Below, one piece after another: positions 1-37,612 of a stretch of DNA of 37,612 bases. The translations under genes and the position numbers were made by a program. Every line of letters starts with the position of its first letter. Position 1 is the stretch's first letter. The notes under the pieces were generated by a model. It worked only from the letters and a program-made list of their open reading frames with translations, searched no databases and was not told where the DNA came from. The stretch is taken from contig JACQXZ010000029.1 of assembly GCA_016208465.1 (NCBI GenBank), forward strand, positions 1 through 37,612, written 5' to 3'. The stretch is from Actinomycetota bacterium. Lineage in GTDB: Bacteria; Actinomycetota; Aquicultoria; JACQXZ01.

Positions 1-333
1 AGAGAAATTTATTCTCTAAATTAAATCTTATAATATTTTATTGTTATTTAAATTGTCAATAGGACTGAGTCCCTATTTTTAATCGGGACTTGACTAGGAC
101 TGTCCTAGGACTTCAAGCTTATTTGCAACTGAGTACCTTGTAGCTCGTGATTTGATGAGTTGTCATTCTGCATCCCCGATCAGGTCGAGGACATGCTTGA
201 TATGCAGCCTGCCCCGTATTTGATACGGAGGATTCAGTCTTTATGAATCCCCGCTTTTGTGGGGACGACGTCTAGATTCCCGCTGGAGTTTATCCCGTAC
301 TTGATACGGGGCAGGAATGACATCCATTGATTT
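1..333. repeat. Intergenic region with clustered short hairpins
   Basis: No convincing gene is seen here. The stretch holds several short inverted repeats: a 10-bp perfect palindrome GTCCTAGGAC near 103-112, CCGTAT-TTG-ATACGG near 214-228, CCCCGCTTTTGTGGGG near 249-264 and an imperfect CCCGTAC/ATACGGG pair near 294-311. The second and fourth share the core CCGTA-TTGATACGG, so they look like two copies of one repeat. This resembles a composite intergenic repeat rather than a regulatory RNA. It lies past the stop codon of the leftward glycosyltransferase gene and could end its transcript, but no good U-tract was seen. Confidence 0.45.
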
Positions 334-363
334 ATGCTTAACAAAGCACTAGAAATCAAAATA

Positions 364-1875
364 TTAATTTTTCTGATATATATTAGCAGTCTTCAAAATA
401 GCCAGTTCGCCGGGATGCAATTTAGAAAATCCCTTTTCTTCTGCCGTGTTTTCTATTTCTTTATACATCTTTCGGATAACTTTTGTGTCATAAATATTTC
501 TTATTTCAACTTCATAGCCGCTCATCGGCCATAAAAATACGTAATCTATCTTGTTTTTCTTAATAAAACCTGTTAATTCATCCGCTCTTGAGGGCAATAA
601 ATAAACCTGTTCCTCTTTTATTTCTGAATAATATAAGAAAACAGGCGGTTTAAAAGGCATCGCTATCCTTTTTCCCTTTCCAACAACTCTATCCACAAAA
701 TCACTTAAATTTTTCAACTGGGCCTGATATTCCGAACCAAGAGGCACAATCTTCTCATAACGATAAGCATCAAATTTGCCCATATTAAAAACACTCAAAA
801 TTAAAATAATTGAAATGAAAGTTGAACCAGCTATTTGTGATTTTTCTTTAAATTTCTGATAAATAAAATTCCAACCAAAAGCGCCTATTATAGCAATAGA
901 CGGCACACCCTGATAAACAAACCAAGACAGTTTGCGGGAAGAAAATGTAGCGACCAGATAAACTATTAAAAACCAAAGCAACGGGAAAACAAGAGGATGC
1001 TGGTATCTGGCAGAATCATCCCGATTATCACGTAAAGAAGCATGTAGATAATAAATAATTCCTATAATAAAACCACTCAAAATAACATAACCAAGTTCAA
1101 CTGGCATAAATTCAAAATAATAACTAAAGAATTTAATTCCTTTAAAATAGGTTTTTACAAGCCACGGATCAAATATAACCCTTAAAATTCCTTTGTTCAT
1201 ATTGTTGCCCTGACTGACAGAAGAAGCATAAAAAAGAAACCACCAAAACGACAACCCAAAACCAACTATGCTTTGAATAAACAAATCTTTTAATTTAAAA
1301 AGTTTGCGGGTAAAAACAAGATAAAAAAATAAAATAGGAGTAACAAGCGCCGTTGACTCTTTTGTTAAAATTCCAAGACCGTAAAAAACACCGCTTGTAA
1401 CATTCCTGTTCTTTAAGAAAAAGTAAAAAGACAGAACCATAAACAAAGTCATCAATGTATCTTGCTTAATCCAAACACTATAAAAAACATAATATGGCAT
1501 CACGGCTAAAAAGAAACTGGAAAGAAGAGCAACTTTTTCATCAAAAAATTCTCTGGACAAAAAATAGAAAGCTATTATTAAAATTAAAGCAAGAACAATG
1601 GTCGAAGCAAAAAAAACAGATTCCTTGTAACCAAAAATCTTAGCAATTAATGCGAGAAAGAAAATATAAAGAGGCGGATGCTTGAATCCAATCGTATTAA
1701 AACTATAATTTGCCAGCAATCTCCTGACTTGAATCAAATTATCAACTTCATCAGCATTAATCATAGCAGGAAAATGAATGAAGCGAAAAAGAATGGCAAA
1801 ATATCCGCCAATTATTAAAATAGCAAGAAGAATTATAAAATTCCTCTTGCTCTCATCGTATTTTTCTTCCAGCAC
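364..1875 (-). CDS. Membrane glycosyltransferase, family 39 / PMT-ArnT-like
   Basis: A 503-residue polytopic membrane protein. Many hydrophobic segments alternate with short charged loops. The N-terminal first extracytoplasmic loop carries NADEVDN (about residues 39-45), followed by the KHPPLY motif (about residues 64-69); acidic residues in this loop and HPPLY are hallmarks of family 39 / ArnT-type transferases, which use polyprenyl-phosphate sugars outside the membrane. The C-terminal part (from about residue 370) is a soluble domain. The acceptor (protein, lipid or wall polymer) cannot be told. The start is GTG, preceded by AGGTGA. The upstream neighbour ends about 95 bp away, with a GACAGGC-type palindrome between them, so co-transcription is uncertain. 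Confidence 0.75.
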   Translation of the reverse strand: MLEEKYDESKRNFIILLAILIIGGYFAILFRFIHFPAMINADEVDNLIQVRRLLANYSFNTIGFKHPPLYIFFLALIAKIFGYKESVFFASTIVLALILIIAFYFLSREFFDEKVALLSSFFLAVMPYYVFYSVWIKQDTLMTLFMVLSFYFFLKNRNVTSGVFYGLGILTKESTALVTPILFFYLVFTRKLFKLKDLFIQSIVGFGLSFWWFLFYASSVSQGNNMNKGILRVIFDPWLVKTYFKGIKFFSYYFEFMPVELGYVILSGFIIGIIYYLHASLRDNRDDSARYQHPLVFPLLWFLIVYLVATFSSRKLSWFVYQGVPSIAIIGAFGWNFIYQKFKEKSQIAGSTFISIILILSVFNMGKFDAYRYEKIVPLGSEYQAQLKNLSDFVDRVVGKGKRIAMPFKPPVFLYYSEIKEEQVYLLPSRADELTGFIKKNKIDYVFLWPMSGYEVEIRNIYDTKVIRKMYKEIENTAEEKGFSKLHPGELAILKTANIYQKN

Positions 1876-1933
1876 ATTTTCACCTAATGATTTACCTTAA
1901 TCATAATAGCCTACTATTATCTCTTTAACTGAA

Positions 1934-1962
1934 TCTTTGACAGGCGAGACGCCTGCCCTACT
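1934..1962. repeat. GACAGGC-type palindromic repeat, single arm
   Basis: The segment TTTGACAGGCGAGACGCCTG, followed by CCCTAC, closely matches one arm of the double palindrome at 28183-28256 (TTTGACAGCCGAGACGGCTG, then TCCTAC). The inner part GGCGAGACGCC is itself self-complementary. It sits between two leftward genes. Confidence 0.6.
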
Positions 1963-1969
1963 TAATACC

Positions 1970-2539
1970 TTAACATAATGGCTTACATATTATTTCTTTA
2001 ATCTTTAAATCAAAAAATCTTTGGGTATTAGCCGGCTTTATCACTAAGGCAGTATCAGCGCCCCGGCCCGTGCCGGCAATCGCAACAACATCTTCAGTAG
2101 TATGAATCAAACCCGCATCGGTTGCCATCATTGTAATTTCTATAGCCACTTTTGTCCCTTCGCCAAAAACTCTAAGTGTGTTGGCGATTATATCTTCCAG
2201 TTCATAGGTGTTGAACTTCATCCTTACTGCTCTTCCTATCCCGCCAAATGAATGAAGAGAAGTTAAAATTTTTCCACCGTTTTCTTCTATGGTTTTCCTC
2301 TTGGACCCTTCTAGCTCCTGAATATTAATATGAGCAAATCCAGTTGAGTGAGTTACCGCCACCAGATTATAACCTTTAAAAACTTCCGAGGCTTTAACTG
2401 CTGAATCTCCTTTGGTGGTCGCTATAAGAATAGATTTAATCCCTAACTCATCTGCCCGTTTTTTAGCCAGAGAAATTGTTTTGTCAGTGTTCTCGGGACC
2501 TTTTTTCTCAAAGTAAACCGTTGAAGTTGTAGCGTCCAT
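1970..2539 (-). CDS. Stand-alone pyruvate kinase C-terminal-domain-like protein
   Basis: A 189-residue protein resembling the alpha/beta C-terminal domain of pyruvate kinase (PF02887 type) with no catalytic barrel. It starts MDATTSTVYFEKKGPENTDK and shows the pattern 'ILIATTKGDSAVKASEVF...NLVAVTHSTGF', the fold that in pyruvate kinase binds allosteric effectors. A later glycine-rich GTGRGADTAL segment may bind phosphate. Such solo domains are known in Firmicutes and archaea without an assigned function. It begins only 3 bp after the stop of the pyrophosphatase gene, so the two are almost surely co-translated. A regulatory or ligand-sensing role in phosphate or PPi metabolism is inference only. 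Confidence 0.7.
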   Translation of the reverse strand: MDATTSTVYFEKKGPENTDKTISLAKKRADELGIKSILIATTKGDSAVKASEVFKGYNLVAVTHSTGFAHINIQELEGSKRKTIEENGGKILTSLHSFGGIGRAVRMKFNTYELEDIIANTLRVFGEGTKVAIEITMMATDAGLIHTTEDVVAIAGTGRGADTALVIKPANTQRFFDLKIKEIICKPLC

Positions 2540-2542
2540 ATT

Positions 2543-3850
2543 TCACCCTATTACTTTAAACAAAGGAGCTGCTATCTGTTTTTTTCGGGAAATCACTCCC
2601 GGTAAAAACACACTATTATCAACCAGCTCGCAATTAAATGCTTTCTCCGCCAGCTTTGTCTTGCCGACTGCCAATAACTCTGTTCCTTCCCTGATTATAT
2701 CTGTAATCATTAGAACAATTAATTCAAAATCTTTATCTTTTAATTCTTTGTTCATTTCGTCAAAAATCTCATTTTTCCTTCTAAGAATCCCTTTTGAATT
2801 TGTGGTTTCAATCTGCCCTATTCCAATTTTAACATCTGAAAAATTGTAAACTTTAAAATCAGAATTTAAAAGATCCGTGGCTGATAAAGAAGAAACATCA
2901 GAACACTCGTCATACATTCTGGCGCCAAATTCAAACCAGTCAATTCCCGCAATCTTGCTTAAGCGTTCAACTATTTCTTTATCTTTTTGCGTTGCAGTTG
3001 GTGATTTTAGCAGAACGGTATCGGAAAGAACTGCCCCTAACAATATTCCCGCAATATCTCTTGGAATATCAACCCTAAGTTCATTAAATCTTTCCGTAAT
3101 TATAGTTGAAGTTGACCCCACCGGTTTGCTGATTACTAATATTGGTTCAGGCGTCTGAAGGTCTCCTAAATGATGGTGGTCTATAATTTCAATAATAGAA
3201 GCCTCTTTTATTCCGTCTGCTGATTGGGAAATTTCACTATGATCTAAAATAATAACTCTTCTCTTTTCAGGATTAACCAAATTGGTTCTGGTAACAATTC
3301 CAACCAAACGATTACTTTTATCCACTACCAGCGCTTCTTTGTGAGGAGATTTTAAAATATCTTCAATTGTTTCGCTTAAAATCTCTTCTTCATCAACAAT
3401 AAAGATATTATTTTCCATAATCACAGATGCTTCCTGTGAAGCAACTGTTTTGAAGTCTTCAAGATTTAAATTTTTGATATAGTTATACGCGATTTCCCGC
3501 TCTGTTACTACACCTAAAGCAATATTGTGCTCATCAACAACCGGGACAGATCTGATATTATGCTCATACATCAATATACCAATATCACGCACAAGAGTAT
3601 CCGGCTTAACACTTATAACTCCCGGTGTCATTATATCTTTAATTCTAATTTTAACATGATCAATTTTTCTAGGCGCCGGAAGATTAAACATATCGAGAAC
3701 AAACTGGGTTTCCTGATTTAGATCCCCTAAGCAAACTGCCTCGTATTCAAGTTTATCCAATTTGTTTTTTAAATAAGCGTAAGCAATTGATGAACAAATT
3801 GAATCTGTGTCCGGATTTTTGTGACCCAGAATATAAGTTTTTTTAAGCAT
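2543..3850 (-). CDS. CBS-domain family II (DHH) inorganic pyrophosphatase
   Basis: Predicted manganese-dependent inorganic diphosphatase, hydrolysing PPi to two phosphates in the cytoplasm. The N-terminal metal motif HKNPDTDS (about residues 10-17) is followed by two CBS repeats (about 70-185; 'IMTPGVISVKPDTLVRDIG' and 'VTRTN'), then the DHH part with IIDHHHLGD, SVGSTSTII-like GSTSTII and LSDTVLLKSPT. The C-terminal DHHA2 domain ends the protein. At 435 residues it matches CBS-PPases without a DRTGG domain. In characterised relatives the CBS pair binds adenine nucleotides and tunes activity. It is first in a tight pair with the pyruvate-kinase-C-like gene. The start is ATG with TGAGG upstream. 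Confidence 0.9.
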   Translation of the reverse strand: MLKKTYILGHKNPDTDSICSSIAYAYLKNKLDKLEYEAVCLGDLNQETQFVLDMFNLPAPRKIDHVKIRIKDIMTPGVISVKPDTLVRDIGILMYEHNIRSVPVVDEHNIALGVVTEREIAYNYIKNLNLEDFKTVASQEASVIMENNIFIVDEEEILSETIEDILKSPHKEALVVDKSNRLVGIVTRTNLVNPEKRRVIILDHSEISQSADGIKEASIIEIIDHHHLGDLQTPEPILVISKPVGSTSTIITERFNELRVDIPRDIAGILLGAVLSDTVLLKSPTATQKDKEIVERLSKIAGIDWFEFGARMYDECSDVSSLSATDLLNSDFKVYNFSDVKIGIGQIETTNSKGILRRKNEIFDEMNKELKDKDFELIVLMITDIIREGTELLAVGKTKLAEKAFNCELVDNSVFLPGVISRKKQIAAPLFKVIG

Positions 3851-3897
3851 CTTAACCTCATTATTATTGACTCATCTAGATTAGATAATTCTTTCCC

Positions 3898-4327
3898 TAT
3901 TCTCTCCCCTCCCTTGATGGGAGGGGATTAAGGGGAGGGTGTGTTAAAAATAATTAGTTCTTATCGCCTCTAAAACACCCTCTGTATTAGTTAAGACTTC
4001 ATTATTCCAAAACCTTAGAACTTTGAACCCCTGAATTTTAAACCATTCATCTCTTTCATTATCTTTCTCTGTCTCTTCTGAATGTTGACCACCATCCACC
4101 TCGATAATTACTTTCTTTTCAAAACAAACAAAATCAACAATATATTTTCCGATAGGCTCCTGTCTTCTGAATTTCATCCCTTCTAATTGCTTAGCTCTTA
4201 GATGTCTCCATAACAATCTTTCTGCATCAGTCAAATTCTTTCTTAATTGCTTTGTTATGTTCTTGATTTTGACATTCACATCTTAACACCCTCACCCTAA
4301 CCCTCCCCCATCAAGGGGGAGGGAAAT
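3898..4327 (-). mobile_element. DUF559 nuclease unit bounded by terminal inverted palindromes (copy 1)
   Basis: The DUF559 gene is framed by two GC-rich palindromes in inverted orientation. The left one (about 3899-3945) has core CTCCCTTGATGGGAG followed by GGGGAGGGTG-TGTTA; the right one (about 4283-4327), read on the other strand, has CCCCCTTGATGGGGG followed by TTAGGGTGAGGGTGTTA. The ends therefore match each other over about 40 bp, including the TTGATG loop. The total is about 430 bp, almost the same as the unit in hsdS (10704-11142). The surroundings are two housekeeping genes, so this looks like an inserted cassette. No target-site duplication could be recognised. Confidence 0.65.
3944..4279 (-). 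CDS. DUF559 (Vsr-like) endonuclease-domain protein
   Basis: A 111-residue protein of the DUF559 family, related to very-short-patch repair and other PD-(D/E)xK nucleases. Visible family marks are TDAERLLWRHLR near the N-terminus, KFRRQEPIGKYIVDF (about residues 36-50) with the candidate catalytic Asp in IVDF, VIIEVDGGQH (about 57-66) with the next acidic pair, then GFKVLRFWNNEVL and NTEGV at the end. The whole domain is present. The start appears to be GTG, with no strong ribosome site because the upstream end is the terminal palindrome. No cellular role is established for the family; here the gene fills the inverted-repeat unit, suggesting it acts on that unit. Confidence 0.85.
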   Translation of the reverse strand: MNVKIKNITKQLRKNLTDAERLLWRHLRAKQLEGMKFRRQEPIGKYIVDFVCFEKKVIIEVDGGQHSEETEKDNERDEWFKIQGFKVLRFWNNEVLTNTEGVLEAIRTNYF

Positions 4328-4341
4328 ATATCCAATAATTA

Positions 4342-6474
4342 TTATCCTTCAACTTTTTGAAGCGGAGCATAGTTTAAGAGCAGTTTTTTCTTACCTTCGG
4401 ATACAAACAAAACTGTTACTTCGTTTTCACTTTTTACTTCAACAATCTTACCCTTGCCCCATTTTTTATGAACAACCTCATCGCCAAGTGAAAACTCAAA
4501 AGATGCATTCTCTTCTTTTGAATCATCCTTGTCATCTGCAATGCCAGCTAAATCAACAGGATTAACTAATTCTTCAGGAATCTCCTTTAAAAACCGGGAG
4601 ACTGGATTATAATTAGTGTTTCCATAAAGATCGCGGCTCCAGCTATGAGTTAAATATAACCTTTCTCTAGCTCTGGTTATTCCAACATAACATAAACGCC
4701 GTTCCTCCTCCAGTTCGATCGGGTTGCCTAACGATCTGATATGAGGAAATACACCATCTTCCATCCCAACCATAAAAACAACCGGAAATTCCAATCCTTT
4801 TGCATTATGAAAAGTCATTAGTGTTACCGCGTCGGAAGCTTCACTATAATTATCTATATCTGCAATTAACGAAATGCCTTCCAAGAATTCATCAAGAGTT
4901 TTTTCAGGAAAAACAAGTTGAAACTCTTTTACTACAGCAATAAATTCTTTTAAGTTTTCAATTCTCCCAAGAGCTTCAATCGTTTGTTCTTTTTCATATT
5001 GAGCCAGATACTTTGTTTCTTCAAGAATTTTATTTGTTAATTCTTCAATCGAACAGCTATTTTTAACCGCAATATAATTATCAATCATATTAACAAAATT
5101 CTTAATATTCTTTTTTGCCCGATCAGAAAGCTGAAAAATTTCATCAGATCGTTTTAAAGCCTCAAAAAAAGCTATTCTGTTAAGCAGTGCAAATTTATCA
5201 ATCTGGGCAATTGTGGTATCGCCGATTTCTCGCCTTGGTTTATTTATTATTCTTTTCAAACTAACTGAATCAAGCGGATTTGAAACTACTCTCAAATAGG
5301 CAAGAATATCCTTGATTTCCTGCCGTTCATAAAACCTGACTCCTCCTACAATTTTGTAGGGCAGATCTCTTCTGATAAAAATTTCTTCAAAAACCCTCGA
5401 CTGAGCGTTAGTTCGATAAAAAACAGCAAAATCATTATATTTTCTGCCTTCGGTATCTTTTAAACGCTTAATTTCAGATTGGACAAACAAAGCTTCGTCA
5501 TGTTCATTTTCAGCCTGATAAACAGTAACCGACTCGCCTTTCGCGTTAGCTGTCCAAAGCGTTTTGGGTTTACGCCCGACGTTGTTTTTAACCACATAAT
5601 TCGCGGCTTCTAAGATCGTATTGGTTGAGCGATAATTCTGCTCGAGTTTTATAATAACAGCTTCGGGGTAGTCGCTTTCAAATTCCAAAATATTCCGAAT
5701 ATCAGCTCCGCGAAACCGATAAATACTCTGATCGTCATCGCCAACAACACACAAATTACGATACTTAGCCGAAAGAAGATTTACTAAAACATATTGAGCA
5801 TAATTAGTATCCTGATATTCATCAACTAAAATATACTTAAATCTGTTCTGGTATTTTTCCAAAACATCAGGAAAAATATTAAATATATTTACTGTCAACA
5901 TAATCATATCATCAAAATCAACAGCATTATTCTGATAAAGTTTTTCCTGATAAAGCTTGTAAACTTCAGACGCAATCTGTTCAATATAACTAACTGCTTT
6001 TAAGGCATAGGTGTCTGCGTCTATCAATTCATTTTTCGCGTTGCTTATAATTGATCTTATAGCAACCGGCGAATACTTTTTGGTGTCATAATTTAAATCG
6101 CGGAGACAATTTCTGATTAATCTTGTCTGGTCATCCTGATCGTAAATAGTGAAATTGCTTTTATAGCCTAATTTTTCAATTTCGCGGCGCAGGATTCGGC
6201 CGCAGGCTGAATGAAAGGTGCAGATCCACATATTTTCGCTTATTCTGCCAACTAAAGATTCTATTCTTTCTTTCATTTCACCGGCAGCCTTGTTGGTAAA
6301 TGTTATCGCAAGAATGTTATAAGGATTTACTCCTTGGGATTGAATAAGATAAGCAATCCGGTGGGTTAAAACTCTGGTTTTTCCTGAACCCGCGCCTGCA
6401 AGAATTAAAAGAGGACCTTCCGTTGAAGTAACGGCATCTTTTTGAACTGGATTTAAGTTTTCTAGTAATTTCAT
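4342..6474 (-). CDS. pcrA: UvrD/PcrA-type ATP-dependent DNA helicase
   Basis: A 710-residue superfamily 1A 3'-5' DNA helicase acting in nucleotide-excision and mismatch repair and in clearing recombinase filaments. Motifs in order: the Q-motif NPVQKDAV (about 8-15), Walker A AGAGSGKT (about 27-34), ITFTNKAAGEMKER, VDEYQDTN (motif II), GDDDQSIYRFRGA (motif III), LEQNYRSTNTI (motif IV), TFHNAKGLEFPVVF (motif V) and YVGITRARERLYL (motif VI). The C-terminal 60 residues contain the 'GDEVVHKKWGKGKIV' Tudor-like fold that in PcrA contacts RNA polymerase. The length is typical and the gene looks intact. There is no ribosome site before the ATG; a -10 box only 7 bp upstream suggests a leaderless mRNA. 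Confidence 0.95.
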   Translation of the reverse strand: MKLLENLNPVQKDAVTSTEGPLLILAGAGSGKTRVLTHRIAYLIQSQGVNPYNILAITFTNKAAGEMKERIESLVGRISENMWICTFHSACGRILRREIEKLGYKSNFTIYDQDDQTRLIRNCLRDLNYDTKKYSPVAIRSIISNAKNELIDADTYALKAVSYIEQIASEVYKLYQEKLYQNNAVDFDDMIMLTVNIFNIFPDVLEKYQNRFKYILVDEYQDTNYAQYVLVNLLSAKYRNLCVVGDDDQSIYRFRGADIRNILEFESDYPEAVIIKLEQNYRSTNTILEAANYVVKNNVGRKPKTLWTANAKGESVTVYQAENEHDEALFVQSEIKRLKDTEGRKYNDFAVFYRTNAQSRVFEEIFIRRDLPYKIVGGVRFYERQEIKDILAYLRVVSNPLDSVSLKRIINKPRREIGDTTIAQIDKFALLNRIAFFEALKRSDEIFQLSDRAKKNIKNFVNMIDNYIAVKNSCSIEELTNKILEETKYLAQYEKEQTIEALGRIENLKEFIAVVKEFQLVFPEKTLDEFLEGISLIADIDNYSEASDAVTLMTFHNAKGLEFPVVFMVGMEDGVFPHIRSLGNPIELEEERRLCYVGITRARERLYLTHSWSRDLYGNTNYNPVSRFLKEIPEELVNPVDLAGIADDKDDSKEENASFEFSLGDEVVHKKWGKGKIVEVKSENEVTVLFVSEGKKKLLLNYAPLQKVEG

Positions 6475-6481
6475 AAAGTGT

Positions 6482-6510
6482 ATTATAGGATTTGAAAGGC
6501 AAAAAGTAAA
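6482..6510 (-). promoter_or_regulatory. Predicted promoter of pcrA, giving a leaderless mRNA
   Basis: On the minus strand a TTTACT (6505-6510) is followed after 17 bp by a perfect TATAAT (6482-6487). Only 7 bp separate the -10 box from the ATG at 6474, so transcription should start at or next to the A of ATG. No Shine-Dalgarno sequence lies in this gap, which fits a leaderless transcript. Confidence 0.6.
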
Positions 6511-6541
6511 CGGAGGATTTTAAATCGGAGTTTTTCCTTAC

Positions 6542-6859
6542 CTACAAGCAAAAAGAAATTTCTAAATCACCAATCTGCAACAACCTATGTCCTTCAAATA
6601 CGGTGAGAATTTCAACATTATTTTCATTAAGCCTGTAGACGATTCTATAATTCTTGAATATCAACTCTCTTATGTCGGGATTGGCAATTTCAGGTACGGT
6701 CCTGCCCGCCCTCGGTTTGTCAGACAACACTGCTTCTGCGCGTCCAATAAGTTGATCGATGAATTTTGCTGCCCGCTCCGGGCTGGCTTTCGAAATGTAG
6801 TCTTCAATTTCCGTCAATTGCACAAGGGCTTCATGTGTCCAGATTATCTTCTGCAACAT
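6542..6859 (-). CDS. RelE/ParE-family toxin
   Basis: A 105-residue toxin of the RelE/ParE superfamily, the downstream partner of a Phd-type antitoxin. Features: N-terminal WTHEALVQLTEIEDYIS, a helix pair with AAKFIDQLIGRAEAVLSDKP, then GRTVPE...IREL and FKNYRIVYRLNENNVEIL, the typical central beta-sheet, and VFEGHRLL near the end. ParE members poison gyrase and RelE members cleave mRNA; the pattern 'P..GR..PE....RE' is more ParE/StbE-like, but the target cannot be decided. Its ATG overlaps the antitoxin stop by one base (TAATG), so translation is coupled. It lies between pcrA and the restriction operon, as expected for an island-stabilising module. Confidence 0.88.
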   Translation of the reverse strand: MLQKIIWTHEALVQLTEIEDYISKASPERAAKFIDQLIGRAEAVLSDKPRAGRTVPEIANPDIRELIFKNYRIVYRLNENNVEILTVFEGHRLLQIGDLEISFCL

Positions 6860-7143
6860 TATTCCTTGCTTCTTCTGGCTGCTAATGCCGCTCTGATCTC
6901 CTCAGTACCGTAAGTCCTTCCGTTTTCGGCATCTGATATTCCTCTGCCAACAGAATCAAGGAAAGATTTTCTATATACCAATTCATCGTAGTCGCTTGGT
7001 GACAATAGCACTCCGGCCGGTTTGCCATTCTGCGTAATAATTAGAGGATGTCCCGTATTCTTGAGACCTTTGAACCACTTGGAGATACTTCTCTTAAACT
7101 CAGCAATTGGAACAATATCACGTGTGATTGAAATAGGTTTCAT
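6859..7143 (-). CDS. Phd/YefM-family antitoxin
   Basis: A 94-residue type II antitoxin. The N-terminal part (IVPIAEFKRSISKWFKGL, then TGHPLIITQNGKPAGVLLSP) is the Phd/YefM DNA-binding fold; the C-terminal tail from about residue 60 (SVGRGISDAENGRTYGTEE) is the helical toxin-neutralising part. It is first in the pair and ends in a one-base overlap with the ParE-like toxin. AAGGAG lies upstream of the ATG. It probably represses its own promoter; the 170-bp AT-rich gap to its right contains no other gene. Confidence 0.88.
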   Translation of the reverse strand: MKPISITRDIVPIAEFKRSISKWFKGLKNTGHPLIITQNGKPAGVLLSPSDYDELVYRKSFLDSVGRGISDAENGRTYGTEEIRAALAARRSKE

Positions 7144-7312
7144 AATAGCTCCTTATTATGACTCATATAGTAATCTTATTATAGATCAAAATAAAATCCA
7201 TATCAAGTTCTTATTTTTTTCAAATTTTCTCAAAAATGTAATGATTATAGTAATTATTTAATAAAGTAACTTGCCGCAGAAACCAGAGAGTTTAAGATTA
7301 AGACTCCTTGAT

Positions 7313-8725
7313 TTAATCATTCACGTTAAAATATATACTCTTCTCACTTCCATAATAAGATTCATATACATGCTGATATATCAAACCACATTTTTGATGG
7401 TATATCTTATCAGTGAATACCGGTGGCAATCCCTCAAGCATCTCCTCAATGCACAATTTTACAGCCGCGCGAGATTGTTGTTTCTTGCGCCAATCTAAAA
7501 CCAGTTTTCCTGATTTAAGTTTTTCGAGTAAATTATGAGCTATCTTTTTAATAGATATAATATCTTTTTGCGTCATTTTAAGCGGTGGATTAACCAATAA
7601 GTCAAATATAGCAAGCTCTTCTTCAGTTAAGTTCTCTGTAAGCGCCCGTTTTTCTTCTTCATTTAAGCCTTCAACAAATTCAAGTAATCGTCTGTAATAC
7701 TCTTCCACATTCATTGAACCGGCATTGTATTCGTCAATTAATTGCTGGAATTTTTCCATATAATCAATCCGTGTTTTATTAAGCATATATAAAGCATGTA
7801 ATCTAATCTCGGCTACTTTTCTTAACTGTTCAGCCGATATTCGTTTGCGTCCTTTGTTAAATTGTTCTTGCAATTTCTCAAGATCAATTTTGCTCAGATC
7901 AAGTATTCTTCTTGTCTTGTATGGTTCTCCTCGCCCCTCCAAAGAAATATGCCTTGCCTCAACTCTTACCGATTTATCCAGTAATTCCGAAATCTTTTTA
8001 AGCACATCAGAGACATCAATCATTGGAGAAATTGACCCCAATTTATCTGCCAAAACCTGCAATAACTTTACAACTGGCTGGAACTCGCTCGCAGATGTAT
8101 CAGGCAATATTGCCTTATAGATTTTCTGAATAATTGCATTTTTTTCTTTAAATACAGATTGTCGTTCTTCATTTTCCAATATACACTCAACTGCATCATC
8201 TATTAAACCAATGCATTCTAATCCTTCTGCAATGATTATTTCTGACAATAATGTTCCCCAATCATCTAGCAACTCCATCATTTCCTGAATATTCTGTCGT
8301 AAATGTTCTATTAATTCAGATTTTTCAATAATTGGCGTATCAACTCCGCCTTCTCCCGTGGAAGCCGCATAAATTGCCAATGCTTTATTCAGGTTATGAA
8401 GCACTCCAATATAATCAACTATCAATCCTACAACTTTGTGTTCGCCAAATACCCGGTTAACCCGGGCAATGGTCTGCATAAGAGTATGATTTTTCATTGG
8501 CTTATCGAGATAAATTGTAGAGCACGAGGGGACATCAAATCCCGTCATCCACATTGCACAGACAAAAACAATCCTTAAAGGATCATCTGGATCTTTGAAC
8601 TTTTCATCAAGAGATTCATTATTCATTCGCCTGCGATGCGGTGCAATATCCACTCCTTTTGTTTTTAAGTCTTCGACTTCATTCTGAGATTGCGATACCA
8701 CAACATACTGTCGCTTTATCATCAA
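7313..8725 (-). pseudogene. hsdR: hsdR C-terminal fragment (type I restriction subunit, broken)
   Basis: The 3' part of a type I restriction enzyme R subunit, 470 residues if read from the ATG at 8725. The first few residues come from out-of-frame reading of the upstream half; native HsdR sequence begins at VVVSQSQNEVEDLK. It then holds helicase motif V (VFVCAMWMTGFDVPSCSTIY), motif VI (LMQTIARVNRVF) and the long helical C-terminal domain that docks on HsdM. It overlaps the N-terminal fragment by 47 bp in another frame. Between the halves, the stretch that normally joins 'KATV' to 'VVVSQSQ' (I estimate 150-200 residues, including motif IV) is missing, so a simple frameshift cannot restore the enzyme. 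Confidence 0.85.
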
Positions 8726-10100
8726 TTGCCTGTTTAAAATTATAAATACTTACATAATCGCCAAAGACTTCTTTGGTTTTCTCTTCGCCTACAATAAGTG
8801 GTGTTCCGGTAAATGCAATAAACCCTGCCTTTGGCAAGGCATTGCGCATATTCATAGCAAATATGTCATATTGGGTTCTGTGGGCTTCGTCAGTTATAAC
8901 GACAATATCGAAACGTTCAGAAATCACCGGGTGTACTGTCTCCTTTTCTGTTCTGAATTTTTGAATAGTTGTAAAGACATAACGATGGTCTTCTTTTAGC
9001 AATCGCCTTAAATCCTCGCTTGTTTCAGCCCATTCTTGTTTTCCTTGAATAACGCCTGAACGCACAAATCGTTTATAGGTCTGCTTGTCCAGCTCGTTTC
9101 TATCGGTTACAACTACAAATGTCCAGTTACCCGGTATTTTTCTTAAAATCTTCTGTGAAAAGAAAATCATTGATTCTGTTTTCCCTGAACCCTGAGTGTG
9201 CCAGAAAACTCCGAGTCGTCCCTTATTCTTGTTCATCTGGAGAAATGCTTTTATCGCATTTTCGACTCCTAAATACTGGTGGTTTTTAGCAATAATTTTA
9301 ATGGGACCGTTTTTCTCTTCCTTAAATAAAGTGTAGTTTTCGAGAATATCCATAAACCGGGCTTTTTCACAAACGCCTCTGATAACTGTATCAAGTGAAA
9401 CAACACCTTTTTCGCCTTCATTATTAATTCGTTTCCATTCGCTGAAATAGTCCCATTCTGCAGAGATTGTCCCAACCCGGCTTTGACTGCCATTGGAAAG
9501 GATAATCACTCCGTTAAACCAGAATACCTGTGGAATGGTTGATTTATAATCCCTTAAATTCTCATCGTATGCTTTCTTAAGATTCCGATGAGATGCCTTT
9601 AACTCCATAAAAAGAAGCGGGATACCATTAATAAATCCAAGAAGGTCAATCCTTCGGGTATACATTTCCCCTGAAACCCAGAATTGTGAAGCTAAAAAGA
9701 AATCATTGTTTTCTATATTTACCCAGTCAATAACTTTTATTCGTTCTGAAACCTGTTCGTTTTTATTATTTAGGTAAGAGACAAGCGCTCCATTTTTAAG
9801 AAGGTCAAATACTTCACGGTTTGCCGAAACCATTCCCATCAAACTTCTATCAGCAGTTAGTATCTTTATTGCTTCATCAAGGACAGTTTCAGAGATGTCT
9901 GGGTTGATTTTTTTCAGTGAAGGTTTAAGTTTTGAAACCAAAACAACATCTGCTTTTGTCTCCCTGCCAAGAGAACTTTTTCCATTTTCATCAAACTCAT
10001 AAAAACAGTTCTGGACAGACCAATCAAGTTGACTGAATAATTCAATTGCCGGTTTTTCCACTAACGCAGATTCTGAATAGTCGCTATTTTTGGGCGTCAT
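8679..10100 (-). pseudogene. hsdR: hsdR N-terminal fragment (nuclease and first motor domain)
   Basis: The 5' part of HsdR, 473 residues. It holds the PD-(D/E)xK nuclease (YTRRIDLLGFINGIPLLFMELK, about residues 146-167), Walker A WHTQGSGKTES (about 301-311), the DEAH box ITDEAHRTQYD and FTGTPL (motif III). Native sequence ends at YNFKQAIDDKATV (about residue 465); eight foreign residues (CCGIAISE) and TGA follow, read from the downstream half in the wrong frame. The first motor lobe is complete but the second is separated, so ATP-driven translocation and cleavage should be lost. The ATG overlaps the stop of the hsdS C-half by 4 bp, showing it was part of the hsdM-hsdS-hsdR operon. Confidence 0.85.
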
Positions 10101-10687
10101 ACTTCCTGCTCCCTTATAGCAATCTCTAAATCGGACACATCAAGTTCACCTGAGATGAGTTTGGGAAGTAAAAGGTCTCGGGTTCTGCGGAGGTTATCGT
10201 TCTTTTTTCTCAATAAACTCATTTGATTCAATAATAATCCTACCAATTGATTGAAATGCTTTAAAGTCTGGCTTGTAGGAATAATGACTTTTTGCTCTTT
10301 TAGAAACTTAAAATGCCGCGCATATGCAAAATCCGACAGATCGATATTTTTAATAGCATAGTAAAAATAGGCGGGCATTAAATCCTCATTACTTGGATAT
10401 AATAATTGTGTTCCATCAGCCCCGCTTGCAAATGGAAAATCAACATATTTGATAATTCGAGTATGGTCCCCAAAAACGATAATTGGTAATGGATCTGAAT
10501 GTAAAGCATCAGATTCATTTGTATAACCACCTATAAATGTTGAGCTTTGATCAATAGATGGTATTGAACCTTGCTCAAGATAGTCCTCTTTCTTAATTTT
10601 TAGCTTTCGCTTTATCTTGCACAGGAGTTCTCCAACTTTTTTAACTTCCCATCCCTCGGGAATCTTGCCCAATTCTGAATTTATCAT
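10097..10687 (-). CDS. hsdS: HsdS C-terminal half (second target-recognition domain)
   Basis: A 196-residue half specificity subunit. It begins MINSELGKIPEGWEVKK, the usual start of the second HsdS repeat, has one target-recognition domain (about residues 15-140, with IVFGDHTRIIKYVDFPFASGADG typical of TRDs) and ends in the conserved helical region (LLLNQMSLLRKKNDNLRRTR..LLPKLISGEL). Reading upstream of the ATG in the same frame gives YKSSGGK, a conserved stretch of full-length HsdS, so this ORF was once joined to the N-half. It is separated from it by a DUF559 unit. Half-size HsdS proteins can pair into working specificity subunits in other systems, so DNA methylation may survive. Confidence 0.85.
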   Translation of the reverse strand: MINSELGKIPEGWEVKKVGELLCKIKRKLKIKKEDYLEQGSIPSIDQSSTFIGGYTNESDALHSDPLPIIVFGDHTRIIKYVDFPFASGADGTQLLYPSNEDLMPAYFYYAIKNIDLSDFAYARHFKFLKEQKVIIPTSQTLKHFNQLVGLLLNQMSLLRKKNDNLRRTRDLLLPKLISGELDVSDLEIAIREQEV

Positions 10688-10703
10688 CTTTCCGCCAGAA
10701 GAC

Positions 10704-11142
10704 TTATATCCCCTCCCTGATAAGGGAGGGGATAGGGTGGGTTCTCTTTTTACTCTTAACCCTCTCTGCTAAATCCAAATAAACACCTTCTGTGTTAGAT
10801 AAAACTTCACTATTTTGATAACGAATAATTTCTATACCATATTTCTTTTGCAAGATATCTGCACGCAATTCATCATATTTTTCCTGAAAGGCATGTGTGT
10901 CACCGTCAATTTCTATTCCAAGCAATAGCTCAGAACAATAAAAATCGACAATAAAATTTTCTAATGGTTTCTGACGGGTAAATTTTAATCCACCGAACTG
11001 TTTCCTTGAAAAAATTTCCCACATCTTTTTTTCTGCAACAGTTGGATTCTTGCGATTTTGACGGGCATATTCTTTCAATTTTGTGTTATAGGGAATATAT
11101 TTAACCCCCTCTAACTCCCCCTTATCAGGGGGAGAAACTGGA
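10704..11142 (-). mobile_element. DUF559 nuclease unit inserted in hsdS (copy 2)
   Basis: The insert runs between hsdS residue FEFP and the continuing hsdS codons YKSSGGKM. Its ends are inverted palindromes: left (about 10706-10745) with core CTCCCTGATAAGGGAG followed by GGGATAGGGTGGGTT; right (about 11103-11140) with CCCCCTTATCAGGGGG, which read on the other strand has the same TGATAA loop followed by AGTTAGAGGGGGTTAA. The size, about 435 bp, matches copy 1, but the loop (TGATAA versus TTGATG) and the encoded protein differ clearly. Each unit's two ends therefore match each other better than they match the other unit. Confidence 0.75.
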
Positions 11143-11645
11143 AATTCAAAATTGACAAACCACTCCTGATAAATTCTCTGTGCCATTTCTTCAAGGACTT
11201 TAATCCGACGGGTATTGTTTTCAATGAGGTCGTCGTAAGCGGAGAGGATGGAAGAAACTCTGCGCTGATCTGGTAAATCATGAATATTGACATCCAAATT
11301 GTCCAAATGATTACGGTTTAAAGTAGGCACTCCTGCACCAGCGTTGTAATTCGCTAACGGCAAAGTCCTGAGCAAATAATAAACATACCGAGGAAGATTG
11401 TCTTTGAAATCTTTAACCCACAATGATGTATTATGCGGCCAATATTTTCGAGTAATATATTGAACTGTTCCTAATGATCCACTGCGACCTGTGACTACAC
11501 CGGGAGGATTTTGTTTATACTCGTTGTGAAACCCGATGATAGACGTAGAACCCACAACAGGAAACTCACCCTCGACCATTTCTGATTTGGGTAAATCGTA
11601 TCCTCTTTGAAGAGTTACAAATTCTTTAAACTTAATTCGATTCAT
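10704..11645 (-). CDS. hsdS: HsdS N-terminal half fused to a DUF559 nuclease domain
   Basis: A 313-residue chimera. Residues 1-120 form the first target-recognition domain ([31 protein letters not shown]); 122-169 are the conserved coiled-coil spacer ([20 protein letters not shown] ... [12 protein letters not shown]). At residue 170 the sequence changes to repeat-derived [12 protein letters not shown] and then a full DUF559 domain (about 184-300: [51 protein letters not shown]). The last residues, [12 protein letters not shown], are read from the other terminal palindrome. There is no ATG for the DUF559 part, so it is probably made as a fusion. The ORF starts 6 bp after hsdM and has a poor ribosome site, so translation is likely coupled. 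Confidence 0.85.
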
Positions 11646-11651
11646 TATTGT

Positions 11652-13235
11652 TTACCTATTTAATATCTTTTGAATGTTATCAGCAATCGTACTTTCAAGT
11701 TCCTTAGATTCACTGTTAAGCACTTCCAGTTCTTCATTCAGTTCTTCAAGACGTTCTTTAAAATCAAATCCATCGCCTTCTTCATTAACTACACCCACAT
11801 ATCGTCCAGGATTTAAACTCCAGCCTTGTTCTTCAATTTCCTTCAAGGTTGCAACTTTACACAAACCAGCAATATCTTGATATTTATCTTTCGGGAATGT
11901 TTCTTTAGTAAGTTTTTCACTGCCATGTGTAATTTCAATATTCTCACCTCTATACAAACGAACAATATTGGTAATGAATTCTATTTGTTCCGGTAAAAAT
12001 TCACGATGTGCCCGGTCAGTCTGGGTGTAAATCTTACGGGCATCTATGAAAAGAACTTTATCTTTTCTGTCTGTTTCTTTCTTGCCTTTATCCAGAAACC
12101 ACAATGTGCAGGGCAGTGTAACCGTATAAAAGAAATTAGAACCAACAGCAATCATTACATCAACGGCTCTGTCTTCAATCAATTTTTTTCGCAATTCCAA
12201 TTCACTTGCCCGGGCATCGCTGGCTGAATTAGCCATAACAAATCCAGCCCGTCCTTTTTCATTTAAAGCGCTATAGAAAAGCTGAATCCAGAGATAATTA
12301 CCGTTATCCACTGAAGGCATACTAAATGGAAAACGCCTTCTGTCATTTTTAATACGCTCTTTATCAATCCTGTTTACATTAAATGGAGGATTAGCCATTA
12401 CAAAATCAAAATTGCCAACCATATCGTGCAGGTCTTCATAGTAGGAATTGCCCTGTAAAACATCACCGGAAAGACCATGAACAGCAAGGTTCATTTTGCA
12501 GAGATTAACTGTTTCTCTGGTCTTCTCCTGTCCATAAATGCTGATTTCATCAATTGCCCGTTTTTTGTGTTCTTCAACGAATTCAGCGCTCTGAACAAAC
12601 ATACCGCCTGAACCGCAAGCAGGGTCAAATATTTTTCCGTGAAACGGTTGAATCACAGAGACAATCAACTTAACAACAGAGGTGGGAGTAAAGAATTCGC
12701 CTCCCTGTGAACCCTCATTCATAGCAAATTTACCTAAGAAATATTCATAAATCTTACCAAACGCATCTCCTTCAATATCTTCAGAGATTGATGACATAAG
12801 TTTTATCAATTCAACCAAGAGGCTGTTCTTAAATCTGTTATATGTCTTTGGAAGCACACCTTTAAGGTCTTCGTTTTCACGTTCAATTGCCTTCATTGCT
12901 TCATTTATTGCTCTTCCAATGTCAGCGCCTTCAGGAAGGTTTAAAAGTTGTGAAAATCTTGCTTCATCGGGAAGATACATAACCCCGGCAGCCTGATAAT
13001 CTGTTTTACCAATCTTACGACGAGTGCTTGATTTTCCTGCCTTCGCTGAAGCTTCGGCAGACAAGTCAGAAAATATTCTCTGCTGTTTGCTAAAACGATA
13101 ATCTGCATATCTTAAAAAGATGAGACCTAAAACTGGCGGAGAGTATTCCGATGATTTTAAATCAGAATTTGCCCGTAATTCATCTGCTACGTTCCACAAT
13201 CGTTTTTCCAATTCAGCAATATGATTTTTTGCCAT
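11652..13235 (-). CDS. hsdM: Type I restriction-modification methyltransferase subunit HsdM
   Basis: A 527-residue N6-adenine DNA methyltransferase subunit. The N-terminal helical domain ([32 protein letters not shown]) is typical of HsdM. The SAM-binding motif I is [18 protein letters not shown] (about residues 198-215), preceded by [13 protein letters not shown], and the catalytic motif IV is NPPFNV (about 282-287). The C-terminal helix-rich tail ([17 protein letters not shown]) contacts HsdS. It looks complete. It is the first gene of the hsdM-hsdS-hsdR operon; GGGAG lies upstream of its ATG. With hsdR broken, the locus can at most be a methylation system, and its sequence specificity depends on the split HsdS. 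Confidence 0.95.
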
Positions 13236-13414
13236 ATAAAACTCCCTATTTGTTTTCTTCCTTTAATCATCTATTAATTTTAACACACTCAAAAATACTT
13301 ATAAATGAATGCCGAACGGGCAAATGGACGCGGACATTATAGCTTATTCTCTCTAAAAAAGATCACCGCGCCCTGAGCGCAGTTGAAGGGGTCGCTTACG
13401 ATGACAAAATACAC

Positions 13415-14137
13415 TCAGCCAATTTCTCCATTTATAAACGCTTTTGTTCTTTGGTCTCTTGGGAATTTGAATATTTCTTTATTCCCCGTCTCCACTATCT
13501 CGCCGTCAAACAGAAAAATAACTTTTTCGGCAAACCTTTCTGCCTGAAACATATTATGCGTCGTAAGAACTACGGTTTTTCCTTCGTTCTTTATTTTTTC
13601 AATAACCTTTTCAAAAACAGCTACATTTTTTGGATCAAGATTAGAAGTTGGCTCGTCAAAAAGCCACACCTCGGGCTCAATTACAAGAAGTCTCGCGATG
13701 GCTAACAATTGTTTTTCTCCGCCTGAGAGTTTTGACGAACTATCTCTGGTATTCAGTCCAACCAGATCTGCCGCACGCTTTACTTTCTCTTCAACATTAT
13801 TTCTAATTCCTCTTATTCTTAAACCATAGGCAATATTTTCATAGACAGATTCGTTGAAAACTATACTTCTCTGAAAAACCACACCGATTCTTCTTCTTAT
13901 TTCTACTTTTTTATCCTCCGGCAGTTTAAATACGTCTTCTCCTTCAAAAAGAACTTTTCCGCTTGTTGGTTTTTCCAGTAAATCCAGAATTCTCATAAGA
14001 GTTGTTTTCCCAGCGCCGTTCGTTCCTATAATAACCAGAACTTTTCCTTTTTCAACTATAAAGTTTATGTTTTTCAAAACCTGTTTGTCTTTATAATTTT
14101 TACACAGATTTCTAACCTCTATTCCATTCTCTTTCAT
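13415..14137 (-). CDS. tupC: Tungstate ABC transporter ATP-binding protein
   Basis: A 240-residue ABC ATPase that powers oxyanion uptake on the cytoplasmic face. Walker A GTNGAGKTT (about residues 38-46), Q-loop VFQRSIVF, signature LSGGEKQLLAIARLL (about 138-152), Walker B VWLFDEPTSNLD and the switch His in LTTHN are all present. It overlaps the permease gene by 4 bp (ATGA), with AGGAAA upstream of the ATG. The operon order tupA-tupB-tupC and the type of binding protein point to tungstate; molybdate cannot be fully excluded. Length is typical. Confidence 0.9.
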   Translation of the reverse strand: MKENGIEVRNLCKNYKDKQVLKNINFIVEKGKVLVIIGTNGAGKTTLMRILDLLEKPTSGKVLFEGEDVFKLPEDKKVEIRRRIGVVFQRSIVFNESVYENIAYGLRIRGIRNNVEEKVKRAADLVGLNTRDSSSKLSGGEKQLLAIARLLVIEPEVWLFDEPTSNLDPKNVAVFEKVIEKIKNEGKTVVLTTHNMFQAERFAEKVIFLFDGEIVETGNKEIFKFPRDQRTKAFINGEIG

Positions 14138-14778
14138 TTTTCCTCGCTTGCACTAAAAACGGTTAAGGCATAGTTAACAAAAAATGAAATTAAAATTAAG
14201 ATTACGCCCAACGTCAACGCAAACTTAAATTCTCCTTTGCTTGTCTCGCTGACAATTGCAGTTGTCAAAGTTCTGGTGTGAAATTTTATGTTTCCCCCAA
14301 CAATTATTATGGCGCCTACTTCAGAAATTGTTCTTCCAAATCCGGTAACTATCGCAATCATAATTCCGTGCCTCGCTTCTTTTATTATCTTTATATAACC
14401 TTGAAGCGTTGTCGCGCCTAAAGAAATAATCGTTTCTTTTATTGCCTTCTCTACTCTCTCTATAACGTTTATGCTAATACCTGTTATTATTGGTAAAGCT
14501 AATATTACCTGAGCAATAATCATTGCTGTTGGGGTATAAAGTAAATCGAGACCGCCAAGAAAACCGTTCCTCGACAGGATTAGATACAGTACTAATCCCA
14601 CCACCACAGGAGGCAGTCCCATAAAAGTATGGATTAAATTTACAATTAATTTCTTTCCGTAAAAATTTTTAAAAGAAATAATGGAGGCAAGGAAAATAGA
14701 CATAATAGAGGCAATAAAAACAGCGGTTAAAGAAATTTTTAATGATAAAAAAGTTATGAATAAAATTTCACTATTCAT
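14134..14778 (-). CDS. tupB: Tungstate ABC transporter permease
   Basis: A membrane permease of about 214 residues with five to six hydrophobic segments and the ABC inner-membrane loop (EKAIKETIISLGATTLQGYIKI, about residues 130-150) that docks on the ATPase. The 'GFGRTISEVGAIIIVGGNI' stretch is typical of the TupB/ModB group. An ATG at 14778 is preferred over an in-frame TTG two codons upstream that overlaps the tupA stop; neither has a strong ribosome site, so the gene is probably translated by coupling to tupA. The stop overlaps the start of tupC. Confidence 0.9.
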   Translation of the reverse strand: MNSEILFITFLSLKISLTAVFIASIMSIFLASIISFKNFYGKKLIVNLIHTFMGLPPVVVGLVLYLILSRNGFLGGLDLLYTPTAMIIAQVILALPIITGISINVIERVEKAIKETIISLGATTLQGYIKIIKEARHGIMIAIVTGFGRTISEVGAIIIVGGNIKFHTRTLTTAIVSETSKGEFKFALTLGVILILISFFVNYALTVFSASEEK

Positions 14779-14780
14779 AT

Positions 14781-15617
14781 TCAATCTCTTATAGATTTTC
14801 CGTAGAGCGGTTTAAAAAGTTGTTCTCCGCTTTTTTTAAAATTTGCTATAAGAGTTTGTCCTTCTTTGCTCATTATCCAGTCTATAAATTTTGCTGCTGC
14901 CGAATAATTTATTTTTGGATTTTTATCAGGATTTACAGCTATAACTCCATAAGGATTTAAAAGAATTTTATCTCCCTCTACAAGTATTTCCAAATCTAAT
15001 TTACTTTTAAGGGAAACAAAAGTTCCTCTGTCAGCCAAAGTGTAACCTTTTTTTTCGCTTGCAATCATTAAAGTATCTCCCATCCCTTTACCAGCCTCTA
15101 TATACCATGCGTCGTTCCTTGAAATATCTTTCCAGATAGAAAGCTCTTTTTTGTGAGTTCCGGAATCATCTCCTCTTGAAATAAAAAGCGTTTGTTTTTC
15201 TGAGATTTTTTTAAAAGCATTCTTTGCGCCGTCTCCTCTTATTCCAGCAGGATCATTCTTTGGACCAACAATAATAAAATCATTATACATAACCCATCTT
15301 CTTTTAATCCCATGTTTCTCTTTCATAAATTTTTCTTCATCCTTGGGAGAATGAACTAAAAGAACATCTCCATCTCCATTTTTTCCCATTTCTAAAGCCT
15401 GCCCAGTGCCAACTGAAATTACCTGAACCTTTATTTTAAATTTTTTCTCAAAATCGGGTAAAAGGTAATCTAAAAGTCCTGAATCATAAGTGCTTGTTGT
15501 AGTTAAGAGAATAAGTTTCTCTTTTGGTTTTTGGGATACACATCCTGAAAACCAAAATATTAACAACGTAAATACTGCTGTTAATTTTAAAAATTTAATT
15601 CCTTTTTTAAAATTCAA
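14781..15617 (-). CDS. tupA: Tungstate-binding lipoprotein
   Basis: A 278-residue periplasmic-type binding protein that captures tungstate outside the membrane. The N-terminus is a lipoprotein signal: charged start, hydrophobic core, and lipobox FSGC at about residues 23-26, so it is membrane-anchored. TupA marks are TTTSTYDSGLLDYLLPDF, GTGQALEMGKNGDGDVLL and SRGDDSGTHKKEL. Tungstate uptake suggests tungsten-dependent oxidoreductases elsewhere in the genome (inference). The start is TTG. The only ribosome-site candidate, GAGGGG 6 bp upstream, lies at the inner edge of a repeat-type palindrome. No Moco/Tuco riboswitch was recognised upstream. Confidence 0.92.
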   Translation of the reverse strand: MNFKKGIKFLKLTAVFTLLIFWFSGCVSQKPKEKLILLTTTSTYDSGLLDYLLPDFEKKFKIKVQVISVGTGQALEMGKNGDGDVLLVHSPKDEEKFMKEKHGIKRRWVMYNDFIIVGPKNDPAGIRGDGAKNAFKKISEKQTLFISRGDDSGTHKKELSIWKDISRNDAWYIEAGKGMGDTLMIASEKKGYTLADRGTFVSLKSKLDLEILVEGDKILLNPYGVIAVNPDKNPKINYSAAAKFIDWIMSKEGQTLIANFKKSGEQLFKPLYGKSIRD

Positions 15618-15621
15618 ATTT

Positions 15622-15662
15622 TACCCCTCACCCTTCCCTCTCCCGCAAGGGGAGAGGGTTAG
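15622..15662. repeat. Solo GC-rich palindrome of the DUF559-unit type
   Basis: The core CTCTCCCGCAAGGGGAGAG is a near-perfect hairpin flanked on the left by CCCCTCACCCTTCC and on the right by GGTTAG, the same layout (hairpin plus GGGTTAGGGTGAGGG-like arm) as the ends of the DUF559 units, but with no nuclease gene. It lies between pfk and tupA and supplies the likely ribosome site of tupA. It could also act as a transcript hairpin. Confidence 0.6.
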
Positions 15663-15678
15663 AATAGAAAAATAAATT

Positions 15679-16719
15679 TTATCCAAAAAATATTTTTGCT
15701 ATTTCATATATTTCTTTATCCACTTTTTTATTTTTAGAAACAGCTTCACGCAATGGAACTGCATCAATTCTATTGCATCTTAAAGCGGCAATGTTTCCAA
15801 ATTTTTCTTCGTAAACCAAATCAATTGCTTTTATTCCATAACGGGTTGCCAGAATTCTGTCATAAGCAGTCGGAGTGCCGCCTCGCTGAACATGACCTAA
15901 AATAGTCGTCCTTGTGTCCCAGCCCATCATCTCTTTAATCTTTTTGGCCACATACTCACTGATGCCGCCCAAAGTCACATGACCAAAATCATCAACTTTA
16001 TCATCTTTGGTAAAAAATGTATCTTTATCTTTTGGCATTGCGCCTTCAGCCACCACAATAATGCTGAAATGACGATCTCTTTGTCTTCTTTTTTCTAAAA
16101 GAGCGCAAATTTCATTAATATCAAATGGTTCTTCAGGAATAAGAATTATATCAGCTCCGCCGGCAATACCAGCGTAAGTAGCAATCCATCCAGCCTCCCG
16201 ACCCATCACTTCAACCACCATAACCCGATCGTGCGACTCTGCCGTGCTGTGCAGTCTGTCGATTGCTTCAGTCGCAATTGAAACTGCGGTATCAAATCCA
16301 AAAGTCTGGTCTGTTCCGGAAAGATCGTTATCAATAGTTTTTGGTACGCCAACAACATTCAAACCTGTATCAAAAAGTTTACTGGCAACTCCTAAAGTAT
16401 CATCCCCGCCTATTGCTATTAACGCATAGAGCCCTAATTCCTTAAAATTATTGATCGCTTTGTTCATTAGCTCTGGACTTTTGGTTGGATTAGTTCTTGA
16501 TGTGCCTATAATAGTCCCGCCTCTAATCAAAATTCCCGAAACAGAATCTGCCTCAAGCGGAATAATATTCTTTTCCAAAAGACCAGCCCATCCATTTTTA
16601 ATACCGACAAATTCATAACCATAAGAATTCATTCCTTTTCTGACAATTGCCCTGATAGCGGCATTTAATCCCGGACAATCTCCTCCACCGGTCAAAATTC
16701 CTATTAATTTTTTATCCAT
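15679..16719 (-). CDS. pfkA: 6-phosphofructokinase, probably pyrophosphate-dependent
   Basis: A 346-residue phosphofructokinase making fructose 1,6-bisphosphate. N-terminal GILTGGGDCPGLNA, then IAIGGDDTLG (about residues 102-110) and PKTIDNDLSGTDQTFGFDTA (about 126-145). The residue equivalent to E. coli Gly104 is Asp (D107) and that equivalent to Gly124 is Lys (K127); this Asp/Lys pair marks pyrophosphate-using enzymes, as the Asp blocks the ATP alpha-phosphate pocket. MGREAGWIA and GHVQRGGTPTAYDRILATRYG complete the substrate site. The ATG (GGAGG upstream) overlaps the end of the aldolase gene by 8 bp, so fba-pfk form an operon. PPi use is inferred, not shown. Confidence 0.9.
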   Translation of the reverse strand: MDKKLIGILTGGGDCPGLNAAIRAIVRKGMNSYGYEFVGIKNGWAGLLEKNIIPLEADSVSGILIRGGTIIGTSRTNPTKSPELMNKAINNFKELGLYALIAIGGDDTLGVASKLFDTGLNVVGVPKTIDNDLSGTDQTFGFDTAVSIATEAIDRLHSTAESHDRVMVVEVMGREAGWIATYAGIAGGADIILIPEEPFDINEICALLEKRRQRDRHFSIIVVAEGAMPKDKDTFFTKDDKVDDFGHVTLGGISEYVAKKIKEMMGWDTRTTILGHVQRGGTPTAYDRILATRYGIKAIDLVYEEKFGNIAALRCNRIDAVPLREAVSKNKKVDKEIYEIAKIFFG

Positions 16720-17653
16720 TTAATAATCCTCCGTTGAATACGTGAGACGTAAAAATATCTATTTTATCCATCACAACCTGCTTCATTGCTTTTCTGCCAG
16801 CCCCGATTATTTTTCTGGGATCAAAAACTTCCGGATTAAGGCTTAAGAATTCCCTGACGCCGGCGGTAAAAGCAAGTCTTAAATCAGTATCAATGTTTAT
16901 CTTTGTTACGCCTAATGAAATTGCTTTTTTTATATCTTCAAGCGGGACACCTTTAGCCGCGCCAAGTTGAGCGCCATATTTATTTGCTTTTTCGACAATT
17001 TCAGGAATTACGCTTGACGCGCCGTGAAGAACTATTGGAATAGAAATTCTTTTCCTGATTTCTTCGAGCCTTTCAAATGCCAGTTTTGCTTCGCCCTTAA
17101 ATTTATAAGCTCCATGAGAAGTGCCTATAGCAATCGCGAGTGTATCACAACCGGTCTCCTCAACAAATTTCTCCGCTTCATCAGGATCCGTCAGAATCGC
17201 GTCTCTCTCAGCGACTGAAATATTGTCTTCAATTCCGCTTAACCGTCCTAACTCAGCCTCAACTGAAACTCCCTTAGCATGAGCTATCTCGACTATTTCT
17301 TTTGTAATTGTTATATTCTCTTCAAGCGGCGCATGAGAACCATCAATCATTACCGAAGTCCACCCATTGTTCAGACAATCAATAACTATATTTTTGTCTT
17401 GACCATGATCTAAATGGAGTGAAACCGGAATATCCGCGTTTTCTGCCATAATTCTAACGATAGCAGATAACTCTTTTATTCCGGCATATTTTATCGCGCT
17501 TTCAGAGGTAGCAATAATTACCGGAGATTTTTTCTCTTCAGCCGCCTGAATAATTGCCTGAGTTATTTCTAAATTGCTTGTATTGAATGCTCCTACGCAA
17601 TAACCACCCTTTTGTGCTCCTTTCTGGATTTTTTTATTGTCCGCTAAGCTCAT
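16712..17653 (-). CDS. fba: Class II fructose-bisphosphate aldolase
   Basis: A 313-residue zinc-dependent aldolase that interconverts fructose 1,6-bisphosphate with dihydroxyacetone phosphate and glyceraldehyde 3-phosphate. Visible sites: GAFNTSNLE at the N-terminus, HLDHGQD (about residues 80-86) with catalytic Asp and zinc His, EAELGRLSGIED with the next acidic residue, GTSHGAYK and VLHGASSV with the other zinc His residues, and NIDTDLRLA for phosphate binding. The length is usual. AGGAAAA precedes the ATG. It is the first gene of the fba-pfk pair, joining two consecutive glycolytic steps; a ~130-bp AT-rich repeat lies immediately upstream. Confidence 0.95.
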   Translation of the reverse strand: MSLADNKKIQKGAQKGGYCVGAFNTSNLEITQAIIQAAEEKKSPVIIATSESAIKYAGIKELSAIVRIMAENADIPVSLHLDHGQDKNIVIDCLNNGWTSVMIDGSHAPLEENITITKEIVEIAHAKGVSVEAELGRLSGIEDNISVAERDAILTDPDEAEKFVEETGCDTLAIAIGTSHGAYKFKGEAKLAFERLEEIRKRISIPIVLHGASSVIPEIVEKANKYGAQLGAAKGVPLEDIKKAISLGVTKINIDTDLRLAFTAGVREFLSLNPEVFDPRKIIGAGRKAMKQVVMDKIDIFTSHVFNGGLLNG

Positions 17654-17660
17654 TTTTCCT

Positions 17661-17794
17661 CCCTAACCCGAACAAGTCGGAACTAAAAGTCACAAGTTGC
17701 AAGTCACAGGTCACAAGCTAAAAATTTCTTCACTTGTGACTTGTGTCCTTGTGACTTTGTGACCCGTCTTATGTGTTCTGCCAAAAATTACACG
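17661..17794 (+). repeat. GTCACAAG palindromic repeat, copy A
   Basis: A ~130-bp AT-rich unit: a left arm built from AGTCACAAG-TTGCAAGTCACAGG, then CTAAAAATTTCTTCACTTG, a right arm TGACTTGTGTCCTTGTGAC and the end CTGCCAAAAATTACACG. The arms are mutual inverted repeats and can fold into a long hairpin. Copy B (21441-21541) is the same element in reverse; copy C (33752-34062) is in the same orientation with an insertion. All three lie beside gene ends. Confidence 0.85.
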
Positions 17795-17841
17795 TTTTAT
17801 AACTAATGGACTAACTTCTAAACTCCCTAACCTCCCAATTT

Positions 17842-19188
17842 TCACTCCCACTCTATCGTGCTCGGTGGCTAAAGTAAAATAGCAAATGACTGCCAAAGCG
17901 CTTTATAAAGACCTGCTCTTTTTATCTCTTCTGTCACAATTGAATCCGCTTCTCTTAAGATTTCAAGTCTTTCTTTGGTTACATCTCCGATAATTCTTAT
18001 TGCCAGACCCGGTCCGGGAAACGGCTGGCGCCAGACTATTTCTTCAGGAAGACCTAATTCTTCTCCAACAATCCTGACTTCATCCTTAAAAAGCTGACGC
18101 AAAGGTTCGATTAGTTTAAAATCATGTTTAAGAGGTATTCCGCCAACATTATGATGTGTTTTTATTTTGACCGCTTCAGAGGTTCCGCTTTCGATTACAT
18201 CCGGATAAAGTGTTCCCTGAACTAAAAATTTTGTATCTTTTTCTTTCCTTGCAAATTTCTCAAAAGTGCGAATAAACTCTTCTCCAATAATTATCCTTTT
18301 CTGCTCAGGATCTGTTATGTTTTTTAATTTATTTAAAAAATGATCCTCGGCTTTAATATGAACCAGATTAATATGAAAATGCTCTTTAAAAGTGCTTTCA
18401 ACCTGCTCGGCTTCACCTTTGCGCAATAATCCATGATCAACAAAAACACAAGTTAGTTTATCTCCAACCGCTTTATGGACTAAAACTGCCGCTACCGCTG
18501 AATCAACCCCGCCGCTTAAACCGCAAATAATTTTATTGTCACCAACAACTTTTCTAACATAGTCAACAGACTGTTCAACAATTGAAACTGTTGTCCACGA
18601 AGGAATACACTCACAGGCTTCGTAAAAAAAATTCTTTAAAATATCCATTCCTGCCGGCGTATGAATTACTTCAGGATGAAACTGGACACCGTAGAGTTTA
18701 CTTTCATTATCTTCCATTGCTGCAATTGATATATTGTGCGTATGGGCAACTGGCTTAAAGCCGGCGGGAACTTTTTTAACAGAATCGCGATGACTCATCC
18801 AGACTGTTTGGGTTAGAGGAATTTCTTTAAATAACAGTGTATCGGGATAAGCTGTTAACTCAGTTTTACCGTATTCACTTTTGCCGGTATGAACAACTTC
18901 TCCGCCTAACTGAACAGCCATAAGCTGCATACCATAACAAATTCCCAAAATCGGTATCCCTAAATTGAAAATTTCAGGATCGCAAAAAAGAGCATTTTCA
19001 GAGTAAACACTCGAAGGACCGCCGGAAAGAATTAATCCTTTGGGTTTACGCGCTTTTATTTCTTCAATAGAGGTGTTGTAAGGAATAATTTCAGAATAAA
19101 TTTTACATTCTCTTACACGCCGCGCGATTAACTGACTGTATTGAGCGCCAAAATCTAAAACTAATATAATTTGCTGATGATTACTCAT
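17842..19188 (-). pseudogene. guaA: GMP synthase with an internal C-terminal deletion
   Basis: Glutamine-hydrolysing GMP synthase (XMP + Gln + ATP to GMP). The open frame 17869-19188 encodes the class I amidotransferase ([10 protein letters not shown] nucleophile Cys, and VQFHPEV His) and the ATP pyrophosphatase ([13 protein letters not shown]-loop), then [15 protein letters not shown], and stops with TAG after [13 protein letters not shown]. Directly after TAG, in the same frame, are the codons PPSTIEWE and TGA, the exact end of GuaA. About 65 residues of the dimerisation/XMP-binding domain are therefore missing. ATG at 19188 is preferred to an in-frame GTG at 19197. Either a real deletion or an assembly error; if real, activity is probably lost. 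Confidence 0.85.
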
Positions 19189-19272
19189 ATATCTCACGCC
19201 TAGTTTGTTGTTAAGTAAATTTTTTCTTTTTACTTATATCTCAGATTAATCCCTTGTCTTGTTTGTAAACTT

Positions 19273-19435
19273 AAAATTCAAAACGCAAAAGGTAAAACCA
19301 CAATTCAAAAGTCAAAATTAGTCGGGAGTCTATTAGTTAATAGTAATACTGTCAATACTTTACTCTTCACTATCGACTTCAACAGTTTTAAATTTTTACT
19401 TGTAGTTTTGATTTTTGAGATTTGACTTTTGACTT
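19273..19435. repeat. AT-rich inverted repeat between guaB3 and guaA
   Basis: The left arm (AATTCAAAAC ... CAATTCAAAAGTCAAAATTAG) and the right arm (TTTTGATTTTTGAGATTTGAC-type tract ending TTTGACTTCTC) are roughly inverted copies separated by about 90 bp. The composition (repeated CAAAAGTCAAAA) is like that at 28930-29120. The rest of the 279-bp gap shows no gene, and no clear guaA promoter could be picked out. Confidence 0.5.
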
Positions 19436-19476
19436 CTCTCACGCCTTACGTTTCACATCTTACGCCTTACGTATTT

Positions 19477-20634
19477 CTATCCCATCCCAACACCTTGTGC
19501 CTGTTGTAAAAGTTTTCCTTCTGTTTTAAGAGCAGGCGCTACCATTACTTCCGCTTTTTGAAAAGCTTTAATGTTTTCATAACCACAAGTAGCCATTGAC
19601 ATCTTTAATGCTACAAAAAGATTTAATGTTCCATCATTTTCATAAGCAGGACCTGCCAATATCTCTTTAAGTGTGCCAATAATCTCTGTTTTCACTCTTG
19701 TTCCACGGGGAAGCTCCGGATGAAATGTCGCCATTCCCCAATGATAACCTAATCCCGGCGCTTCTTTTGCTCTTGCAATCGGAGATCCAATCATTACTCC
19801 GTCTGCTCCACAAGCAATTGCTTTAGCGATATCTCCGCCTGTCCTCATCCCGCCGTCTGCAATCACACTTACATATTTACCTGTTTCATCTAGATGTGTC
19901 GTCCTTGCCGCTGCCGCGTCAGCGATTGCCGTTGCCTGAGGAACTCCTATGCCAAGAACTCCCCGAGTAGTACAAGCCGCTCCCGGTCCAACTCCCACTA
20001 ATACTCCAACTGCCCCTGTTCGCATCAAATGAAGCGCTGTTGAATAAGAAGCGCATCCACCTGCTACTACAGGAATTGGAATCTCCGCGATAAATTCATT
20101 TAAATCAAGCGGCTTAACTCGAGAACTAACATGTTCCGCGCTTATTACTGTTCCCTGAACAACCAAGATATCTAATCCGGCATCTAAAGCATATTTATAG
20201 TATTTCTCTACGTGTTGAGGAGTAAGCGAAGCTGCCGCTAAAACTCCTTTTTCCTTTATCTCTTTAATTCTTTTGGTGATCAACTCTGGTTTAATTGATT
20301 CTCCGTAAATCTTTTGTAAACCACGAGTTGCTTCTTCTCTTGAAAAAGAAGCAATCTTTTTAAAAACAGGAGCAGGCTCTTCATAACGAGTTTGCAATCC
20401 TTCCAAATTTAAAACTGCTAATCCGCCTGTTTTTCCAATTTCAACCGCTGATTTAACATCAACAACGCCATCCATTGCCGAAGCCAGCATTGGAAGTTCT
20501 AATTTAATCGGACCAAGCTCCCAGCTTATATCAACGTCCTCGGGATCGCGAGTTCTTCTGCTTGGAACAATAGCTATATCATCAAAGCCATAAGCACGTC
20601 TTCCTTCCTTCCCTTTCCCAATTTCAATATTCAT
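19477..20634 (-). CDS. guaB3: GuaB3-family IMP dehydrogenase-related protein
   Basis: A 385-residue (beta/alpha)8 protein of the GuaB3 branch, which lacks the CBS insert of standard IMP dehydrogenases. It keeps the catalytic loop GPGAACTTRGVLGIGVPQ (about residues 226-243) with the nucleophile Cys, the phosphate-binding IADGGMRTGGDIAKA and MIGSPIARAKEAPG. N-terminal AYGFDDIAIVPSRRTRDP is typical for the branch. Probable reaction: IMP to XMP with NAD, feeding guaA, its downstream neighbour; some GuaB3 members have been proposed to have other roles. GAGGAGG lies before the ATG. A consensus-like promoter and a ~160-nt leader with an attenuator-like hairpin precede it. Confidence 0.88.
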   Translation of the reverse strand: MNIEIGKGKEGRRAYGFDDIAIVPSRRTRDPEDVDISWELGPIKLELPMLASAMDGVVDVKSAVEIGKTGGLAVLNLEGLQTRYEEPAPVFKKIASFSREEATRGLQKIYGESIKPELITKRIKEIKEKGVLAAASLTPQHVEKYYKYALDAGLDILVVQGTVISAEHVSSRVKPLDLNEFIAEIPIPVVAGGCASYSTALHLMRTGAVGVLVGVGPGAACTTRGVLGIGVPQATAIADAAAARTTHLDETGKYVSVIADGGMRTGGDIAKAIACGADGVMIGSPIARAKEAPGLGYHWGMATFHPELPRGTRVKTEIIGTLKEILAGPAYENDGTLNLFVALKMSMATCGYENIKAFQKAEVMVAPALKTEGKLLQQAQGVGMG

Positions 20635-20674
20635 AATAAGATTCCTCCTCGAAAATTTCTTTATAAACCTTTAT

Positions 20675-20734
20675 AAAAAAATAAGCCCAAGTTAACCCTT
20701 ACCACTTGTTTAAGTGGAACCATTAACCGGGCTT
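20675..20734 (-). terminator. Attenuator-like terminator in the guaB3 leader
   Basis: Read on the minus strand, AAGCCC (20729-20734) pairs with GGGCTT (20683-20688), an inner TTAA pairs with TTAA, and CCACTT pairs with AAGTGG around an AAAC loop; the stem is followed by ATTTTTTTA. It lies between the predicted guaB3 promoter and the gene, about 40 bp before the ATG, so it would stop transcription before guaB3 unless an alternative fold forms. It matched no riboswitch class I know. Confidence 0.6.
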
Positions 20735-20799
20735 TCAATTTCTGTAAATCCTAACAATTAATCTCTCCTGCCAATAAAAAGCTAATTTTAAATTAACTT

Positions 20800-20829
20800 A
20801 TAGTAACACCGCAAGCAAAGATGTGTCAA
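20800..20829 (-). promoter_or_regulatory. Predicted guaB3 promoter
   Basis: A perfect -35 TTGACA (20824-20829) is followed by 18 bp and TACTAT (20800-20805) as -10. It directs transcription leftwards and gives a leader of about 160 nt that contains the hairpin at 20683-20734. Confidence 0.55.
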
Positions 20830-20842
20830 TAAAAATATGTTA

Positions 20843-20907
20843 TTCCCCCTTTTGCAAGGAGCAGCGCTCTTTACTCCCCTCCTTTGCAAGGAGGGGCAGG
20901 GGAGGTT
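20843..20907. repeat. Solo GC-rich palindrome pair of the DUF559-unit type
   Basis: Two palindromes, CCCCCTTTTGCAAGGAG and CTCCTTTGCAAGGAG, share the TTGCAA centre; the second is followed by GGGCAGGGGAGGTT, matching the arm that follows the palindromes of the DUF559 units. No nuclease gene is present. The pair lies exactly between two divergent promoters, of guaB3 and of the MazG-like gene. Confidence 0.6.
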
Positions 20908-20947
20908 CTTTAAGAATAAAAAAATACTATTAATAAGACTATATTTA

Positions 20948-20976
20948 TTGACAATGCATACGCCCGAATTTATAAT
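20948..20976 (+). promoter_or_regulatory. Full-consensus vegetative promoter of the MazG-like gene
   Basis: TTGACA (20948-20953), 17-bp spacer, TATAAT (20971-20976): both hexamers and the spacing are ideal. The predicted start near 20983 gives a short 5' leader of about 28 nt containing AGGGG before the ATG at 21011. Confidence 0.85.
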
Positions 20977-21010
20977 GATTTTAAAATCACCGAGACAAAA
21001 GGGGAACTTA

Positions 21011-21403
21011 ATGTCAAATATCTCCAGCAACTTTCAAAAAACAGTCTCTGAATCTCTCGTCAGACACCGAAGCATTTTAGACGCAATGTCAAAATTCCAG
21101 GAAGCAAGCGCACATGTAAACAGAGCAATCGCTAAAACAGTAACCAACTGTGGGTGTTTAAAAATTCAAGCTGACAAACAGCCCTTCCCTCCCGAAGCAA
21201 GCCTTTCTGAAATCGCTAAATATATGCAAACTCACATCGAAGGATCTCTTTGTCCAAATTGCCGGGAAGCGATGGAGGCAGAACTGGGAAATTTATTATT
21301 TTATCTGACAGCTATATGCATCCTTTTAGATTTAGACTTAGATAAAATAATCACAAAAGAAAATGAGAGAATTTCAATGCTGGGTGTTTATAGTTTAACT
21401 TAG
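21011..21403 (+). CDS. Small MazG-like protein with Cys pairs, function unknown
   Basis: A 130-residue protein starting MSNISSNFQKTVSESLVRH. The start at 21011 is set by AGGGG 8 bp upstream and by the consensus promoter; an open frame continues further upstream but only through repeat sequence. It is mostly helical. The C-terminal part EAELGNLLFYLTAICILLDL followed by DLDKIITKEN resembles the last helices of MazG-like NTP pyrophosphohydrolases (E-LGDLLFYL pattern). A CGC and a CPNC motif (about residues 50-52 and 88-91) could bind a metal. I do not see a complete MazG catalytic ExxE...ExxD set, so hydrolysis is doubtful. It stands alone, read against all its neighbours. Confidence 0.7.
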   Translation: MSNISSNFQKTVSESLVRHRSILDAMSKFQEASAHVNRAIAKTVTNCGCLKIQADKQPFPPEASLSEIAKYMQTHIEGSLCPNCREAMEAELGNLLFYLTAICILLDLDLDKIITKENERISMLGVYSLT

Positions 21404-21440
21404 CGAAGTTCAGTTAGTTTTTTATTCATCAGATTCTTGC

Positions 21441-21541
21441 TTTTTGGCAGAACATATAAAACGGGTCACAAGTCACAAGGACACATGTCACAAGTGAAGA
21501 AATTTTTAACTTGTGACCTGTGACTTGCAACTTGTGACTTT
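21441..21541 (-). repeat. GTCACAAG palindromic repeat, copy B (reverse orientation)
   Basis: This is the reverse complement of copy A: TTTTGGCAGAACATATAAAA, CGGGTCACAAGTCACAAGGA, AGTGAAGAAATTTTTAACTTG, then GTGACTTGCAACTTGTGAC. It fills the space between the convergent MazG-like gene and disA and ends right at the disA stop codon, so it may serve as a shared transcription-ending hairpin. Confidence 0.85.
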
Positions 21542-22614
21542 TACACATATCTTTCAAGCAGATTGTATTCTTTCAATCGTTTAAGTCCATCTTGAATTGC
21601 TTTTGCGCGCACTTCTCCAATTCCATCAACATCATCAAGCTCTTCTATGTTCGCCTGCAAAACATGCTGTAACGTTCCAAATCTTTCAACTATTTTATCA
21701 ACAACCGACGCAGGAAGACGAGGTATTTTTCTCAACAAACGGCATCCACCGGGATGCGCTGGTGAATCAAGTATATCTACGGTGCCCTCATAACCAAGAA
21801 TGCGGGCAATTTCCATAAAATCAAGCAGATTCTCAGAAGAAAGATCGCTAAGCTGTCTTTTTACTTCTTCAGCGCTAACTTCCTGAATATGATAATCTTT
21901 AATCACCAAAAGGCTATCTTCGACAACATTACCCATCAATTCATCCAACTGCATTCTTATCAGTCTTCCATCCACTCCAAGCTCACTTATATAAACTCCA
22001 ATCTCATTTGCAATCCGTTCAACCATCTCAGAACGTTGAATCACTGTTATTACATCAATAAGAGTAACCAAATCTTCAAATTCAAGAGCATTTAGATTTG
22101 AAGACACCTGGTCCAGTCGAAGTTTGTATTTTTCTAAGGTCTGAAGGGCCTGATTTGCCTTGGTTAGAATTATTCTTATATCTTCAAGTGAATACTTAAT
22201 ATCATCTATGTATAAAGAAACAACATCTCTTTTCTGGGAAATTGAAATAACTAAAGCTTTGGTTTGTTTTGCCACGCGTTCAGCAGTTCTATGCCTCATT
22301 CCGGTCTCATCTGTTGGAAGTAAGGAGTCGGGGACCAGATGCACATTAGCATACAATATCCTTCTAACATCCCTGTCTAATATAATCGCGCCGTCCATTT
22401 TTGCTAGTTCAAACAATTTCTGAGAAGAGAACTCGCAGTCTAAATGAAAACCTCCATTCGCTATGCTCATAATACTTTCAGTATCACCGACCACAATCAA
22501 AGCTCCTGTTTTAGCGCTGATTATATGCTCCAATCCCAATCTTAGCTTTGTTCCCGGCGCAACAGTTTCTAAAACCTTTATTAAAATCTGTTCTTTTCTT
22601 TTATCAGCGAACAT
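21541..22614 (-). CDS. disA: DNA integrity scanning diadenylate cyclase DisA
   Basis: A 357-residue enzyme that makes cyclic di-AMP from two ATP and scans DNA for lesions. The N-terminal DAC domain has the catalytic DGA motif (AKMDGAII, residues 74-76) and the RHR motif (GMRHRTAERVA, residues 107-109). A helical linker follows (about 150-280), and the C-terminus is a helix-hairpin-helix DNA-binding region (PRLPASVVDKIVERFGTLQH, DDVDGIGEVRAKAI). Length and domain order are standard. It follows radA by about 25 bp in the clpC-radA-disA operon. GTGAGG lies 5 bp before the ATG. Its stop codon borders repeat copy B. Confidence 0.96.
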   Translation of the reverse strand: MFADKRKEQILIKVLETVAPGTKLRLGLEHIISAKTGALIVVGDTESIMSIANGGFHLDCEFSSQKLFELAKMDGAIILDRDVRRILYANVHLVPDSLLPTDETGMRHRTAERVAKQTKALVISISQKRDVVSLYIDDIKYSLEDIRIILTKANQALQTLEKYKLRLDQVSSNLNALEFEDLVTLIDVITVIQRSEMVERIANEIGVYISELGVDGRLIRMQLDELMGNVVEDSLLVIKDYHIQEVSAEEVKRQLSDLSSENLLDFMEIARILGYEGTVDILDSPAHPGGCRLLRKIPRLPASVVDKIVERFGTLQHVLQANIEELDDVDGIGEVRAKAIQDGLKRLKEYNLLERYV

Positions 22615-22640
22615 AGATGCCTCACATCAATAACGGTTTT

Positions 22641-24020
22641 TCACGTTTCACATTTCACGTTTTCCATCAACACACCAATTACATCATCAAGTGTATTAAC
22701 CGGAAAAACCTGAATATCTTCTGATTGATCAAGTTTATCACAATTTTGAGCTGGAATGATTGCTTTTTTAAAACCAAGCCTTGCCGCTTCTTTTAAACGT
22801 CTCTCAATATGACTGACAAATCTAACTTCGCCGCTTAAACTTATTTCGCCAAAACTAATCATATCACAAGGTATGTTTATATCCCGATGAGCGGATATAA
22901 CTGCCGCCGCGATTCCAAGATCTCCCGCCGGCTCAGTGATTCTTATTCCACCCACCGCATTAACAAAAACATCCTCTCTTTCCAGGTGCAAACCTGCCCG
23001 GCGTTCCAAAACTGCCAATGTTAGCAAAAATCTATTAAAGTCAACACCTGAAACAAGACGACGGGGGACTGTTAAATATGATGGTGTTACCAACGACTGC
23101 AATTCAACCAAAATCGGTCTTGTCCCTTCCATTGTAACAACAACCATAGAGCCGGCAACTTCAAAAGATTTTTTGCCAATAAAAAAGATTGATGGATTAT
23201 CTACTTCCACTAATCCATTTGAATGCATTTCAAAAATACCGATTTCGTTTGTTGAACCATAACGATTTTTTACTGCTCTTATTATACGATAAGACTGATG
23301 TCTTTCTCCCTCGAAATATAAAACTGTATCTACCATGTGTTCCAAAACACGCGGTCCCGCGATTGCTCCTTCTTTAGTTACATGACCGGTAATTAGCGTA
23401 ATCAGATTTTTATTTTTGGCAATCCTCATAAGCTGAGCGGTGCATTCACGAACCTGGCTCACGCTTCCCGGAGCTGAAGCAACCAGCGGATAATACATTG
23501 TCTGAATAGAATCAATCACCAGTAAAAATGGATTTATTTCTTCAATTTGCGCTTCGATGTTTTCCAGATTAGTTTCTGATAAGACATATAATTCTTTCGA
23601 AAGAGCGCCCAAACGAACTGCTCTCATCTTTATCTGGGATGCTGATTCTTCCCCTGAAACTAATAGTACAGAACCATTTGAATCAGCAATGTTGTTTGAA
23701 ATTTGTAAAAGCAGAGTAGATTTTCCAATTCCCGGTTCGCCTCCAAAAAGAATAAAGGCGCCGGGAACTAATCCTCCTCCCAGAACCCTGTCTAATTCTT
23801 TTATATTTGTTGAAATTCTTTCATTACCAGCAGAAGGAACTGAAAAAATCTGCTGAGGTAAATCAAATGGTGTCTTGATTGCTTTAGGAAAAGTTGAAGT
23901 GTCTGGCGCTGCTTCTTCTACCATTGTGTTCCATTCTCCGCAGTCCGGACACCTGCCCATCCATTTATGAGACTGATAACCACATTCCTGACATCTGACA
24001 ATATATTTAACTTTACTCAT
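22641..24020 (-). CDS. radA: DNA repair protein RadA (Sms)
   Basis: A 459-residue hexameric helicase-like protein that promotes branch migration and processing of recombination intermediates. The N-terminal zinc finger has Cys at 10, 13, 24 and 27 (CQECGYQSHKWMGRCPDCGE). The RecA-like ATPase core has Walker A GGEPGIGKS (93-101) and a Walker B region LLVIDSIQTM; the RadA-specific KNRYG motif follows ('RAVKNRYGSTNEIG'). The C-terminal domain resembles the Lon protease domain (VNAVGGIRITEPAGDLGIAA). It overlaps the end of clpC by 8 bp, so translation is coupled. Confidence 0.96.
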   Translation of the reverse strand: MSKVKYIVRCQECGYQSHKWMGRCPDCGEWNTMVEEAAPDTSTFPKAIKTPFDLPQQIFSVPSAGNERISTNIKELDRVLGGGLVPGAFILFGGEPGIGKSTLLLQISNNIADSNGSVLLVSGEESASQIKMRAVRLGALSKELYVLSETNLENIEAQIEEINPFLLVIDSIQTMYYPLVASAPGSVSQVRECTAQLMRIAKNKNLITLITGHVTKEGAIAGPRVLEHMVDTVLYFEGERHQSYRIIRAVKNRYGSTNEIGIFEMHSNGLVEVDNPSIFFIGKKSFEVAGSMVVVTMEGTRPILVELQSLVTPSYLTVPRRLVSGVDFNRFLLTLAVLERRAGLHLEREDVFVNAVGGIRITEPAGDLGIAAAVISAHRDINIPCDMISFGEISLSGEVRFVSHIERRLKEAARLGFKKAIIPAQNCDKLDQSEDIQVFPVNTLDDVIGVLMENVKCET

Positions 24021-26484
24021 AAACTGTACTCTTTTTGATTGAAGAAGAATGGATTTTTTTGCCTCCAGCCTTGAATATTATCCCTCCATCCTTTTCATCA
24101 ACAATAATTGTCTGACCCTCTTTAAATTGACCGTTTAGGAGAGCTTCGGAAACAGGATCCTCAATTAAATGCTGAATAGCTCTTCTTAAAGGACGCGCTC
24201 CCTGAGCTGGTTTATATCCTTCATCTGCCAGAATATTTTTAGCTGCTTCAGTAAGTTTAATTTCAATATTCTGACCACGCAGTTGTGAATAAACCCTGTC
24301 GAACATCAAATCAATAATTTCTTTAATCTGATCTTTGGTTAAATCATGGAATACAATTACGTCGTCTATCCTGTTTAAAAATTCAGGCCTGAATGTTTTC
24401 TTTAATTCGTCAATAACCTTTTCCTTCATCTGTTGGTAATTCAAACCCTCATCGGCTCTTTTAGAAAAACCAAGCGGAGTTGCTTTATGAATTAATCTGG
24501 CTCCAATATTAGAGGTCATAATCAGGATAACATTTCTGAAATCAATAACTCTTCCGTGAGCATCAGTCAAATGACCATCTTCGAGTATCTGAAGCAAAAT
24601 ATTAAAAACATCCGGATGAGCTTTTTCGATTTCGTCCAATAAAACAACCGAATAAGGTTTGCGTCTGATTCTCTCGGTTAACTGACCGCCTTCATCATAG
24701 CCTACATATCCCGGAGGAGAACCAACTAGTCGTGACACATTATGTTTTTCCATATATTCAGACATGTCAACCTGAATAAGTGTCTCTTCGCTCCCGAAGA
24801 GGTGTTCTGCCAAGGCTCTTGCAAGTTCAGTTTTGCCAACCCCTGAAGGACCAAGAAAAACAAAGGAACCGCTTGGTCTTTTAGGATCTTTAAGTCCAGC
24901 GCGGGTGCGACGGATTGCCTGACAGACTGAACGAATGGCTTCATCCTGTCCAACAACTCTTTTGTGAAGAGCTTCTTCCATTCTAAGCAATTTGCTTGAT
25001 TCTTCTTCAGTTAATTTAGCCACAGGAATTCCTGTCCAGCTTGAAACAATTTCCGCTATTTCCTCTTCGGTCACAGAAGCCAGACATCTTTCTTCAGGAA
25101 TTTCCCAATTGCTTTCAAGCGCCATTTTTTCCGCCTGCAAATCTCTTTCTTTATCCCGCAGTTCGGCGGCTTTTTCAAATTCCTGCATATCAATAAGTTT
25201 TTCTTTTTCTCTTCGGACACTCTGAATTTTTTCTTCTATCTCTTTAAAGTACGGGGAAGACGCGACTGTCCTGATTCTGACCCGTGATGCCGCTTCATCA
25301 ATCAGATCGATTGCCTTATCAGGCAAAAATCTGTCTGATATATACCGGTTTGCTAAATCTGCCGCCGCCGCCAATGCGGCATCGGTAATACTGACTCTGT
25401 GATGAGCTTCATATCGGTCGCGTAACCCTCTTAATATATTCAACGTTTCCACAACCGTAGGCTCACCTACTAAAATAGGCTGAAATCTTCTTTCAAGAGC
25501 GCTGTCTTTTTCAACATATCTTCGATATTCATCAAGAGTAGTTGCTCCAATTGTCTGAAGTTCACCGCGCGCAAGAGCAGGTTTTAAAATACTTGCGGCA
25601 TCAATTGCTCCTTCTGCCGCCCCGGCGCCAACCAACGTGTGTAATTCATCAATAAATAAAATAATATCTCCACGTTCTCTTATCTCTTTCATTAATTTTT
25701 TAAGCCGCTCTTCAAATTCTCCACGGTATTTAGAGCCTGCAACCAAAGATCCTAAATCCAGGGTAAATATTTGTTTTCCTTTCAAAGTATCAGGAACATC
25801 GTTAGCTGAAATCGCACGGGCGAGCCCTTCCACCACCGCGGTTTTGCCGACACCGGGTTCGCCGATTAATACTGGATTGTTCTTAGTCCTTCGGTTTAAA
25901 ATCTGCATAACTCTTTCAATTTCTTTTTCGCGGCCAATAACCGGATCCAGCTTGTTTTCCCTTGCTAATTTTGTTAAGTTACGGCCAAAATCTTCAAGAA
26001 ATGAAGGTTGGGCTTTATTTTGTTCACTGCCTGCTGGTTTGCCAATATAGTAACCGCTTAAAAGCTGAACAACCTGATTCCTTACTTTTGAGAGATCCAA
26101 CCCAAGTTCATTTAAAACTTTTGCCGCTACTCCCTCTCCCTCTCGTATCAAACCAAGCAGTATATGTTCAGTTCCAATATAACTATGACCAAGCTGAAGA
26201 GCTTCTCTTAAAGCAAGCTCAAGAACTTTTTTGGCACGAGGGGTAAACGGAATATGTCCAGCCATCATAGCGTCGCCTTTGCCGATAGCCTGTTCGATTT
26301 TCGCCCTTAAGTCTGGAAGTTTAATTCCCAGCTCGCGAAGCGCTCTGGCTGCTACTCCTTCTTCTTCTCTGATTAAACCAAGCAAAAGATGTTCCGTTCC
26401 GATATAATTTTGGTTAAGCTGACGGGCTTCTTCCTGCGCGTAAACAACCACCCGTCGGGCTCTTTCTGTAAAACGCTCAAACAC
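24013..26484 (-). CDS. clpC: ClpC-type AAA+ unfoldase
   Basis: An 823-residue Hsp100 unfoldase that feeds substrates to ClpP. Two N-terminal Clp_N repeats (FTERARRVVVYAQEEARQLN; FTPRAKKVLELALREALQLG), first AAA+ domain with GEPGVGKTAVVEGLA, a UVR-type linker (MQEFEKAAELRDKERDL), second AAA+ domain with GPSGVGKTELARALAEHLFG, then SNIGA and the ClpB-D2-small domain. The start is GTG with GGAGGAAA upstream; reading is complete. Unlike most Firmicutes, no ctsR, mcsA or mcsB precede it, so adaptor use and regulation must differ. Whether the ClpP-binding loop is present was not confirmed. Confidence 0.95.
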   Translation of the reverse strand: MFERFTERARRVVVYAQEEARQLNQNYIGTEHLLLGLIREEEGVAARALRELGIKLPDLRAKIEQAIGKGDAMMAGHIPFTPRAKKVLELALREALQLGHSYIGTEHILLGLIREGEGVAAKVLNELGLDLSKVRNQVVQLLSGYYIGKPAGSEQNKAQPSFLEDFGRNLTKLARENKLDPVIGREKEIERVMQILNRRTKNNPVLIGEPGVGKTAVVEGLARAISANDVPDTLKGKQIFTLDLGSLVAGSKYRGEFEERLKKLMKEIRERGDIILFIDELHTLVGAGAAEGAIDAASILKPALARGELQTIGATTLDEYRRYVEKDSALERRFQPILVGEPTVVETLNILRGLRDRYEAHHRVSITDAALAAAADLANRYISDRFLPDKAIDLIDEAASRVRIRTVASSPYFKEIEEKIQSVRREKEKLIDMQEFEKAAELRDKERDLQAEKMALESNWEIPEERCLASVTEEEIAEIVSSWTGIPVAKLTEEESSKLLRMEEALHKRVVGQDEAIRSVCQAIRRTRAGLKDPKRPSGSFVFLGPSGVGKTELARALAEHLFGSEETLIQVDMSEYMEKHNVSRLVGSPPGYVGYDEGGQLTERIRRKPYSVVLLDEIEKAHPDVFNILLQILEDGHLTDAHGRVIDFRNVILIMTSNIGARLIHKATPLGFSKRADEGLNYQQMKEKVIDELKKTFRPEFLNRIDDVIVFHDLTKDQIKEIIDLMFDRVYSQLRGQNIEIKLTEAAKNILADEGYKPAQGARPLRRAIQHLIEDPVSEALLNGQFKEGQTIIVDEKDGGIIFKAGGKKIHSSSIKKSTVYE

Positions 26485-26579
26485 TTATTGTTTCCTCCCT
26501 CTGTTCGCTCTTAATGTCTTAAAATTTTAACCTCTAACTATAAATTTTACCATCAGAGGTAAATTTCCTTTTTTAATTT

Positions 26580-28088
26580 TTATTCTTCTTTTTCAGAACG
26601 CATCTGCGGGAAAAATATAACATCACGAATCGAGTGTGAACCTGTAAGCATCATCACTAACCTGTCAATGCCAATTCCTAAACCGCCTGCGGGCGGCATT
26701 CCATACTCTAAAGCTCTAATGAAGTCCTCATCCAACGCCTGAACTTCCGTGTCTCCTAATTCTTTCTTTTCAAGCTGGTGCTCGAATCTCTTTTTTTGAT
26801 CAACCGGGTCTGTTAATTCAGAAAACGCGTTTGCAACTTCGCATCTTCCAATATAAAGTTCAAATCTCTCAACTAAATTCTCATCCTTGCTGTGTTTTCT
26901 CGCCAGCGGTGTTAAATCAAGCGGGTAATCAAGGATAAATGTGGGATTGATTAAATTTGGTTCAACTATTTTCTCAAAGATCTCATTTATAATTTCACCC
27001 TTACCGTAATAAGGTTTAACTTCAATATCCAAATCATAAGCTATTTTTTTTAGTTCATCAATCTCATAGTCAAAGGAAAGGGCCGGACCGCCATATTTTT
27101 CAATTGATTCCATCATAGTCAAACGCGGCCATGGCCTTGTAAAATTTATCTCCTCACCCTGATAACTGACACTTGATGAACCAACTGTTTCGTTAACAAC
27201 ATTTTCAACCAGTTCCTCTGTTAATTCCATCATATCATTATAATCCGCATATGCCTGATATATTTCAAGCATAGTAAATTCAGGATTATGCTTAATAGAA
27301 ATTCCTTCATTTCTAAAGCTCCGATTAAGCTCGTATACTTTTTCCATTCCGCCTACGATTAATCGTTTAAGATAAAGTTCAGGAGCAATTCTAAGGTATA
27401 AATCCATCCCTAACGCATTGTGATGAGTTATAAAGGGCCGCGCGGCGGCTCCGCCGGGAATTGACTGCAGCATTGGTGTATCCACTTCTATAAAACCCCG
27501 ACTATCCAAAAAGCTTCGAATTGACTTTACAACTCTATTTCTTGCCAAAAATGTTTCTTTAACATCTTGATTCATTATTAAATCAACGTATCGCTGACGA
27601 TAGCGAGTCTCTATATCTTTTAAACCATGCCATTTTTCCGGAAGAGGCCGAAGTGATTTGGATAAAAGTTCAAAATCTTCAACAAGAATGGAAAGTTCAC
27701 CCCGTCGTGTTCTAAATATCTTCCCGTTTACACCAATTATATCTCCTATATCCAAATCAAGAAAAAATTTATATTTATCTTCTCCAAGACGGCCTACGTT
27801 AAAATAAAGCTGAAGTTTGGCTGAAAAATCCTGAATTACCGCAAAGCTGGCTTTTCCATGCTCGCGCACAGCCATAATTCTGCCGGCAACCGCTGTTTTT
27901 TCATCCAGTTCCTGTCCTGCTTCAATGTGGTTGTAACTTTCAATAATAGAAGAAAGAAGATGAGTTCTTTTAAAGCTGGATTTAAAAGGAACTTCGCCGG
28001 AAGAAATAAGTTTGGAAAGTTTTTCCCGGCGGCTCAGCATTATCTCATTTAAGTCTTCTTCAGAATTAAAATCCTGCTCTTTTTCCAA
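26580..28088 (-). CDS. lysS: Lysyl-tRNA synthetase, class II
   Basis: A 502-residue enzyme that charges tRNA-Lys. An N-terminal OB-fold anticodon-binding domain (about 60-170, AGRIMAVREHGKASFAVIQD) is followed by the class II catalytic core: motif 1 near RSFLDSRGFIEVDTPMLQ, motif 2 FRNEGISIKHNPEFTMLE, and motif 3 GLGIGIDRLVMML with SIRDVIFFPQMR at the end. Length is typical. The start is TTG, chosen because AAGGAG lies 9 bp upstream and no ATG fits. The 94 bp between lysS and clpC holds a weak ACCTCTGA/TTAGAGGT hairpin. Confidence 0.96.
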   Translation of the reverse strand: MEKEQDFNSEEDLNEIMLSRREKLSKLISSGEVPFKSSFKRTHLLSSIIESYNHIEAGQELDEKTAVAGRIMAVREHGKASFAVIQDFSAKLQLYFNVGRLGEDKYKFFLDLDIGDIIGVNGKIFRTRRGELSILVEDFELLSKSLRPLPEKWHGLKDIETRYRQRYVDLIMNQDVKETFLARNRVVKSIRSFLDSRGFIEVDTPMLQSIPGGAAARPFITHHNALGMDLYLRIAPELYLKRLIVGGMEKVYELNRSFRNEGISIKHNPEFTMLEIYQAYADYNDMMELTEELVENVVNETVGSSSVSYQGEEINFTRPWPRLTMMESIEKYGGPALSFDYEIDELKKIAYDLDIEVKPYYGKGEIINEIFEKIVEPNLINPTFILDYPLDLTPLARKHSKDENLVERFELYIGRCEVANAFSELTDPVDQKKRFEHQLEKKELGDTEVQALDEDFIRALEYGMPPAGGLGIGIDRLVMMLTGSHSIRDVIFFPQMRSEKEE

Positions 28089-28182
28089 TAGCTATAGCTC
28101 CTTCTTTTAGATTCTTTCTCCACCTTTAATGGGTAAAACTATCTTATACCAGACAGCGTTCAAAATGTAACGACACTTTCTT

Positions 28183-28256
28183 CACTGGTAGGACAGGCGT
28201 CCCGCCTGTCTTTCGTTCTTTGACAGCCGAGACGGCTGTCCTACCGAAGGTGAGAA
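28183..28256. repeat. Double GACAGGC palindrome between greA and lysS
   Basis: Two arms of about 24 bp, GGTAGGACAGGCGTCCCGCC-TGTC and GACAGCCGAGACGGCTGTCC-TACC, are imperfect inverted copies separated by about 11 bp, and each arm is itself a palindrome. One such arm also occurs at 1934-1962. It lies beyond the greA stop and before lysS and might act as a transcript hairpin. Confidence 0.75.
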
Positions 28257-28265
28257 TAGTAATTT

Positions 28266-28766
28266 CTACTCACTATTTTTGGGAGAAGAACTATTTCTAA
28301 TATCAATAATTTTATATTTTAATTCTCCCCGAGGAACATCAACCGTTACAATCTGACCAACCTTTTTACCTAATATAGCTTTACCTACAGGTGATTCATT
28401 TGAAATTTTATTAGAGCCGGGATCTGCTTCCACTGATCCAACAATCATATAATCTTCTTGCTCATTATGTATTAAATCTAAAAGAGTAACCACTGAACAA
28501 AGCGCTACTTTATTTGTGTCTATGTTATTTTCCTCGATGATTCTCGCCTTGGAAAGCAGTTTATTTATATAAATTATACGTCCTTCAACAAAAGCCTGCT
28601 CGTTCTTGGCATCCTCGTATTCAGAATTTTCACTTATATCTCCAAAACTTATTGCTTCCTTTATTCTTGCGGCTACTTCTTTCCTTTTACAATTGATTAG
28701 ATTATCTAATTCCGCCAATAATTTCTGATGACCATCTGTCGTTAAAAAAATTTCTTCTTCAGACAA
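28266..28766 (-). CDS. greA: Transcript cleavage factor GreA
   Basis: A protein of about 166 residues that enters the RNA polymerase secondary channel and rescues backtracked complexes. The N-terminal coiled coil has FLTTDGHQKLLAELDNL and the tip acidic residues in GDISENSEYEDAK; the C-terminal FKBP-like domain has ISNESPVGKAILGKKVGQIV. A perfect GGAGG with 8-bp spacing sits before the TTG at 28766, so I choose that start rather than the TTG at 28781, which would place the ribosome site inside the gene. It lies upstream of lysS, as in many Firmicutes. Confidence 0.93.
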   Translation of the reverse strand: MSEEEIFLTTDGHQKLLAELDNLINCKRKEVAARIKEAISFGDISENSEYEDAKNEQAFVEGRIIYINKLLSKARIIEENNIDTNKVALCSVVTLLDLIHNEQEDYMIVGSVEADPGSNKISNESPVGKAILGKKVGQIVTVDVPRGELKYKIIDIRNSSSPKNSE

Positions 28767-28929
28767 TAACTTATCCTCCAACTTAAAATTTTTGGTTCTT
28801 CCGTGTTTAAAATCGAAACTTAGAAATATAAATATACCCTTTATTATATAAATTAAAAATTAAAGATAAAAAATCAAAAATACATATTAAAAGTCAAAAA
28901 TTATTTTCTGCCTTTCAAAATAAATATGC

Positions 28930-29120
28930 AGGAAGCTAATACAATTAATTAAATCCAAATATCAAAACCCAAATACCAAATGAATGTCAAAGTTCAAAAT
29001 CTAAATGTCAAAAGTTTTAGTCATTTGAGTTTTGAACTTTATTTGAACTTTGAGCTTTGTCATTTGAACTTTGTTTCTGAGCTTATTTTTGAATTTTGAT
29101 TTTTTATTTTTAATTTAGTT
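28930..29120. repeat. AT-rich imperfect inverted repeats in the greA upstream gap
   Basis: The 28782-29302 gap (about 520 bp) holds no gene. Within it, tracts such as AATGTCAAAGTTCAAAATC, TCATTTGAGTTTTGAAC, TTTGAACTTTGAGC and TCATTTGAACTTTG form several nested inverted and direct repeats and can fold into long AT-rich hairpins. The style matches 19273-19435. No clear greA promoter was picked out. Confidence 0.55.
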
Positions 29121-29302
29121 ATAAACCAACTAACTTTTTACGAAAGAGTCTTCATTTTTACTCATCTTTCAAAAGTAAATGTTATTATAAGATAGGCTAA
29201 TAATAAAGTCAAAATTACCTTCCAATTTTTACCATAAAAAGGAAAAACGAAAACAATCCAGAAGTAATAAAAGTTTAACCCTTCACGAAAAAAGGAATTT
29301 TT

Positions 29303-30253
29303 ATGGACTATGGTTACATAATAAAACGATCATGGAGAATCACATGGAAATATAAATTTCTATGGCTGTTTGGATTATTCGCAGCTTCCTATTCATTTAA
29401 TTACAACATTGGTAATCCATTCCCTGAAAACAAAACCAAGATAAATCCTCCTAAAGATTTAATAAAAACTATGGAAAATATAATAAAATGGGCGGATAGT
29501 CATTTAAACATTCTGATTATAATAGGTCTCACTATTCTTATTTTAACAATATTAATGATTATCCTCTCAATTATCTGTGAAGGCGCGCTTATCGGATTAA
29601 CAGAAAAAATTGAGGCTGGCTCAGAAGAAATAAACCTTTCAGCTGGATGGAAAATCGGAAAAAGATGCTTTTTTAGAATCTTTAAATTATACCTAATAAC
29701 ATTTCTTCTTGTAATTTTGGTTATAGTTATTCCCGCAATATTAATAACTTTTTTTATTGCAACAAACAGACTTGGTGAAATTAACAATAACGCCTTTATT
29801 CCTATTATTATTGCTCTCTTCACAATCGGCCTATTTGCAATTCTTATTCCTCTTGGAATTTTAATTGGAATTATCTTTAATTACGCGTCCAGATTTATTG
29901 TAATAAAAGATTATAAATCAATTGATTCAGTTAGACATGGATGGAAGTTACTGCGTTCTAATTTTGTCAAAAGCATCCTTTTGATTTTAATAAATATCGC
30001 GCTTGGCATTATGGCAATCATTGGATTTCTTATTCCATTTGGGATTATCGGGGCAACAGGAATCGTCCTGTTTATGATACTTGGTAAAAGCGCTCTTGCG
30101 GTTAAAATATTTTTTGTTTTATTTATGGTTGCTATCCTGTTTGTCTTAAGCGCATTTATAAAATCGATTACAGCAACTTTCTTTTCTTCTTATTGGACAC
30201 TGGCATTTATGGAGCTAACGAAGGAACCTTCATCCTCTGTTTTTAGTGATTAA
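29303..30253 (+). CDS. Polytopic membrane protein, function unknown
   Basis: A 316-residue integral membrane protein with about six hydrophobic segments. It begins MDYGYIIKRSWRITWKYKFL followed by WLFGLF, a start seen in a widespread group of uncharacterised membrane proteins resembling the glycerophosphodiester phosphodiesterase membrane domain. The middle has amphipathic motifs 'LSAGWKIGKRCFFRIFKL' and 'RFIVIKDYKSIDSVRHGWKLLR', repeated once per half, which suggests an internal duplication. AAGGAA precedes the ATG. It is alone on the plus strand and converges on the NYN gene, with a terminator between. No catalytic site is visible; a transport or membrane-organising role would be a guess. 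Confidence 0.8.
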   Translation: MDYGYIIKRSWRITWKYKFLWLFGLFAASYSFNYNIGNPFPENKTKINPPKDLIKTMENIIKWADSHLNILIIIGLTILILTILMIILSIICEGALIGLTEKIEAGSEEINLSAGWKIGKRCFFRIFKLYLITFLLVILVIVIPAILITFFIATNRLGEINNNAFIPIIIALFTIGLFAILIPLGILIGIIFNYASRFIVIKDYKSIDSVRHGWKLLRSNFVKSILLILINIALGIMAIIGFLIPFGIIGATGIVLFMILGKSALAVKIFFVLFMVAILFVLSAFIKSITATFFSSYWTLAFMELTKEPSSSVFSD

Positions 30254-30265
30254 TTATTATATTGT

Positions 30266-30290
30266 ATGATATGATATGATATGATATGAT
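30266..30290. repeat. Pentanucleotide microsatellite (ATGAT)5
   Basis: Five exact tandem ATGAT units lie 12 bp after the stop codon of the membrane protein gene and before the terminator hairpin. Slippage here could vary length, but it is outside any gene. Confidence 0.9.
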
Positions 30291-30307
30291 TTAGTTAGAA
30301 TCACGAT

Positions 30308-30357
30308 GAGAGGCTATCCAAAGGGTTTCGTCCCGCGGCAATGCCTCTCTCTTTTAT
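30308..30357 (+). terminator. Intrinsic terminator for the membrane protein gene
   Basis: GAGAGGC (30308-30314) pairs with GCCTCTC (30343-30349), followed by TCTTTTATTT. The 28-nt loop has a small GGG/CCC pairing. The U-tract overlaps the last codon of the convergent NYN gene; on the other strand no U-tract follows, so it works mainly for the rightward transcript. Confidence 0.7.
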
Positions 30358-30851
30358 TTGTCCTGTTTATTGTACTCTAATTTTCCTTTTAGATCATTCA
30401 TGAAAACAATATGAGGCCTAAGATTTTTGAATAATGAAGAAAATTTATTTTCGTTTGGTATCATTAATTTTAAGAGTTTGTCCTGCTTTATTAAATAATC
30501 TATTAAACAATAAAAATCGCCATCGCCTGTAACAATAAGCGCCTTGTCATATCTTTGATACTCTACCATGGTATGTAAAACTAATTCAGCATCAACGTTT
30601 CCTTTTACTTTTCCATTCGGTAATATGAGTGTTGGCTTAAAAATGATAATATAACCATATTCCTGCAAAAAAGTATACATGTCTTGGTTCTGTGGAACAT
30701 ATCCTATAAATAGGTATGCCTTTGTAATACTATATTTATCTTCAAGATATTTTCTGAATTTTCTATAATCAAGAACCCATCCCTGAGCACGGATCGACAA
30801 ATTAAGGTTTTGACTATCAATAAAAGCATAGTTGTTTTGCTTTCTTTGCAT
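30354..30851 (-). CDS. NYN-domain (LabA/PIN-like) protein
   Basis: A 165-residue protein of the NYN family, a PIN-like nuclease fold thought to act on RNA. Acidic residues that form the metal site are visible: FIDSQNLN at the start (about residues 11-18), KGNVDAELVLHTM in the middle (about 82-94) and VTGDGDFYCLIDYL (about 107-120). The domain fills nearly the whole protein. It starts at ATG 30851 about 57 bp downstream of the acyl-ACP-reductase-like gene, so it might be the last gene of that transcript. The natural substrate is unknown. Confidence 0.85.
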   Translation of the reverse strand: MQRKQNNYAFIDSQNLNLSIRAQGWVLDYRKFRKYLEDKYSITKAYLFIGYVPQNQDMYTFLQEYGYIIIFKPTLILPNGKVKGNVDAELVLHTMVEYQRYDKALIVTGDGDFYCLIDYLIKQDKLLKLMIPNENKFSSLFKNLRPHIVFMNDLKGKLEYNKQDK

Positions 30852-30908
30852 AAACTAATCACCAATTAAATATTTTAATAGCTTTATTAAGCTCCAATTG
30901 TCAAAAAT

Positions 30909-31991
30909 TTATACAGTCTTATGACAAACCACATTTTTCTTGATTTCTTCAATCTGTTCATCAGAAATAGCTGTTTCATAGCGTCTTAAAGCCGCTACTT
31001 CAAATCCATGTTTTTCTGCCAACTGAGCCATTTCTTCAACCATCTCAATTGTAATATCTTTACCCAGCGTATAATCCTCAAAACGTTCTTCTAGGGCTAA
31101 GATTATAGTTTCTGCCACACATCCTTCTGACATTCCCGGCGGCGGACCAAAATTATAATTAAAATTAACTTTCTCTCCCGGAACCCTTACTATTCCTCCA
31201 TCAATCACCAGAACATCATTGCGCAATTCTCCAACCAGCTTGGAAACATCACGCGGCCTCGCAACATCGCAAACAACTGCTCCTGATTTAATGTCTTCGG
31301 GATTAATCACACAATCTATTGCTCCGGTAACAGTAATAATAACATCCGCGCTGACAACTGACTTTGAAATATCAGTAGATACAACTGGTTTAAAAGAAGT
31401 TTGCTTTTCAATTTTGCTGCTAATCGTCTTCAACTCACTTTCGTTCCTTCCAACCAACTCCAGCCTTCCAACTTCAGGCGCCATAACCTGAGCGCAAGCG
31501 CTCCCGATTGAACCGGTTGCTCCTATTACAGCGAGTGTCGCTTTGTTCAATTCAATCTCCATTAGTTCAACCGCTTTTTTGGTTGCCTGAATCGCAGTTG
31601 TTGTAGTGTAAGTATTTCCTGTTGTAACCGCTGTGTTTATTTTTTCCGCTATATCTTTTCCGCCATTTCCAACCATTGCGGTAAACGCGCCGAGACCAAT
31701 GATTTTAGCTTCCAGCTTTTCTGCCAATTCGCAGCTCTTGACAACTTTATTAACCACAAAATCCTGACTTAATGTTTTAAATTGAGCAGGCATTAAAGGA
31801 CAAGCAACAAAAAATCCTTCTACTTCTTTGCCTGTCTTTGATTTAATTCCGGTAATATTGGAAATTTTAAAAGGAGGAGTCCATTCAAGAATTTTTTCAA
31901 CTAGTTCCTTAGGACGTCCCACAGCTCCTTTTTCAAAATTTTCTACATTTTTTAAACTTAGAGGATGAATGATAAAAGCAAATTTTTCCAA
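30909..31991 (-). CDS. Homologue of cyanobacterial acyl-ACP reductase / COG5322 dehydrogenase
   Basis: A 360-residue NAD(P)-dependent oxidoreductase. It aligns along its length with cyanobacterial long-chain acyl-ACP reductase (AAR): FAFIIHPLSLKNVENF at the start, LGAFTAMVGNGG, TTGNTYTTTTAIQ (AAR has TTGNTHTAYVI), the Rossmann loop VIGATGSIGSACA (about 154-166), GGIVRVPG, and MSEGCVAETIILALE where Cys291 matches the AAR cysteine that forms the acyl-thioester (ACFAEAMLLEFE). So aldehyde formation from an acyl-thioester is plausible, though such proteins outside cyanobacteria are usually labelled 'shikimate dehydrogenase-like'. The start is TTG with AAGGAG upstream. It is in an operon after the SRPBCC protein. 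Confidence 0.82.
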   Translation of the reverse strand: MEKFAFIIHPLSLKNVENFEKGAVGRPKELVEKILEWTPPFKISNITGIKSKTGKEVEGFFVACPLMPAQFKTLSQDFVVNKVVKSCELAEKLEAKIIGLGAFTAMVGNGGKDIAEKINTAVTTGNTYTTTTAIQATKKAVELMEIELNKATLAVIGATGSIGSACAQVMAPEVGRLELVGRNESELKTISSKIEKQTSFKPVVSTDISKSVVSADVIITVTGAIDCVINPEDIKSGAVVCDVARPRDVSKLVGELRNDVLVIDGGIVRVPGEKVNFNYNFGPPPGMSEGCVAETIILALEERFEDYTLGKDITIEMVEEMAQLAEKHGFEVAALRRYETAISDEQIEEIKKNVVCHKTV

Positions 31992-32007
31992 GACATAACT
32001 CCTTTAC

Positions 32008-32451
32008 TTAAGCCTCTAAGCCTTCTATCTTATTTTTCATTGAATTTAACATCATCATAGAATTCTCTCTGACTTTCTCGGTAAGAATTGGTCCAAGCAA
32101 TTCCGCAAGAGTAGGCATTCCAAAATCAAAATCAACCGTTAATTCAACTTTTGTTCCCTCGCTGTTTTGAGTAAAAATCCATTCTCCTTCAAACTTATCC
32201 AGATCGCCTTCAATTAAGCAGTATTTTATATTTTTATTTTCATCATCAAAAACATCTACCTCTGTCCAGCAAATTGGTGTTCCCTCAACGCTGGTTATCC
32301 ATTTAGTGGTTGTCTGGTTTTCTTCTCTTGCCACCACTTTGACACTCTTTACATCAGGCATAAACTCAGGATATTTTTCCATATCCTTTGCTATTTTATA
32401 AATCTCATCAATGTTTCCATTTATTATGATACTGCTTTCAACAAATGGCAT
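32008..32451 (-). CDS. SRPBCC (polyketide cyclase/START-like) protein
   Basis: A 147-residue member of the SRPBCC superfamily, a helix-grip fold around a hydrophobic cavity. Features: N-terminal VESSIIINGNIDEIYKIAKD with MEKYPEFMPDVKSVKV, the central beta strands TTKWITSVEGTPICWTEVDVF and FEGEWIFTQNSEGTKVELTVDFDF, then a long C-terminal helix (LLGPILTEKVRENSMMMLNS). Members bind lipids or aromatic or polyketide intermediates and a few are cyclases. It sits 17 bp before the AAR-like reductase and 15 bp after the aminotransferase, so it probably binds the pathway's hydrophobic substrate. GGAGGAAA lies before the ATG. Confidence 0.88.
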   Translation of the reverse strand: MPFVESSIIINGNIDEIYKIAKDMEKYPEFMPDVKSVKVVAREENQTTTKWITSVEGTPICWTEVDVFDDENKNIKYCLIEGDLDKFEGEWIFTQNSEGTKVELTVDFDFGMPTLAELLGPILTEKVRENSMMMLNSMKNKIEGLEA

Positions 32452-32466
32452 AATTTTTTTCCTCCT

Positions 32467-33744
32467 TTATTTAAACAAATGGCTATACTTTGTTTTCACT
32501 TCGTCCAATGCTTTTTTAAAACTATCAACAACCCTGTCCAACTGTTCTTTGCTTATTACCAAGGGCGGTTCAAACCTGATTACTTTAGGATTATTAAGCG
32601 TATAAATCGCGGTTACTCCATCTTTAACCATAGAAGGAATAACAATCCCTCCAATGCCTTCACTGGCAAATTCGACTCCAATCATTAAACCTATTCCTCT
32701 TACATCTGCAATATATTCAGGATATTTCAACTTAATATCAGATAATTTTCCAATTAAATAATCCCCCAACTCCTTTGACTTTACTGCTAAATCTTCTTCG
32801 ATAAGAACCTCGAGCGCTGCTTTAGCCGCGACACAGGCAAGCGGATTTCCGCCAAAAGTTGATGTATGAATAAGAGGATTGGGGGCAAAAGCTTCCCAGA
32901 CTTTCTGTGTGCCAATAAAAGCGCCGATCGGCATTACTCCTCCACCCAATGCTTTTGCCAATGTCATAATATCAGGAACCACGCCAAAATGTTCGCAGGC
33001 AAAATTTTTTCCTGTCCTGCCCATCCCGGTCTGAATCTCATCCAAAATCAAAAGCGCGTTATTCTCATCACAAATACGACGCACTTCCGGCAAATAATCA
33101 TCCGGTGGGATAATTATTCCTCCTTCTCCCTGAATCGGCTCAAGTAAAACCGCGGCTGTTTTCTGAGTAATTGCATTTCTAATTGCGTCAACATCCCCGA
33201 AAGGAACGTGTTTTACATCACCAACCAAAGGTTCAAATGGAGTTTTATAAATATCTCTGCCGGAAAAAGACAAAGAACCTAAAGTTTTTCCGTGAAACGC
33301 GTTTATAGCCGCAATTATTTCAGTTTTTTTGGTGGAAAGACGGGCTAGCTTTATCGCGCCTTCAACTGCTTCTGTTCCACTGTTACAAAAAAATGAATAT
33401 TTTAAATCTCCGGGAGTTATCCGGGCCAATAATTCCGCTAAGTCTGCTAAAGGTTTAGATAAAAACACACGTGGTGAAAGCGGCATTAAATCCAGTTGGT
33501 CTTTGACTGCCTGAATAATTTTGGGGTGGGAATGTCCCATATTAAAAACACCATACCCGCCGCCGCAATCAATAAATTTCTTGCCGCTTAAATCCGTAAC
33601 TACAGATCCGCGGGCTTTCCATTCAACTCTGTCATAGCTGGAAAATTTAAGCAGTCTTGCCAGCATCGGATTATAATAATCTTTGTATTTATTAAATACA
33701 TCTTTTGTAATTTCTTCAGTTTCATCTTTAGAAATAATATTCAT
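32467..33744 (-). CDS. Class III PLP-dependent aminotransferase (putrescine aminotransferase-like)
   Basis: A 425-residue fold-type I aminotransferase. Sites: FCNSGTEAVEGAIKLAR (phosphate cup, about residues 119-135), NAFHGKTLGSLS with the stacking aromatic, LLEPIQGEGG, LILDEIQTGMGRTG with Asp235, and TLAKALGGG with the PLP lysine Lys264. The sequence is closest in style to putrescine/acetylornithine-type omega-aminotransferases, which act on terminal amines or aldehydes. The full length is present. It lies next to an aldehyde-forming reductase homologue, so it could aminate an aldehyde. GGGGAAG precedes the ATG. Repeat copy C separates it from the upstream operon gene. Confidence 0.92.
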   Translation of the reverse strand: MNIISKDETEEITKDVFNKYKDYYNPMLARLLKFSSYDRVEWKARGSVVTDLSGKKFIDCGGGYGVFNMGHSHPKIIQAVKDQLDLMPLSPRVFLSKPLADLAELLARITPGDLKYSFFCNSGTEAVEGAIKLARLSTKKTEIIAAINAFHGKTLGSLSFSGRDIYKTPFEPLVGDVKHVPFGDVDAIRNAITQKTAAVLLEPIQGEGGIIIPPDDYLPEVRRICDENNALLILDEIQTGMGRTGKNFACEHFGVVPDIMTLAKALGGGVMPIGAFIGTQKVWEAFAPNPLIHTSTFGGNPLACVAAKAALEVLIEEDLAVKSKELGDYLIGKLSDIKLKYPEYIADVRGIGLMIGVEFASEGIGGIVIPSMVKDGVTAIYTLNNPKVIRFEPPLVISKEQLDRVVDSFKKALDEVKTKYSHLFK

Positions 33745-33751
33745 CTAACTT

Positions 33752-34062
33752 CCCCTAACCAGAATAAGTCGGGACTGAAAGTCACAAGTTGCAAGTCACA
33801 AGTCATAAATTAAAGGTTATAAGTCACAAAGTCACAGGTCACAAGAAATGACACCTACTAGCCCCACTTATAGGTCAAACATTCTGCCTGACATCCGAGG
33901 CTGGAAGCCTCGGCTATTATTTATCTTTACTAACCATAACTGCCTGAAACCGCATAGAAAAAATGAAAATTCCTATACTATCAAGTTAAAAATTTCTTCA
34001 CTTGTGACTTGTGTTCTTGTGACTTTGTGACCCATCTTATATATTCTGCCAAAAATTACACG
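33752..34062 (+). repeat. GTCACAAG palindromic repeat, copy C, with a nested insertion
   Basis: This has the same ends as copy A (left AGTCACAAGTTGCAAGTCAC, right CTGCCAAAAATTACACG). After GGTCACAAG it is interrupted by about 140 bp before TTAAAAATTTCTTCACTTG resumes. The insertion (about 33846-33985) is edged by CAAG on both sides and contains a perfect CCGAGGC-TGGAA-GCCTCGG hairpin. It is therefore a repeat within a repeat. No gene is seen in this 336-bp gap. Confidence 0.8.
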
Positions 34063-34080
34063 AATTTGAATTGTAAGGTA

Positions 34081-35004
34081 CTAATTTGTTTTAACTTTTT
34101 GACTAAATTTCTCAATCCGTGGCTTTAAATTCAATTCTTTAATCAAATGGCTATAATCATCCGCGTTTACTTCCTGCCACGGCTTGTCTATCAATGTAAC
34201 TAAAGCCGCTTCAAGCACATTTGTTCCAAACGAACGGCCTTCGTATTCGGGCGTTGTTGTAATCAAATAAGAAACACCGCGTTTTTTCAATTCTTCCACA
34301 TCGCTGGTGGTTACAGTATTGGTTAAAATGATTTTTCCCTCCAGTTTTGGCGGCATATATTTTCTTATCAGGTGAAAATCTCCCGCGATTATATCTGCCT
34401 GATTATAAAATTCAGCATATTTTGGATCCGGCTCTTTTTCCTGCTCTTTACCCGTTGGATAAAGCAAACGAAAAGGTGTTTTACAAATTTTTGGCAGCAG
34501 CTCATCGGCTAATTTTTCAATCATATGTAAATCGTAAACAGGTTTTGGGATGTTTAAAGCAAAAATCAAATCACCAAAAATCATTTTGCATCCGGCTTCT
34601 GTTAAAGCCTGAGCCATTCCGAAACGATCTACCGCGCTTACCATTAAAACTGTTTTATTTTTTAGATCAAAATCTGAATTTTTGTCCAGATACTCAACAG
34701 TGTCTCTTTCTAACGTATTTTTTAAACCGCTTCCATCAACTACTGGCGTTTTTTTAACCGCGTCTCTTAATTTAACACCATCAACCAGTTCATATCTTTT
34801 TGTTCCGGAATACAGATAAATATCAATTCCGCCTAATCCAATTGCGTCTACTTTTCCATCGAGTTCTTCTAAGAGTTCAATCGCTTTATCAAAATCACCG
34901 TCTGTTCCAATTCTTCTAATCCTGAAATCTTCATTTAGCAGTTTTACTTTTACTTCGTGGTCTCTTTTTGAAGATCCAAGACTTACGCCTACGATGTCCT
35001 TCAC
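34081..35004 (-). CDS. Conserved protein annotated in relatives as quinate 5-dehydrogenase; function unproven
   Basis: A 307-residue protein, recognised only as a family often labelled 'quinate 5-dehydrogenase' in Firmicutes. It begins VKDIVGVSLGSSKRDHEVKV. A Rossmann-like stretch KTVLMVSAVDRFGMAQALTEAG lies at about 119-140, but a classic GxGxxG is absent; TNTVTTSDVEELKKRGVSYL and TTPEYEGRSFGTNVLEAAL are conserved-looking motifs near the C-terminus. The start is GTG with GGGGG upstream, 74 bp inside the regulator gene in another frame. It belongs to the operon with the aminotransferase and AAR-like reductase. I would not trust the quinate label. Confidence 0.65.
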   Translation of the reverse strand: MKDIVGVSLGSSKRDHEVKVKLLNEDFRIRRIGTDGDFDKAIELLEELDGKVDAIGLGGIDIYLYSGTKRYELVDGVKLRDAVKKTPVVDGSGLKNTLERDTVEYLDKNSDFDLKNKTVLMVSAVDRFGMAQALTEAGCKMIFGDLIFALNIPKPVYDLHMIEKLADELLPKICKTPFRLLYPTGKEQEKEPDPKYAEFYNQADIIAGDFHLIRKYMPPKLEGKIILTNTVTTSDVEELKKRGVSYLITTTPEYEGRSFGTNVLEAALVTLIDKPWQEVNADDYSHLIKELNLKPRIEKFSQKVKTN

Positions 35005-35548
35005 TCTCTTTACCCCCTTTATCTTTCACCACAAGATAACTTAAAGTTTCTTTCAGGTTGCCGGGATCAATATGCTGATCTTCTTTTAGCGGGGAAGGTC
35101 CTATGGGAATCGCGTATACTCTGGTACTTAAAACTTTTTCAACCATCGAACTTCGTTTATCCGAACCCATAAATATAACTAAATCATATTCTTTTAATTG
35201 AGCCAGAAGTTCAAGAATTTCATTAAACATTTCTAACTTGCTTCTCTGTTTAACAAATCCCATTCTTTCTTTCTGATTTAAAATATAAACAAAATCTATC
35301 CCGCAGTTTTTTGCTACTTCTTCTACTTCTTCTTTGTTTCCAATTGGAAAACCAACCAGCGCTACTTTTTTACCAACTCTGACTTCTCCTAAAGATTCAA
35401 GATTTGAAATGAAAGGACGCTCGATGTTGAGTGTGTTAGCTACATCCTGTTGAGTTGCTCCGTTGGAACGCAGAAGAAGAATCTTATCAACTAACTTAAG
35501 AAGACGCTCACGATTTATAATTTTTTCGCCAATCCTTACAAGCTCCAT
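34931..35548 (-). CDS. HTH transcriptional regulator of the reductase/aminotransferase operon
   Basis: A protein of about 205 residues. The start at 35548 (MELVRIGEKIINRERL) is chosen because GGAGA lies 5 bp upstream; a longer frame reads through the promoter. An N-terminal helix-turn-helix (GATQQDVANTLNIERPFISN, about residues 29-48 from this start) is followed by a sensor-like alpha/beta domain (GKKVALVGFPIGNKEEVEEV, KEYDLVIFMGSDKRSS, VYAIPIGPSPLKEDQH). The last ~30 residues are very basic and overlap the next gene. It heads the operon and has its own promoter with a direct-repeat site, so autoregulation is likely (inference). Confidence 0.8.
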   Translation of the reverse strand: MELVRIGEKIINRERLLKLVDKILLLRSNGATQQDVANTLNIERPFISNLESLGEVRVGKKVALVGFPIGNKEEVEEVAKNCGIDFVYILNQKERMGFVKQRSKLEMFNEILELLAQLKEYDLVIFMGSDKRSSMVEKVLSTRVYAIPIGPSPLKEDQHIDPGNLKETLSYLVVKDKGGKESEGHRRRKSWIFKKRPRSKSKTAK

Positions 35549-35564
35549 TGATTCTCCAAAGTTT

Positions 35565-35613
35565 TTGAATACATATTTGTATACATTGTAGGAGAACCAA
35601 CAAAAAAATGCAA
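35565..35613 (-). promoter_or_regulatory. Promoter and probable operator of the HTH regulator gene
   Basis: On the minus strand: -35 TTGCAT (35608-35613), 17-bp spacer, -10 TACAAT (35585-35590). From the -10 onward lie two near-identical direct repeats ATGTATACAA and ATGTATTCAA (35577-35586 and 35565-35574), 12 bp apart centre to centre, overlapping the start site. This is a good place for an autoregulator to bind. Confidence 0.55.
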
Positions 35614-35634
35614 GTTTCAAGACAAATTATTTTA

Positions 35635-35662
35635 TTGGAAACAGAAACAGACATGGTATAAT
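35635..35662 (+). promoter_or_regulatory. Predicted promoter of the mntA-hepT pair
   Basis: TTGGAA (35635-35640), 16-bp spacer, perfect TATAAT (35657-35662). The transcript would start near 35669, about 21 nt before the ATG at 35690, with GAGAGGA as ribosome site. Confidence 0.55.
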
Positions 35663-35689
35663 TAGATAAATTGATACGAGAGGATTGGA

Positions 35690-36112
35690 ATGCTTAATTT
35701 AGAAAGATTAGGAGTTATATTCAAGGATTATTCCTATATAGCTGCGGCATATCTCTTTGGTTCGTATACAACCGGCAAAGAAGGGCCAATGAGTGATGTG
35801 GATATTGCCTTATTGCTCAAAGAACCGTTCCTGAAGGGAAGAGAATTGATTCATGAGGAAGATTATCTGGCATACAGGATTGCTGATGCCTTGCAGGTTA
35901 AAGAGGTAGATTTAATAAACCTTAACAGACAGGGACTCATTTTTGTGCATAATGTCCTGAAGACCGGAAAGCTGATTTATGACACGGACACTGATTTCAG
36001 AGTAAAATTTGTCGCGAAAGTCATTTCTGATTACTGTGACTTTGAACCAACACTCAGGTTTATGAATAAGTATTATTTTGATGGCTATAGGAGGAGACTT
36101 GCGAGATTATGA
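35690..36112 (+). CDS. mntA: MntA-type nucleotidyltransferase antitoxin
   Basis: A 140-residue minimal nucleotidyltransferase. The family motif GSX10DXD is complete: GSYTTGKEGPMSDVD, with Gly24-Ser25 and Asp36/Asp38. In characterised MntA-HepT systems this enzyme adds AMP units to a tyrosine of HepT and so silences it. The C-terminal region (LQVKEVDLINLNRQGLIFVH) has the usual third acidic position. Its stop overlaps the HEPN gene start by 4 bp (ATGA), so the two are made together. The module lies among toxin-antitoxin genes next to the CRISPR array. Confidence 0.92.
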   Translation: MLNLERLGVIFKDYSYIAAAYLFGSYTTGKEGPMSDVDIALLLKEPFLKGRELIHEEDYLAYRIADALQVKEVDLINLNRQGLIFVHNVLKTGKLIYDTDTDFRVKFVAKVISDYCDFEPTLRFMNKYYFDGYRRRLARL

Positions 36113-36531
36113 AAAAAGAGGATATTCTAGCAAAAATTGATATTATATTTGATAACCTTGAAAAACTGAAATTTTTCTCATCAATGAATTATGAGGAATT
36201 TATTGGTGATTTCAGAAATATAGATGCAAGCCTCCATATACTGCAAACATCCATACAGGCGCTACTTGATATCGGCAGCTATATTATTGCATCCCTCGGG
36301 TTAAAGACACCAAATACAAACGCAGAAATTATAGATATATTAAGCGAGGCAGAATATATTCCAAAGAGCCAGGCAGGAAAATACAAGAAGATGAGTCAGT
36401 TTAGAAATAGGATCGTACATCTTTACAATCACATAGACACAGAAGTACTTTACGATATTCTTGTAAATGAGCATACTGACATAAAAGATTTCTATACAAA
36501 CCTTCTTGAGATCATTGAACCTCCAAAATAA
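36109..36531 (+). CDS. hepT: HEPN-domain toxin HepT
   Basis: A 140-residue HEPN ribonuclease toxin. The active-site motif RX4HXY is intact: RNRIVHLY, with Arg99, His104 and Tyr106, preceded by KKMSQFRN. N-terminal helices (IIFDNLEKLKFFSSMNYEEF, LHILQTSIQALLDIGSYI) form the dimer. In known pairs the toxin cleaves tRNA ends and is inactivated by polyAMPylation of a tyrosine near this motif by MntA. It begins inside the stop codon of mntA. It appears complete and potentially active. Confidence 0.92.
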   Translation: MKKEDILAKIDIIFDNLEKLKFFSSMNYEEFIGDFRNIDASLHILQTSIQALLDIGSYIIASLGLKTPNTNAEIIDILSEAEYIPKSQAGKYKKMSQFRNRIVHLYNHIDTEVLYDILVNEHTDIKDFYTNLLEIIEPPK

Positions 36532-36594
36532 TCACCCTCTACTGTTTGAACTTTATATCCCGCATGGTTCAGATAAAACGTATTGGTCCATTCT

Positions 36595-37062
36595 TTAAAC
36601 AACCTTTAAATCTTTAAAATATGTTCTGTAAAATCCACGATCTCTTGAAATAATCAGTTCAGCATGGTGAAAAGCATGAGCGCCTATGATAAAATTGCTA
36701 AGAATATGCTGCCTGACTGTAATAACAGAATGGCACTTGTGGCAGGTAATAGTCATATATGTTCCGCATTGCCGGCATTGAAAGGCTCGTTTTTTATTTT
36801 TTACATAAACTTTCCACCGCTCTCCAGCTTTGCACAGTGCTTCTACGGCAGAATACACAAGTCTAATACCAGTGTCTGAAAGAAAATCTTTTAATTCTTT
36901 TTCGGATAAAAATTGTGAGGCAAGTTCAGCATACACAATCTCGCATATAATCAGTTGTCCTTTCTGCACATATTCGTCAAGTAGCCTCTTGGACTTTTGA
37001 AAATGATTTTCATCAGGGATAAGTATATCAAGCAAAATATTGGTATCTAACGCAGTTATCAT
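36595..37062 (-). CDS. vapC: VapC-like PIN toxin with a zinc-ribbon insert and an Asp-to-Asn change
   Basis: A 155-residue PIN-domain ribonuclease toxin. The first acidic residue (ALDTNILLDIL, Asp6) and Glu46 (EIVYAELASQ) are kept. A zinc-ribbon insert with Cys96, Cys99, Cys107 and Cys110 (CRQCGTYMTITCHKC) follows, as in a known PIN subgroup. At the third acidic position, where relatives have 'PDFLIGAHA', this protein has SNFIIGAHA: Asn123 instead of Asp. The last Asp (SRDRGFYRTYF, Asp141) is kept. So a catalytic metal ligand is probably lost. Its start overlaps the antitoxin stop by 4 bp. Confidence 0.85.
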   Translation of the reverse strand: MITALDTNILLDILIPDENHFQKSKRLLDEYVQKGQLIICEIVYAELASQFLSEKELKDFLSDTGIRLVYSAVEALCKAGERWKVYVKNKKRAFQCRQCGTYMTITCHKCHSVITVRQHILSNFIIGAHAFHHAELIISRDRGFYRTYFKDLKVV

Positions 37063-37286
37063 TTTCCCCTCAGGCTTTCAATTATTTCATCTGTTTTGTG
37101 ACCTTTGCGGACTTTAAGCCTGCCAACCCATCTATCAAATGGTGATTTCTTCAAAGTCTTCTTGATATAAAATACATCTCCTTTCCTCTCGAAACCGATA
37201 TTTTCTCCGGACTGAATCCCAAGTTTATCCCTCACCTCTTTGGGAATAGTTATCTGTCCTTTAGATGTAACCTTTGCCGTTAACAT
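37059..37286 (-). CDS. vapB: AbrB/MazE-type antitoxin VapB
   Basis: A 75-residue swapped-hairpin AbrB DNA-binding antitoxin: MLTAKVTSKGQITIPKEVRD, then KLGIQSGENIGFERKGD and a tail that should bind the PIN toxin (SPFDRWVGRLKVRKGHKTDE). AAGGAGG lies just upstream of the ATG at 37286. A longer open frame starts inside the CRISPR array but only by reading repeat sequence, so I reject it. A perfect 13-bp inverted repeat lies right before the gene, a likely autoregulatory operator. The gene is followed by vapC with an ATGA overlap. Confidence 0.88.
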   Translation of the reverse strand: MLTAKVTSKGQITIPKEVRDKLGIQSGENIGFERKGDVFYIKKTLKKSPFDRWVGRLKVRKGHKTDEIIESLRGK

Positions 37287-37305
37287 AAATACCTCCTTGT
37301 AAGGA

Positions 37306-37351
37306 ATTATTTCCTTACCTTTACAGTAAGGAAATAATATGAATTTGTCAA
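37306..37351 (-). promoter_or_regulatory. vapBC operator palindrome and promoter
   Basis: ATTATTTCCTTAC (37306-37318) and GTAAGGAAATAAT (37326-37338) are perfect 13-bp inverted arms around a 7-nt loop. On the minus strand a perfect TTGACA (37346-37351) is followed, 17 bp on, by TACTGT (37323-37328) as a weak -10, which falls inside the palindrome. A VapB/VapC complex bound there would block its own promoter. Confidence 0.65.
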
Positions 37352-37357
37352 TAAGCA

Positions 37358-37612
37358 GTTTCAATCCACGCCTCCGCGCGGGAGGCGACTGGGGAGGAGG
37401 TGTTAAAAATGTCTTGGTACAATATCGTTTCAATCCACGCCTCCGCGCGGGAGGCGACCGTCAAGTTTTACCGTCCACGTATCAGGGGACGCGTTTCAAT
37501 CCACGCCTCCGCGCGGGAGGCGACGCCGCTTTTGAGTACATATTATCCATACATATATAAGTTTCAATCCACGCCTCCGCGCGGGAGGCGACTCATGGCG
37601 TAGTCCCTATTC
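37358..37612 (-). CRISPR. Type I-C-like CRISPR array, trailer end (truncated by the window)
   Basis: Four identical 32-bp repeats at 37358-37389, 37427-37458, 37493-37524 and 37561-37592, with spacers of 37, 34 and 36 bp and a fourth spacer cut by the window end. Each repeat has a 7-bp hairpin CGCCTCC-GCGCG-GGAGGCG and the tail TGGATTGAAAC on the minus strand, the 3' end of type I-C-like repeats. So the array is probably transcribed leftward, with leader and cas genes beyond the right edge; the repeat at 37358 is the oldest. No cas gene is in the window. Confidence 0.97.

Follow-up and report, generated by a model that had tools for sequence, protein, structure and literature searches.

EcoR124I HsdR (PDB entries 2w00, 4be7, and others) combines a nuclease with twin RecA-like helicase domains. 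The same plan is followed by the intact HsdR of a Goldiibacteriota MAG (L001; JAGNJD010000024.1; 1,058 amino acids), which aligns with the EcoR124I subunit over residues 118 to 708 (E = 2e-35) and is the closest TIGR00348 member to the gene studied here. That gene lies in a window of 37,612 nucleotides, the whole stretch of DNA analyzed, from an Actinomycetota assembly (GCA_016208465.1, contig JACQXZ010000029.1). L001 and the window have a common hsdS-hsdR gene order, and both hsdR genes encode the domains HSDR_N, SWI2_SNF2, T1R_D3-like, and T1RH-like_C in that order, with 90% amino acid identity over residues 1 to 465. Unlike L001, the window hsdR is missing ~133 residues and runs in two frames; compared with EcoR124I HsdR, it is without the part matching roughly residues 474 to 600, at the start of the second helicase domain. 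It is an ordinary type I restriction hsdR of the TIGR00348 kind and, as assembled, a broken member of that family. As expected for the operon of a type I HsdR, hsdM, the hsdS halves, and hsdR are consecutive on the minus strand, and hsdM is complete, in agreement with an earlier sequence-only reading of the region. The features are as follows.

11652..13235, minus strand: hsdM, 527 amino acids, complete (N6_Mtase, HsdM_N)
10704..11645, minus strand: first half of hsdS (TRD1), fused in frame to a DUF559 nuclease-like domain
10707..11134, minus strand: inserted DUF559 element, with inverted G+C-rich palindromic ends at 10707-10734 and 11115-11134
10097..10687, minus strand: second half of hsdS (TRD2), a separate ORF starting MINSELGKIPEGWEV (Methylase_S)
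10100..7313, minus strand: hsdR, the whole broken gene, two ORFs in different frames
8679..10100, minus strand: hsdR N-fragment, 473 amino acids, with the HSDR_N nuclease domain and helicase domain 1
8706..8707, minus strand: hsdR join, ...GATAAAGCGACAGTA / TGTTGTGGTATCG..., from the alignment with L001; placement uncertain by a few bases
7313..8725, minus strand: hsdR C-fragment, 470 amino acids from TTG, with an ATG at 8722 (T1R_D3-like, T1RH-like_C)

Extent of the gap and selection on the hsdR fragments

Native sequence in the N-fragment comprises residues 1 to 465, up to KATV, and is followed by eight foreign codons and a stop; past KATV, in the other frame, the sequence reads on as VVVSQSQNEVEDLK. 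Positions 10100..8707 aligned with L001 6001..7394 (85% nucleotide identity), and the sequence from 8706 on aligned with L001 from 7793 on (80%). By this alignment, the window hsdR lacks L001 7395-7792, a stretch of 398 nt (3 × 132 + 2), which accounts for the change of frame. The sequence-only reading had proposed an internal deletion plus a frame change instead of a simple frameshift, and alignment with a full-length HsdR confirmed both relative to L001. The motifs on either side of the break, KATV and VVVSQ, are indeed well separated in intact proteins, being 132 to 137 residues apart in four relatives; together with the L001 alignment, this spacing puts the loss at ~133 residues, so the 150 to 200 residues estimated earlier were too many.

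Profile matches for the N-fragment were HSDR_N (PF04313) at the N terminus (E = 5e-43) and SWI2_SNF2 (E = 4.5e-64), the latter stopping at position 186 (218 in intact L001). The C-fragment, which carries the remainder of helicase domain 2 with motifs V and VI plus the C-terminal domain, matched T1R_D3-like positions 86 to 156 (intact L001 begins at position 4) and T1RH-like_C (E = 5e-29). According to these profiles, SWI2_SNF2 is cut short at its end and T1R_D3-like is without its first half, so that the start of the second RecA-like domain is lost. The lost part includes GKAMVVSIDKATAVKMY, which we take to be helicase motif IV by standard assignment, and the loss of that motif had been anticipated correctly. 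With TIGR00348 (cut-off, 284.55 bits), the N-fragment scored 330 bits and spanned positions 4 to 443 of 674 and the C-fragment scored 113 bits, each alone spanning only part of the model. As assembled, hsdR does not encode a complete SF2 motor, with two RecA-like domains and motifs I to VI in one chain.

Protein and DNA searches of the assembly did not find the missing stretch elsewhere, and the DNA query recovered both flanks. No relatives of the C-fragment were found among viral contigs, and a plasmid search returned distant hsdR genes only (≤25% of the query covered, ~69 to 74% nucleotide identity).

To assess selection, we compared the codons of both fragments with those of L001 and outgroups. 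The dN/dS ratios relative to L001 were 0.060 for the N-fragment and 0.082 for the C-fragment. Replacement and silent changes numbered 9/40 (N-fragment) and 15/48 (C-fragment) on the window branch, compared with 6/37 and 11/42 on the branch of intact L001. There were no additional stops within either fragment; neither an excess of replacement changes nor further disabling lesions, either of which would mark a pseudogene, was seen. Since both fragments are under normal selection and carry no further stops, the break must be very recent if the organism has it at all. The relaxed selection on restriction suggested earlier is thus unsupported, both by the purifying selection on these fragments and by the essential genes that share the lesion, described below.

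Holes of the same kind in essential genes

A second broken gene, guaA, lies in the same window (17842..19197, minus strand; lesion at 17871-17869) and is without most of GMP_synt_C. At the break, LWQSFAILL is followed by TAG and by the eight codons of the native C terminus (PPSTIEWE), with TGA at 17844-17842. A whole-genome search for GMP_synt_C recovered only its first 21 positions, at the guaA break, and no other copy; the domain is whole in 34 of 36 genomes of the class.

We surveyed 1.13 Mb of the assembly against 1.07 Mb of a relative (G003), with reciprocal searches of ORFs against DNA. Relatives available for this genome-wide comparison were at class level, and gene names were read by eye from the reference proteins. 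Internal deletions with a frame change were found for 7 of 422 conserved queries in the assembly and for 1 of 406 in the relative (a nitronate-monooxygenase-like gene), a contrast that by itself gives p = 0.07. The surveyed deletions were 100 to 407 nt long, frame-changing, and mid-contig.

C32:12398 (L082): dnaA, 407 nt deleted
C14:12344 (L064): dnaX, 100 nt deleted
C10:6481 (L060): pheS, 113 nt deleted
C8:17371 (L058): tsaD, 193 nt deleted
C45:740 (L132): ribBA, 115 nt deleted
C54:15411 and 13645 (L141): ftsH and folP, 323 nt and 335 nt deleted

The sole copy of dnaA is missing the first 72 Bac_DnaA positions, including Walker A, in the middle of a contig; in relatives of the class, Bac_DnaA is whole or is cut mostly at contig ends. 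PheS, which is whole in nearly all relatives, is likewise cut mid-contig in this assembly. As far as protein conservation can tell, the joins in the other broken genes share little or no sequence. A cell without DnaA, DnaX, PheS, TsaD, and FtsH is not viable. Because essential genes (dnaA, dnaX, pheS, tsaD, ftsH, and guaA) are broken without spare copies, these lesions must be mainly assembly errors, and the holes in essential genes are almost certainly false joins. The argument for an artifact rests on the essential nature of the broken genes and not on the contrast of seven events with one.

Three large in-frame "deletions" were left out of the survey count. Profiles identified two of them, in pcrA and in a TPP-enzyme subunit, as inteins of the relative, and the third (R2 in L076) matches them in size and form; an intein in the V/A-ATPase A subunit of the relative produced a similar gap. 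Bare counts of gaps would therefore mislead, since inteins in a relative mimic deletions. The inteins of G003 in pcrA/uvrD, the V/A-type ATPase A subunit, and the TPP-enzyme subunit lie at L093:5750-8989, L104:12934-16380, and L110:13317-15368, and the copies of these three genes in the present genome are without inteins.

Explanations for the hsdR gap

A lesion of the same size and form is found in genes that the organism cannot lose, so the gap in hsdR is most simply another such false join, in a fragmented assembly; we put the probability of this explanation at roughly three in four. Two non-adjacent stretches, sharing little or no sequence, would have been placed end to end, omitting ~398 bases of hsdR, and the organism's own copy would probably be intact. 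The join may have arisen through a gap-closing error or from a chimeric amplified template. False joins within contigs are a recognized class of error, and co-assembly raises local misassemblies (PMC12049710); in amplification chimeras, nearby stretches are joined through short overlaps (PMC6515389). The hsdR gap resembles these errors as a putative false join inside a contig, the exact cause of which would need reads or assembly metadata. Events occurred at about 1 per 42 kb of conserved coding DNA, a rate at which 0.8 would be expected in the window, where two were seen (hsdR and guaA). The same rate gives 0.08 events expected in one hsdR, which counts against an artifact.

The strongest competitor, which we nonetheless regard as unlikely, is that a real, recent deletion inactivated hsdR and left a methyltransferase-only system with complete hsdM and with hsdS as two half-subunits. 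Loss of R with retention of M is a common fate of restriction-modification systems, and hsdS is likewise split, by an element. Interruptions also affect every one of the four type I R loci in the assembly:

C56: the window hsdR studied here
C17: split, with a loss of ~10 residues and a shift of frame
C90 (L044:2675-6640), minus strand: hsdS and hsdR fused in frame in a 1,322-amino-acid ORF; in other genomes the corresponding S-R span is longer by ~300 to 380 nt
C41 (L043), minus strand: hsdR split into ORFs of 195 and 863 amino acids

At the genome-wide rate, ~0.3 events would be expected in four such loci, and the excess has a P value of about 0.004 when three apparent deletions are counted among the four. 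Such an excess points toward true decay of the restriction genes or toward poorer assembly of genes that vary between strains. Against a real loss, however, C41 is broken differently, by insertions of small palindromic repeats; neither fragment of the window hsdR shows relaxed selection; and the same lesion is present in essential genes that cannot be lost. The split in hsdS, which had been offered as joint evidence with the hsdR break, is an event of another type, involving a DUF559 element, and the two should be considered separately.

Collapse of direct repeats at the two ends, folded together during assembly, is very improbable. Short deletions between repeats are a usual assembly error, and a collapse at this site had been raised earlier, but the ends share only ~5 nt (CAGTT) in intact L001, far below any assembly word length. 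In addition, 1 to 4 extra bases at the window join fit neither end, and the window has no long repeat at this site. The likelier candidates are a gap closed wrongly and a chimeric template. It is equally hard to credit that many genes, including essential ones and hsdR, exist in the organism, or in a large share of its chromosomes, as real deletion alleles beside uncaptured intact copies, as in a highly polyploid or decaying population. Finally, production of both fragments as separate, cooperating polypeptides is scarcely conceivable: the C-fragment has its ATG (8722) where it overlaps the N-fragment ORF, and purifying selection acts on both fragments, but the beginning of the second RecA-like domain, ~133 residues, is missing altogether and has not just been split off, and no complete motor would be possible.

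The hsdR break is therefore probably not a real feature, and a false join at this site is a caution more than a discovery. Because dnaA, pheS, guaA, and ftsH appear equally broken, "broken" defense genes and pseudogene counts in this assembly should not be read as biology before a check of the reads. Split essential genes provide a cheap internal control for claims of restriction decay in metagenome-derived genomes.

The DUF559 element in hsdS and palindromic repeats

Separate from the hsdR break, the split in hsdS looks like a true mobile insertion that left two half-HsdS proteins. The ORF of the first half matches Methylase_S over residues 5 to 152 and DUF559 over residues 189 to 294, and hsdS of L001 is continuous at the insertion point. 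In the hsdR of C41, small palindromic repeats of the PPFxKGG type are inserted in the coding sequence, some of them in frame. The hsdR of a Spirochaetota MAG (L002:3560-3800; listed coverage, 4) has a short internal deletion with a frame change ~30 residues after KATV.

DUF559 genes between inverted G+C-rich palindromes (e.g., CCCCTCCCTTATCAGGGAGGGG) were observed at 10704-11150 and 3944-4279 of the window and in L046-L049. A literature search for DUF559 with inverted repeats found no paper. The same kind of palindrome flanks the remaining DUF559 copies examined in this genome, and palindromic cores number 84 in 1.13 Mb, compared with 16 in a relative and 0 to 2 after block shuffling of the sequence. 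These observations suggest a family of mobile elements, some of whose copies are short and non-autonomous.
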